In this document: positions 1 through 49,078 of the stretch, one piece after another | Position numbering within the stretch: the stretch's first letter is position 1 | Layout of the letters: each line of letters starts with the position of its first letter | Origin: an uncultured Erysipelotrichaceae bacterium | Lineage (GTDB): Bacteria; Bacillota_I; Bacilli_A; Erysipelotrichales; Erysipelotrichaceae | DNA: 49,078 nucleotides | Assembly (NCBI GenBank): GCA_945877405.1 | Contig: CAMCSA010000015.1 | Coordinates: 1-49,078, forward strand | Direction of reading: 5' to 3' | Notes under the pieces: model-generated | Seen by the model: the letters and a program-made list of their open reading frames with translations, nothing else | Database searches by the model: none | What the model was told of the DNA's origin: nothing | Translations under genes and position numbers: made by a program

Positions 1-22
1 GGTTCGAACCCCGTACACGTCA
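1..22 (+). tRNA. 3' end of a tRNA gene (5' part outside the window)
   Basis: The first bases form the T-loop (TTCGAAC, 3-9), the 3' strand of the T-stem (CCCGT, 10-14), the 3' strand of the acceptor (ACACGTC, 15-21) and discriminator A22. CCA is not encoded. The 5' half and anticodon lie outside the window, so the amino acid cannot be assigned. A terminator follows at once, which supports a tRNA end rather than a chance match. Confidence 0.75.
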
Positions 23-26
23 CTTA

Positions 27-54
27 AAATCCACGGCTTACTGTGGATTTTTTT
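27..54 (+). terminator. Rho-independent terminator of the upstream tRNA
   Basis: An 8-bp stem (AAATCCAC with GTGGATTT) encloses an 8-nt loop and runs into a tract of T residues. It lies 4 nt after the tRNA end and before femX. Confidence 0.88.
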
Positions 55-92
55 CTTGAATACTGCAAATGATTGGAGTGAAAGGAAGATTT

Positions 93-1322
93 ATGGCTTA
101 TATATTTCATACAGATACTGATCCTGCAAAAATGGATGCCTTTGTCATGTCAGGGGAACAGAATACACTGTTTCAGTGTTCATCCTGGGCGAAGATCAAG
201 GATAACTGGGATCATTGCTTTTACAGCGTAACAGAAGATGATCGTATTGTTGCTTCAGCCATGGCTCTGATCCGTTCCATGCCACTTGGTAAAACATTAA
301 TGTATATTCCAAGAGGGCCAGTCATGGATTATAACAACACACAGCTTGTCACGTTCATGCTTGATCACATTAAAGCAGATGCGAAAAAGCGTAAGGCGAT
401 CGTGGTGCGGTTTGATCCGGCAGTACTTTCACGTAAATACCCTTATGAAAAAAGAAAAGAAATGATGCCAAAAGAGAATACAGAAACTGTAGAATTTCTG
501 AATTCCTATGGTGCAGTTCATAAAGGTTACACTGTCATGATTGAAGAAGCTACACAGCCTCGTTTCAATGCGGAAATGGACGTATACCCTGATTATCTGA
601 AAAAACTGCAGGCAAAAACAAGAAGCCGCGTAAAAAGAAGTGCTGAAAAGGGAATAAAAGTCTGTTGTGGTCATGAATATGTTCATGATTTTGCGGAAGC
701 AATGCATCATACTGAAGTCAGAAAACAGATTGCCTTACGTAACGAAGATTATTTCAGACACATGTTGGAAGTGTATGGAGATCGTGCACTCTGCATGGTT
801 GCAAAACTGAATTTTCCGGATCAGATCAATAGACTTGAGCAAGAAATTCACAATATTGAATCTGAACTTTCGTCTGATACAATTTCACGAAAAAGAAAGA
901 ATCTGCTGAATGAAACTTTGAATGAAAGAAAAAAAGAACTGAAAAGTCTGAATGAGGAATACGAAAGAGAAAACAAGGAAGAAGTCGTCACCTGCGGATG
1001 CCTTGCTGTATACAACGATCAGATGATGGAAATATTCTACATGGGGAATCATCCGGACTATATGCGTACTTTTTCAAGTTATCTGATATGGTCAAAATGT
1101 CTTGATAAATGTGTTGAACTTGGAATCACTCATTGTTCCTTTGGTGGCATAGAAGGTACATTGGATGATGGTCTGACTTTATTCAAATCCAACTGGATTA
1201 TGAATGTGGAAGAATATATCGGTGAATTCAACATTGTACTGGATCAACTGATTTATACAGCCTTTGACTCCATTTATCCGTCCTTATTAAAACTTGCCGC
1301 AAAAATAAAGGGAAGAAAATGA
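93..1322 (+). CDS. FemX/FemAB-family peptidoglycan bridge aminoacyltransferase
   Basis: This 409-residue protein belongs to the FemABX family, cytoplasmic GNAT-fold enzymes that move an amino acid from aminoacyl-tRNA to the lipid II stem peptide to start or extend the cross-bridge. The N-terminal part (TLFQCSSWAKIK, then IPRGPVMDY) and the C-terminal part (CSFGGIEG) are typical of the fold. A charged helical coiled-coil arm lies at about residues 246-296, as in FemA/FemX. I chose ATG 93 because GGAAG lies just upstream; an in-frame ATG at 69 has no ribosome site. A flippase gene follows 49 nt later, fitting joint work on lipid II. The residue transferred cannot be told from the sequence. Confidence 0.87.
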   Translation: MAYIFHTDTDPAKMDAFVMSGEQNTLFQCSSWAKIKDNWDHCFYSVTEDDRIVASAMALIRSMPLGKTLMYIPRGPVMDYNNTQLVTFMLDHIKADAKKRKAIVVRFDPAVLSRKYPYEKRKEMMPKENTETVEFLNSYGAVHKGYTVMIEEATQPRFNAEMDVYPDYLKKLQAKTRSRVKRSAEKGIKVCCGHEYVHDFAEAMHHTEVRKQIALRNEDYFRHMLEVYGDRALCMVAKLNFPDQINRLEQEIHNIESELSSDTISRKRKNLLNETLNERKKELKSLNEEYERENKEEVVTCGCLAVYNDQMMEIFYMGNHPDYMRTFSSYLIWSKCLDKCVELGITHCSFGGIEGTLDDGLTLFKSNWIMNVEEYIGEFNIVLDQLIYTAFDSIYPSLLKLAAKIKGRK

Positions 1323-1371
1323 CACATGTGTGCATTTGTCGTTTCATGGAAGCAGTGCATGGGGTAAAATA

Positions 1372-3006
1372 ATGCCGTCTATGGAAAAGAAAGATAGAAA
1401 AAATTCATTACTGGTAGGCGGTCTGATCGGGACAGCCGGAATGTTCATCGCAAAGATGATCGGTCTGCTGTATTCCATTCCGTTGTCTTCCATTCTTGGC
1501 TCAGATATGCTGATGAGCTATTACGGAACAGCCTATCGTGTATATTCATACATTCTGAATGTGTTTACTGCAGGGATTCCGTTTGCGATCTGTACGATGG
1601 TCGCAAAATATACGGCTTTGGATGATAACAGATCACTTCTGAAGATACGAAAACTGTCGCGTACACTGCTTGCCTTGTTCGGTTTTTTCGGAATGCTGCT
1701 TCTGATGGCACTTTCCTATCCGCTTGCGAAAAATGTCTGTGGCTCTGATGATCCGGGTATCATGATCATGGTATTCCTTCTGCTTTCACTGGCTCTGTTT
1801 TTCGTGCCGATTCTTTCTGCTTACAGAGGTTTCTGGCAGGGAAGAAAGGAAATGGTGGAATATGCCATTTCTCAGTCATTCGAGCAGATCTTCCGCGTCG
1901 GATTCCTATTATCAACAGCCTATGTTCTTGTCTATACGCTGAATATGGATAGAACGTATGCTCTGTATGCGGCTGTTCTTTCCACTTCTGTTGCGGCAAT
2001 TGCCGGTATTGTTCAGATTGTATATTTTGATAAGAAACATCTGAAACCGATTCGCAGCGATGCAAAAAATCAGACATTCCGTTCCGTAAAAAACAGGGAG
2101 CTGGCAAGAGAACTTCTGATCCTTGCCGGACCATACTTACTGACAAGTATGATCGGATATATCGATGATATTCTCAATTCAACTCTATTACCGATCGGAT
2201 TACGAATGCATGGATACAGCAGTGGAGACAACAGTGTCATTCTGTCTGCATTCAATTACGTAGGAACAAAACTGTGCAGTATTCCCCAGATTCTATCTCC
2301 TGGTTTTGCGGCGGCATTGATTCCATATATTACAGAAGCAGTCACAAACAATGATCGTAAGAAGATCTCGTCCATGATGACTGAATGCATCGGCATTGTC
2401 TTTTTCATCGGTGCCTTCATGTCTGCCATCATTGCGATCTATTCCAAAGATATCTTTACAGTTCTGTTTTATACAAGCGATCTTGAACTTGCGTCCAGTG
2501 TTACAAGATGGATGGCAATTGAAGCTTTCTTTGGCACGATCTGTCCGATTGTCAGTTCATTAATGCTTGCTGCTGGTTTAAAAAAATCGGTATTACGCAG
2601 ACATTTCGTGACAGCTGCTATAAAGCTTATTACAATCATACCTCTGACATATGTTCTTGGTTTCAGAGGAGCCATTATATCTTCTGCATTAGGTTATATA
2701 TACTTCTATGTGGGAAATATGATTGAACTTGAGATCAGGTATGATATCTACTTTAGGAAACTGATTGCTAATTTCCTTAAAATAGCTGTTTCTCTGATTG
2801 TGGCATTTGGTGTTTCCCTTGGACTGCGTATCATCGGACTGGATGGAAGTCAGGGGACAAAGCTGGTCGCATTTGTAAAGCTTTGTGGTAATGGACTTGT
2901 GACAATGGTGGTGTACTTCGGACTGACGGAATTGCTGAAAGTACCGCATGCATTATTCCATCGTTCATTGATTTCCGTGATTACATCGAAACTGAAAAGA
3001 AGCTGA
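1372..3006 (+). CDS. MurJ/SpoVB-type polysaccharide flippase (MOP superfamily)
   Basis: A roughly 544-residue membrane protein with about 14 hydrophobic segments and the N-terminal GLIGTAGMFIAKMIGLLYSI stretch usual in YtgP/SpoVB-type flippases. Members move lipid-linked oligosaccharides, including lipid II, across the membrane; B. subtilis YtgP acts as MurJ. Its place directly after a femX-like gene makes lipid II the likely cargo, which is inference. The reading frame can be opened from a GTG at 1330, but ATG 1372 has GGGG 8 nt upstream and gives a more normal N-terminus; ATG 1381 is also possible. An intrinsic terminator overlaps its stop codon, so the two genes form one transcript. Confidence 0.85.
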   Translation: MPSMEKKDRKNSLLVGGLIGTAGMFIAKMIGLLYSIPLSSILGSDMLMSYYGTAYRVYSYILNVFTAGIPFAICTMVAKYTALDDNRSLLKIRKLSRTLLALFGFFGMLLLMALSYPLAKNVCGSDDPGIMIMVFLLLSLALFFVPILSAYRGFWQGRKEMVEYAISQSFEQIFRVGFLLSTAYVLVYTLNMDRTYALYAAVLSTSVAAIAGIVQIVYFDKKHLKPIRSDAKNQTFRSVKNRELARELLILAGPYLLTSMIGYIDDILNSTLLPIGLRMHGYSSGDNSVILSAFNYVGTKLCSIPQILSPGFAAALIPYITEAVTNNDRKKISSMMTECIGIVFFIGAFMSAIIAIYSKDIFTVLFYTSDLELASSVTRWMAIEAFFGTICPIVSSLMLAAGLKKSVLRRHFVTAAIKLITIIPLTYVLGFRGAIISSALGYIYFYVGNMIELEIRYDIYFRKLIANFLKIAVSLIVAFGVSLGLRIIGLDGSQGTKLVAFVKLCGNGLVTMVVYFGLTELLKVPHALFHRSLISVITSKLKRS

Positions 3007-3022
3007 GATATGCTTCTTTTTT
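2995..3022 (+). terminator. Terminator of the femX-murJ unit
   Basis: AAAAGAAGC pairs with GCTTCTTTT around an 8-nt loop that contains the murJ stop codon, followed by a T run. Confidence 0.8.
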
Positions 3023-3032
3023 GGTGCCTCAG

Positions 3033-3064
3033 GCAAACGAAAACCGGATGAATATTCATCCGGT
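3033..3064 (-). terminator. Terminator of tRNA-Gln (22-bp perfect palindrome)
   Basis: Positions 3043-3064 are a perfect palindrome with half-site ACCGGATGAAT. Read on the minus strand it follows the tRNA 3' end by 6 nt and continues into TTTCGTTT, so it fits an intrinsic terminator for the tRNA. On the plus strand it has no T run. Confidence 0.75.
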
Positions 3065-3070
3065 ATCTTA

Positions 3071-3146
3071 TGGCTGGGATAGAGAGATTCGAACTCCCGA
3101 AATGACTGGTTCAGAGCCAGTTGCCTTACCGCTTGGCTATATCCCA
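3071..3146 (-). tRNA. tRNA-Gln (anticodon CTG)
   Basis: The minus strand folds into a complete 76-nt cloverleaf. The acceptor is TGGGATA/TATCCCA with discriminator G and an encoded CCA (3073-3071). The D-arm contains AGCCAAGCGGTAAGGC, the anticodon stem is ACTGG/CCAGT with loop CTCTGAA, so the anticodon is CTG. The T-loop is TTCGAAT. The 5' sequence closely matches Bacillus-type tRNA-Gln. It reads CAG codons. It is divergent from gltX, whose product in most Bacillota also charges tRNA-Gln with Glu before amidation. Confidence 0.95.
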
Positions 3147-3158
3147 ACAGCAATATTT

Positions 3159-3186
3159 ATTATACGCATTTGACGAATGTATGCAA
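3159..3186 (-). promoter_or_regulatory. Promoter of tRNA-Gln
   Basis: On the minus strand, TTGCAT (3186-3181) and a perfect TATAAT (3164-3159) are 16 nt apart, 12 nt before the tRNA 5' end. Confidence 0.75.
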
Positions 3187-3219
3187 GTGTTTTTTGAATA
3201 AAACATGAAAAAGTTTCTG

Positions 3220-3248
3220 TTGAAAATACTGAGTATGCGTTGTATAAA
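3220..3248 (+). promoter_or_regulatory. Sigma-A-type promoter of gltX
   Basis: TTGAAA (3220-3225) and TATAAA (3243-3248) are separated by 17 nt, 43 nt before the gltX start. Confidence 0.75.
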
Positions 3249-3291
3249 GGTTTGAGAAAGAGTAAAATGGAACGGCAAAGGAGTAATAAAC

Positions 3292-4746
3292 ATGGCAATT
3301 AGAACAAGATTTGCACCAAGTCCTACCGGTTATATGCATATTGGTAATCTGCGTACTGCACTGTATGCGTATCTGGTTGCGAAGAAGGATCCGGAAGGTG
3401 TGTTCATTCTTCGTATTGAAGATACCGATCAGGGAAGACTTGTAGAAGGTGCTACAGATATTATTTACGATACAATGAAGGCATGCGGTCTGAAACATGA
3501 TGAAGGACCGGATGTCGGTGGTGCATATGGTCCATATGTACAGTCAGATCGAGTCAGAAGTGGTCTGTATATGGAATATGCAAAGGAACTGATCAGAAGA
3601 GGTGGTGCACACTATTGTTTCTGTGATGAAGAAATGATTGCGGCATCTCGTGAACTGCAGGAAGCACGTGGAGAAAGCTTTAAATATGATGATCCATGTA
3701 AAAATCTGAGTATTGAAGAAGCTGAAGCAAGAATTGTTGCAGGAGAGCCATTTGTCATCCGTCAGACAATTCCTGAAACAGGTACAACATCTTTTGATGA
3801 TGAAGTGTTTGGAAGAATTACGGTAGATAATGAAACTCTGGATGAACAGATTCTGATCAAGTCTGATGGTTTCCCGACATATAACTTTGCCAATGTTATT
3901 GACGACCATCTGATGGGCATTACAGATGTTGTAAGAGGTATGGAATATCTTTCTTCTTCTCCAAAGTATAACCTCATTTATGAAGCATTCGGTTGGGAAA
4001 TTCCTCGTTATATTCATTGTCCGCCTGTTATGAAGGATGAACATTCCAAGCTGTCCAAGCGTAATGGCGATGCATCTTTCCAGGATCTTGTCGCAAAAGG
4101 ATACCTGCCGGAAGCAATTCTGAACTATATTGCATTACTTGGCTGGTCTCCGAGTGAAGATCGTGAAATCTATTCTCTGGATGAACTTGTACAGGCATTT
4201 GATGTCAAGCATATTGGTACATCCGGTGCAATCTTTGATCCGGAAAAGCTGAAGTGGGTAAATGCAACATGGTTACGTGCAATGGATCTTGACTCCTATT
4301 ATGCCCTTGTAAAGCCATATATCGATGAAGCAGTCAAGAGTGACCTTGATAAGAAGGCAATTGCCAAGGTTGTTCAGCAGCGTGCTGATACACTGGCAGA
4401 CATTGCACCAATGCTTGATTTCTTTGATACATTCCCAGCTTATGATAATGATCTTTACAACAATAAGAAGATGAAGACAAATCCTGAGGTAGCACTGAAT
4501 GCACTGACCCAGTGCCGTGAAGTACTTGCGGGAATTGATGAGTGGAAAGAAGAAACACTGCATACGGCATTGCTGGAACTGCCTAAGAAGATGGGCGTCA
4601 AAAACGGTATCGTTCTGTTCCCATTACGTCTTGCAATTACAGGAAAACAGTTTACACCAGGTGGTGCAATTGAAATTGCAGCAATTCTTGGTAAGGAAGA
4701 AACAATGAGAAGACTTGATCTTTCCATTGAACAGCTGTCTCGATAA
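3292..4746 (+). CDS. gltX: Glutamyl-tRNA synthetase
   Basis: A 484-residue class I synthetase that attaches glutamate to tRNA-Glu. The first ATP-binding motif is at residues 8-19 (APSPTGYMHIGN) and the KMSKS counterpart is KLSKR at 253-257. The length matches bacterial GluRS. A ribosome site (AAGGAG) precedes ATG 3292. No glutaminyl-tRNA synthetase is seen here, and the divergent neighbour is tRNA-Gln(CUG). In most Bacillota GluRS is non-discriminating and also makes Glu-tRNA-Gln for the GatCAB amidotransferase; that this one does so is inference. It has its own promoter and terminator, so it is monocistronic. Confidence 0.97.
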   Translation: MAIRTRFAPSPTGYMHIGNLRTALYAYLVAKKDPEGVFILRIEDTDQGRLVEGATDIIYDTMKACGLKHDEGPDVGGAYGPYVQSDRVRSGLYMEYAKELIRRGGAHYCFCDEEMIAASRELQEARGESFKYDDPCKNLSIEEAEARIVAGEPFVIRQTIPETGTTSFDDEVFGRITVDNETLDEQILIKSDGFPTYNFANVIDDHLMGITDVVRGMEYLSSSPKYNLIYEAFGWEIPRYIHCPPVMKDEHSKLSKRNGDASFQDLVAKGYLPEAILNYIALLGWSPSEDREIYSLDELVQAFDVKHIGTSGAIFDPEKLKWVNATWLRAMDLDSYYALVKPYIDEAVKSDLDKKAIAKVVQQRADTLADIAPMLDFFDTFPAYDNDLYNNKKMKTNPEVALNALTQCREVLAGIDEWKEETLHTALLELPKKMGVKNGIVLFPLRLAITGKQFTPGGAIEIAAILGKEETMRRLDLSIEQLSR

Positions 4747-4754
4747 TCTTACAC

Positions 4755-4785
4755 AGGCACATACTTGACTGTATGTGTCTTTTTC
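4755..4785 (+). terminator. Terminator of gltX
   Basis: A 10-bp stem (AGGCACATAC with GTATGTGTCT, one G-U pair) encloses a 6-nt loop, followed by TTTTTC. Confidence 0.88.
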
Positions 4786-4814
4786 TGTTGTTTTTGTCAA
4801 AAATGATCCTTTCC

Positions 4815-4843
4815 ATGACAGAATACATATTTGATTGTAAAAT
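4815..4843 (+). promoter_or_regulatory. Promoter of the ROK-to-comK-like operon
   Basis: ATGACA (4815-4820) and TAAAAT (4838-4843) are 17 nt apart, 21 nt before the ROK start. The next eight genes are tightly packed and the first clear terminator comes after 9686. Confidence 0.65.
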
Positions 4844-4864
4844 AAGTGAAAGGAAATTACGCAT

Positions 4865-5776
4865 ATGAAAAACATACTGACATTGGATCTTGGCAGAGGC
4901 TGGATCCGTTATGCTGTGACAACAGAAACACTGGATGTACTGGAGAGTGGTAAGGTACCAGTTGAAAGTACGACAGAACCGGAAGCTGTCTTTTCTCAGA
5001 TGGAAATGCTTGGCAGAAAATATCATGATCGAGTGGAAGGTATCGCTTTAACGATGCCTGGCGTCATCGATACTGAAAATGGTATTGCATATTCTGGAGG
5101 AATGTACAGATGGGTCAAAGACATGGAATATGCAAAAATCATTAAGGAAAGAACCGGCTTACATACGGTTATTCTCAATGATGCCAAGGCTGCGGCACTT
5201 GCGGAAGTAGGCTATGGATCATTGAAAAAAGTAAAGCGGGGCGTACTTCTGATGCTGCTGGGAACAGGCATCGGTGGTGCGATTGTCAATGATGGAAAGA
5301 TTGTCAATGGCTCACATTTTGCTGCAGGAGAGTTCTCGTATATGCCTGGAGATTATCAGGACCGGGAAGAAGGAGAAGACATGTTTTCAAGAGCCATGTC
5401 CATCAACCGGCTTGTGGAAATGGTAAAGCAGACAACCGGAAATGAAAATGTCAATATCATGAAGGTCATGCGTGGTCTTTCTCAACGTGATCCAAAAGTT
5501 GAGGAAGGCGTACGTCTTTACTGTAAAAGGCTTGCTTCATTTATCTATGCCATACAGTGTGTAGTAGATGTGGAACAGTTTTCCATTGGTGGCAATATCA
5601 CAGACGAACCACGATTCATTAAGATGATCCAGGAAGCGGTACATGAACGATATGAGACAAACAAGTTCAAGGTGACCTTTGAACCTGTCATCTGTGGTGT
5701 ATCCTTTCATGAGGATTCCCGTAAATATGGAGCTGTTCATCTGTTTTTGCAGATGAGCAGGGAAAGTGATCAATGA
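4865..5776 (+). CDS. Divergent ROK-family protein (sugar kinase-like)
   Basis: A 303-residue ROK-fold protein. The second phosphate loop (LGTGIGGAIVNDGKI), the conserved AGE and the Asp-containing LNDAKAAALAE are present. The usual first loop DIGGTxIK reads DLGRGWIRY, the GEIGH-type motif reads GEFSYM and so lacks its His, and the Cys-rich zinc motif of many ROK kinases is absent. ROK proteins are mostly sugar kinases or repressors; no helix-turn-helix is present, so it is not a NagC/Mlc-type repressor. Its substrate is unknown and catalysis may be weakened. AAAGGAAAT precedes the start. Its stop overlaps the next start (ATGA), so the two are translationally coupled. Confidence 0.8.
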   Translation: MKNILTLDLGRGWIRYAVTTETLDVLESGKVPVESTTEPEAVFSQMEMLGRKYHDRVEGIALTMPGVIDTENGIAYSGGMYRWVKDMEYAKIIKERTGLHTVILNDAKAAALAEVGYGSLKKVKRGVLLMLLGTGIGGAIVNDGKIVNGSHFAAGEFSYMPGDYQDREEGEDMFSRAMSINRLVEMVKQTTGNENVNIMKVMRGLSQRDPKVEEGVRLYCKRLASFIYAIQCVVDVEQFSIGGNITDEPRFIKMIQEAVHERYETNKFKVTFEPVICGVSFHEDSRKYGAVHLFLQMSRESDQ

Positions 5777-6753
5777 TGGAAATACCATCCTTTCTGCAGC
5801 CTTATCTGAACTGTGACGCATTGATCCGTCTGAAAGGCATTGATATGAACTGTGGTGTACAGATGACTTCATTTCCACTGTTTTTCCAACGCAAAACAAC
5901 AGACAGATATGATCACAGTCTGATCACGGCTTTATGCGCATGGCATTTTACCCATGATCGGATTCAGTCACTAGCATCTCTGTTTCATGATATCGCAACA
6001 CCTGTCTTCTCTCATACTGTAGATTTTGCGGGTGGTGACTACATGATGCAGGAGTCAACAGAAAAAGGGATTGCAGAAATCCTGCAGAATGATTCAGGAA
6101 TACGTACACAACTGAAACAGGATGGAATCCTGATCAAAGAAGTATGTAACTATCATATGTATCCGATCTGCGATAATACAGCACCAAAACTTTCCTGTGA
6201 TCGGCTGTCGTATCTTTTGACGGGTATGATTGAGCTTGGATTTGGTACAAAGAAGGAAGCAGAGATGATCTTTGGTGATCTTTCAGTCGGGATGAACGAA
6301 ACAGGAGAAATGGAACTCTGTTTTGGTTGTATCGATGTGGCATTGCTGTTTGCACAACGAGCTTTACAGTGTGGTATCATATACTCCTGTAGCTTTGATC
6401 GATATGCGATGGAAGAGCTGGCGCAGCTGCTCAAATCTGCTTTATCGCATCAGATACTGACCGTGAAAGATCTGTATACGACAGAAGATCAGGTCATACA
6501 GAAGTTAAAAAACAGTACTGTAGCGGATGCATGGAACAGATTCACGCAACTGTATGGAATACAGATGACAAAAACGCGAAAGGATGGATTTCTACAGGTC
6601 AAAGCGAAAAAAAGATATGTGGATCCATATGTGAGTGGAAAAGGAAGAATCAGCCAGATTGATTCATCGATGAACAGAAAGATCAGACTGTTGTTATCAG
6701 ATGATCAGTCGTTTTATATCACAGGTTTATATAAAAATAAGGGAGAGAAATAA
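5773..6753 (+). CDS. HD-domain phosphohydrolase
   Basis: A 326-residue protein with an HD metal-dependent hydrolase core. RYDHSL gives the first His, SLFHDIATPVFSHTVDF gives the HD pair, and CDRLSYLLTG supplies a likely later Asp. The arrangement resembles dGTPase-like and nucleotide-handling HD enzymes, in which LLHDIGHxPFSH is usual; here the GH is replaced by AT. The substrate is not known. It overlaps the ROK stop by 4 nt and is followed 1 nt later by rdgB, a dNTP-cleaning enzyme, so a role with phosphorylated small molecules is a reasonable inference. Confidence 0.75.
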   Translation: MMEIPSFLQPYLNCDALIRLKGIDMNCGVQMTSFPLFFQRKTTDRYDHSLITALCAWHFTHDRIQSLASLFHDIATPVFSHTVDFAGGDYMMQESTEKGIAEILQNDSGIRTQLKQDGILIKEVCNYHMYPICDNTAPKLSCDRLSYLLTGMIELGFGTKKEAEMIFGDLSVGMNETGEMELCFGCIDVALLFAQRALQCGIIYSCSFDRYAMEELAQLLKSALSHQILTVKDLYTTEDQVIQKLKNSTVADAWNRFTQLYGIQMTKTRKDGFLQVKAKKRYVDPYVSGKGRISQIDSSMNRKIRLLLSDDQSFYITGLYKNKGEK

Positions 6754-6754
6754 C

Positions 6755-7354
6755 ATGAGTGAAAAAGTAATTGTTGTTGCTTCAGGTAATGCAGGCAAGA
6801 TCAGAGAATTCAAGGAGATTCTTGAACCATTAGGTTATATCGTCAAGGCACAGAGCCAACTGCCTGCGATTGAAGAAGTGGAAGAAACAGGTACAACATT
6901 CCATGATAATGCCATCATCAAGGCACAGGCGATCACAGATGCATTCGGCATCATGGCTGTCAGTGATGACTCGGGTCTGGAAATTGATGCTTTGGATCGT
7001 AAACCAGGTGTATACAGTGCCAGATGGCTTGGCCATGATACACCATATGACATCAAGAATGCACAGGTTCTGGATATGCTGAAAGATGTCACCAATCGTA
7101 CATGCCGTTATGTATGCGCCATTGCGGTAACACGTCCTGGTGCAGAACCGGTTGTTTTTGAGGATTCAGTCGAATGTGTTATAGCACCAGAAGCAAGAGG
7201 CACCAATGGTTTTGGTTATGATCCGATCATTCTGTATGAACCGATGGGAAAGACAATGGCTGAAATGAGTAAGGATGAGAAGAATTCCATTTCTCATCGT
7301 GGCAAGGCTGTCAGAAAGTTTGAACAGTGGCTCAATGAAACAGATACTCATTAA
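6755..7354 (+). CDS. rdgB: XTP/dITP diphosphatase (RdgB/HAM1 family)
   Basis: A 199-residue enzyme that hydrolyses deaminated purine triphosphates (dITP, XTP, ITP) to monophosphates and so keeps inosine and xanthine out of DNA and RNA. Family motifs are clear: SGNAGKIREF at residues 10-19, DDSGL at 71-75 with the catalytic Asp, GVYSARWLG, NGFGYDPI and SHRGKA near the C-terminus. The frame is open upstream, but ATG 6755 has GGGAG 9 nt before it and matches the usual family start. A deoxyinosine glycosylase further along (38480-38956) covers the next step of defence against the same damage. Confidence 0.95.
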   Translation: MSEKVIVVASGNAGKIREFKEILEPLGYIVKAQSQLPAIEEVEETGTTFHDNAIIKAQAITDAFGIMAVSDDSGLEIDALDRKPGVYSARWLGHDTPYDIKNAQVLDMLKDVTNRTCRYVCAIAVTRPGAEPVVFEDSVECVIAPEARGTNGFGYDPIILYEPMGKTMAEMSKDEKNSISHRGKAVRKFEQWLNETDTH

Positions 7355-8015
7355 AACTGCCTCTATCATCGCTTCCCTTTGTTTTCTTATTGCATTACTG
7401 ATCACACTGGTGGATGTCATCTGCTTCAACAGATCATTCTTTGCGTATGAATATGAAAAAAGCGGACAGGCTGAAATCATCGGAATGAGTGATGAAGATC
7501 TGATGCATGCAACGCATGTGCTGCTGGATTACCTGCAGGAAAAAAGAGATGATATTTCTGTGGAAGCTGTCATTGATGGGGTAGAGACAATCGTATTCAC
7601 CACAAGAGAATCCATGCATATGGAAGATGTCAGAGATCTGTATCAGGATGCACTGCGGGTAAGAAATATCACTGCTTTGATCTGTGTGATCACAGGTGCT
7701 TTCCTGTATGGGGTATGTGGTAAACAAAGGATGGAAGTCTATCAGGATGGACTGGAGAACGGATTATTTATGATGGGATGTTTTGTGATCTGTATCGGTG
7801 CATGGGCTGTACTGGACTTTTCTGAGTTCTGGATGGATTTCCATTATGTGTTTTTTGACAATGATCTGTTTTTACTGGATGCAACAAGATCTATCATGAT
7901 CAACATGTTTCCGCAAAGCTTCTTCTTTGATCTTGTTGTTGCGATTATTGTCAGCTTTGGCGGAAGCTGTGGTCTTCTGTATTATGGCATCAGAAAACTG
8001 ATCAAAAGGAGATGA
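7335..8015 (+). CDS. DUF1461 (TIGR01906-type) integral membrane protein
   Basis: A roughly 226-residue protein with an N-terminal transmembrane segment, an extracytoplasmic loop of about 80 residues, then three more hydrophobic segments. This pattern, ending ...LLYYGIRKLIKRR, fits the DUF1461 family, which has no known function. ATG 7335 lies inside the end of rdgB (20-nt overlap) without a clear ribosome site, suggesting translational coupling; the frame stays open further upstream. The trmL ribosome site lies within its last codons. Confidence 0.7.
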   Translation: MKQILIKTASIIASLCFLIALLITLVDVICFNRSFFAYEYEKSGQAEIIGMSDEDLMHATHVLLDYLQEKRDDISVEAVIDGVETIVFTTRESMHMEDVRDLYQDALRVRNITALICVITGAFLYGVCGKQRMEVYQDGLENGLFMMGCFVICIGAWAVLDFSEFWMDFHYVFFDNDLFLLDATRSIMINMFPQSFFFDLVVAIIVSFGGSCGLLYYGIRKLIKRR

Positions 8016-8017
8016 AC

Positions 8018-8563
8018 ATGATCCATGTCGTTTTATATCAGCCGGAGATTCCGGCCAATACCGGTAATATCATGCGGACATGTGCTGCATTCAACTGCAG
8101 ACTTCATCTGATTGAACCGCTTGGATTTTATCTGGATGAAAAACATCTGCGCAGAGCCGGTATGGATTATCTGCTGCAGGTGGATTACACGGTTCACCAT
8201 GACTGGAACAGTTTTATGGATGGCAGAGTCGGTGCATTCTATTTTGTGACAAGGTATGGAAACAGAGTTCCATCTTCCTTTGATTACAGGAAAGATGATG
8301 AACAGGGTAAGGATATCTATCTTGTTTTTGGCAAGGAAAGTACAGGCATTGATAAGGAAATTCTGTATGATCATCTGGATCACTGCATCCGGATTCCAAT
8401 GATTCCACAGGCAAGAAGTCTGAATCTGTCCAACTGTGTTGCCTTATGTGTATATGAAGTTCTCGACCAGCTTGGATATCCTGGTTTATCGTCTGTTGAG
8501 ACCATCAAAGGAGAAGACTTTCTGATCAAAGAGCACATGGCTGGACAGAATCGCAGTCAATGA
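8018..8563 (+). CDS. trmL: tRNA (cytidine/uridine(34)-2'-O)-methyltransferase, SPOUT family
   Basis: A 181-residue TrmL/CspR-type SPOUT enzyme that methylates the 2'-OH of the wobble base in certain tRNAs, using S-adenosylmethionine. Seen motifs are PEIPANTGNIMRTCA near the N-terminus, LVFGKESTGI in the middle and IPMIPQARSLNLSNCVA, which forms the trefoil knot and cofactor site. AAAGGAG at 8005-8011 is correctly spaced for ATG 8018; an ATG at 8012 would sit too close. It overlaps or abuts its neighbours as part of the long operon. Confidence 0.93.
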   Translation: MIHVVLYQPEIPANTGNIMRTCAAFNCRLHLIEPLGFYLDEKHLRRAGMDYLLQVDYTVHHDWNSFMDGRVGAFYFVTRYGNRVPSSFDYRKDDEQGKDIYLVFGKESTGIDKEILYDHLDHCIRIPMIPQARSLNLSNCVALCVYEVLDQLGYPGLSSVETIKGEDFLIKEHMAGQNRSQ

Positions 8564-8594
8564 TAGAATGCAGATGAGTAAGGGGGTATGATGT

Positions 8595-8822
8595 GTGATT
8601 GAAAACTTTTCCGATGCGATCGGTTTCTATGCAGTCGTATTTTTCGTACTGGCAGGCATCTACCTTCTGTTTGTTGTTTCCAGCCAGCATCACGAACAGC
8701 TTCAAAGAAAGCGGGAAGAAGCCTACTATAATCTGCTGGATGAAATTGGCAATGAATATGAGGAAGAAGAGGAAACCGATGATGTTTCCATTGAAAGTGA
8801 AAAGGAAGGAGAATCATCATGA
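8595..8822 (+). CDS. Small single-pass membrane protein with acidic tail
   Basis: A 75-residue protein I do not recognise. Residues about 9-29 (YAVVFFVLAGIYLLFVVSSQ) form one transmembrane helix, a basic charged stretch follows, and the C-terminal third is very acidic (EEEEETDD). It starts at GTG 8595 with AGGGGG 8 nt upstream. Its stop overlaps the ridA start (ATGA), which argues strongly that it is translated. Small bitopic proteins with such tails are often scaffolds or regulators, but nothing here assigns a role. Confidence 0.65.
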   Translation: MIENFSDAIGFYAVVFFVLAGIYLLFVVSSQHHEQLQRKREEAYYNLLDEIGNEYEEEEETDDVSIESEKEGESS

Positions 8823-9268
8823 TTTTTGAACCAACAGCACCTGCTACAATTCCATCTGCGATCGGACCTTACAGTCCGGCATTATCTATCGGAGACTTCA
8901 TGTTTATCTCCGGCCAGCTTGGTATGAAAGCTGAGTCAGGCACCTTATGTGAAGGTGTTGAAGCACAGGCAAGACAGGCTCTGGAAAATATGAAGGAGAT
9001 TCTGAAAGCAAGAGGTCTTGAAATGAGACATGTTGTCAAGACAACGATCTTTCTTGCGGATATGAATGATTTCAATACTGTCAATGCAGTATACGGATCT
9101 TATTTTGAAGCACCATATCCGGCAAGAAGTGCCATTCAGGTGGCGGCATTACCAAAGGGTGCACTTGTAGAAATTGAAGCATTTGCAGTAGATACAAGAG
9201 CACTGGAAGTCATCTGTAACACACAGCAGTGTACATGTGGTTGTGGATGCAGCTGTCATGAAGACTGA
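8819..9268 (+). CDS. ridA: RidA-family enamine/imine deaminase with Cys-rich C-terminal tail
   Basis: A 149-residue RidA (YjgF/YER057c) protein. The family hydrolyses reactive 2-aminoacrylate and other enamines made by PLP enzymes such as serine dehydratases. IGPYSPA at the N-terminus, MNDFNTVNAVY, and R103 in PYPARSAIQVAALPKGALVE, the Arg that binds the carboxylate, are all in place. The core ends near residue 128. An unusual tail of about 20 residues carries six Cys (133, 138, 140, 142, 144, 146) and His147, a dense metal-binding-like cluster not normal for the family. It overlaps its upstream neighbour by 4 nt and the comK-like gene by 11 nt. Confidence 0.93.
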   Translation: MIFEPTAPATIPSAIGPYSPALSIGDFMFISGQLGMKAESGTLCEGVEAQARQALENMKEILKARGLEMRHVVKTTIFLADMNDFNTVNAVYGSYFEAPYPARSAIQVAALPKGALVEIEAFAVDTRALEVICNTQQCTCGCGCSCHED

Positions 9269-9686
9269 GCATGTTTCATGTATTTTCTGGAAAGGAAATC
9301 ATGCCAGGCTGATCTGCAGTGACGGAACGGTAAAAGATATTCTGGATTCACCCGTTACATGGCTTGAAAACCAGGTACTTGTCAATGGCAGTACATTACA
9401 GGGAAGAATTGATGCGTTCAGACAGTTACTGCACGTATCACAGAAGCCATGCATTCTGATTTCGGAAAGAAGTCAGCAGCTGTATTTTCCGACAAAAGGA
9501 GCAGATAATCCGGATTGTCAATGGTTTCTGTACCAGGATGTGACTTCTACACACAGAATCGACGAAGACCATACGTGTATTATTACTCGATCCGGTCTGC
9601 AGCTGCAGGCAGATGTCAATATCCGCACTGTAAGGTTACAGCTGAAACGCTGTGCTGCCTATCTGAATCTGATCAATCCTGTATAA
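9258..9686 (+). CDS. ComK-like competence transcription factor
   Basis: A 142-residue protein that matches the core of ComK, the master DNA-binding activator of competence in Bacillus. By eye the shared pattern is GSxxxGR (44-50), KPxxxxS (63-69), FPT (77-79), PxCxW (85-89), then a strand-rich end with QLKR. It is shorter than B. subtilis ComK (192 residues), mostly at both ends. ATG 9258 lies inside ridA and has no ribosome site, so translation is probably coupled. comEA and comEC, classic ComK targets, lie at 31.6-34.0 kb. The family call is good; regulation of competence here is inference. Confidence 0.75.
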   Translation: MKTEHVSCIFWKGNHARLICSDGTVKDILDSPVTWLENQVLVNGSTLQGRIDAFRQLLHVSQKPCILISERSQQLYFPTKGADNPDCQWFLYQDVTSTHRIDEDHTCIITRSGLQLQADVNIRTVRLQLKRCAAYLNLINPV

Positions 9687-9711
9687 GTTGTCCATTCCAT
9701 GGGCAACTTTT
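9685..9711 (+). terminator. Terminator of the ROK-comK-like operon
   Basis: AAGTTGTCC pairs with GGGCAACTT (one G-U pair) around a 7-nt loop and ends in TTTT. Confidence 0.75.
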
Positions 9712-9714
9712 ATG

Positions 9715-9743
9715 ATGACGGAAACCGGTAAACGCAGTAAAAT
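9715..9743 (+). promoter_or_regulatory. Possible promoter for the mgtE leader
   Basis: ATGACG (9715-9720) and TAAAAT (9738-9743) are 17 nt apart, between a terminator and the leader ORF. The -35 match is 4 of 6, so support is moderate. Confidence 0.45.
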
Positions 9744-9778
9744 AGTAAAGGTCGAATGATCCAAAGGAGGTGGTATTC

Positions 9779-9910
9779 ATGAGTACAGGCAGTAATTCTA
9801 CAATCTGTTCACAAGACGTGCCTATATCGTGCATGAATCACATTTTCGGAGGATATCAAACATGGAAGAAAAAGACCTTAAGAATCTGGAAAAATTCAGA
9901 TCACTTTTAA
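9779..9910 (+). CDS. Small leader ORF overlapping the mgtE start (43 codons)
   Basis: Too short for the usual cut-off, this ORF starts at ATG 9779 behind one of the strongest ribosome sites in the window (AAAGGAGGTGG, 9763-9773). It runs through the mgtE ribosome site (GGAGG, 9848-9852) and ends 49 nt inside mgtE in another frame. The peptide starts MSTGSNSTICSQDVP and becomes basic (YQTWKKKTLRIW). Translation of it would put ribosomes across the mgtE start, so it could be a regulatory leader. I recognise no homologue. It is not Pro-rich like the Salmonella MgtL peptide. Confidence 0.45.
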   Translation: MSTGSNSTICSQDVPISCMNHIFGGYQTWKKKTLRIWKNSDHF

Positions 9911-11217
9911 AGGACAAAAAATTCTCTGCCTTACGCAGTATGGCACAGGATATGAATGTCACTGACATTGCTGTGATTCTGGAAACAGTGGAAGATGAGG
10001 ACATGCTTAAGATGTTCCGTCTTTTCCCAAAAGAGCTGGCAGCAGATGTGTTTGCCCAACTGGAAGATGAATCTCAGCAGTACATCATTACATCTCTTTC
10101 CGATAAGGAAGCAGGTATCATCATTGATAATCTGTATGCCGATGATGCGGCTGACCTTCTGGAAGAAATGCCTGCCAGTGTTGTCAAGCGTCTGCTTGCC
10201 AATACAAGTGCAGCAACAAGAAAGGATGTCAATCATCTTCTGCAGTACCCGGATTCTTCTGCCGGTTCCATCATGACGGTGGAATTTGTGGACCTCAAGG
10301 AATCCATGACGGTTGCGGATGCCAAAAACAGGATTCGCGTGCTTGGAACAGATTCAGAAACAGTCAATGTATGTTATGTGCTCAATTCCAAGCGTCTGCT
10401 GCTTGGTACTGTTGCCTTACGTTATCTGATCATCCGCAATGATGATGAACTGATTGGTGACATCATGCATGAAGATGTTGTCAGCTGTTCCACATCCGAT
10501 GATCAGGAGCATGTTGCACAGATCTTCAAGAAGTATGACTTTACAGCATTACCTGTCGTTGACCATGAAAACCGGATGGTTGGCATCATTACAGTCGATG
10601 ATATCATGGATATTGTTGAACAGGAAACAACCGAAGATATTGACAGGATGAACGCCATCATTCCAAATGACAAACCATATCCAAAAACAGGTGTGTTTGA
10701 GACATGGAAGAAGCGTATTCCGTGGCTGTTGCTACTCATGATTTCAGCTACTTTTACCGGAAAGATCATTACTGGATTTGAAACATCTCTTTCCAAAATG
10801 GTCATTCTGACAGCATATATTCCGATGTTAATGGATACTGGTGGTAATGCCGGTGGACAGGCATCTGTTGAAGTTGTACGTGGTTTATCACTGGAAGAAA
10901 TCAGTTTTGCGGATTTTGGAAGAATCGTATGGAAAGAGATCCGTGTAGGCATACTGTGCGGGCTGACGCTGGCAATAGCTGTATTCCTCAAGTGCATGCT
11001 GTTTGATGGCTTACAGCTGATGGTGGCAGGAGTTGTATCTTTAACTGTCATCTGTGCTGTCTTTTTTGCCAAGACAATCGCAAGCTGCCTTGTCATGCTT
11101 GTGTCAAGAACAAAGTTTGACCCTGCTGTTGTCGCATCCCCAATGCTGACAACCATCATCGATGCGCTTTCTTTGACGATCTACTTCGCAATTGCATCGA
11201 CATTTCTGCCAATCTGA
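9862..11217 (+). CDS. mgtE: Magnesium transporter MgtE
   Basis: A 451-residue Mg2+ channel/transporter. The cytosolic N domain (about 1-125, acidic) and a CBS pair (about 130-250) together sense Mg2+ and gate the pore. The membrane domain (about 285-451) has the pore-helix signature MLMDTGGNAGGQAS near residue 325. ATG 9862 has GGAGG 9 nt upstream. A short ORF with a much stronger ribosome site overlaps the start, which suggests translation-level control. I do not see an M-box riboswitch in the 150 nt between the preceding terminator and the start. Confidence 0.95.
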   Translation: MEEKDLKNLEKFRSLLKDKKFSALRSMAQDMNVTDIAVILETVEDEDMLKMFRLFPKELAADVFAQLEDESQQYIITSLSDKEAGIIIDNLYADDAADLLEEMPASVVKRLLANTSAATRKDVNHLLQYPDSSAGSIMTVEFVDLKESMTVADAKNRIRVLGTDSETVNVCYVLNSKRLLLGTVALRYLIIRNDDELIGDIMHEDVVSCSTSDDQEHVAQIFKKYDFTALPVVDHENRMVGIITVDDIMDIVEQETTEDIDRMNAIIPNDKPYPKTGVFETWKKRIPWLLLLMISATFTGKIITGFETSLSKMVILTAYIPMLMDTGGNAGGQASVEVVRGLSLEEISFADFGRIVWKEIRVGILCGLTLAIAVFLKCMLFDGLQLMVAGVVSLTVICAVFFAKTIASCLVMLVSRTKFDPAVVASPMLTTIIDALSLTIYFAIASTFLPI

Positions 11218-11249
11218 ATACACTCGTTTCTTTATCTAGCGGAGTGTAT
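11218..11249 (+). repeat. Inverted repeat in the mgtE-spx gap
   Basis: ATACACTC (11218-11225) and its exact complement GAGTGTAT (11242-11249) flank 16 nt. The repeat begins right after the mgtE stop and ends just before the spx -10, with no T run. It could be an operator on the spx promoter or an mRNA 3' hairpin. Confidence 0.5.
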
Positions 11250-11257
11250 GCTATAAT
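11246..11257 (+). promoter_or_regulatory. Extended -10 promoter of spx
   Basis: A perfect TATAAT (11252-11257) is preceded by TG one base upstream (TGC-TATAAT). No good -35 is visible, which is usual for extended -10 promoters. Confidence 0.7.
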
Positions 11258-11280
11258 CGTTGTGCAAGGGAGGATATCAC

Positions 11281-11712
11281 ATGATTGTTGTTTACACATC
11301 ACCTGGCTGTGCATCCTGCCGGAAAGTCAAGCAGTGGCTGAAGGACAGGGACCTGCCTTTCATTGAGAAAAATATCTTTAAAACACTGTTGAATGACAAT
11401 GAAATCAAACATCTTCTTTCCCGATGTGAAAACGGAAGTGATGATCTGATCTCAAAGCGTTCCAAGGTTATTCAGGATTCTGGAATCGACGTGGAAGACA
11501 TGACAACCGATGAGCTCATCCGGTTCATCAAAGCCAATCCAAGCGTACTCAAACGTCCGATCATTCTGAATGAGACAAGTTTCCAGGTTGGTTACGATGA
11601 GGATGAAATCAGCGTATTCGTACCTGCAGACCTGCGCCATATCGCAGATCATTCCTGCAATGACGGATGTCCGAATTTCAAGGCATGCGGAAAGGTGAGA
11701 CAGGCACAATAA
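11281..11712 (+). CDS. spx: Spx-family redox regulator (ArsC fold)
   Basis: A 143-residue Spx homologue. Spx binds the RNA polymerase alpha subunit and redirects transcription under thiol stress. The redox switch C10-x-x-C13 (GCASC) is intact, and KRPIILNETSFQVGYDEDEI matches the Spx core. AAGGGAGG precedes ATG 11281. Compared with the usual 131 residues it has a longer C-terminus with three extra Cys (126, 130, 136), which might form a second redox or metal site. An extended -10 promoter and an inverted repeat lie upstream and a terminator follows, so it is a single-gene unit. Confidence 0.9.
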   Translation: MIVVYTSPGCASCRKVKQWLKDRDLPFIEKNIFKTLLNDNEIKHLLSRCENGSDDLISKRSKVIQDSGIDVEDMTTDELIRFIKANPSVLKRPIILNETSFQVGYDEDEISVFVPADLRHIADHSCNDGCPNFKACGKVRQAQ

Positions 11713-11733
11713 AGAAGCTCCGGCTTCTTTTTT
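11711..11733 (+). terminator. Terminator of spx
   Basis: AAAGAAGC and GCTTCTTT flank the 4-nt loop TCCG, followed by more T. It begins in the spx stop codon and takes up the place where an mnmA -35 would be. Confidence 0.9.
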
Positions 11734-11736
11734 GTA

Positions 11737-11745
11737 TGGTATAAT
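11737..11745 (+). promoter_or_regulatory. Extended -10 promoter of mnmA (leaderless transcript)
   Basis: TGG-TATAAT (11737-11745) ends only 9 nt before the mnmA ATG. A start about 7 nt after the -10 would leave roughly 2-3 nt of leader, and no ribosome site is present. Confidence 0.65.
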
Positions 11746-11754
11746 ACAGACATT

Positions 11755-12897
11755 ATGAAAAAAGTACTCGTAGGATTATCAGGCGGGGTGGACAGTGCTG
11801 TTGCAGCCTGCCTTCTGAAAAAACAGGGATATGATGTGACATGTGCGTTCATGCGTAACTGGGATTCCATGGCGGAAGATGACTTTGCCGGAAATCCGAC
11901 CATCAATGATCCGGTATGCCCACAGGAGGCAGACTGGATGGATGCGAAAAGCGTTGCAGATGCATTGGGATTACCTTTGTTAAGAATTGATTTCATCAAA
12001 GAATATTGGGATGATGTATTCCATACATTTCTGGAAGAATATAAAAAGGGAAGAACACCGAATCCGGATATTCTTTGTAACAGGTATATCAAGTTTGATT
12101 CCTTTATGAAGTTTGCACAGTCAAAAGGTTTTGATACGGTTGCGACTGGCCATTATGCAAAAATGGTACAGGAAAACGGTCATAACGTGATTGCCAAAGC
12201 GGATGATCGGAATAAGGATCAGTCCTATTTCCTGGCGGAAATCCATCGTGAGGTATTGGATCATGTGCTGTTTCCATTAGGTAACATTACAAAGCCGGAA
12301 GTTCGTGCGATTGCAGAAGAACTGAATCTTTCCATTGCGAAAAAGAAAGACAGTACAGGGATCTGTTTTATCGGAGAACGTCACTTCCGTGAGTTTTTAA
12401 GCAATTATCTGCCGATGAAACCAGGTGAGATCATCAATATCGCGGATCATCGGACAGTCGGCAGGCACCAGGGAGTCATGTATTATACGGTAGGGCAGAG
12501 AAAAGGTCTTGATATCGGCGGAATTGGACCGTTTTACGTCATCGGTAAAAATGTCATGACAAATCAGCTGTATGTAACAGATGAAGACAATCAGCACTGG
12601 CTGTACTCGGATGCCTGTCTTGTATCTCACGTCAATTTCCTTGCAGATCGACAACTTCCGATGCACTGCTGTGCAAAATTCAGATACAGGCAGGCGGATA
12701 ATGAAGTGGATCTGCAGATGAATGCAGATGGAACACTTCTGGTGCGCTATCCCCAGACGATCCGATCAGTCACCCCTGGCCAGGAAGCAGTTTTCTATGA
12801 TGGAGATATCATGATTGCAGGAGGCAGAATTGAAAAGGTATTCCGCAATGGTGAAGATCTGATGGAAACCATTGAACATACAATTCATCGAAAATAA
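11755..12897 (+). CDS. mnmA: tRNA-specific 2-thiouridylase MnmA
   Basis: A 380-residue PP-loop ATPase that adenylates and thiolates wobble U34 in tRNAs for Lys, Glu and Gln. The PP-loop SGGVDS is at residues 9-14. The catalytic pair are C108 (PDILCNRYIKF) and C204 (DSTGICFIGER). ATG 11755 is certain because the PP-loop follows at the standard distance. There is no ribosome site, and TATAAT lies 9 nt upstream, so the mRNA seems leaderless. Its substrates include tRNA-Gln, encoded at 3.1 kb. recD2 follows after 14 nt and is probably co-transcribed. Confidence 0.97.
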   Translation: MKKVLVGLSGGVDSAVAACLLKKQGYDVTCAFMRNWDSMAEDDFAGNPTINDPVCPQEADWMDAKSVADALGLPLLRIDFIKEYWDDVFHTFLEEYKKGRTPNPDILCNRYIKFDSFMKFAQSKGFDTVATGHYAKMVQENGHNVIAKADDRNKDQSYFLAEIHREVLDHVLFPLGNITKPEVRAIAEELNLSIAKKKDSTGICFIGERHFREFLSNYLPMKPGEIINIADHRTVGRHQGVMYYTVGQRKGLDIGGIGPFYVIGKNVMTNQLYVTDEDNQHWLYSDACLVSHVNFLADRQLPMHCCAKFRYRQADNEVDLQMNADGTLLVRYPQTIRSVTPGQEAVFYDGDIMIAGGRIEKVFRNGEDLMETIEHTIHRK

Positions 12898-12911
12898 TCG
12901 GAAAGGAACGG

Positions 12912-15128
12912 ATGATGATGGAGAATATACAGCAGATTACGGGTAAATTCACATTCATCCGTTTTCGTAATGATACAAACTTCTATAAGGTATGTTCTTT
13001 TCTGATTCATGATGAATCTGAAAAGACGATTACCGTAACCGGTATCCTACCGGAAATTGAGCTGGATGTACTGTATACGATTGCTGGAAAATATGTTGAG
13101 CATCCACGTTATGGGATGCAGTTTGCTGTGGAAACATTCGAAAAGCAGCTGCCTGACAGCCGTGAAGGAATCATCCGCTATCTTTCTTCTGTGCAGTTTT
13201 CTCATGTTGGGAAAAAGACAGCAGAAAAGATTGTGGACCTGCTTGGTTTGGACTGCATCTCCATGATTCGAAACGAGCCTGACATTCTGTATACGATCCC
13301 AGGATTATCTGATAAAGCCATTGTATCCATCCAGAATAACATTCAGGAAAAGGATGGCATGGAACAGCTTGTGCAGTTTCTCAATGTTCATGGAATCGGG
13401 ATCCGTAATCTTGTCCGTCTCAATGCGGCATTTGGAAATCAGGCATTGCAGAAGTTAAAGGAAAATCCATATCGTGTCATTGAAGAATGTGATGGGATGG
13501 GATTTAAGACAGCAGATAAGATCGGCCAGGCACTGGGGATTGAAAAAGGGGATCATCGCAGACTCTATGCATGTCTGATTGACCTGCTGAATAATCTTAC
13601 CATGGAACTTGGTGACAGCTATGTGACATGTGATGAACTTCGTGCGATGTGGAATAAAAACTCACCAAAATACATGGATGAGTTTGATGATCTGCTGGAT
13701 GAAGCAGTGATGCACTCCTCCATTCATATTGAAGATGACAGAATCTATCCGATGGCACAGTTCAATGCAGAAGTGACAATCGCAAATACGCTACGCTGCT
13801 TTCCTGGTCAGGAAATGGAACTGTGTGATATGGATCTGATGCATGAATACCTGAAAAGCATGGAAACGGAAATCGGAATTACATATGATGAACTGCAGGT
13901 AAAAGCAATCGAATCATTCTTTCAACAACCGGTTTCCATCATTACAGGAGGCCCTGGTACCGGTAAGACAACGGTAGTACGGGCGTTTATGAAGCTGTTC
14001 CATAAAATGTATCCGAATGCTTCTGCAGTATGTGCTGCTCCAACCGGCAGAGCTGCCAAAAGACTGTGTGAGGTTACAGGTACACAGTCTACAACGATTC
14101 ATTCATTGCTGAAATGGGATCTTGAAACAAATACATTCGGTAAGAATGAAACTGATCCTCTTGATGTGGATCTGCTCATCATTGATGAGTGTTCCATGGT
14201 CGATGCCTATGTCTTTTCTGCCCTGATGAAAGCAAGTACAAACATTCGTAAGATCTGTCTGATCGGAGATGAAGATCAGCTGCCAAGTGTCGGCCCAGGC
14301 TGTGTTTTGCGTGATCTGATTGCTTCAGGCAGATTCCCACTTGTCAGACTCAATCATATTTACAGACAGAAAGATGGCAGTGAAGTGATCACGTTAGCCC
14401 ATGCGATCAGAAATGGAACCGTCAGATCTGCGGATTATCACAGCGATGTTCATTTTGTGCCATGTCGTAATGAAGTCATCAAGGATGCGATCCTGCAGAT
14501 CGCAGGAAAGGCTTTACAGGAAGGATATTCCATTGATGAAATACAGGTGCTTTCACCGATGTATCGGGGAGCTGCTGGAATCGATGTTCTCAATAATGCC
14601 CTGCAGGCTGCTTTCAATCCAGCTGATCCTTCAAAACGGGAAGTACAGTCAGGTTATCGGGTGTTCCGCGAAAAGGACAAGATTCTGCAATTGAAAAACC
14701 AGCCGGATGATGATGTATATAATGGTGATATCGGAATTCTGGAAGAAGTGACATTGCCTCAGGAAACCGAAGACAAACGTCATGCACTGTTTGTCAACTA
14801 TCAGGATAACATTGTCTGTTATCGCCCGGAAAACTTTGATAAGATTACGCATGCCTACTGTATTTCCGTGCATAAATCACAGGGTGGCGAATATCCGATT
14901 ATCATCATGCCTTTTGTAAGAGCACATACGATCATGCTGTATCGGAAACTGATCTATACGGCATGCTCCCGTGCACGTAAGTCTGTCTGGCTTGTGGGGG
15001 ATATGAACGCCTTTCTATCAGGCATTCAGATAGAAGAACGCCATGTCCGCAGAACAACGCTTCAGCACAGGCTGATTCATGGCAGCTGCCATGTCCATGC
15101 ACTGGAAGAAGACGATTTTCCATTCTAA
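12912..15128 (+). CDS. recD2: RecD2-type ATP-dependent DNA helicase
   Basis: A 738-residue 5'-3' superfamily 1 helicase acting in recombination and replication-fork repair in bacteria that lack RecBCD. The N-terminal OB and helix-hairpin-helix region covers about residues 1-330. Walker A GGPGTGKT is at 346-353, Walker B is LLIIDECSMVD, then GDEDQLPSVGPG, and the C-terminal helicase motif is CISVHKSQGGEYP. The length is normal for RecD2. GGAAAGGAAC precedes three successive ATGs (12912, 12915, 12918), so the exact start may differ by one or two codons. It follows mnmA in one transcript. Confidence 0.95.
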   Translation: MMMENIQQITGKFTFIRFRNDTNFYKVCSFLIHDESEKTITVTGILPEIELDVLYTIAGKYVEHPRYGMQFAVETFEKQLPDSREGIIRYLSSVQFSHVGKKTAEKIVDLLGLDCISMIRNEPDILYTIPGLSDKAIVSIQNNIQEKDGMEQLVQFLNVHGIGIRNLVRLNAAFGNQALQKLKENPYRVIEECDGMGFKTADKIGQALGIEKGDHRRLYACLIDLLNNLTMELGDSYVTCDELRAMWNKNSPKYMDEFDDLLDEAVMHSSIHIEDDRIYPMAQFNAEVTIANTLRCFPGQEMELCDMDLMHEYLKSMETEIGITYDELQVKAIESFFQQPVSIITGGPGTGKTTVVRAFMKLFHKMYPNASAVCAAPTGRAAKRLCEVTGTQSTTIHSLLKWDLETNTFGKNETDPLDVDLLIIDECSMVDAYVFSALMKASTNIRKICLIGDEDQLPSVGPGCVLRDLIASGRFPLVRLNHIYRQKDGSEVITLAHAIRNGTVRSADYHSDVHFVPCRNEVIKDAILQIAGKALQEGYSIDEIQVLSPMYRGAAGIDVLNNALQAAFNPADPSKREVQSGYRVFREKDKILQLKNQPDDDVYNGDIGILEEVTLPQETEDKRHALFVNYQDNIVCYRPENFDKITHAYCISVHKSQGGEYPIIIMPFVRAHTIMLYRKLIYTACSRARKSVWLVGDMNAFLSGIQIEERHVRRTTLQHRLIHGSCHVHALEEDDFPF

Positions 15129-15156
15129 GCAGATGCTTTAATGTATCTGCTTTTTT
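15127..15156 (+). terminator. Terminator of mnmA-recD2
   Basis: AAGCAGAT pairs with ATCTGCTT across a 10-nt loop and runs into TTTT, starting in the recD2 stop codon. Confidence 0.88.
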
Positions 15157-15214
15157 CATGGCATTTTATGAAATACAGATCATCAAAAATGTATTCCTGA
15201 AACCGCTATCACAC

Positions 15215-15243
15215 TTACATGAAACCAAAGGTGGATTTAAAAT
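15215..15243 (+). promoter_or_regulatory. Promoter of the archerase pair
   Basis: TTACAT (15215-15220) and TAAAAT (15238-15243) are 17 nt apart, 27 nt before the start. Confidence 0.65.
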
Positions 15244-15270
15244 AGAGTGAAAAACTGAAGAGAGGATCGT

Positions 15271-18198
15271 ATGAGAGCAGGACTTGATATCGGATCAACA
15301 ACCATCAAAGGCGTTGTATTGGATGACGATGGTCAGATCATCTGGTCATCCTATGAAAGACACTACAGTCATATACTGGAAAAAACAGAAGAGATGTTAA
15401 GGCAGATCAGTAAAGCTGCAGGGGAGCAGCCATTGATCCTTGGTTTTTCTGGATCTGCAGGCATGGGAATTGCAGAGCATGCTGGAGTACCGTTTGTACA
15501 GGAAGTCTATGCGGAAAGAGTCAGTGCAGTAAAGCTGAATCCGGAAACTGACTGTATCATTGAACTTGGTGGTGAAGACGCCAAGATACTGTTTTTAAGC
15601 GGTGGTATGGAAGTCAGAATGAATGGAAGCTGCGCTGGTGGAACAGGTGCGTTCATTGATCAGATGGCATCACTTCTGAAAATGAAGCCGGATGAAATGG
15701 ATGAGGCAGCACAGAAAGCAGAACGTCAGTATACCATTGCTTCAAGATGTGGCGTATTTGCCAAAACGGATGTACAGCCGTTAATCAACCAGGGTGCTGA
15801 TCATAAGGATATTGCAGCAAGCATTTATCAGGCAGTTGTCAACCAGACGATCACAGGTCTTGCCCAAGGCAGAACCATAACAGGGAATATTCTGTATCTT
15901 GGCGGTCCGCTTACTTTTTCAAAGGCATTACGGGACAGATTTGATGAAACACTTGGTGTCAAAGGGATCTGCCCGGATCATTCCCTGTATTATGTTGCAA
16001 TCGGTGCGGCCTTATACTGTGATCAGCAGATAGATATCGCAATTGTACTTGAAAAAATGAACAGCTATGAATCTGTCGGCTATGCATCCTTACCACCGCT
16101 ATTCAGAAACAGGGATGAATACTGGCAGTTTCATAACAGGCATGCCAAAGCTGCCGTTACTCGTATTCCATTTGATGCATCTGTAAAAAGAATTCATATC
16201 GGTATTGATTCGGGATCCACAACGATCAAGATTGCGGTCATAGATGATGATGGAAATCTGTTATCAGATGACTACCGCAGCAATGATGGCAATCCGGTAC
16301 CGATTGTACGTTCTTTTCTGATGGAACTGTATGAAAAACATCCGGAAGTGATAATCGGCAGTGTAACCTGTACCGGGTATGGGGAAGAACTGATGCGTCA
16401 TGCATTCAACTGTGATTATGGACTTGTAGAAACCGTAGCCCACTTTACTGCAGCATCCCATTTCATGCCAGATGTTGATTTCATCATAGATATCGGTGGT
16501 CAGGATATGAAATGCTTCCGGATTGAAGATGGCGTCATTTCAGATCTGTTTCTTAATGAAGCATGTTCTTCCGGCTGTGGATCATTTCTGCAGACATTTG
16601 CTTCTGCATTAGGGTATGATACACAGGATTTTGCACGTCTTGGACTGTTTGCTGAAAAACCGGTCGATCTTGGTTCCAGGTGTACGGTATTCATGAATTC
16701 ATCCGTTAAACAGGCACAGAAAGATGGTGCATCCATTGAAGCCATCTCTGCAGGTTTGGCCGTTTCGGTTGTCAAAAATGCATTGTATAAAGTCATACGA
16801 TGTGCCAATGTGGAACAGCTTGGCAGAAACATCGTTGTACAGGGTGGTACATTCTACAATGAGGCTGTATTGCGCGCCTTTGAAAAGGAAATGGGTGTCG
16901 AGGTCATCCGTCCGGATATTGCAGGACTGATGGGTGCTTATGGTGCTGCGTTATATGGAAGCAGAAAAGCAAGTAAAGAACATGTATCCTCACTCATCAG
17001 TTATGATGATCTTGTACAGTTCCATCATTCAACATCACAGATTACATGTCAGGGATGTGGCAACCATTGCCAGCTGACAGTCAATACTTTTGCTTCAAGA
17101 CATAAAATGATATCGGGAAACCGTTGTGAAAAGCCGATCACAGGGCATCAGGTTGAACCATCATTGAATCTGTATGCCTATAAGCAGAAAAAACTGCTTG
17201 GATACAGTCAGATTCATGTTCCTTCCAAAGTGAAGATCGGGATACCACTTGTTCTTAACATGTACGAACTGCTTCCATTCTGGCATACATTCTTTACGGT
17301 ACTTGGTTTTGATGTTGTCGTATCACCATTATCCAATCAGCAGATCTATGCGATGGGAACTTCCACAATTCCATCAGATACGGCATGTTTCCCGGCAAAA
17401 CTTACCCATGGCCATATCGCATGGTTACAGAAACAGGATGTTGATCATATTTTCTATCCATGCATGTCATATAACGTGGATGAAGGGCTTGGAGATAATC
17501 ACTACAACTGCCCGATTGTTGCCTACTATCCGGAAAATATCAGAGATAATATGGATGGTATGAATGAATCCTATTTCCTGGAACCGTTTCTGGATTTGTC
17601 AGATCGGGAAAAGCTGATGAGTCACCTGTGTGATTATATGAAAGAACACTTCCCATACCTGCATCGCTCCAGAATCATGCATGCAGTGAATCTGGCATAT
17701 CAGGAATATGAGAATTATATGCAGGATGTCCGTTGTCAGGCAGATCGTATCATTCACGAAGCAAGAAGACAGGGAAAACACATCATCGTACTTGCGGGAA
17801 GGCCATATCACGTTGATCCTCTGATCAATCATGGTATTGATACAATGATTACAAAATATCATGCAGCGGTAATAACAGAAGACTCCATATCATGGAAAAT
17901 GAAAAAGATGGAAACATCGGTACTCAACCAGTGGAGCTATCATGCACGACTGTATGCTGCTGCAAGATACTGTACAACCCAGATGGATATGGATCTGATT
18001 CAGCTTGTATCTTTTGGTTGTGGACTGGATGCCATTACTGCAGATGAAACTTCTTCAATCCTACATGCAGGCAATAAGCTGTATACGCAGATCAAGATTG
18101 ATGAAATTACGAATCCTGGTGCAGTCAATATCAGAATCCGCTCTTTATTTGCGGCTGTGCAGGAAAGGAAGGAATCCCATGAAAGAAACCGGTTTTGA
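15271..18198 (+). CDS. Large tandem BcrA/BadF-type CoA-dehydratase activase with DUF2229 region
   Basis: A 975-residue protein holding two ATPase modules of the ASKHA fold. Module 1 begins GLDIGSTTIKG and carries Cys ligands at C121 (GSCAGGTG) and C160 (SRCGVF), as expected for the [4Fe-4S] bridged by an activase dimer. Module 2 begins near residue 311 (GIDSGSTTIK) with C432/C436 and C471. A further Cys set (593, 596, 600, 619) opens the DUF2229-type C-terminal part. Such archerases couple ATP hydrolysis to very low-potential electron transfer into 2-hydroxyacyl-CoA dehydratases or double-cubane-cluster proteins. Its partner is the next gene (20-nt overlap). Substrate unknown; oxygen-sensitive by family. 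Confidence 0.88.
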   Translation: MRAGLDIGSTTIKGVVLDDDGQIIWSSYERHYSHILEKTEEMLRQISKAAGEQPLILGFSGSAGMGIAEHAGVPFVQEVYAERVSAVKLNPETDCIIELGGEDAKILFLSGGMEVRMNGSCAGGTGAFIDQMASLLKMKPDEMDEAAQKAERQYTIASRCGVFAKTDVQPLINQGADHKDIAASIYQAVVNQTITGLAQGRTITGNILYLGGPLTFSKALRDRFDETLGVKGICPDHSLYYVAIGAALYCDQQIDIAIVLEKMNSYESVGYASLPPLFRNRDEYWQFHNRHAKAAVTRIPFDASVKRIHIGIDSGSTTIKIAVIDDDGNLLSDDYRSNDGNPVPIVRSFLMELYEKHPEVIIGSVTCTGYGEELMRHAFNCDYGLVETVAHFTAASHFMPDVDFIIDIGGQDMKCFRIEDGVISDLFLNEACSSGCGSFLQTFASALGYDTQDFARLGLFAEKPVDLGSRCTVFMNSSVKQAQKDGASIEAISAGLAVSVVKNALYKVIRCANVEQLGRNIVVQGGTFYNEAVLRAFEKEMGVEVIRPDIAGLMGAYGAALYGSRKASKEHVSSLISYDDLVQFHHSTSQITCQGCGNHCQLTVNTFASRHKMISGNRCEKPITGHQVEPSLNLYAYKQKKLLGYSQIHVPSKVKIGIPLVLNMYELLPFWHTFFTVLGFDVVVSPLSNQQIYAMGTSTIPSDTACFPAKLTHGHIAWLQKQDVDHIFYPCMSYNVDEGLGDNHYNCPIVAYYPENIRDNMDGMNESYFLEPFLDLSDREKLMSHLCDYMKEHFPYLHRSRIMHAVNLAYQEYENYMQDVRCQADRIIHEARRQGKHIIVLAGRPYHVDPLINHGIDTMITKYHAAVITEDSISWKMKKMETSVLNQWSYHARLYAAARYCTTQMDMDLIQLVSFGCGLDAITADETSSILHAGNKLYTQIKIDEITNPGAVNIRIRSLFAAVQERKESHERNRF

Positions 18199-19420
18199 AA
18201 TGAAAGATGTGAAAGAGTATACGATTCTTGTACCAAATATGGCATTCAATCAGTTTACACTGATTCAGGCAGCGCTTCTTTCAGAAGGGTATCATGTCGA
18301 GCTGCTTTCAACCGCTTCAGCTGAAGTTGCTCAGATGGGATTGCAGTACGTTCACAATGACACGTGTTATCCGGCAGTGCTGATCATCGGACAGTTTATT
18401 GAAGCATTGCGCAGTGGCAGATATGATCCTGATTCCACCGCACTTGCGATCACTCAGTCCGGTGGAGGGTGTCGGGCATCCAATTACATTAAACTGTTAC
18501 GCAAAGCGCTTGACCAGGCTGGCTTTCACCAGATTCCTGTTCTTTCCTTTAACTTTTCGGGTTTGGAAAAAGACATGAGTCTGAAACTGACACCAAAGCT
18601 GATCGGAAAACTTGTTGCTGCAGTGGAATATGGAGATCTGATTGACGGTCTGTATCATGAATGTAAAGCATATGAAATCAATGAAGGTGATGCTCGGAAT
18701 AAGACTGTGGAATGGCTGGATCAGGTATCTTCATGGCTGCTGGAAGAAAAGAACTTTCATATTCATGATATGAAAAAGATGTTTCCTGCCATTGTAAAAG
18801 ATTTTACAAGAGTGCCAATAAAGCGTACGGAAAAGCTGAAGGTTGGAATTGTTGGAGAAATTTATGTCAAGTTTTCGCCGATCGGCAACCGTGATCTTGT
18901 CCATTTCCTCGAACAGCAGGATTGTGAAGTCAGGCTTCCTGGATTAATGGGGTACATTGAATACTGCATCGCCAATATGAAACTCGACAGTGATTTCTAT
19001 GGAATGAAACCGATGCTGGGAAAGATCTGTGATCAGATTCTATCGATTGTCGATGGTCTTGGGACAACGGCTTCCGATGCACTCAAAAGTGAAGGATTTC
19101 ATGGAGAAAGTTCATTTCGGGAAATCATGGAAAAACCGGAAGGTATCCTTTCACTTGGTGTGAAAATGGGTGAAGGATGGTTGTTGACAGCGGAAATGAT
19201 TGAGCTGATCGAAAGTGGGTTCACCAATATCGTCTGTGCTCAGCCATTTGGCTGTCTGCCGAATCATATCGCAGGAAAAGGAGTCATCCGAAGAATCCGT
19301 GAAAAGTATCCACAGGCAAATATTACAGCAGTTGACTATGATCCATCTTCCACAAAAGTCAATCAGGAAAACAGGATCAGACTGATGCTTGCGGTAGGTA
19401 AAGAGAATCTGCAAAAATAA
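18179..19420 (+). CDS. 2-hydroxyacyl-CoA dehydratase D-component-like protein
   Basis: A 413-residue HgdB/BcrC-like protein, the electron-receiving partner of the preceding activase. Three Cys fit cluster ligands: C63 (NDTCYPAV), C98 (SGGGCRASNY) and C359 (QPFGCLPNH). ATG 18179 follows GGAAAGGAAGG at good spacing and overlaps the activase end by 20 nt; the frame stays open upstream but without a ribosome site. In other Bacillota and clostridia activase and this part are often one polypeptide of about 1400 residues; here they are two genes. No second dehydratase subunit, CoA-transferase or hydroxyacyl dehydrogenase is adjacent, so a fermentation role cannot be assumed. Confidence 0.85.
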   Translation: MKETGFEMKDVKEYTILVPNMAFNQFTLIQAALLSEGYHVELLSTASAEVAQMGLQYVHNDTCYPAVLIIGQFIEALRSGRYDPDSTALAITQSGGGCRASNYIKLLRKALDQAGFHQIPVLSFNFSGLEKDMSLKLTPKLIGKLVAAVEYGDLIDGLYHECKAYEINEGDARNKTVEWLDQVSSWLLEEKNFHIHDMKKMFPAIVKDFTRVPIKRTEKLKVGIVGEIYVKFSPIGNRDLVHFLEQQDCEVRLPGLMGYIEYCIANMKLDSDFYGMKPMLGKICDQILSIVDGLGTTASDALKSEGFHGESSFREIMEKPEGILSLGVKMGEGWLLTAEMIELIESGFTNIVCAQPFGCLPNHIAGKGVIRRIREKYPQANITAVDYDPSSTKVNQENRIRLMLAVGKENLQK

Positions 19421-19441
19421 AAAGAGCGTGAGCTCTTTTTC
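19419..19441. terminator. Bidirectional terminator between convergent units
   Basis: AAAAAGAGC and GCTCTTTTT flank the 4-nt loop GTGA. A-run and T-run serve both the plus-strand archerase genes and the minus-strand ABC genes. Confidence 0.88.
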
Positions 19442-19449
19442 ATATGGAT

Positions 19450-20256
19450 TTATCTTGTCAGGAGTGCCTGATCGTTACTGAATTCTTCTCCGGCAACTTC
19501 AGAAAATTTACGCATCAGATCATCAACTGTCAGCTTCTTTTTGTCTTCTTTGGCAGCTTCGAAGATGATTCTGCCTTCATACATCATGATCAGACGGTTT
19601 CCTGTAGCTATCGCATCTTTCATGTTGTGAGTGACCATCAAGGCTGTCAGATGCTGATCAGCAACGATCTGTTTTGTAATATCCAGAACTTTTTTTGCTG
19701 TTTTCGGATCCAGTGCAGCGGTATGTTCATCCAGAAGCAGCAGTTTTGGATTCTGGTAAGAAGCCATCAGAAGTGTGACTGCCTGACGCTGACCACCGGA
19801 AAGAAGGCCGACTTTCTGTGTGATGCGATCTTCCAGTCCAAGTCCTAAAATCTTTAATGACTCTCTGTAGTTTTCTGCTTCTTTTTTTGTAAAGCCCCAA
19901 CGCAGAGAACGTGGTTTTCCACGTCTTGCGGCAAGCGCCAGGTTTTCTCCGATCTGCAGATCCGGTGCAGTTCCCATCATCGGATCCTGGAATACTCTGC
20001 CGATATATGGTGCACGCTTGAAGTCCGGTAAACCGGTAATATTGTTGCCATCAACAAGGATTGCACCTGAATCAACAGGCCATACACCTGCAATCGCATT
20101 CAGCATCGTAGATTTGCCAGCGCCATTACCACCGATGACAGTGACAAAGTCACCTTCTTCCATGGTCAGATTCAGATCTTTTAAAACATGCTTTTCATTG
20201 ATTGTTCCAGCATTGAATGTCTTATTGACATTTTTCAATTCCAGCATTGCACACAT
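19450..20256 (-). CDS. ABC transporter ATPase, TrpXYZ/COG1101 type
   Basis: A 268-residue ABC ATPase. Walker A is GGNGAGKST, the signature is LLSGGQRQA, Walker B is LLLLDEHTAALD and the switch His is in MVTHNMKDA. The DEHTAALDPKTA pattern and the partners place it in the COG1101 group that works with COG4120 permeases and COG2984 binding proteins; streptococcal members import tryptophan. Start ATG 20256 follows the permease stop by 1 nt, with AAGGAGG inside the permease end. The longer open frame upstream overlaps the permease and is not needed. The solute is not settled by sequence. Confidence 0.88.
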   Translation of the reverse strand: MCAMLELKNVNKTFNAGTINEKHVLKDLNLTMEEGDFVTVIGGNGAGKSTMLNAIAGVWPVDSGAILVDGNNITGLPDFKRAPYIGRVFQDPMMGTAPDLQIGENLALAARRGKPRSLRWGFTKKEAENYRESLKILGLGLEDRITQKVGLLSGGQRQAVTLLMASYQNPKLLLLDEHTAALDPKTAKKVLDITKQIVADQHLTALMVTHNMKDAIATGNRLIMMYEGRIIFEAAKEDKKKLTVDDLMRKFSEVAGEEFSNDQALLTR

Positions 20257-20257
20257 A

Positions 20258-21214
20258 TTACCTGACCTCCTTGAGCGAATTCTTTCCTGCTTTTTTGAAA
20301 GAGGCATGGGATACGGATTGCAGATATGGTACTGCAAGGAAGATAACGACGATGATTGCTGTCATCAGCTTCAGCATGTTGGAATTGATCTTCAGCCATA
20401 AAGCTACACAGACTACAAGGTAGTAGATGATACCACCGGATACGACAGATAACAGTCTGCCATAGAAGTTCATTCTTTTTTTCAGCAGCATCTCGCCGAA
20501 TACTTCACCGACAATGACAGCCGCAAGACCGATGACAATCGCACCTCGACCCATGTTGATATCTGCAAATCCCTGATACTGCGCCATTAAGCCGCCAGAG
20601 AAGGCAACAAGGGCATTGGATAAGGCTAGACCAATGACTTTCATTGAATTGATGTTGATGCCAAGCGCTTTGGACATATCCGGGTTATTACCGGTTGCAC
20701 GCATGGCAGAACCGTGTTCAGTACCAAAATACCAGTAAAGAGCAGATACAAGAGCAACCGCAATGATGACACCTGTGATCAAAGCGGCATTGATATAACG
20801 GGAAGAAACTGCCAGAACATAACGGTCAACACTGACTGCCTTGTTTGCGGAAAATCCCATGATCGCAAGATTGATGGAATACAGAGCAAACTGTGTCAGA
20901 ATTCCGGAAAGAATGGCAGGGATACCAAGACGGGTGTGAAGGATGCCTGTAGTCAGTCCTGCAAGTAATCCGGCAACGGATGCGGCAGCTAGGGCAATCC
21001 AGCAGTTTGTACCACTTGTAATCAGCATGACAGCTACTGCACCACCTGTAGTAAAGGAACCATCTACAGTCAGATCCGCAATATCCAGCATGCGGAATGT
21101 AATATAAACACCAAGTGCCATGATACCCCAGATCATACCCTGAGCGATACCGGATGGGAATGTTCCAAGCAGTGTCATGACATTCAGACCCCCACGGGCC
21201 AGTAATATATGCAT
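20258..21214 (-). CDS. ABC transporter permease, TrpXYZ/COG4120 type
   Basis: A 318-residue inner-membrane permease with about eight to nine hydrophobic segments. ITFRMLDIADLTVDGSFTTG near the N-terminus and RATGNNPDMSKALGIN are family hallmarks shared with branched-chain-like permeases. ATG 21214 has GGAGG 9 nt upstream; MTLLGTF (21178) would be a shorter alternative. It lies between the binding-protein gene and the ATPase, in the standard order. A GC-rich hairpin in the gap before it may lower its expression relative to the binding protein. Confidence 0.9.
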   Translation of the reverse strand: MHILLARGGLNVMTLLGTFPSGIAQGMIWGIMALGVYITFRMLDIADLTVDGSFTTGGAVAVMLITSGTNCWIALAAASVAGLLAGLTTGILHTRLGIPAILSGILTQFALYSINLAIMGFSANKAVSVDRYVLAVSSRYINAALITGVIIAVALVSALYWYFGTEHGSAMRATGNNPDMSKALGININSMKVIGLALSNALVAFSGGLMAQYQGFADINMGRGAIVIGLAAVIVGEVFGEMLLKKRMNFYGRLLSVVSGGIIYYLVVCVALWLKINSNMLKLMTAIIVVIFLAVPYLQSVSHASFKKAGKNSLKEVR

Positions 21215-21233
21215 TTACTTTACCTCCATGTTC

Positions 21234-21260
21234 AACAGAAAGGGCATCGGGAAGATGCCC
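21234..21260 (-). terminator. Hairpin between binding-protein and permease genes
   Basis: GGGCATC and GATGCCC flank a 5-nt loop. On the minus strand TTTCTGTT follows. This is too weak a T run for full termination, so partial termination or mRNA 3' protection is likely, giving more binding protein than permease. Confidence 0.55.
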
Positions 21261-21281
21261 ATACAATGCTATTGTAAACTT

Positions 21282-22277
21282 TTATTCAGCTGCTGTATAG
21301 TCAGATGGTACTGTAATACCAAGCTTTTCACAACGTGCTGCATCATATTTCTTGACAGGGGCACCGTAGTATTCAACCGGCATTTCGGAAACTTTTGCTT
21401 CACCACTCAGAATCTTTTCAGCCATCTTGGCTGTTGTTACACCAAGTTCATAGTAGGAGATGGAAAGAGTAGCGATACCACAACCTGTCATGATTCCTTC
21501 TTCACCAGCAATGATCGGTACACCTGCCTGAGAAGCGACAGCGTCAATTGCTTCCGTGCAGGATGCTGCTGTGTTATCTGTCGGGATATAAAGCGCATCG
21601 CTTTCTGCACATGCAGTTGCTGTTACCTGAGATACATCGTTGGAGTCAGCAAATGTATAAGCTGTTACAGTCTTTCCTGCCTTTTCCAGTTCAGCCTGAA
21701 CAACCTTTGCCTGATAAACGGAGTTCGGTTCACCTGAACAGTAGAGAATACCGATGTTCTTTGCTTCTGGAATCAGTTCATCAAACATGGCTGCCTGCTG
21801 ATCTAATGGGGCAAGGTCGGATGTTCCGGATACGTTTGTTCCGACTGTTCCATCAAAGTCAGCGATATCAAGTGCGGTACCATATTCTGTAACAGAAGTA
21901 CCTAATACCGGAATTGTGGATGTTGCGGAAGATGCTGCCTGTAAAGCTGCAGTTGCATTTGCCAGAATCAGATCTACTTCTTCATTGACAAGAGAAGTAG
22001 CGATGGAAGAGCATGTAGCTGCTTCACCGGCTGCATTCTGAATGTTGAAGTTTTCATCAGTCAGGCCAAGGTCTGCTTTCAGTGTTTCAACAAAGCCCTG
22101 TGTAGCTGCATCCAGTGCCGGATGAGTAACAAGCTGGATGACACCAATCATCAGATCACTGTTGTCCTTTGTGGAAGTGGTGGAAGTTGGTGTGGAAGCT
22201 GCAGAGCCTCCGACAGAACATCCTGCCATAGTGGCAGCAAGGCCAAGTGCTGCCATCCTCTTCATAATTTGTTTCAT
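21282..22277 (-). CDS. ABC transporter substrate-binding lipoprotein (COG2984, TrpX-like)
   Basis: A 331-residue lipoprotein. A basic start and hydrophobic segment end in the lipobox-like TMAGC (Cys at residue 20), followed by a Ser/Thr-rich linker and a two-lobed periplasmic-binding fold starting MIGVIQLVTHPALDAATQGF. This motif and the VPVLGTSVTEYG-type middle are typical of COG2984. It is the first gene of the minus-strand operon, with AAAGGAG 7 nt before the ATG and a good promoter. Solute: an aromatic amino acid by family precedent in streptococci; unproved here. Confidence 0.9.
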   Translation of the reverse strand: MKQIMKRMAALGLAATMAGCSVGGSAASTPTSTTSTKDNSDLMIGVIQLVTHPALDAATQGFVETLKADLGLTDENFNIQNAAGEAATCSSIATSLVNEEVDLILANATAALQAASSATSTIPVLGTSVTEYGTALDIADFDGTVGTNVSGTSDLAPLDQQAAMFDELIPEAKNIGILYCSGEPNSVYQAKVVQAELEKAGKTVTAYTFADSNDVSQVTATACAESDALYIPTDNTAASCTEAIDAVASQAGVPIIAGEEGIMTGCGIATLSISYYELGVTTAKMAEKILSGEAKVSEMPVEYYGAPVKKYDAARCEKLGITVPSDYTAAE

Positions 22278-22315
22278 TTTTTACACTCCTTTGTAATATT
22301 TTTCAGATATGTCTA

Positions 22316-22344
22316 ATTCTATTCCTTTTCAGTTGTGCACGCAA
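22316..22344 (-). promoter_or_regulatory. Promoter of the TrpXYZ-like operon, with overlapping dyad
   Basis: On the minus strand TTGCGT (22344-22339) and TAGAAT (22321-22316) are 17 nt apart. A dyad (GTTG...CAAC around GTGCAC, 22332-22345) overlaps the -35 and could be an operator. Confidence 0.6.
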
Positions 22345-22387
22345 CGAAAACATTTCTGTTTCTCTGTAAATCATAAAAAATACAATG

Positions 22388-22412
22388 AAAATGAAAAACA
22401 TGTTTTCATTTT
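22388..22412. repeat. 10-bp inverted repeat in the divergent intergenic region
   Basis: AAAATGAAAA and TTTTCATTTT flank a 5-nt centre. The repeat overlaps the likely alaS -35 and lies about 45 nt upstream of the ABC operon -35, so it could be a shared operator. Confidence 0.5.
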
Positions 22413-22430
22413 GATAAAACGTGGTAAGAT
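22403..22430 (+). promoter_or_regulatory. Possible promoter of the alaS T-box transcript
   Basis: TTTTCA (22403-22408) and TAAGAT (22425-22430) are 16 nt apart, just before the T-box leader. The match is moderate. Confidence 0.45.
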
Positions 22431-22436
22431 ATAGCA

Positions 22437-22653
22437 GAAAACGAAGAAAAAGACGAGTAGTACGGTTGACGTTGCTCAGAGAGAGGGATCAGGTGAAAGC
22501 CCTTGAACCAATGCCGTATGAAGCTGCTTTGGAGTGCAGCCAATCCCTGCCGCAGATCTGCGTTACAGATACAATTAAGGTGCATGTACATACTGTACAT
22601 GAATCAGGATGGTACCGCGTATATTACGTTCCTGTTAGCAGGAACGTTTTTTA
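22437..22653 (+). promoter_or_regulatory. T-box riboswitch (alanine) before alaS
   Basis: The leader has the T-box core AGGATGGTACCGCG (22606-22619), in which UGGU can pair with the ACCA end of uncharged tRNA-Ala. The Stem I AGAGAG bulge is near 22479. The specifier region reads GAA-GCT-GCT, alanine codons in either register. It ends in a strong terminator (22626-22653, ACGTTCCTG/CAGGAACGT plus T run) that competes with the antiterminator. Uncharged tRNA-Ala would therefore raise alaS transcription. Confidence 0.93.
22626..22653 (+). terminator. Regulated terminator of the alaS T-box
   Basis: A 9-bp perfect stem with loop TTAG and a run of six T residues. It is the OFF state of the T-box. 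Confidence 0.92.
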
Positions 22654-22676
22654 TTGTTGATGGAGGTTAAAAACTT

Positions 22677-25313
22677 ATGAATGAAAAGAATCTGACAGGA
22701 AATCAGATCCGCCAGATGTTCCTTGATTTCTTTGCTGAAAAAGGATTCATGATTGAACCAGGCGCATCTTTGATTCCACATGATGACCCGACACTGTTAT
22801 GGATCAATGCTGGTGTATCCGCACTCAAGAAGTACTTCGATGGAAGTGAAAAACCGAAGAGTCCAAGAATTGCCAATGCTCAGAAGTCCATTCGTACAAA
22901 TGATATTGAAAATGTTGGTAAGACAGCACGTCATCATACATTCTTCGAAATGCTTGGTAACTTCTCGATCGGTGATTATTTCAAACAGGAAGCAATTCCA
23001 TGGGCATGGGAATTTCTGACAAGTGAAAAGTGGATCGGTTTTGATCCAAAGCGTCTTTATGTCACAGTTTATCCGGATGATGAAGAAGCTTATGATCTTT
23101 GGGTCAAGACAGGTATGATTGAATCCCATATCCGTAAGTCTGATGACAATTTCTGGGAAATCGGAAGAGGACCTGGTGGACCTGATACAGAACTGTATTA
23201 TGACCGTGGTGAAAAGTACGATCCGGAAGGAATCGGAGAAAGACTGTTCTTTGAAGATATCGAAAATGACAGATATGTCGAATTATGGAACATCGTATTC
23301 TCTCAGTATGACTGCAGACCTGGTGAAGTTGATCGGAGCCAGTACAAGGAACTGCCACAGAAGAATATTGATACAGGTATGGGTCTGGAAAGACTTGTAT
23401 GTATGGTGCAGGATGGTGAAACCAACTTTGATACAGACCTGTTCCTTCCAGTTATTCATGAAACGGAAAAGTATGCAAAGCATTCCTATGATGAAAAGGA
23501 CTACAAGATGGCATACAGAGTCATTGCCGATCATATCAGAACAGTCACATTTGCAATTGCGGATGGTGCAATGTTCTCCAATGAAGGCAGAGGCTATGTC
23601 TTAAGAAGAGTCTTAAGAAGAGCAGTACGCTTTGGCATCAGACTTGGTATTGAAGGTGCATTCATGTACAGACTTGTGTCTGTTGTTGCTGAAAACATGA
23701 AGGCATACTATCCATATGTATGTGACAAGGTATCTTTGATTGAAAGACTTGTTCGCAATGAGGAAGAATCCTTCCACCGTACACTTGCCAATGGCGAAAA
23801 CCTTCTGAATGAAGCACTCAAGGCACATGCAGATACGAAGATGCTTCCGGGTGAAGTTGTGTTCAAACTGTATGATACATATGGATATCCGAAGGAACTG
23901 ACAACAGAAATTGCGGAAGATGCTGGTTATACCATTGATGAAGAAGGCTTCAACCGTGAAATGGAAGCACAGAAACAGCGCGCAAGAGATGCCCGTGGGG
24001 ATCTGCAGTCCATGCATGGTCAGTCTGCTGATCTGATGGACTTTACAGAAGAATCTGTTTTCACAGGTTATACAGACAGCACATGTCATGGTAAAGTCAT
24101 CGGTTTATTCAAAGATGGTGAACGCGTATCACAGCTGGATGGAGAAGGCGACGTTATTCTCTCTTCTACCTGCTTCTATGCTGAAAGCGGTGGTCAGTGT
24201 GCTGATACAGGAAGGATCTGGAATGATTCCTTTAAGGCTGTCGTATCCGATGTACAGAAAGCTCCTCATAAGCAGCCGATGCATCATATTACAGATGTTA
24301 CTGGTGTGATCCGTGAGGGGGATGAAGTAGATGGTGAATATGACTTTGCAGCAAGACAGTCAACACGTGCAAACCATTCTTCCCTGCACCTGTTGCAGGC
24401 AGCATTGAAGGCTGTGCTTGGTGACCATGTTGCCCAGGCTGGTTCCTATAACTGTCCGGATTATGCAAGATTTGACTTCACACATTTTGAAAAGCCTACT
24501 GATGAACAGTTACATGAGGTCGAAAGAATCGTCAATACACAGATCTGCAACTGTCTGCCTGTTACAACAGAAGTACTCTCTTTAGAAGATGCGAAAAAGA
24601 CAGGAGCAACTGCCTTATTTGATGAAAAGTATGGCGACACGGTCAGAGTTGTTTCCATGGGTTGCTTCTCTAAGGAATTCTGTGGTGGTACACATGCCTC
24701 CAACACATCTGATCTTGGCTCTTTCAGAATTCTTTCCGAAGAATCCATCGGTTCTGGTGTACGCAGAATCACATGCCAGACAAAGATGAAGGCATATGAT
24801 GCATTCAAGGAAGAAGAGGATTACCTCAATTCTGTTGCTGCAATGCTGAAGATGAAAAACTGGGAAGGCCTGAAAGATAGAGTGGAAAAGCTTCTGGAAG
24901 AAAATGCAGCTCTTAAAAAACAGGTGGCAGAGGCTGCTAATAAGGCAATGGCATCGGAAGCAGATTCCTATCTTTCCAAAAAGGAAGAGATTAATGGTAT
25001 TCCATGTCTTTTCGTTAATCTCAAAGACAAAGATCCAAAGGGACTCAAGGAATTTGCGGAAACATTACGTAACAAGATGAACGGTGGTTTTGTCTTTGTT
25101 TCCAATGAAAACCAGGGTAAGGTCACATTCGTATGTGCTTCATGCAAGGAAGCAATTGCCAAAGGCATGAAGGCAGGCGATCTTGTCAAGAAGGCTGCAC
25201 AGGTATGTGGTGGCAATGGTGGAGGAAGACCGGATATGGCGCAGGCCGGCGGTAAGGATCCATCTGCTATTGCAGAAGCTGTTGCTGAAGTAAGAAAGGC
25301 AATTCAGGGCTGA
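22677..25313 (+). CDS. alaS: Alanyl-tRNA synthetase
   Basis: An 878-residue class II synthetase of normal length. Motif 1 and 2 surroundings are clear (ARHHTFFEMLGNFSIGDYF). The editing domain carries the zinc ligands in NHSSLHLLQA and CGGTHASNT, which remove mischarged Ser and Gly. A C-terminal coiled coil and DHHA1-like oligomerisation region end GGNGGGRPDMAQAGG. GGAGG lies 10 nt before ATG 22677. A T-box riboswitch controls it. ireB and ruvX follow after a terminator, the usual Bacillota order. Confidence 0.98.
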   Translation: MNEKNLTGNQIRQMFLDFFAEKGFMIEPGASLIPHDDPTLLWINAGVSALKKYFDGSEKPKSPRIANAQKSIRTNDIENVGKTARHHTFFEMLGNFSIGDYFKQEAIPWAWEFLTSEKWIGFDPKRLYVTVYPDDEEAYDLWVKTGMIESHIRKSDDNFWEIGRGPGGPDTELYYDRGEKYDPEGIGERLFFEDIENDRYVELWNIVFSQYDCRPGEVDRSQYKELPQKNIDTGMGLERLVCMVQDGETNFDTDLFLPVIHETEKYAKHSYDEKDYKMAYRVIADHIRTVTFAIADGAMFSNEGRGYVLRRVLRRAVRFGIRLGIEGAFMYRLVSVVAENMKAYYPYVCDKVSLIERLVRNEEESFHRTLANGENLLNEALKAHADTKMLPGEVVFKLYDTYGYPKELTTEIAEDAGYTIDEEGFNREMEAQKQRARDARGDLQSMHGQSADLMDFTEESVFTGYTDSTCHGKVIGLFKDGERVSQLDGEGDVILSSTCFYAESGGQCADTGRIWNDSFKAVVSDVQKAPHKQPMHHITDVTGVIREGDEVDGEYDFAARQSTRANHSSLHLLQAALKAVLGDHVAQAGSYNCPDYARFDFTHFEKPTDEQLHEVERIVNTQICNCLPVTTEVLSLEDAKKTGATALFDEKYGDTVRVVSMGCFSKEFCGGTHASNTSDLGSFRILSEESIGSGVRRITCQTKMKAYDAFKEEEDYLNSVAAMLKMKNWEGLKDRVEKLLEENAALKKQVAEAANKAMASEADSYLSKKEEINGIPCLFVNLKDKDPKGLKEFAETLRNKMNGGFVFVSNENQGKVTFVCASCKEAIAKGMKAGDLVKKAAQVCGGNGGGRPDMAQAGGKDPSAIAEAVAEVRKAIQG

Positions 25314-25319
25314 TGTTTC

Positions 25320-25348
25320 AGGACATACTTGAAAGAGTATGTCCTTTT
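25320..25348 (+). terminator. Terminator of alaS
   Basis: A 10-bp perfect stem (AGGACATACT with AGTATGTCCT), a 6-nt loop and TTT after it. Confidence 0.85.
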
Positions 25349-25355
25349 GTCGATA

Positions 25356-25373
25356 TGTGACACATTTTTCACA
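25356..25373. repeat. Dyad upstream of ireB
   Basis: TGTGA-N8-TCACA, within a stretch that also repeats TGACACAT (25358 and 25381). It resembles a CRP/FNR half-site pair but the spacing is 8, not 6. Possible operator for ireB-ruvX. Confidence 0.3.
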
Positions 25374-25439
25374 ACCTTGATGACACATTCCACACAAAAT
25401 GATGTTAAAATAGTTTGTATCAGGCAGGAGGTAAAAGAT

Positions 25440-25703
25440 ATGAACATGCATGAAACAACCGAAACTGTCAGTTTTAATTCTGAACAGATCAGACGTGAAA
25501 ACATCAAAGAGATCATGAAACATGTAGAACAGGCATTGAATGAAAGAGGATATAACGCAATCAATCAGCTGGCTGGATATCTGATCTCAGCAGATCCTGC
25601 CTACATTTCTTCTCATAACAATGCCCGTGCGATCATTCAGTCTGTAGAAAGACACGAAATCATTGAGGAACTGGTACGTTTCTATCTTGAGGAACACAGA
25701 TGA
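25440..25703 (+). CDS. ireB: IreB-family regulatory phosphoprotein (UPF0297/YrzL)
   Basis: An 87-residue protein with the family core INQLAGYLISADPAYISSH followed by RHEIIEELVRFYLEEH. In Enterococcus faecalis IreB is phosphorylated by the PASTA kinase IreK and modulates cephalosporin resistance; whether that holds here is inference. The N-terminal MHETTETVSF contains the Thr pair expected for phosphorylation. ATG 25440 has GGAGGT 8 nt upstream. A TAAAAT -10 lies at 25406-25411. Its stop overlaps ruvX (ATGA). Confidence 0.93.
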   Translation: MNMHETTETVSFNSEQIRRENIKEIMKHVEQALNERGYNAINQLAGYLISADPAYISSHNNARAIIQSVERHEIIEELVRFYLEEHR

Positions 25704-26119
25704 CAAAATATCTGGGACTGGATTTAGGCAGTGTGACATGCGGCATCAGCTGGAGTGAAACCGGCTTCATCGCATCAACTGTAAAAACAATCCGTTTTCC
25801 AAGTGACGATTATGATACTGCCATTGAAATGGTAGAACAGATCGTTGCGGAACGGAAACCGGATGTCATAGTGCTTGGATTGCCACTTCTGGAAAACGGG
25901 GATATTGCCGAGCGTGCTCAGATCTGTCTGGAATTCGGACGGGCACTGGAAGTGGAAACCGGCATTCCTGTAAAAATGCAGGATGAACGCAATACGACAC
26001 AGGAATCAGAATCCATTCTTCTGGAGGCGGATGTCTCAAGAAAAAAAAGAAAGAAAAAGATTGATCAGCTTGCTGCTGTTGCTATTCTGCAGCGGTATCT
26101 GGATCGTCAAGCAAAATAA
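25700..26119 (+). CDS. ruvX: Pre-16S rRNA nuclease / putative Holliday-junction resolvase (YqgF)
   Basis: A 139-residue RNase H-fold protein. GLDLGSVTCGIS supplies the first catalytic Asp, PDVIVLGLPLLENG the middle motif and QDERNTTQES plus KKKIDQLAAVAIL the later acidic residues. The family matures the 5' end of 16S rRNA and has also been proposed to resolve recombination junctions. It is coupled to ireB by ATGA overlap. The usual next gene, DUF1292, is here pushed away by a terminator and an IS605-like relic. Confidence 0.95.
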   Translation: MTKYLGLDLGSVTCGISWSETGFIASTVKTIRFPSDDYDTAIEMVEQIVAERKPDVIVLGLPLLENGDIAERAQICLEFGRALEVETGIPVKMQDERNTTQESESILLEADVSRKKRKKKIDQLAAVAILQRYLDRQAK

Positions 26120-26130
26120 GAATGCTTCAC

Positions 26131-26152
26131 AAACTCCATTGTGGAGTTTTTT
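26131..26152 (+). terminator. Terminator after ruvX
   Basis: AAACTCCA and TGGAGTTT flank a 3-nt loop, followed by TTT. It lies just before the left end of the IS relic and separates ireB-ruvX from DUF1292-mltG. Confidence 0.85.
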
Positions 26153-26173
26153 CATAAAAAATAAAGGAAACAA

Positions 26174-26189
26174 CGACTCTTTAGAGTCG
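26174..26189. repeat. Left-end palindrome of the IS605-like element
   Basis: CGACTC-TTTA-GAGTCG, identical to the right-end copy. Subterminal hairpins of this kind are the TnpA recognition sites in IS200/IS605 elements. Confidence 0.85.
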
Positions 26190-26195
26190 GTTTGA

Positions 26196-26330
26196 CTATC
26201 CCTGATTTTCGATGTATCTCTCAATCGTTTCTTCTGATACGTTACCTGTACTGCATGCAGAATATCCGTTTGTACATAGGATTCCTCTTCCAAAACCATA
26301 GCTTATTCGGCACAAGTATCCTAAGGAATT
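26196..26330 (-). pseudogene. TnpA (IS200/IS605 HUH transposase) C-terminal remnant
   Basis: Translating the minus strand from 26330 gives about 44 codons ending at a stop (26198-26196). The last part reads GNVSEETIERYIENQG, very like the C-terminal GNVS...I..YI..Q of IS200-type TnpA. The catalytic HUH half (about 100 residues) is missing, cut off just before the tnpB promoter. The stop faces the left-end palindrome, as expected in IS605, where tnpA and tnpB are divergent. It is a dead fragment. Confidence 0.65.
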
Positions 26331-26364
26331 CTACAGTATAATAACAGTATTGAAGGAGAACAGA

Positions 26365-27631
26365 ATGGTTGATACTGTTAAGACAATGAAACTGCACATT
26401 CACATGAATGACACTGATATAAGCTCTGTGAAACATATGACAGAGCAGTATCGTCTTGCCTGTAATTTCGTGTCCCAGTATATCTTTGACCATGACTTTC
26501 CGATGAGTTCTGTAACTCTTAGTAACAGACTGTATCAGACAATACGTTCTGAGTTTGGATTGAAGTCACAGATGGCACAATCCGCAATACGAACCGTGAC
26601 AGCCAGATACGATGGGATCAGAACACAGATGAAGGAAAAGCCATATAAGTTCAAGGATATCTATACGAACAAGTGGTACTGCGTCTACCGGAATCTGGAC
26701 TGGTTGCAGAAACCTGTTCTGTTTTCCAGACCACAGGCAGATCTTGTCAGAAATAGAGATTACAGCTTTGTAACAGATCAAAAGACGAATACAACATATC
26801 TATCCCTGAATACATTGGATGGCAGAATCAAAGTAACTTTTGATGTACCTGCATGTTTCAGTGATTACTTTGATGGTACATGGTCATTTGGAACAGGAAA
26901 GATTGTATCATTGAAAGATGAATGGTACTTTCACATTCCTGTGACAAGAAAGAACGATACTGAATTTGACAAAGATCAGGTGAAGCATGTTGTCGGTATT
27001 GATCGTGGTCTTCGTTATCTGATGACAACATACGATGAGAACGATCAGACTTCTTTCTATTCTGGTGAAGCGGTATGCAGGAAAAGAGAAAACTTTAATA
27101 AAGTCAGAGCTGAATTACAGTCTAAAGGTACAAAATCACACAAAACGTGCATTGAAACGTATTTCAAAACGAGAGAACCGTTGGATGAGCGATGTCAATC
27201 ATTGCCTGTCAAAGACACTCGTGGATACATACGGAAGCAATACGCTGTTTGTGATGGAAGACCTGACGGATGTCAGCTTTGATGAAAACCTGAGAAACCG
27301 TAACAGTAAACAGCGTAATGAATTACGATCATGGTCGTTTTACCAGCTGGAACAGTTTCTGACATACAAAGCAGAAGAAGTCGGTTCTAAGGTTATTAAA
27401 GTATCACCGGAATACACATCACAAAGATGTCCAAAGTGTGGAAGAATCCATAAAGCCAATAGAGACCATGATTCACATCTGTATACATGTGACTGTTGCG
27501 GATATCAGGCTAATGACGATCAGGTTGGTGCTATGAATATTCAGTTGTTAGGAACATTATGGATTTCCGGTAATGAGAATCCGAAGTTCAGAATATCTGA
27601 ACAGGAAAAAGCAATCAAAACAACCAGTTAG
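26365..27631 (+). pseudogene. tnpB: TnpB (IS605 OrfB) RNA-guided nuclease gene, frameshifted
   Basis: Two overlapping frames make one TnpB of about 420 residues. The first frame starts at ATG 26365 (AAGGAG upstream) and holds the N-terminal helical region and the first RuvC Asp, D213 in VGIDRGLRY. Near 27130-27145 (after QSKGTKS) similarity jumps to the +1 frame, consistent with one inserted base. The second frame has the RuvC Glu (FVMEDL, codon 27257), the zinc finger CPKCG...CDCCG and the last Asp region NDDQVGAMNI. Apart from the frameshift all key residues survive. It may be a recent pseudogene, a sequencing error or a programmed shift. Confidence 0.88.
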
Positions 27632-27788
27632 AAAAACATTTCAATACGGGTGTCCGTCAATCACCCGACGAGTTGCAACAGTCCTCTGTACCGAGGGAGA
27701 CGTGAATCGTCTAATATGGGAGCATTACCTTGTAATGACGTTAGGACCATATGAGTGAGTTACAAGCCTCGACTCTTTAGAGTCGGGG
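27632..27788 (+). ncRNA. Predicted omega-RNA (reRNA) region at the right end
   Basis: The stretch from the tnpB stop to the right-end palindrome is dense in hairpins: GGGTG/CACCC (27650-27667), CCTC/GAGG, GACG/CGTC, and a nested ATATGG/CCATAT around CATTAC/GTAATG. TnpB systems express a guide RNA from the tnpB 3' end through the right end, with the guide taken from flanking DNA. The likely 5' boundary may lie inside tnpB. If the right end lies at about 27790-27800, the guide would come from the DUF1292 upstream sequence. This is inferred from position and folding. Confidence 0.6.
27767..27788. repeat. Right-end palindrome of the IS605-like element
   Basis: The same CGACTC-TTTA-GAGTCG hairpin as the left end, lengthened by three more pairs (CCT with GGG, one G-U). 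Confidence 0.85.
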
Positions 27789-27833
27789 TAATTGACTTCC
27801 CGGATGGCTCTTTTCTGTACTTCAACTTTCTGT

Positions 27834-27839
27834 TAAAAT
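27834..27839 (+). promoter_or_regulatory. Possible -10 of DUF1292-mltG
   Basis: TAAAAT lies 43 nt before the DUF1292 ATG, but the -35 position is poor (TTTTCT). A promoter is needed here because a terminator and the IS relic separate this unit from ruvX. Confidence 0.35.
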
Positions 27840-27882
27840 AGTTCCATATAAGCATTGTTTTTATCATGCAGCAGGAGGTCGT

Positions 27883-28143
27883 ATGAGTGAAAGTAATACA
27901 ATGATCATCACAGATGAAAGCGGTCAGGAAAGAGAAGTTGAAATTCTTCTGACATTTGAAGATGAAAATACAGGACGCAGTTTTGTTCTGTTTACAGATC
28001 CACAGGATTCCGAAGGTAATGTATATGCTTACCGTTATGATGAAGATGGCAATCTGAATGAAGTAAGTGATGAAAGTGAATGGGAAATGTGCCAGGAAGT
28101 ACTTGGTGCATTTGCGCAAGAGGATGATGAAGATGAAGCGTGA
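27883..28143 (+). CDS. DUF1292 domain protein (YrzB-like)
   Basis: An 86-residue acidic protein of unknown function. The family pattern is visible: ITDESGQEREVEILLTFE, then YVLF-like RSFVLFTD, and YAYRYDEDGNLNEV near the end, closing with an acidic tail. AGGAGGT lies 5 nt before ATG 27883. It normally follows ireB-ruvX directly; here the IS relic lies in between. Its end overlaps the mltG start by 11 nt. Confidence 0.93.
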   Translation: MSESNTMIITDESGQEREVEILLTFEDENTGRSFVLFTDPQDSEGNVYAYRYDEDGNLNEVSDESEWEMCQEVLGAFAQEDDEDEA

Positions 28144-29944
28144 TGGCGACATTGATCTTGATGAACTCGATGAACTTCCTGATGTAGTGCTTGGTGAAAA
28201 GACAAGAGCATTACGTGTTGAAAGAGAAGGTGGACGGATTCATTTAAAGGAAACAGAAACTGTCAAAGAAGATATTCCGGAAGAAAAGGAAATGCCGGAA
28301 GATTTTCAGTTTACAAGATCTCTGGATGCACGTAGAATTGCGGAAGAATTGAAAAAGCAGGAAGAAGCGGAAAAACTGCAGGCTGAACGTGAAATGGAAA
28401 AGGAGAACATTCCTGTTAAGGATGAAGCTGAAACAGAAATCATCCCTTCTCCAATGTCACGCATGGCACGCAGAAAAAAGAAAAAGGAAAAGACAGCTGA
28501 AGTCAATGAAACTGCACAACAGGAAACCGTTGTCATTCCAGAACAGAAACAAGAGAAGAAAATTCCAGAAGTGAGTGAAAACCAGGCAGAAGAAACACAG
28601 GATGATATCGCTGTTGAAGTTCCTGCTTCCATCATTGATGATGATCCGTCTGTGGATGATGAACTGGCGAAACTGTTTATCGGCGATGATGAATCACATA
28701 CAGCAACCAATGCGATGACATCGGTTGTGGAACGGGGAATGAGTGAAACTGCAACAGCACAGACAGAAACACAGCGTGATGTGGTATATGAAGAAGACAC
28801 ACAGACACAATCACAGCTAGTCTATGAAGAACAGTCGATTCGGAAAGTGAAAAAGAAAAGAAGAAAACGTTCTGCTTTACATACACTGATTGTCATGCTG
28901 TTATGTGTACTGCTAGTATTGCTTGGATGTGGATGTTATGGCATCTGGTCTGGCATGCAGCCATCTTCCTTCAATGGGGGACAGGTTACAGTTACAGTAG
29001 AAGAAGGCGAATCACTGAAATCAGTATTAGCAGAACTTGAACAGAGATCTGTTATCCGCAATGATCAGCTTGCCTATCTCTATGCAAAGCTGAAAAAGCA
29101 CGACAGTTATACAGCTGGGGAACATGTTTTTTCAACAGATATGACTCTTGATGAGGTATTTGAAGAACTGGCACGTACAACCATGGATGAGAATACTGCA
29201 AGAGTGACAGTCATTGAAGGTGACTGGGCAAAGGACATCGCCGCAAGGTTTGCTTCTGTTACCAATGTGAGTGAAGAAGAACTTCTTTCCTTATGGAATA
29301 ATGCAGACTGGATCCGCTCACAGATGGAATATTATCCATTCCTGACAGAAGAAATGTTTGCAGATGGGGTCAGAATCTATCTGGAAGGATATCTGGCTCC
29401 GGATACATATGAAATCTATCGGGATACAACTGCAGAAGATATTACAAAAAAGCTTCTGGATCAGTCTCTTGTTGTATATCGTGGCTATGAACAGGCGATT
29501 GCGCAAAGCGGTCGTTCCATTCATCAGATTTATACGATGGCAAGTATTCTGCAGTATGAAGCAGGTACAAATCCGGATGACCTGGCAAAGGTTGCTTCCG
29601 TTTTCTATAACAGACTGGATGCTGATATGACATTGGGATCTTCTGTTACTGTCTGTTATGCCATTGACTTTGATAAACAGACAGATGGCTGGCAGGCATG
29701 TGAAATGAATTCTGATTTTGATTCCCCATACAATACATATATGTATGGCGGACTGCCTCCAGGAGCAATTGAAAACGCCGGTTCACTTGCGATCTATGCA
29801 GCAATCAATCCTGCAGATACGGATTACTACTACTTCATGGCAGATGTATGTGGAGATGGCACTGTGTATTATGCAACGACACTGGAAGAGCATAACGCCA
29901 ACGTCAACACATATCTTTCCGATATTTCCAATGGCTGCAATTGA
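28133..29944 (+). CDS. mltG: Endolytic murein transglycosylase MltG
   Basis: A roughly 603-residue single-pass membrane enzyme that cuts nascent glycan strands and sets their length. Residues 1 to about 245 are a cytosolic, charged, low-complexity region rich in Glu, Lys and Gln. The transmembrane helix is LHTLIVMLLCVLLVLLGCG (about 252-270). The extracellular part has a LysM-like region and the YceG catalytic domain, with the catalytic Glu in ILQYEAG and the signature YGGLPPGAIENAG. The long cytosolic part resembles the layout in streptococci and may bind divisome partners. Start ATG 28133 is inside DUF1292, with AGAGGA upstream. Confidence 0.93.
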   Translation: MKRDGDIDLDELDELPDVVLGEKTRALRVEREGGRIHLKETETVKEDIPEEKEMPEDFQFTRSLDARRIAEELKKQEEAEKLQAEREMEKENIPVKDEAETEIIPSPMSRMARRKKKKEKTAEVNETAQQETVVIPEQKQEKKIPEVSENQAEETQDDIAVEVPASIIDDDPSVDDELAKLFIGDDESHTATNAMTSVVERGMSETATAQTETQRDVVYEEDTQTQSQLVYEEQSIRKVKKKRRKRSALHTLIVMLLCVLLVLLGCGCYGIWSGMQPSSFNGGQVTVTVEEGESLKSVLAELEQRSVIRNDQLAYLYAKLKKHDSYTAGEHVFSTDMTLDEVFEELARTTMDENTARVTVIEGDWAKDIAARFASVTNVSEEELLSLWNNADWIRSQMEYYPFLTEEMFADGVRIYLEGYLAPDTYEIYRDTTAEDITKKLLDQSLVVYRGYEQAIAQSGRSIHQIYTMASILQYEAGTNPDDLAKVASVFYNRLDADMTLGSSVTVCYAIDFDKQTDGWQACEMNSDFDSPYNTYMYGGLPPGAIENAGSLAIYAAINPADTDYYYFMADVCGDGTVYYATTLEEHNANVNTYLSDISNGCN

Positions 29945-30401
29945 AAGTTCATGTGTCTATCTCATCCAGGATGACAGATGGCTGATGTTATTGCGTAACA
30001 GAAAACAGCAGGACATCAATCATGGAAAATGGATCGGAATCGGTGGTAAAAGGGAAGAAGGAGAAACGATGGAGCAGTGTGCCATCCGTGAAACCCTGGA
30101 AGAAACAGGTTTGCATATCCATTCCTTATGTGTTGCAGGAGTTGTAGAATTCCATCAGGAAGGGATTGAAGATGAAACCATTACAGTGTTTACTTCTTCC
30201 GATTTTTCCGGAACAATGCATCCATGTGATGAAGGGACACTTGCCTGGATTGCAAAAAAAGACATATTAAATCTGAACCTGTGGCCGGGGGATCGCATCT
30301 TTCTTTCCAGAATGATGGAAGGGAAGGATCTTCCATTCCATCTGTTATTCGTCTACGACACGTCAGGTACACTGATTGATATAAAGGAGAATCATTCATG
30401 A
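29931..30401 (+). CDS. Nudix hydrolase (MutT/8-oxo-dGTPase type)
   Basis: A 156-residue Nudix enzyme. The Nudix box is complete: GGKREEGE, then RETLEETGL with the metal-binding Glu residues. Family members of this length hydrolyse oxidised nucleotides such as 8-oxo-dGTP, or other nucleoside diphosphate derivatives; the substrate is not fixed by sequence. ATG 29931 overlaps the mltG end by 14 nt without a strong ribosome site; upstream codons belong to a shadow frame. Its stop overlaps udk (ATGA). Confidence 0.9.
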   Translation: MAAIESSCVYLIQDDRWLMLLRNRKQQDINHGKWIGIGGKREEGETMEQCAIRETLEETGLHIHSLCVAGVVEFHQEGIEDETITVFTSSDFSGTMHPCDEGTLAWIAKKDILNLNLWPGDRIFLSRMMEGKDLPFHLLFVYDTSGTLIDIKENHS

Positions 30402-31030
30402 AAAAGCCTCTGATTATAGGAATTGCGGGTGGTACAGCATCCGGTAAGACTTCCATTTCTCATCATATTCAGGAAATGTATGATGATGTGACAACTGTAC
30501 GGATCATCCGCCAGGATGACTATTATAAAGATCAGTCTGATAAGACGATGGAAGAAAGAGTTGCGACAAACTATGACCATCCATCTTCGATTGATACGGA
30601 TCTGCTTGTTGCACATGTCAACAGTCTGATCCAGGGTGAGACAATTGAAAAGCCTGTATATGATTTTGTGGAGCATAACAGATCCAACATCACAGAAACA
30701 TGCAGACCAAGTGATGTTCTGATTCTGGAAGGCCTGTTTGTTCTGCAGGATGAAAGGGTCAGAGAACTTCTTGATATCAAGGTGTTTGTAGATACGGAAG
30801 CGGATATCCGTTTTATCCGCAGACTGTTAAGAGATGTACAGGAAAGAGGCAGATCCATGGAATCGGTTGTCAATCAGTATATCAGCACCGTAAGACCGAT
30901 GCATGAATCCTTTGTGGAACCAAGCAAAAAATATGCGGATATCATCATTCCGGAAGGTGGCTCCAACACGGTTGCGATCGATCTGCTGATCACAAAAATC
31001 AGTAGCATCATCCATCACACGATGCTATAA
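30398..31030 (+). CDS. udk: Uridine kinase
   Basis: A 210-residue kinase that phosphorylates uridine and cytidine in pyrimidine salvage. The P-loop GGTASGKTS is at residues 11-19, RQDDYYKD supplies substrate-binding acidic residues, NYDHPSSID binds the nucleoside and the lid contains RRLLRDVQERGRS. AAAGGAG precedes ATG 30398, which overlaps the Nudix stop. The greA promoter is formed by its last codons. The udk-greA order is conserved in Bacillota. Confidence 0.96.
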   Translation: MKKPLIIGIAGGTASGKTSISHHIQEMYDDVTTVRIIRQDDYYKDQSDKTMEERVATNYDHPSSIDTDLLVAHVNSLIQGETIEKPVYDFVEHNRSNITETCRPSDVLILEGLFVLQDERVRELLDIKVFVDTEADIRFIRRLLRDVQERGRSMESVVNQYISTVRPMHESFVEPSKKYADIIIPEGGSNTVAIDLLITKISSIIHHTML

Positions 31031-31031
31031 T
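31023..31031 (+). promoter_or_regulatory. Extended -10 promoter of greA
   Basis: TGC-TATAAT (31023-31031) sits in the udk stop codon. The -35 region is weak (TAGCAT at 31003). Confidence 0.65.
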
Positions 31032-31066
31032 GGTACAGCTTGAAACTGTTAAAGTAAGGAGATTTT

Positions 31067-31540
31067 ATGGCAAACAACAACATTACATATGTAACTGAAG
31101 AAGGTCTTGCGAATCTGCAGAAAGAATATGATAACCTGGTCCATGTCGAAAGAGAAAAGGTAAAGGCTGAACTTGCGGAAGCAAGATCTCAGGGTGACCT
31201 TTCCGAAAACGCTGACTATGATGCCGCAAGAGAAAGACAGTCCGAAGTCGAATCCCGTATTGTCGAACTGGAAAACATGCTGCAGCCAGGTCACTATGAA
31301 ATCATCCGTAAGGGTGACAAGAAGGAAGTGAACCTTGGTTCTACAGTCAGACTTGAATTCATGGATACACGTGAAGTTGAATCTTATACAATTGTCGGTT
31401 CAACAGAAGCTGACCCATTAAACGGAAAGATTTCCAACGACTCTCCGCTTGCTGCTGCCATCATGGGTGCCAAGGCTGGGGATGTTCGTGAAGTTAATGT
31501 CCGTAACCCATATAAGGTAACAGTCATTTCCATTGACTGA
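31067..31540 (+). CDS. greA: Transcription elongation factor GreA
   Basis: A 157-residue factor that enters the secondary channel of RNA polymerase and stimulates cleavage of backtracked transcripts. The N-terminal coiled-coil hairpin carries the tip acidic residues D44 and E47 (GDLSENADY). The C-terminal FKBP-like domain contains PLNGKISNDSPLAAAIMG. AAGGAG lies 8 nt before the start. It has its own extended -10 promoter in udk and its own strong terminator. Confidence 0.97.
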   Translation: MANNNITYVTEEGLANLQKEYDNLVHVEREKVKAELAEARSQGDLSENADYDAARERQSEVESRIVELENMLQPGHYEIIRKGDKKEVNLGSTVRLEFMDTREVESYTIVGSTEADPLNGKISNDSPLAAAIMGAKAGDVREVNVRNPYKVTVISID

Positions 31541-31550
31541 GAATCCTTAT

Positions 31551-31583
31551 ACAGCAGAAAGTTCAGATTCTGCTGTTTTTTTT
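31551..31583 (+). terminator. Terminator of greA
   Basis: ACAGCAGAA and TTCTGCTGT flank an 8-nt loop, followed by eight T residues. Confidence 0.92.
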
Positions 31584-31634
31584 GTATGGTTTTGAAATTC
31601 TGCGTGTATATGTACATGTAAGGGAGGAAACCAT

Positions 31635-32105
31635 ATGAAACAGTTATTACTCATATTCATCATGATACTTCTTGTTGCAGGTGTGGACCTGTATGCCGGA
31701 CACCTGAATGACAGCAACCATGACACGATTACCGTAACAGTGGAAGGAGAAGTGGAACAGCCAGGCAGCTATGAACTGCCTTTGTATGCAAGCCTTTCTG
31801 ATCTGTTACAGCAGTGTGGAACAGGAAGTGATGCAGATCTTTCCGTACTCAATCCACAGATGATTCTTAAAGATCATGACATGATTGTCATTCCATCCAT
31901 CTTACAGGATGAAAAACGGATTTCCATCAATACAGCTGATGCTGATACGTTATGCCAGCTGGATGGGATCGGTCCTGCTACAGCACAGAAGATTATTGAC
32001 TACAGGAATGAACATGGATTATTTCAGAGTCTGGAAGAACTCATGAATGTCAAAGGCATCGGACAGTCCAGGTTTGAAAAGATCAGAGATCGGATATGTC
32101 TATGA
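31635..32105 (+). CDS. comEA: Competence DNA-binding protein ComEA
   Basis: A 156-residue membrane-anchored DNA receptor for transformation. Residues 3-20 form an N-terminal anchor, an SLBB-like domain covers about 33-90 (VTVEGEVEQPGSYELP), and the C-terminal tandem helix-hairpin-helix reads ISINTADADTLCQLDGIGPA...NVKGIGQSRFEKI. AGGGAGG lies 9 nt before ATG 31635. It overlaps comEC by 10 nt. Together with ComEC it would bind and pass single-stranded DNA into the cell. Confidence 0.95.
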   Translation: MKQLLLIFIMILLVAGVDLYAGHLNDSNHDTITVTVEGEVEQPGSYELPLYASLSDLLQQCGTGSDADLSVLNPQMILKDHDMIVIPSILQDEKRISINTADADTLCQLDGIGPATAQKIIDYRNEHGLFQSLEELMNVKGIGQSRFEKIRDRICL

Positions 32106-34027
32106 AATCGCTGTTCCGTGATGCGATTGCTTTAGCGTTACTTCTTGTACTATTCTGTATCGGTAAAGACAACCTGCCCTGGATCAGTGTTCTGATTGTT
32201 TGTATCATCTGGCTGTATCGGAATCGGGACTGTTCTGTCATTGCTGTGGCAACTTTGATGGCAGTGATCTGTATCCCAAGATGGTCATCCGCAATGCCAC
32301 AATGTACCCAGGCAGAAGTGATTTCCGTATCTGCTTCTTCTGCCACTTTGCAAAATGGCAGACAAAGATTTACAGTATATACCGATGAAATGCTCATCCC
32401 GGATCAGATCTACAGTTTTGATGCATGTTTTGAACCGGTTCAGAGTTCTTCTCATTTCTTCACATCTTCCTATAGTGATTATCTGAAACAGCAGGGTGTG
32501 TATTGGAAACTGACCAGTCAGAAACTGACACTTCAAAAAAAGAAGACTACAGTGCGAAGCATACTGTATGAAAAGATACTGGAAACCGATGATGACAGCA
32601 GAACCATTTATCTGCGTACATTACTCAATATCACAGAAAAGGACATCCCGTATTCCTGGCTGGACCTGTATGGTTTTTCATTCAGCGGGATCATTCTTGT
32701 AACAGATGGACTGCTGAAATACATGGCAGATCAGAAAAAGCGTACAATCATCCGTATTGTGCTGGAACTGTTTCTGTATACTGCTTTTGCATGTCCTTTG
32801 ATCATCCTGCTCCATCTGTGCAAAGATGTTCTGCAACTGACAAGCCTGGATCGGTATGGCAGATGTGGCTGGAGTCTGATCATTCCATTACTTGTCAGTC
32901 CTTATGCATACTGCAGTATGGCATATATCATTACTGCAGTTTATCGGATCTGTTCTGTATGTATGGACCGTCATACTGTATGGCCTTATGTATTGACTTT
33001 GTGTGCCAATGCATCGATTTATGGGAAGTCGTATCCATTGCTGAATCTGCTGTATCGCAGAATCATGGTGCTTTCGGGTCTGATATGGTATATCAACATC
33101 ATATGTCTTTTTGCCGGTATTCCTTTATATATGCCGCTTTATGATGGTATACAGCTGATTATTTCCGGATTGCAGAAATGCTGTCTTATCGGATCGATCA
33201 AAGGGGCAGGGTTCTTCTTTTTCGCAGTGTTTCTTTTAACATTCCGTCACCACACATACTTTGACCGCATTGTTTTAGTGACATATGTGATCTTTACATT
33301 GACAGGTCTGTTTCATCCGTTTATGGAACTGAGCTTTATCAATGTCGGACAGGGGGATGCAATCCTTGTACGTGCTCCTTTTGCCATGGCAGATATCCTG
33401 ATTGATACGGGAAAGCCATCGGCATTTCAGACAGTGGATACGTTTCTGAGCGCCAAAGGCATTACCAAACTGGATGCCATGATCATCACCCATCCAGATG
33501 ATGATCATGCCGGAAATATGGAAGCAATCATTCAGAAGTATCATCCAAAGCAGATCATAACCGAGCATGTCAGCTCGTTTACTGTCGGACCGTTTGTGTT
33601 CTATGATCTCAACACGATTTCAGATGAGAATGAAAATAGAAGTTCAATCATGAACTGGTTTACATTCAATGGGATGAAAGTCATGTTATGTGGCGATGGA
33701 GATGAAACAAGTGAAGAAACAATTGTCCGTACATATGGATCATTGGATGTGGATCTGCTGAAAGTCGGACATCATGGTTCATCAACATCTTCAAGCGATC
33801 TTTTTCTGGATGCACTCAGACCGGAAACGGCTGTTATCAGTGCCGGAAATCCATCTTTGTACCATCATCCTTCTCAGATTACGGTTCAAAGGCTGTTATC
33901 CCGTCATATCCCATATGTCAACACATATGAAAAAGGGGATATTACGATTGTTGCGATATGGAAGTGGAATATCCTGATGACATCTGATGGCATGATCAGC
34001 ATCCTTTCCAACAAGGACATTGACTGA
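32096..34027 (+). CDS. comEC: DNA channel protein ComEC/Rec2
   Basis: A 643-residue membrane protein that forms the transformation channel. An N-terminal hydrophobic pair and OB-like domain (about 75-150) are followed by the multi-helix competence domain (about 165-400) and a C-terminal metallo-beta-lactamase domain. That domain keeps NVGQGDA near residue 417, HPDDDHAGN near 465 and GHHGSS near 559. It is shorter than B. subtilis ComEC (776), mainly in the middle. The start is ATG 32096 or 32102, inside comEA. Intact motifs suggest a working uptake channel. Confidence 0.93.
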   Translation: MSMKSLFRDAIALALLLVLFCIGKDNLPWISVLIVCIIWLYRNRDCSVIAVATLMAVICIPRWSSAMPQCTQAEVISVSASSATLQNGRQRFTVYTDEMLIPDQIYSFDACFEPVQSSSHFFTSSYSDYLKQQGVYWKLTSQKLTLQKKKTTVRSILYEKILETDDDSRTIYLRTLLNITEKDIPYSWLDLYGFSFSGIILVTDGLLKYMADQKKRTIIRIVLELFLYTAFACPLIILLHLCKDVLQLTSLDRYGRCGWSLIIPLLVSPYAYCSMAYIITAVYRICSVCMDRHTVWPYVLTLCANASIYGKSYPLLNLLYRRIMVLSGLIWYINIICLFAGIPLYMPLYDGIQLIISGLQKCCLIGSIKGAGFFFFAVFLLTFRHHTYFDRIVLVTYVIFTLTGLFHPFMELSFINVGQGDAILVRAPFAMADILIDTGKPSAFQTVDTFLSAKGITKLDAMIITHPDDDHAGNMEAIIQKYHPKQIITEHVSSFTVGPFVFYDLNTISDENENRSSIMNWFTFNGMKVMLCGDGDETSEETIVRTYGSLDVDLLKVGHHGSSTSSSDLFLDALRPETAVISAGNPSLYHHPSQITVQRLLSRHIPYVNTYEKGDITIVAIWKWNILMTSDGMISILSNKDID

Positions 34028-34057
34028 TACAATAGTAATGGTAAAGAGGTAATCAAT

Positions 34058-34573
34058 ATGTATTATGATCCATTTTTCATAACGGAAATGACCCGTATGG
34101 TCATCGGCATTACTGTATTCACTGTTGTATTTGTACTGGGACTTTCTGTGATCGGTAACTGGCTGATTTTTTCAAAAGCAGGAGAACATCCATGGGCTGC
34201 TCTGATTCCGTTTTATAACAGCTATGTTCTGCATCGGATGACATGGGGGCAAGGATGGATGTTTCTGATTCCGATTGTACTTGGAATGCTTTGTACAGAA
34301 AGTTTTTTCGGGACTGTCTGTTCCTTACTGCTGATTGTATTCCATGGATTGACATCCTATAAGCTGTCATTGTCTTTCGGATATGGAATCGGTTTTGCGA
34401 TCGGTCTGTTTTTCATTCCTTTTCTGTTCCGTCTGATCATCGGATTATCGGATCGGGCATGGTTTGGTATCCCGTTAGATGGAATGACCTATGAAGATCT
34501 GAAAAAAAGATTGATCAAAGTAGACCGTGATCACATGACATTCCATAATCCGCATGACGATTTTACGGAATGA
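34058..34573 (+). CDS. DUF5684-like membrane protein
   Basis: A 171-residue protein with about four hydrophobic segments. The segment GEHPWAALIPFYNSYVLHRM after the first helix is typical of DUF5684-type proteins, which are often near signal peptidases but have no known function. A hydrophilic tail rich in Asp and His (DRDHMTFHNPHDD) follows. AAAGAGG precedes the ATG. It follows comEC by 30 nt and has no plus-strand terminator; the hairpin after it belongs to the opposite strand. Confidence 0.7.
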   Translation: MYYDPFFITEMTRMVIGITVFTVVFVLGLSVIGNWLIFSKAGEHPWAALIPFYNSYVLHRMTWGQGWMFLIPIVLGMLCTESFFGTVCSLLLIVFHGLTSYKLSLSFGYGIGFAIGLFFIPFLFRLIIGLSDRAWFGIPLDGMTYEDLKKRLIKVDRDHMTFHNPHDDFTE

Positions 34574-34597
34574 AAAATACCATCCTTTCAGATGGTA
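34573..34597 (-). terminator. Terminator of nanE-nanK
   Basis: TACCATC and GATGGTA flank a 6-nt loop; on the minus strand a TTTTT run follows. The nanK stop codon lies in the loop. Confidence 0.82.
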
Positions 34598-35460
34598 CGC
34601 TCACAAAGACTGTATGCTCCATACAGGCCAGCCTGATTTCCCAGACTGGCTTTTTGGATGGATACGCCACGGAATCCTGGAATCAGATATGAATGGATCA
34701 TTTCTGAAATCCCATCAAAAATAACATCCTGTTCCATGATGCCTCCACCAAGAATGGCAACAGGAACATTGTAAAGGTGGATGAAAGAGCAGATTCCCAA
34801 AGCAACCTTACGCTGCCATGAATTGAGGCAGGAATGGATCAACGGGTTATTCAGTTTTTCCATGATATCCTTTCCGTTTGTGATGGAAGGATCAACTGTT
34901 TTTGCCTGATTGACTAGAGCTGTTACGGATGCATCTGCTTCATAGGATGATTTCCATGGATCATCATCGATGATGGAAGAAGTCAGCATGCCACCGATCA
35001 TGATACCTGCGGATGGACCGGTTCCATGATATGGCCTGCCGCCAATGAATAATGTGCCACCAATTCCTGTACCGAATGTGACAAGCAGGAAATCATCTGT
35101 CTTTTTCCCTTTACCAAAGTGATATTCTCCAAGCCCAGCACACACGACATCATTTTCAACATGGACGGGCACATGCAATGCAGACTCAATGATGGATGCA
35201 ACAGGCATGCCTGTATAACCTGGCATGTTGTCGTTGGCGTAGGCAATCGTTCCATGTTCTGATTCAACCTGGCCACATGTGCTGATGCCGATTGCTTCAA
35301 TGTCATTGAACTTTTCTGCATGTCTGATGACATTCTGGATGACAGAAGTTGCACCTTCTTTGGCGCGTGTTTCAAATGTATCCACTATTTTCAATTCGCC
35401 ATGATCAAATAATCCAGCCTTGATGGCTGTGCCGCCAATATCATAGGTTAACACTCTCAT
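34588..35460 (-). CDS. nanK: ROK-family kinase, probable N-acetylmannosamine kinase
   Basis: A 290-residue ROK kinase. DIGGTAIKAG opens the ATPase, HVENDVVCAGLGE supplies the catalytic Asp, and FGTGIGGTLFIGG is the second phosphate loop. The Cys-rich zinc motif of many ROK kinases is not present. Its place directly after nanE (stop and start 1 nt apart) makes ManNAc phosphorylation the likely job: ManNAc to ManNAc-6-P, which NanE turns into GlcNAc-6-P. The start was set to ATG 35460, which gives the normal DIGGT distance; an ATG at 35484 overlaps nanE. No lyase (nanA) or transporter is in view. Confidence 0.83.
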   Translation of the reverse strand: MRVLTYDIGGTAIKAGLFDHGELKIVDTFETRAKEGATSVIQNVIRHAEKFNDIEAIGISTCGQVESEHGTIAYANDNMPGYTGMPVASIIESALHVPVHVENDVVCAGLGEYHFGKGKKTDDFLLVTFGTGIGGTLFIGGRPYHGTGPSAGIMIGGMLTSSIIDDDPWKSSYEADASVTALVNQAKTVDPSITNGKDIMEKLNNPLIHSCLNSWQRKVALGICSFIHLYNVPVAILGGGIMEQDVIFDGISEMIHSYLIPGFRGVSIQKASLGNQAGLYGAYSLCERTI

Positions 35461-35461
35461 A

Positions 35462-36157
35462 TCATTTCTGTAATGCATCGACAAAGCGCTTTGTGATAAC
35501 CTGAGGTCTTGTGATCGCTGAACCTACTACAACTGCCCATGCACCGAGTTTCATTGCTTCTGCAGCAAGTTCTGGTGTATCCAGATGTCCTTCAGCAATC
35601 AATGGTGTTTCAAGCTGTTGTGCCACTTTTTGCATCAGCTGTAATGGCAAAACTGCTTCTTTGATGGAAGCTTCCGTATATCCGTTCATTGTTGTTCCGA
35701 TCAGATCAAAGCCAAGCTGACTTGCATGGATGCATTCCTGCATGGTAGAGCAGTCAGCCATCAGAAGCTGATCCGGATAAGCAGCTCTGATCTGATGGTA
35801 GAATTCATCCAGTGTGATGCCAGAAGGGCGGATGCGATCGGTGGCATCCACTGCCATGATATCAACACCTTCTTTCATTAATGCATCGACTTCTTTCATC
35901 GTTGGTGTGATATAGACAGGGGAATCCGGATAATCCTGTTTAATGATGCCGATGATCGGCAGATCCACAGTCTTTCTGATTTCGTGGATATCCGCAACAC
36001 TGTTGGCACGGATTCCACCAGCTCCTGAGATGGCAGCAGCGTAAGCCATGCGTGACATGATAAAACTGCTGTGCAGTGGTTCATCAGGTAATGCCTGACA
36101 GGAAACAATCAGTTTTCCTCTGATCTGTTCCAGTATGTATTCTCTGTTGTTTTTCAT
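35462..36157 (-). CDS. nanE: N-acylglucosamine-6-phosphate 2-epimerase
   Basis: A 231-residue TIM-barrel enzyme that converts ManNAc-6-P to GlcNAc-6-P in sialic acid and amino sugar use. Motifs include GKLIVSCQALPDEPLHS at the start, GAGGIRANS, GIIKQDYPDSPVYITPT and IAEGHLDTPELAAEA, followed by VVVGSAITRP, the phosphate site. AGGAGT lies 8 nt before the ATG. It is the first gene of a two-gene minus-strand unit with nanK. Confidence 0.94.
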   Translation of the reverse strand: MKNNREYILEQIRGKLIVSCQALPDEPLHSSFIMSRMAYAAAISGAGGIRANSVADIHEIRKTVDLPIIGIIKQDYPDSPVYITPTMKEVDALMKEGVDIMAVDATDRIRPSGITLDEFYHQIRAAYPDQLLMADCSTMQECIHASQLGFDLIGTTMNGYTEASIKEAVLPLQLMQKVAQQLETPLIAEGHLDTPELAAEAMKLGAWAVVVGSAITRPQVITKRFVDALQK

Positions 36158-36167
36158 GATGTAACTC

Positions 36168-36180
36168 CTGTTTCCATTAT
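36168..36180 (-). promoter_or_regulatory. Possible -10 of nanE-nanK
   Basis: On the minus strand TATAAT occurs 17 nt before the ribosome site region, in GCATATAATGG. The -35 is weak (TCGTAA). It faces away from the holA promoter. Confidence 0.5.
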
Positions 36181-36221
36181 ATGCAAAAAGTTGTGTTTTT
36201 ACGATGAAATATGATAATTAC

Positions 36222-36230
36222 TGTTATAAT
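36222..36230 (+). promoter_or_regulatory. Extended -10 promoter of holA (leaderless transcript)
   Basis: TGT-TATAAT (36222-36230) ends 9 nt before ATG 36240, with no ribosome site between. The geometry equals that of mnmA. Confidence 0.65.
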
Positions 36231-36239
36231 ACTGCTGAT

Positions 36240-37277
36240 ATGGATCTGTATGTATATGCGGGAAAGGACCTGTACCGTCAGGAAACAGCCCTTACAAAAC
36301 TGATGGAAAAGTATCAGATCACACAGGAGCGGATGATTGTTGTGGATGGATCTGATCGAAAGACGTTCCGGATGGAAAAAGTACTGATGGAATGTGATAC
36401 GTTATCTTTATTCGATGATGGAAAAAAAGCGGTAATTGTCCGAAATCCGTTTTTTCTGAATGCGGAAAGCAGTGAAGGTGGAAAGGTGAATAAATCTGAT
36501 TCACCTGCAGTCAGAAAAAGAAAGGAAAATGAACAGGCAGCCAAAGAAAAACGACTTGGTCTGCTGGAATCCTATCTGAAAAATCCATCCAGAGATACCG
36601 TTCTGATTTTTCAGTGTCATGGTTATAATGCAGATTCGAGAAAAAGTGATTATAAACTGCTGGAAAAATACGGTTGTGAGATGGTGCTGTTTGATACGAT
36701 GGATGAACAGGCATTCATTCCATATGCAAAAAAGGCTCTTAAGGATGCAGGGTTTGAACTGGATCATCAGGCTTTTACGATGTTGCTGGAACGCTGTGGT
36801 ACAGATACGCTGTTATTGCGCAATGCGATCACAAAATTTGAGTTGTATGGCGAAAAAAAGCTCAACGGCGGGGATATCAGACATCTTGTCAGCTTGAATC
36901 CATCGATCAATGTTTTCAATCTGACATCCGGATTCACATCAGGAAATCTTTCTTTGGCAATGGATACGGCAAATGAAATGCTGCAGGCAGGATATGACTA
37001 TATGGCATTGATTGCCATGCTGGCAAAGAGGTTGCGCATCATGTACAATGTCAGACGTCTTTATGAAGCAGGTCTTGATCATGAAGCGATCGGGATGCGT
37101 CTGCATCAGAAAAAAGGGTATGTATATTTTGTACTCAAGGATTCTTCACGCTTCACATCAAAAAAGCTGTTATCTCTTCTGAATCAGCTGGCTATGCTTG
37201 ATCAGGGAATCAAACAGGGGAAGACCAGTCCAAGGTATGGGTTTGAACAGTTTATGATCAGAAATGGAATGGAATAG
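36240..37277 (+). CDS. holA: DNA polymerase III subunit delta
   Basis: A 345-residue clamp-loader subunit that opens the beta sliding clamp. The N-terminal AAA+-like domain begins DLYVYAGKDLYRQE, the usual delta start. LESYLKNPSRDTVLIFQC, LLLRNAITKFELYG and SLNPSINVFNLTSGF are family patterns. The segment around residues 88-115 is rich in Lys, Glu and Ser, probably a flexible loop. The frame is open from 36204, but the family start and the promoter position favour ATG 36240, giving an apparently leaderless mRNA. sdaA follows after 3 nt. Confidence 0.9.
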   Translation: MDLYVYAGKDLYRQETALTKLMEKYQITQERMIVVDGSDRKTFRMEKVLMECDTLSLFDDGKKAVIVRNPFFLNAESSEGGKVNKSDSPAVRKRKENEQAAKEKRLGLLESYLKNPSRDTVLIFQCHGYNADSRKSDYKLLEKYGCEMVLFDTMDEQAFIPYAKKALKDAGFELDHQAFTMLLERCGTDTLLLRNAITKFELYGEKKLNGGDIRHLVSLNPSINVFNLTSGFTSGNLSLAMDTANEMLQAGYDYMALIAMLAKRLRIMYNVRRLYEAGLDHEAIGMRLHQKKGYVYFVLKDSSRFTSKKLLSLLNQLAMLDQGIKQGKTSPRYGFEQFMIRNGME

Positions 37278-37280
37278 AAT

Positions 37281-38483
37281 ATGCAGTCAATACAGGAATT
37301 ATATAAGATAGGCAAAGGGCCTTCCTCTTCACACACATTGGCACCAGAAAGAGCCTGCCGTCTTTTTACAGAAGTATTCGGCAGTTTTGATCACTATGAG
37401 GCAGAACTGTTCGGCTCTTTATCTTTAACCGGGAAAGGTCATCATACCGATCAGGTCATCATTGATACATTACCGGCAAAAACAGAAGTCATTTTCTCTT
37501 TGGACTGGGAGGAGTCGTTTCCAAACGGCTTTTATATCAGAGCATATGACAGCAGCAATGTCCTGCAGCATAAATGGACCGTCTTTTCATTAGGTGGAGG
37601 TTCCATTCAGATCAAAGAGTATCCGCTCAACTGGAACGATGAAGTATATGCGGAAAAGAGTCTGCAGGAAATCTATCGCATGTTAGATGAAAGCAACATG
37701 ACGATTACCGATTATGTATATGCTCATGAGCCACATCTCAAACAGCATCTGCATACCATTCTGGATGCGATGTGTCAGTGCGTGGCAAACGGACTTTGTG
37801 CCGATGGTATTCTGCCAGGGAAGCTGAAGATTCACCGTTGTGCAGCAGAACTTCTTGATGAGGCAATGCATGCACCAAAAGACTCTCAGGAAAGACTGCG
37901 TTTAATGGCATATGCCTATGCGGCAAGTGAAGAAAACGCGGATGGACATACATGTGTCACAGCACCGACTCTGGGTGCCTGTGGTGTTGTTGCATCCTAT
38001 ATGTATCATTGTCGGAATGATCTGCATATCGCAGATGAAAAACTTGTCGACTCTCTTGCGGTTGGAGGATTATTCGGCAATCTCATCAAACAGAATGCAA
38101 CCATATCCGGTGCGGTTGGCGGTTGTCAGGCAGAAGTCGGGGCAGCTGTATCCATGTGTGCTGCGGCAAGTGCATATCTGATGAACCTCAACAAGGAACA
38201 GATCGAATATGCTGCGGAAATCGCAATGGAACATAATTTGGGACTGACATGTGACCCTGTGATGGGATATGTCATGATTCCATGTATTGAACGCAATGCC
38301 ATGGGAGTTACCCGTGCCATTGACTCAGCACAGCTGGCACGTTACATGTCAAAGATCAGAAGACATCTTGTTTCTTTTGACATGGTAGTTGAAACAATGA
38401 ATGAAACCGGAAAACAGCTTCCGATAGCCTTAAAGGAAACTTCGGAAGGTGGACTTGCCAAAGAATTTGAGGAACATCAATGA
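37281..38483 (+). CDS. sdaA: L-serine dehydratase, single-chain [4Fe-4S] type
   Basis: A 400-residue iron-sulfur enzyme that deaminates L-serine to pyruvate and ammonia. GPSSSHT near the N-terminus belongs to the beta-type domain, and three cluster ligands are present: C282 (GGCQAEVG), C324 (CDPVMG) and C335 (IPCIERNAMG). It is fused as one chain, unlike the split SdaAA/SdaAB of many Bacillota. The ribosome site is weak (GGAATGG). The reaction passes through 2-aminoacrylate, the compound RidA (8819-9268) removes. Its stop overlaps the glycosylase start by 4 nt. Confidence 0.94.
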   Translation: MQSIQELYKIGKGPSSSHTLAPERACRLFTEVFGSFDHYEAELFGSLSLTGKGHHTDQVIIDTLPAKTEVIFSLDWEESFPNGFYIRAYDSSNVLQHKWTVFSLGGGSIQIKEYPLNWNDEVYAEKSLQEIYRMLDESNMTITDYVYAHEPHLKQHLHTILDAMCQCVANGLCADGILPGKLKIHRCAAELLDEAMHAPKDSQERLRLMAYAYAASEENADGHTCVTAPTLGACGVVASYMYHCRNDLHIADEKLVDSLAVGGLFGNLIKQNATISGAVGGCQAEVGAAVSMCAAASAYLMNLNKEQIEYAAEIAMEHNLGLTCDPVMGYVMIPCIERNAMGVTRAIDSAQLARYMSKIRRHLVSFDMVVETMNETGKQLPIALKETSEGGLAKEFEEHQ

Positions 38484-38956
38484 ACCGGATTTCTCATCCG
38501 TTTCCACCCGTTTCTGATGAAGAAAGCAGAATTCTGATTCTAGGATCTTTTCCAAGTGTTGTTTCCCGACAGCGGCAGTTTTATTATGCCAACAGAAACA
38601 ACCGTTTTTGGAAAGTCATGTCCATCATTTTTGATGAGGAAATCACAGATCGAGAGTCTTTCTGCCATCGACATCACATAGCATTATGGGATGTCATTGC
38701 TTCCTGTGTGATTTCAGGCAGCAGTGATTCTTCGATTCGTGATGTTGTCGTGAATGACATCAACGGTCTGATCCGGGATTCTAAGATTCATACCATTTAT
38801 ACAACAGGCAAAAAAGCATATGATCTTTTTGAAAAATACATATCCTGTGATCTGCCTGTCATCAGCTTGCCAAGCACATCTTCAGCCAATGCCGCAATGC
38901 ATCTGGAAGATCTTGTGCTCAGATATCGTGTGATTGTGGAGGAAACATGTCGTTAA
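38480..38956 (+). CDS. DNA-deoxyinosine glycosylase (uracil-DNA glycosylase superfamily)
   Basis: A 158-residue enzyme of the hypoxanthine-DNA glycosylase group (TIGR04274-like). ILGSFPSVVSRQRQFYYANR holds the active-site loop, NNRFWKV follows, and LPSTSSANA near the C-terminus binds DNA. It removes deaminated adenine (hypoxanthine) from DNA. rdgB in the same window clears dITP from the pool, so both lines of defence against inosine are here. It overlaps sdaA by ATGA and the U32 gene by 10 nt. Confidence 0.88.
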   Translation: MNRISHPFPPVSDEESRILILGSFPSVVSRQRQFYYANRNNRFWKVMSIIFDEEITDRESFCHRHHIALWDVIASCVISGSSDSSIRDVVVNDINGLIRDSKIHTIYTTGKKAYDLFEKYISCDLPVISLPSTSSANAAMHLEDLVLRYRVIVEETCR

Positions 38957-41139
38957 GAAAAACTGAACTGCTGGCACCAGCCGGTAACATGGAATCACTG
39001 AAAGCTGCAGTTGCGGGTGGATGTGATGCTGTATATATGGGACTGACGTGCTTTTCTGCACGTGCTTTTGCGGGTAACTTTACCCATGATCAGTTTTTGG
39101 AAGCAATTGCCTGGTGTCATCCAAGAGATGTGCGAATCTATGTCACAATCAATACAATGCTGTATGAAACAGAGATGGAAAATGTCAGGAAGGAAGTACA
39201 GTTTCTGTATGAAAATGATGTGGATGGCATCCTTGTACAGGATATGGGTCTGTTCCATTATATCCGTACCTGTTTTCCGGATCTGGATGTACACTGTTCC
39301 ACACAGATGCACATTCATAACCTCAATGGTGTCAGAAAAATGAAGGAAGAAGGTGCGGCAAGAGTCGTACTGGCAAGAGAAACTCCTATATCTTTGATCA
39401 AAGAGGCTGTTAAGACAGGAGTGGAAATTGAAGTATTTGTCTATGGTGCAATCTGTATTTCCTACTCTGGACAGTGTCTGTTTTCAGCCGCGACGAAAAA
39501 CAGATCTGCAAATCGGGGAATGTGTGCCCAATGTTGCCGCCTGCAGTATTTCAAACAGGATCGATCACATTTCAAACAGGGAGATTATATACTTTCGCCA
39601 AAGGATCTCAATGTCATCGATTCTTTGCCACAGCTGCTGGAAGCAGGCGTTGCATCTTTGAAAATTGAAGGCAGAATGAAACGCCCGGAATACGTATATC
39701 TTGTGACAAAAACATTCCGGGAAGCCATCGATGCATGGTATGAAGGAAAACCATATCAGATCAGCCGGGAAAGAGAAAAACAGCTTGAACTGATGTTCAA
39801 CCGAGGTTTTTCCAAAGGTCATCTTTTCAACCAGGATGTCACAAGCCGTATGAGTCAGTACAGACCGAATCATCGTGGGGTAACGATCGGCTCTGTGGTA
39901 AGTTGTGCAAAAGGAAAAGTGACTGTTAGACTATCAGATACCCTTCACCAGCACGATGGAATGCGTATATTATCACATCCGAAAGATGTTGGCCTGCAGG
40001 CTGTCAGGATTGAGAAAAACGGAAAGCTTGTCAATCAGGGAAACTCGGGTGATACGGTTGTATTGACCATTCCTGCTGATGCAAGGGTCAGAAAGGGAGA
40101 TCCTTTGCAGAAGACAACAGATGTTGTGCTGATTGATTCCATTGATCAGATGATTGCAGATACAAAGCGATGTGCCTCAGTTTCTGTGAGCTGTACAGGA
40201 AAAGTCAATGAACCTTTGACCATTGCCATTCAGGATGATCGTGGAAATACAGTTACAGTTGTTTCTGATCAGCTCTGCCAGAAACCGCAGAAAGCGCCAT
40301 TGTCCGCTGAAAGAATTGAAGCTGCTTTATGTAAAACAGCAGATCTGCCGATTCGTGTTGATACATGTACCATTGCATGTGAAGATCTGTTTCTGCCAGT
40401 CAGCATATTGAATGAAACACGCAGAAAGGCAATGGAACATCTTGTGGCATTACGCACAACACTGCATCATAGAAATGGCATGCAGCCATATGATGTAACG
40501 ATCCACGATCCTGGAAAACCACAGGCAAGACTGATCGTCCATTCTGATCAGCCACTGCAGTTGTCTGATCCACTTACCTGGAATGTCACGGATGGAAATC
40601 ATGAAAATGGTGTGATGCCGGTGATTGCAGAAAACTATGATGATAACACACCATTACACAACTGCATTCTTTCATCCATGGGTGACTTCCATGTTCCCCA
40701 TGAACATGTTTTTGCTGGTATGACATGCAATATTGCCAATTCTTATGCGGTTGCTTATTTCCTGAAACAGGGATGCGATGGTGTGATTCTTTCTTCTGAA
40801 GTATCGGATGATCAGTGTCAGGCATTGATTGAGGCATTTAAGAAACGGTATGGCTTTGAACCGCCTGTTTATAAGATGGTTTATGGTACAAGAAAGATCA
40901 TGTACATCAAGGACTGTTTTGCAAGCGATCAGAGCAATCTTTCCGATCTGCATGGAAATATATACAAAGTAGAAAAGAAAAATGGTATAACTGTGATCGA
41001 TGAACCGGATGTATTTACGGATCAAAATACCCATGCCTATGGCAGTTATCTGATTGTCTCATCCGATTCAGGCAGGATTACAGATATCGTGGAGGAAGCA
41101 TATGAAGAAACTTCTGAACGAATTCAAGGAGTTCATTAA
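38947..41139 (+). CDS. U32-family protein with C-terminal DUF3656-like domain (RlhA-like)
   Basis: A 730-residue member of peptidase family U32. The barrel starts ELLAPAGNMESLKAAVAGG, HCSTQMHIHN is conserved, and a Cys set in CISYSGQC...GMCAQCC fits an iron-sulfur cluster. The family includes RlhA (23S rRNA C2501 hydroxylation) and TrhP (tRNA U34 hydroxylation), and use of prephenate as donor has been reported for TrhP. The long C-terminal half suggests the RlhA-like type, but rRNA against tRNA cannot be decided by eye. GGAGG precedes ATG 38947. Its last 38 nt overlap mscL. Confidence 0.85.
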   Translation: MSLRKTELLAPAGNMESLKAAVAGGCDAVYMGLTCFSARAFAGNFTHDQFLEAIAWCHPRDVRIYVTINTMLYETEMENVRKEVQFLYENDVDGILVQDMGLFHYIRTCFPDLDVHCSTQMHIHNLNGVRKMKEEGAARVVLARETPISLIKEAVKTGVEIEVFVYGAICISYSGQCLFSAATKNRSANRGMCAQCCRLQYFKQDRSHFKQGDYILSPKDLNVIDSLPQLLEAGVASLKIEGRMKRPEYVYLVTKTFREAIDAWYEGKPYQISREREKQLELMFNRGFSKGHLFNQDVTSRMSQYRPNHRGVTIGSVVSCAKGKVTVRLSDTLHQHDGMRILSHPKDVGLQAVRIEKNGKLVNQGNSGDTVVLTIPADARVRKGDPLQKTTDVVLIDSIDQMIADTKRCASVSVSCTGKVNEPLTIAIQDDRGNTVTVVSDQLCQKPQKAPLSAERIEAALCKTADLPIRVDTCTIACEDLFLPVSILNETRRKAMEHLVALRTTLHHRNGMQPYDVTIHDPGKPQARLIVHSDQPLQLSDPLTWNVTDGNHENGVMPVIAENYDDNTPLHNCILSSMGDFHVPHEHVFAGMTCNIANSYAVAYFLKQGCDGVILSSEVSDDQCQALIEAFKKRYGFEPPVYKMVYGTRKIMYIKDCFASDQSNLSDLHGNIYKVEKKNGITVIDEPDVFTDQNTHAYGSYLIVSSDSGRITDIVEEAYEETSERIQGVH

Positions 41140-41500
41140 TAAGGGAAATGCAATGGATCTTGCGGTCGGTGTCATCATCGGTGCTGCATTCAAATCCATT
41201 GTTGATTCTTTTGTCAATGACATCATCAATCCGATCATCGGGATTGCATTCTCAGTTGATTTTTCACAGGTTGTCATCCAGCTTGGTAACAGTGTTACAC
41301 TGAACATCGGCAACTTCGTATCTACTGTCATCAATTTCATTCTGATGGCATTCGTTCTGTTCTGCTTTGTCAAAGCAGTCAATGGTATGAAGGCAAAGAT
41401 TGAAAAACCAAAGCCTGTTGAAGAGCCGAAAGTACCGGAAAAAAGCGATGAACTTAAGGCACTTGAGCAGATTGTGGAACTGCTGAAGGAAAAACAGTGA
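41102..41500 (+). CDS. mscL: Large-conductance mechanosensitive channel MscL
   Basis: A 132-residue channel that opens under membrane tension in osmotic downshock. EFKEFINKGNAMDLAVGVII begins helix 1, whose GAAFKSIVDSFVNDIINP stretch is the gate, a periplasmic loop follows, helix 2 is VINFILMAFVLFCFVKAVN, and the C-terminal helix is acidic and Lys-rich. ATG 41102 has GGAGGAAG upstream and lies inside the U32 gene, a 38-nt overlap in another frame. Confidence 0.95.
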   Translation: MKKLLNEFKEFINKGNAMDLAVGVIIGAAFKSIVDSFVNDIINPIIGIAFSVDFSQVVIQLGNSVTLNIGNFVSTVINFILMAFVLFCFVKAVNGMKAKIEKPKPVEEPKVPEKSDELKALEQIVELLKEKQ

Positions 41501-41511
41501 ATCAGCTACTT

Positions 41512-41547
41512 ATGGCGGCAGAAAACCGCCATTTCATCTGTTTTTTT
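41512..41547 (+). terminator. Terminator of holA-mscL
   Basis: ATGGCGG and CCGCCAT flank a 7-nt loop; a T-rich stretch follows, ending in seven T residues. Confidence 0.7.
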
Positions 41548-41555
41548 GATATAAT
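41547..41555 (+). promoter_or_regulatory. Extended -10 promoter of smc
   Basis: TGA-TATAAT lies 22 nt before the smc ATG, and AAGGAG lies between. Confidence 0.65.
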
Positions 41556-41577
41556 TGTACGGAAATAAGGAGAACGA

Positions 41578-44520
41578 ATGTTTTTAAAAAGAATTGAAAT
41601 GCAGGGATTCAAATCCTTTGCGGATAAAACAGTGATTTCCTTTACGGATCCGATTACTGGTATTGTCGGTCCAAACGGATGCGGCAAGTCCAATATATCT
41701 GATGCGGTACGCTGGGTGCTTGGTGAACAGAGTGCACGAAGCATGCGTGGTGAAAAGATGAATGATGTCATCTTTGCCGGTTCTGCAGACCGCAGAAAGG
41801 TGAATATGGCTGAAGTTACTCTTGTCTTTGATAACAGCAATCATATTCTAAACGATGGCCGTGATGAGATCGAGGTGACAAGAAGGCTGTACAGAGATTC
41901 CAATGAAGCGGAATATCTGATCAATCATAATCCTGTCAGATTGCGTGATATTGTTGATCTGTTTCTGGATACAGGTCTTGGCAAGGATTCTCTTTCCATC
42001 ATTTCTCAGGGTAATGTCGTTTCCTTTGCGGAAGCAAAACCACTGGAAAGAAGGGGTATTTTTGAAGAGGCGGCAGGCGTTGCCAAATTCCGTAAAAGAA
42101 AGATGGAATCTTTGTCAAAGCTGCAGCGTACAAAGGACAATCTGGATCGCAGTACCGATATTCTCAATGAACTGGAAAAACAGGTTTCCCCATTAAAAAG
42201 GCAGGCAAGGAAGGCTCAGCTTTACAGGGAAAAGAAAGAAAGATTACAGGAAATTGAAATCTCCGTACTTGTAAAGGATATAGAATCCATTCATCAGGAA
42301 ATCGATTCGTGTAAGAAATCGTTATTTGACTATGAAACACAGCTGACGATCACAGATACCTCAGTTCAGGTAGCAGAAACAAGGATTTCAGAAGCAAGAA
42401 ATCGAATCAATGAAATCGATGCGCGTGTTACTGCTTTACAGGATGCCTTCATGGCAAATGCCAATGAAATTCATTCTTTGGAACAGAGAAAAACAGAGCT
42501 GGATGAAAAGCGTAAATATATCGTTGAAACAGGGTCAGCTGGCCAGAAGGAAGAGGAACTGAAAGGTTTGTGTCAGGAAGCACAGCTGGAATATGAAGAC
42601 AGAAAACAGCGATATGACTCGCTGCAGAAAGATATTTCTCTTTTATCAGAACAGTTATCACAGGCTGCTATGGCGTTAATGGATCGACAGACGGATCTGG
42701 ATGGAGCTAAAGCAAGACAAAGATCGCTGGAAAACAGGAAGAATGTCCTTGATTCGCTTCTTGCCAATCCATTCAACAACCAGCAGGGAATTTCTTCCAT
42801 CATGAATGCAAGACATTCTCTAAGTGGAATTCTTGGTGTAGTAGGTCAGCTGTTTTCCATCACCCCGGGTTATGAAGAAGCACTTTCGACAGCACTTGGT
42901 GGAGCAATGAACAACATTGTCACAACAGATGAAGCTGCCGCAAGAAATGCGATCCGCTTTCTCAACCGCAACATGTCAGGTCGAGCTACATTCTTACCAT
43001 TAACGGTGTGCAGACCAAGATATATCCGTAAGGAAGATGAAATCATCGCTTCCAGTACAGAAGGCTATCTAGGTAAGGCATCAGACTTTGTTGACTGTGA
43101 TCTGAAATTCAAAGATGTATCTTCGTCATTACTTGGTAATGTGCTTGTTGTGGATCGTATGGAAAACGGTAACAGCCTTTCTGCTTTGACAGGAAGAAGG
43201 TATAAGATTGTCACATTGGATGGAGAAGTCATTCATACTGGCGGTTCCATGACTGGTGGTAAGACAAAACATAACACCAACATTGTCACAATGAAGAAGG
43301 AAGCTTCTGAGATTGCTTCCTCTTTGGATTCCATGAATGCAAAGGTACAGTTATTCGAAAAGGCATTGAATGAAGCAATCCGTTTCAAAAATGACATTTC
43401 TTCCTCAATCCAGGAAAAGAGATTCTCACTTGCAGCAATTGAACCTGTCGTAGAAGCCAAGAAAGCAAAATATGAAAAGCTGCGTAACCAGCTTGCCTTA
43501 ATTTCACCACAAAGTTCTGAAGGTGAGAATCAGTTTGATTCCCATGTCAATGATCTTGTTGTAAGACTGAATACAGCCTATGCAAAAAGAGATTCCATCT
43601 CTGAAGAAATCAAGGCAAAGCGCAATGAAAGAATTACACTGCAGCAGGATCTGGAACGCAGAGAAGCACAGCTGCGACAGTTGCGTAAGGAACAGACAGC
43701 CCTTAAAGATCATGTATCTGCTGTTGCAGTTGAACAGGGCAGACTGGAAACCCGTCTGGAACACTGCATGAACAGACTTTCCGGTGAATATCAGATGACA
43801 TATGAATTTGCCAGGGAGAAGGCTGTTGATGAACCAGTGGAAAACGCACGTGAAGAAGTCGCAAAACTGCGGGAAGAAATTGAACATCTAGGCAATGTCA
43901 ATATGAATGCCCCGGAAGAATACGAAGAAGTCAATCAGCGTTATGAAACACTCAAACAGCAGATAGAAGAGCTGAGTGAAAGCAGAGATAAGATTCTTGC
44001 GGCAATTGATGAAATGGATACCGTTATGAAAAAGCAGTTTACGGAAACATTCCATTCCATCAATACACAGTTCAATGCGATCTTCCAGTCATTGTATGGT
44101 GGTGGTAAGGCGTCCTTATCACTTGTTGATCCGGATGATGTGCTCAACAGTGGTATTGATATTGAAGCACAGCCTCCAGGCAAAGCAGTTACAAACAACA
44201 TGCTGTTCAGTGGTGGTGAAAAATCACTGATTGCCTTATGTGTTCTGTTTGCGATATTGAAGGTAAAACCTTCACCACTTGTCATTCTGGATGAAGTGGA
44301 AGCTGCATTGGATCCTGGCAACGTCGGTCGTTTTGCACAGTTTCTGCATAACTATACAGATACGACTCAGTTTGTTGTTGTCACACACCGCGTGGGAACA
44401 ATGGAAAAGGCAGATATTCTGTATGGTGTTACAATGCAGAAACAGGGTGTTAGCCAGATGCTGAAGGTTGAGTTGAAGGATGCCATGAAGATGGCAGAAA
44501 AGGAAGGTGAACAGGCATGA
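41578..44520 (+). CDS. smc: Chromosome segregation ATPase SMC (short-armed)
   Basis: A 980-residue condensin subunit that extrudes DNA loops with ScpA and ScpB. Walker A GPNGCGKS is at 31-38, the Q-loop and VSFAEAKPLERRGIFEEAAG near 140-160, the hinge at about 402-556 (QGISSIMNARHSLSGILGVV to GGSMTGG), the ABC signature LFSGGEKSLIALC near 876 and Walker B VILDEVEAALD near 902. The coiled-coil arms (about 170-400 and 560-790) are each roughly 100 residues shorter than in B. subtilis Smc (1186 residues). AAGGAG precedes the start. ftsY overlaps by ATGA. Confidence 0.97.
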   Translation: MFLKRIEMQGFKSFADKTVISFTDPITGIVGPNGCGKSNISDAVRWVLGEQSARSMRGEKMNDVIFAGSADRRKVNMAEVTLVFDNSNHILNDGRDEIEVTRRLYRDSNEAEYLINHNPVRLRDIVDLFLDTGLGKDSLSIISQGNVVSFAEAKPLERRGIFEEAAGVAKFRKRKMESLSKLQRTKDNLDRSTDILNELEKQVSPLKRQARKAQLYREKKERLQEIEISVLVKDIESIHQEIDSCKKSLFDYETQLTITDTSVQVAETRISEARNRINEIDARVTALQDAFMANANEIHSLEQRKTELDEKRKYIVETGSAGQKEEELKGLCQEAQLEYEDRKQRYDSLQKDISLLSEQLSQAAMALMDRQTDLDGAKARQRSLENRKNVLDSLLANPFNNQQGISSIMNARHSLSGILGVVGQLFSITPGYEEALSTALGGAMNNIVTTDEAAARNAIRFLNRNMSGRATFLPLTVCRPRYIRKEDEIIASSTEGYLGKASDFVDCDLKFKDVSSSLLGNVLVVDRMENGNSLSALTGRRYKIVTLDGEVIHTGGSMTGGKTKHNTNIVTMKKEASEIASSLDSMNAKVQLFEKALNEAIRFKNDISSSIQEKRFSLAAIEPVVEAKKAKYEKLRNQLALISPQSSEGENQFDSHVNDLVVRLNTAYAKRDSISEEIKAKRNERITLQQDLERREAQLRQLRKEQTALKDHVSAVAVEQGRLETRLEHCMNRLSGEYQMTYEFAREKAVDEPVENAREEVAKLREEIEHLGNVNMNAPEEYEEVNQRYETLKQQIEELSESRDKILAAIDEMDTVMKKQFTETFHSINTQFNAIFQSLYGGGKASLSLVDPDDVLNSGIDIEAQPPGKAVTNNMLFSGGEKSLIALCVLFAILKVKPSPLVILDEVEAALDPGNVGRFAQFLHNYTDTTQFVVVTHRVGTMEKADILYGVTMQKQGVSQMLKVELKDAMKMAEKEGEQA

Positions 44521-45488
44521 GTTTTCTTTCGAAACTGAAGGAAAAATTTACAAAAAAACAGGATAAAGGTCAGTACCTTTCCGGGTTTGCCAGATCCAGG
44601 CAGTCTTTTTCCGATAAGCTGAATGGTCTGGAACATACATTCAATGGTGTGGATGATGCATTTCTTGAGGAACTGACAATCATCCTGCTGGAAAGTGATG
44701 TCGGTATTGAAACGGCGGATCTGATCTGTGACCATCTCAAGGATGCCGCAGCAGACTATCCGGTTGTCAGCTTTAAATGGGCGATGAATTTCCTGATTGA
44801 AGAAATGAGAGCAATTTACGATGAAGTACCGGATGAACCGATGAAATGGAATGAAGATGGTACGACTGTCATTTTCTTAGAAGGTGTCAATGGCTCTGGT
44901 AAAACTACAACAGCTGCCAAACTGGCAAAAATGTGGAAGGAACAGGGCAAAACCGTTGCCTTTGTTGCGGCGGATACATTCCGCGCTGGTGCGATTGCTC
45001 AGCTAGGTGAGTGGGGAGAAAGACTCGGGATTCCAGTCATCAAAGGAATAGAGAATGGAGATCCAAGTGCAGCAATTGTTGATGGATGCCGTTATGCAAA
45101 GGAACATGGCATCGATGTGCTGATCTGCGATACGGCAGGCAGATTACAGAATAAAGCAGGATTAATGAGAGAACTTTCCAAGATGAATCGCGTTTCTGGT
45201 CGGGAAATTGAAGGAGCTCCACATAATGTGTGGCTTGTTCTGGACTCCACAACCGGTCAGAATGGTCTGTCTCAGGCACAACAGTTCTATGATGCCACAA
45301 CATTATCCGGTATCATTCTGACAAAGATGGATGGCACGGCAAAAGGTGGTATCGTCATTGCGATCAAGCATAAGCTGCACATCCCAGTATTATATCTGGG
45401 GCTTGGAGAACATCCGGAAGATCTGCGCCCATTTGATCTAGATTCATATCTGTACAGTATCTCTTCCGGTCTGAATGCCGATGAATGA
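44517..45488 (+). CDS. ftsY: Signal recognition particle receptor FtsY
   Basis: A 323-residue SRP GTPase that docks ribosome-nascent chains at the membrane. The acidic A domain is lacking; a short basic start leads into the N domain (ELTIILLESDVGIETA) and G domain. G1 is GVNGSGKTTT, then AADTFRAGAIAQL, DTAGRLQNK, TKMDGTAKGG and GLGEHPEDLRPFD. Some positions differ from the usual text (GVNGVGKTTT, EKxDDLxPF) but are conservative. ylxM, a usual SRP-gene neighbour, follows. Confidence 0.96.
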   Translation: MSFLSKLKEKFTKKQDKGQYLSGFARSRQSFSDKLNGLEHTFNGVDDAFLEELTIILLESDVGIETADLICDHLKDAAADYPVVSFKWAMNFLIEEMRAIYDEVPDEPMKWNEDGTTVIFLEGVNGSGKTTTAAKLAKMWKEQGKTVAFVAADTFRAGAIAQLGEWGERLGIPVIKGIENGDPSAAIVDGCRYAKEHGIDVLICDTAGRLQNKAGLMRELSKMNRVSGREIEGAPHNVWLVLDSTTGQNGLSQAQQFYDATTLSGIILTKMDGTAKGGIVIAIKHKLHIPVLYLGLGEHPEDLRPFDLDSYLYSISSGLNADE

Positions 45489-45798
45489 CAGATTTGAAAT
45501 CAATGATCTGCTGGATGCCTATGGCGTACTGTTAACAGAAAAACAGCAGAAGATTGCAGATCTTTACTTCCATGAAGACTGTTCCTATCAGGAAATTGCT
45601 GAAATGGAAGGAATTTCTCGTGCAGCTGTCTATGATGCAGTGCATAAATGCAGAGTTGAGCTTAACAGATACGAATCATTGCTGCATCATGTCAATCTAT
45701 CAAAACGCAGACTCTCGCTGTACGGTATACTTGAGAAAACAACACAGGATGAGACAGTTCTCAGCCTGATTGAAGAGCTTAGAAATACAGAAAATTAA
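45481..45798 (+). CDS. ylxM: YlxM/p13-like DNA-binding protein
   Basis: A 105-residue protein (107 if ATG 45475 is used) with a sigma-70 region 4-like helix-turn-helix: LTEKQQKIADLYFHEDCSYQ then EIAEMEGISRAAVYDAVHK. YlxM is normally encoded between ftsY and ffh and affects SRP function in streptococci. Here it overlaps ftsY by 8-14 nt, but ffh does not follow; ackA does. No good ribosome site is seen, so it is probably coupled to ftsY. Confidence 0.9.
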   Translation: MNDRFEINDLLDAYGVLLTEKQQKIADLYFHEDCSYQEIAEMEGISRAAVYDAVHKCRVELNRYESLLHHVNLSKRRLSLYGILEKTTQDETVLSLIEELRNTEN

Positions 45799-45807
45799 GG
45801 AGGTTAT

Positions 45808-47004
45808 ATGACAAAGGTTATTTCCGTTAATTCAGGTTCATCATCTTTAAAGTTCCAGCTGTTTGAAATGCCGCAGGAAACAGTTCTGACAAGTGGTCAG
45901 GCTGAAAGAATCGGCCAGGAAATGGGACAGTTTACAATCAAGGTAAATGGGGAAAAACATGTTACCCAGACACCGATTCCGGATCATCAGAAAGCTGTTG
46001 ATCTGTTACTGCAGGCACTTGTGGATTATCAGATCGTAGAAAGTCTTGATGAAATCAAGGGAGCAGGTCATCGTGTTGTGCAGGGTGGTTCCTACTTTGA
46101 TGATTCTGCTGTTGTTACAGAAGAAGTTGTTGCCAAAGTTGCAGAACTTGCTGATCTGGCACCTTTACATAATCCTGCTCATCTTGTCTGCTATGAAGCA
46201 TTCAGAAAGGCACTTCCATCTGTTGGTCATGTGTTTGTTTTTGATACAGCATTCCATCAGACGATGCCGGCAGAAGATTATCTGTTCCCTGTACCATATG
46301 ACTGGTATACACAGTATGGCGTCAGAAGATATGGTGCCCATGGAACATCTCATTACTATGTTTCCAGAAGATGTGCACAACTGATGAACCGTGACATCAA
46401 TGAAACAAACATCATCACATGCCATCTTGGTAATGGTGCATCCCTGACAGCTATACGCAATGGTAAATCCATTAATACATCCATGGGTCTTGCGCCATTA
46501 GGCGGTATCATGATGGGCACCAGAAGTGGTGATATTGACCCGACTGTTGTCTTCTACATGGCAAAAAAACTGAATGCATCCTGGGATGAAATGGATACAT
46601 ATCTGAATAAAAGAAGTGGTATGTTAGGTGTTTCAGGTATTTCTTCTGATGCAAGAGATATTCAGAATGCATTTGAAAACAATGATGAGCGTGCTGTTTT
46701 GACAGTCAATCTGTATGTCAATCGTATCATCAATGTGCTTGGTGGTTATCATACGGAACTTGGCCATGTGGATGCCATTGTATTTACTGCAGGTCTTGGA
46801 GAAAACGATGTCGACATGAGAGAAAGAGTTCTGAAGAAGTGTGAAGAAGCTCTTGGTCTTTCCATTGACTATGATCTCAACCGCAGTGCAAGAGGTAAGG
46901 AAGTATGTATTTCCAAACCGGATTCAAGGATTGCCGTATATGTCATTCCGACAAATGAAGAACTTGTCATCGCAAGAGATACAGTCAGACTGCTTGGTCT
47001 TTGA
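45808..47004 (+). CDS. ackA: Acetate kinase
   Basis: A 398-residue ASKHA kinase that makes ATP and acetate from acetyl phosphate at the end of fermentation. NSGSSSLKFQLFE opens the ATPase, GHRVVQGG and FDTAFHQTMP are substrate motifs, and RYGAHGTSH, HLGNGAS, GTRSGDIDP and FTAGLGEN follow. AAGGAGG lies 5 nt before the start. A phosphotransacetylase gene is not next to it. nrnA begins 2 nt after its stop. Confidence 0.97.
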   Translation: MTKVISVNSGSSSLKFQLFEMPQETVLTSGQAERIGQEMGQFTIKVNGEKHVTQTPIPDHQKAVDLLLQALVDYQIVESLDEIKGAGHRVVQGGSYFDDSAVVTEEVVAKVAELADLAPLHNPAHLVCYEAFRKALPSVGHVFVFDTAFHQTMPAEDYLFPVPYDWYTQYGVRRYGAHGTSHYYVSRRCAQLMNRDINETNIITCHLGNGASLTAIRNGKSINTSMGLAPLGGIMMGTRSGDIDPTVVFYMAKKLNASWDEMDTYLNKRSGMLGVSGISSDARDIQNAFENNDERAVLTVNLYVNRIINVLGGYHTELGHVDAIVFTAGLGENDVDMRERVLKKCEEALGLSIDYDLNRSARGKEVCISKPDSRIAVYVIPTNEELVIARDTVRLLGL

Positions 47005-47006
47005 GT

Positions 47007-47951
47007 ATGAGCTTTGACAGATTATTACAGCAGATTGAAGGGGCGAAGATCATTACGATCTTCCGCCATTCCAATCCGGATTGCGATGCGGCAGGATCCC
47101 AGTTCGGATTAAAAAGCTGGATTTTGGATAACTGGCCGGAAAAACAGGTGTATGCGTTAGGTTTGGATCATCCAAACCAGGGCGAGTGGCCTTACAGCGA
47201 TGAAGTGGATGATGAAACGATCAGACAATCTCTGGCGATTGTTGTGGATACAGCCAACGTTGAACGAGTAGATGATCAAAGGTTTGCAACAGCGCAATAT
47301 ATCTTCAAGGTAGATCATCATCCGGATCACACTCCTTATGGGAATGATCAGATTGTGGATGTCAGTTCTGCTGCTACATGTCAGATTCTTTCCGATTTCA
47401 TTGCTTTCTGTAAAGAAAGTACAGTATCTAAAAAAACAGCTGAATACCTGTATGCTGGAATGCTGACGGATACATTGAATTTCACAACATCCAATACAAC
47501 TGCTGACTCTTTACAGGCAGCCGGATTTCTGTGCCGGTTTGGTGTAAACATTCCAGAGCTTTCTCGGACGCTGTTTGACAGATCTTTGAAGGGATTCCGC
47601 TTTTCAGCATGGATCCGCAGCAATGTCAGCATCATGGATGATCATCTTGGTTATGTCATTGTGCCGATGTCCATCATGGATGAATATGGCATGACAGCAT
47701 CCAAGACACGCAGCTTTGTGGATGAGTATGGCCATGTCAGAGAATTTGAAGCATGGTGTGTCTTTACGGAAAAAATGGGGGAAGAAGGACTGTTGTATGA
47801 TGGCTCGTTGCGTTCCAAGACAGTACGTATCAATGATATTGCAGAAAAATATCATGGTGGGGGACATGTCAATGCAAGCGGCGTCAAGAATCTGACGCGT
47901 AGCCAGGTGGATGAAATTCTTGATCTGATCAACAGAAAGATCCATATGTAA
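47007..47951 (+). CDS. nrnA: DHH/DHHA1 phosphoesterase (NrnA-type nanoRNase/pAp phosphatase)
   Basis: A 314-residue DHH-family enzyme. RHSNPDCDAAGSQ replaces the usual HxNPDGDAxGS, so a Gly is Cys here. VVDTANVERV, VDHHPDH and GMLTDT give further metal ligands, and the DHHA1 end has GGGHVNASG. NrnA degrades very short RNAs and the nucleotide pAp. ATG 47007 lies 2 nt past the ackA stop, with no clear ribosome site; an in-frame TTG at 47001 overlaps ackA. Confidence 0.9.
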   Translation: MSFDRLLQQIEGAKIITIFRHSNPDCDAAGSQFGLKSWILDNWPEKQVYALGLDHPNQGEWPYSDEVDDETIRQSLAIVVDTANVERVDDQRFATAQYIFKVDHHPDHTPYGNDQIVDVSSAATCQILSDFIAFCKESTVSKKTAEYLYAGMLTDTLNFTTSNTTADSLQAAGFLCRFGVNIPELSRTLFDRSLKGFRFSAWIRSNVSIMDDHLGYVIVPMSIMDEYGMTASKTRSFVDEYGHVREFEAWCVFTEKMGEEGLLYDGSLRSKTVRINDIAEKYHGGGHVNASGVKNLTRSQVDEILDLINRKIHM

Positions 47952-47992
47952 ATTCCTGTGTGGATTTCATGTGAATTTTGGATTGTCAAGTA

Positions 47993-48026
47993 TTGAATGC
48001 ATGATATTTCATGCTAATATTATTAG
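47993..48026 (+). promoter_or_regulatory. hup promoter with nested palindromes
   Basis: TTGAAT (47993-47998) and TAATAT (48015-48020) are 16 nt apart. The whole spacer is a palindrome (GCATGA-TATT-TCATGC), and a second one (CTAATA-T-TATTAG, 48014-48026) covers the -10. A repressor, possibly HU itself, could bind here. Confidence 0.6.
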
Positions 48027-48050
48027 GCCATATTAGGAGGATAAAATTTT

Positions 48051-48332
48051 ATGGAAATTATGAACAAGAAGATGATTGCTGAAGCAGTAGCAGAAAACCA
48101 GAATATCACAAAGAAACAGGCTAATGCCATTGTAGACTGCATTTTTGATACAATGTCTGAAGCTCTGAAGGATGGTGTAAAGGTTGATATCACAGGTTTC
48201 GGTAAGTTTGAAGTAAAGACTAGAGCTTCCCGTACAGGCATCAACCCACAGACAAAAGAAGCAATTGATATTCCTGCAACAAAGGTTCCAGGATTCAAGG
48301 CTTCCAAGACTCTCAAGGATCTGGTTCGTTAA
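48051..48332 (+). CDS. hup: HU-family histone-like DNA-binding protein
   Basis: A 93-residue HU protein that bends and compacts DNA as a dimer. The N-terminal helices start NKKMIAEAVAENQNITKKQA, GFGKFEVKTRASRTGINPQT forms the strand leading to the DNA-binding arm, and KVPGFKASKTLKDLV ends the fold. ATG 48051 follows AGGAGG by 10 nt and adds three residues to the standard start at 48060. It has its own promoter with two palindromes and a bidirectional terminator shared with coaD. Confidence 0.95.
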   Translation: MEIMNKKMIAEAVAENQNITKKQANAIVDCIFDTMSEALKDGVKVDITGFGKFEVKTRASRTGINPQTKEAIDIPATKVPGFKASKTLKDLVR

Positions 48333-48348
48333 TCCATAGTTTCATACC

Positions 48349-48381
48349 AAAAAAGAACTGTACATCGTGCAGTTCTTTTTT
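48349..48381. terminator. Bidirectional terminator between hup and coaD
   Basis: AAAAAAGAACTG and CAGTTCTTTTTT flank a 9-nt loop; A-run and T-run serve both strands. Confidence 0.9.
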
Positions 48382-48403
48382 CATGCAAATAAAAAGGAAT
48401 GAA

Positions 48404-48904
48404 CTAAAACTCATTCCTGATTTCTTTCATGCGTAATCTTACTTCTTCATAGATGACTTCTGGTACAAGGGATCTGAATTCACCATCGTTATAGGCAATT
48501 TCCTTGACAGCAGAAGAAGAGAGGAAGGAATATTCCGGACGGGCAATCAGAAATACGGTTTCGATTCTTCCATCCAGCATCATATTGGCAGTTGCCTGTG
48601 TCAGTTCATATTCATAGTCTGAAACGGCACGGATCCCTCTGACAATCGCATTGATGCCCTGATCTGCAGCAAACTTGACAGTCAGTCCGTCATTGACCAT
48701 GACTTTGATCCGATCTGCACATGCAAGATGAGAGATGGATCTTTGAATCATATCAACTCTTTCCTCAATGGAAAACGTACATTTCTTACGCGGGTTATGG
48801 GAAATGACAACAATGACTTCATCAAACAGACGTGCTGCACGTTCAATCACATCAACATGTCCCAGTGTAATTGGATCAAATGATCCAGGATAACAAGCTT
48901 TCAT
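48404..48904 (-). CDS. coaD: Phosphopantetheine adenylyltransferase
   Basis: A 166-residue nucleotidyltransferase for the fourth step of coenzyme A synthesis, joining ATP and 4'-phosphopantetheine to dephospho-CoA. The ATP-binding PGSFDPITLGHVDVI is at residues 6-20, RGIRAVSDYEYE near 91-102, and the end motif YSFLSSSAVKEIA near 122-134. TGGAGG precedes the start on the minus strand. It converges on hup and has its own promoter. Confidence 0.97.
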   Translation of the reverse strand: MKACYPGSFDPITLGHVDVIERAARLFDEVIVVISHNPRKKCTFSIEERVDMIQRSISHLACADRIKVMVNDGLTVKFAADQGINAIVRGIRAVSDYEYELTQATANMMLDGRIETVFLIARPEYSFLSSSAVKEIAYNDGEFRSLVPEVIYEEVRLRMKEIRNEF

Positions 48905-48924
48905 AATACCTCCAGGCAGTTAAC

Positions 48925-48953
48925 AGTGTAGTCACAATCTGCTGTTTTGTAAA
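48925..48953 (-). promoter_or_regulatory. Promoter of coaD
   Basis: On the minus strand TTTACA (48953-48948) and TACACT (48930-48925) are 17 nt apart, 20 nt before the coaD ATG. Confidence 0.55.
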
Positions 48954-48964
48954 GGATTTCAGGA

Positions 48965-48978
48965 TGTAAGCGCTTTGT
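48965..48978. promoter_or_regulatory. cre-like palindrome upstream of coaD
   Basis: TGTAAGCGCTTTGT matches 12 of 14 positions of the CcpA cre consensus TGWAANCGNTNWCA and centres on the palindrome AAGCGCTT. It lies 12 nt before the coaD -35. It may instead serve a divergent gene beyond the window. Confidence 0.4.
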
Positions 48979-49078
48979 TTTGTGAAATAATCCAATAATT
49001 CACAAGTGGTGAAAATCTTTCATTTTTTTCGTTTAGAACTGCTTGAAACAATCTTGTGAATGTTCTAACATTAACATG
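48979..49078. other. Non-coding, palindrome-rich end of the window
   Basis: About 100 nt with no gene. It contains TTCAC-N5-GTGAA (48999-49013), AATGTT-CT-AACATT (49059-49072), and ATTCACAAG (48998-49006) with its complement CTTGTGAAT (49053-49061). It may be the control region of a divergent gene starting past 49078. Confidence 0.4.

Follow-up and report, generated by a model that had tools for sequence, protein, structure and literature searches.

The stretch of DNA analyzed here (the window; contig C15, 49,078 nt, of a 2.13-Mb genome assembled in 86 contigs) carries a remnant of tnpA beside a tnpB whose catalytic residues can still be recognized, and this raises the question of whether the segment is a relic frozen on its way from transposon to stand-alone TnpB with its RNA, as a preliminary description had proposed, or a derivative of an element that continued to move. 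Our analysis makes it highly likely that the segment is a nonautonomous, multicopy IS605-type derivative that was mobilized after the loss of tnpA and whose tnpB was frame-broken later. We established its boundaries, its target, the deletion common to its copies, the break in the tnpB frame, the existence of a complete relative, and the presence of empty sites.

The limits of the element (Table 1) were set by the end of homology among copies with differing flanks and by comparison with a full-length relative (stretch L034, positions 2404 to 4354). This copy alignment placed an IS605-type element where one had been described but moved its limits from 26174 and 27788 to 26156 and 27796. In all left ends of the same genome, as well as in the Floccifex copy described below, TTCAT directly precedes the element and is itself preceded by unrelated sequence, while TTGAC forms the final letters of the right ends in nearly all copies aligned from this genome. 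The locus has the layout of the IS605 group, namely, divergent tnpA and tnpB and subterminal palindromes without terminal inverted repeats, and the insertion lies 3' of the fixed pentanucleotide TTCAT without target duplication. Of the Y1 HUH transposase of such elements, the window has the C-terminal TnpA remnant only, the full gene being found in the Floccifex copy. The proposed common origin of the parts is upheld: they belong to one IS605-type element with structured ends, for which a complete version is known in Floccifex porci. The bounding palindromes are identical, as had been noted, but are 17 rather than 16 nt long. With up to two mismatches, the pattern CGACTCTTTAGAGTCGG has 19 sites genome-wide against 0 for a reversed control pattern, so its occurrence is not due to chance. 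By eye, the TTCAT insertions at window positions 26140 to 26155 and in stretches L011, L013, and L034 directly follow a terminator-like hairpin with a T run, and the several insertions give the impression that such hairpin sites are preferred.

Table 1. Features of the element and its flanks (positions in the window)
Feature	Position	Strand	Remarks
Whole IS605-type element, internally deleted and frame-broken	26156..27796	+	1,641 nt; homology between differently flanked copies ends there
TTCAT insertion target, left of element	26151..26155	+	Predicted TnpA left cleavage site and predicted TnpB TAM
Left-end palindrome CGACTCTTTAGAGTCGG	26174..26190		Exact match; ssDNA hairpin z of -2.65
tnpA remnant, last 36 codons (ISYGFGRGILCTNGYSACSTGNVSEETIERYIENQG) and stop	26196..26306	-	PF01797 match; intact homologue in L034; same remnant in seven copies
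tnpB 5' part with RuvC-I Asp (GIDRG)	26365..27136	+	Frame lost near 27136
tnpB 3' part with RuvC-II Glu (MEDL), zinc finger, and RuvC-III Asp	27143..27631	+	Other frame; matches solved TnpB/Cas12f chains
Right end, ending GGGGTAATTGAC	27632..27796	+	Predicted omega-RNA scaffold at about 27638 to 27796; conserved in ten copies
Right-end palindrome, same letters as left (CGACTCTTTAGAGTCGG)	27770..27786		Exact match; ssDNA hairpin computed
Host sequence, would-be guide of omega-RNA transcript (TTCCCGGATGGCTCTT)	27797..27812	+	Expected from the element boundary and from what is known of TnpB

A complete version was found once among 146 genomes of the family, in Floccifex porci LKV-178-WT-2G (accession no. 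NZ_VUMM01000002.1; G001:C12:133403-135353), a member of the same family as the window host but of another genus. It shares its TTCAT target and both ends with the window copy and carries an intact, single-frame tnpB divergent from a tnpA with a 142-codon open frame containing HIH and ERYIENQ. The window copy is about 94% identical to it in nucleotides over tnpB and the right end and 88% identical in the left end; as the Floccifex version has a full tnpA and an unbroken tnpB, the window copy is an internally deleted derivative. Among 273 genomes of the family, no genome other than Floccifex yielded the left-end motif, and phage, plasmid, and viral-contig collections held no close copy that would point to a carrier between genera, only distant tnpB similarity in lactobacilli. 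In the window, the element separates ruvX from a DUF1292 gene. In all of the 19 closest congeners examined, the two genes are direct neighbors and the element is absent, and the insertion is therefore young relative to the genus. The empty site that had been suggested as a check was thus recovered, while the counterevidence that the preliminary description had asked for, relatives sharing the segment without tnpB, was not encountered in that form, as the congeners are without the whole element there.

The minus-strand fragment had been taken for a TnpA C terminus of about 44 codons. Its TnpA similarity is real, although only 36 codons are recognizable: the region from 26199 to 26306, ending GNVSEETIERYIENQG, matches PF01797 (Y1_Tnp) at profile positions 94 to 121 of 121 (23.1 bits against a cutoff of 23; E = 8.5 × 10−5) and shows 60% identity, over 35 residues, with the intact TnpA encoded by the complete relative. 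About 100 N-terminal codons are missing, including the HUH motif. The claim that the catalytic half was lost therefore holds for the HUH part but not for the C-terminal helix, which is retained together with the Tyr of ERYIENQ.

A search for copies in the same genome, as proposed earlier, recovered a second full-length copy on contig C16, five further left ends (C24, C20, C42, C65, and C28), and four further right ends. All nine partial ends lie at contig ends, as expected of a repeated element split by short-read assembly, and indicate about five extra copies and hence a total of about seven. Seven of seven left ends, at different genomic sites, have one and the same tnpA remnant joined directly to the start of tnpB. 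As a single tnpA deletion is common to seven sites, the element must have moved after the loss of tnpA, which contradicts its description as frozen. The C16 copy (stretch L026) lies inside a permease-like gene, whose two flanking parts are not in frame with each other, and directly to the right of the element a stretch seems to be missing.

These observations suggest a route in which an ancestor would have lost the N-terminal tnpA codons while retaining both ends, and the deleted form would then have spread to at least seven sites. As the copies moved after their own tnpA was lost, this spread was most likely driven by a cognate TnpA acting in trans, which would excise the single-stranded element at TTCAT and the right-end TTGAC; the excised single strand would then insert after another TTCAT. 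The assembly yielded no cognate full-length TnpA, its best full-length TnpAs being 30 to 36% identical to that of Floccifex. The cognate enzyme may either have been lost or lie in unassembled repeat sequence, and if it has been lost, the element family is perhaps now immobile. With 23 matches to the TnpB zinc finger domain and 16 to TnpA or fragments of it, many located at contig ends, the genome shows expansion of several IS605/IS1341 families.

In tnpB, we detected the motifs GIDRG, MEDL, CPKC/CDCC, and DDQ and matches to the profiles PF01385, PF07282, and NF040570. However, the frame that holds GIDRG runs into stops, and MEDL, the zinc finger, and DDQ are read in another frame. The catalytic Asp and Glu, the zinc finger, and the last Asp are thus all present, as had been reported, but an active nuclease has its RuvC D/E/D residues and zinc finger in one continuous open reading frame, and here they are split over two. 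The gene had been called near complete, which does not hold, the first RuvC Asp being separated by the break from all of the other catalytic elements. Comparison with Floccifex gave pN/pS values of 0.12 for the part upstream of the break and 0.18 for the part downstream, such low values in both parts being expected of a gene that worked until recently. Hence, tnpB appears from these comparisons to have been under purifying selection until recently, with its frame lost afterwards, and the guided nuclease is very probably not produced by the window copy.

The break itself has to be weighed against the way in which the repeat was assembled. The C15 and C16 full-length copies have 78 differences, 39 on each outer side (where they differ by about 10 to 19%), and none over the 1,035 nt from 26554 to 27588. 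Gene conversion and collapse of the repeat by the assembler may, with equal likelihood, account for this identical core, and because of it the frame break rests on perhaps one consensus. Contigs C65 and C28, moreover, terminate in one shared 55-mer, as happens at a node of the assembly graph that was left unresolved. It is accordingly conceivable, though unlikely, that the assembler created the break, or the identity of the core, as an artifact and that the real copies vary in the tnpB core, some of them being intact; even a collapsed consensus, however, reflects sequence present in the reads, and the insertion is real, given that C15 links ruvX and the DUF1292 gene, which are neighbors in relatives. 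Programmed ribosomal frameshifting, by which a full TnpB would be made across the change of frame, could explain why that change is present in both assembled full-length copies and why each half of tnpB reads well in its own frame. Nevertheless, the complete relative has tnpB as one uninterrupted frame, no known slippery heptamer was seen at the site, and the two copies, identical in the core, are perhaps one collapsed repeat. In view of the intact relative and the possible collapse, we set frameshifting aside as very improbable.

Domestication, in which a frozen relic passes from transposon to a retained stand-alone TnpB with a guide RNA, would fit the destruction of tnpA alongside still recognizable catalytic residues in tnpB, as well as the low pN/pS of the tnpB parts against Floccifex, although the latter is also expected if the frame break is recent. 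A domesticated TnpB or TldR is marked by an intact gene, the absence of ends, and orthologous positions; here the gene has a broken frame, both mobile ends have been kept intact, and the site is empty in the 19 congeners, with no sign of retention in relatives, while the deleted form occurs in multiple copies at different sites. We accordingly give this reading very little credence; the broken frame, the multicopy state, and the empty sites led us to rule it out. There is also scarcely any chance that the tnpA remnant is maintained as the source of a functional short peptide. A pooled pairwise pN/pS of 0.34 for the frame of the remnant, compared with 1.0 and 2.1 for the two alternative frames, was suggestive, but the signal disappeared on counting distinct changes (10 synonymous and 18 nonsynonymous; P = 0.12), and the variable columns of the remnant fall 10/7/10 by codon position. 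In addition, the remnant is without a conserved start codon and has an internal stop in the C28 copy.

Reduced forms of the element are found in the same genome. Ends-only elements occur on C33 (235 nt; L017, positions 2468 to 2702) and, as a diverged copy, on C19 (L021, about 2500 to 2724), and both join a common short non-IS core (AAAGATGATTTTG...) to the full right end. Still shorter are two 45-nt copies made up of the left flank, one palindrome, and the right flank (L024, 2576 to 2620, on C5; L025, 2503 to 2547, on C17), which differ from each other by one base. The C5 copy lies between TTCAT and CCG in a gene for a flavoprotein, into which it brings a stop codon; joining its flanks at TTCAT|CCG restores a single frame of 557 aa, which makes this copy the clearest evidence for the boundaries and the target. 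The 45-nt copies are consistent with an origin by palindrome-to-palindrome recombination, or with a 45-nt unit that is itself mobile. The C33, C19, C5, and C17 copies correspond to PATEs, that is, IS605-type ends that carry no transposase genes and occur at more than one site, whereas the window copy does not. Right-end-only relics are also present on C3 (L015, 2734 to 2907) and C9 (L016, 2502 to 2611); to their left lie genes without their 5' part (by eye, glycosidase-like and peptidase-like), suggesting deletions from within the element into the neighboring gene.

As RNA, the right end itself has a slightly better fold than shuffled versions of it (z = -2.36). Covariation is almost absent, with one pair showing two-sided change, and an Rfam search of the right end matched no known RNA family. 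An omega-RNA is expected from family membership and is predicted here. It is conceivable, though improbable, that the 235-nt and 45-nt copies are mobile and that the 235-nt type supplies guide RNAs in trans to TnpBs made elsewhere; if so, one element family would persist as guide-only and hairpin-only parasites.

The insertion targets of ISDra2 and IS608 are TTGAT and TTAC, respectively. The element described here resembles ISDra2 and ISHp608 in having subterminal hairpins, in inserting 3' of a fixed short target, and in the structured right end that follows its TnpB gene, but it differs in its TTCAT target, its mostly deleted tnpA, and its frame-broken tnpB. For TnpB in the IS200/IS605 family, the comparison drew on PMC8612924. 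Halanaerobium hydrogeniformans has 22 IS605 copies with divergent tnpA and tnpB, of which only one has an intact tnpA; 17 copies have one common, internally deleted type of tnpA beside tnpB, and there is a 271-nt ends-only, PATE-like copy (PMC7290912). Our family is alike in its common deleted tnpA and its ends-only copy; the host and sequence differ, and in our case the genome's own assembly yielded no intact cognate tnpA, which is present in a relative from another genus. In Haloquadratum walsbyi, deletion of the core between near-terminal palindromes gives rise to terminal-only elements, including one of 52 bp from ISHwa23, divergent elements have shrunk to C-terminal remnants, and terminal-only copies may move (PMC3119063). 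Those IS605-type and PATE families are archaeal, whereas the terminal-only copies described here are 45 nt long and occur in a bacterium.

All of the forms observed here thus have published counterparts among the Halanaerobium IS605 elements and the Haloquadratum PATEs, while the IS605-type family with a TTCAT target in an Erysipelotrichaceae-like host appears, as judged without an ISfinder comparison, to be without a name so far. Within this one element family, a complete relative, tnpA-deleted multicopy forms, ends-only forms, and 45-nt single-hairpin forms make up a series of decay, and the family cautions that a broken tnpA is no proof of either immobility or TnpB domestication.
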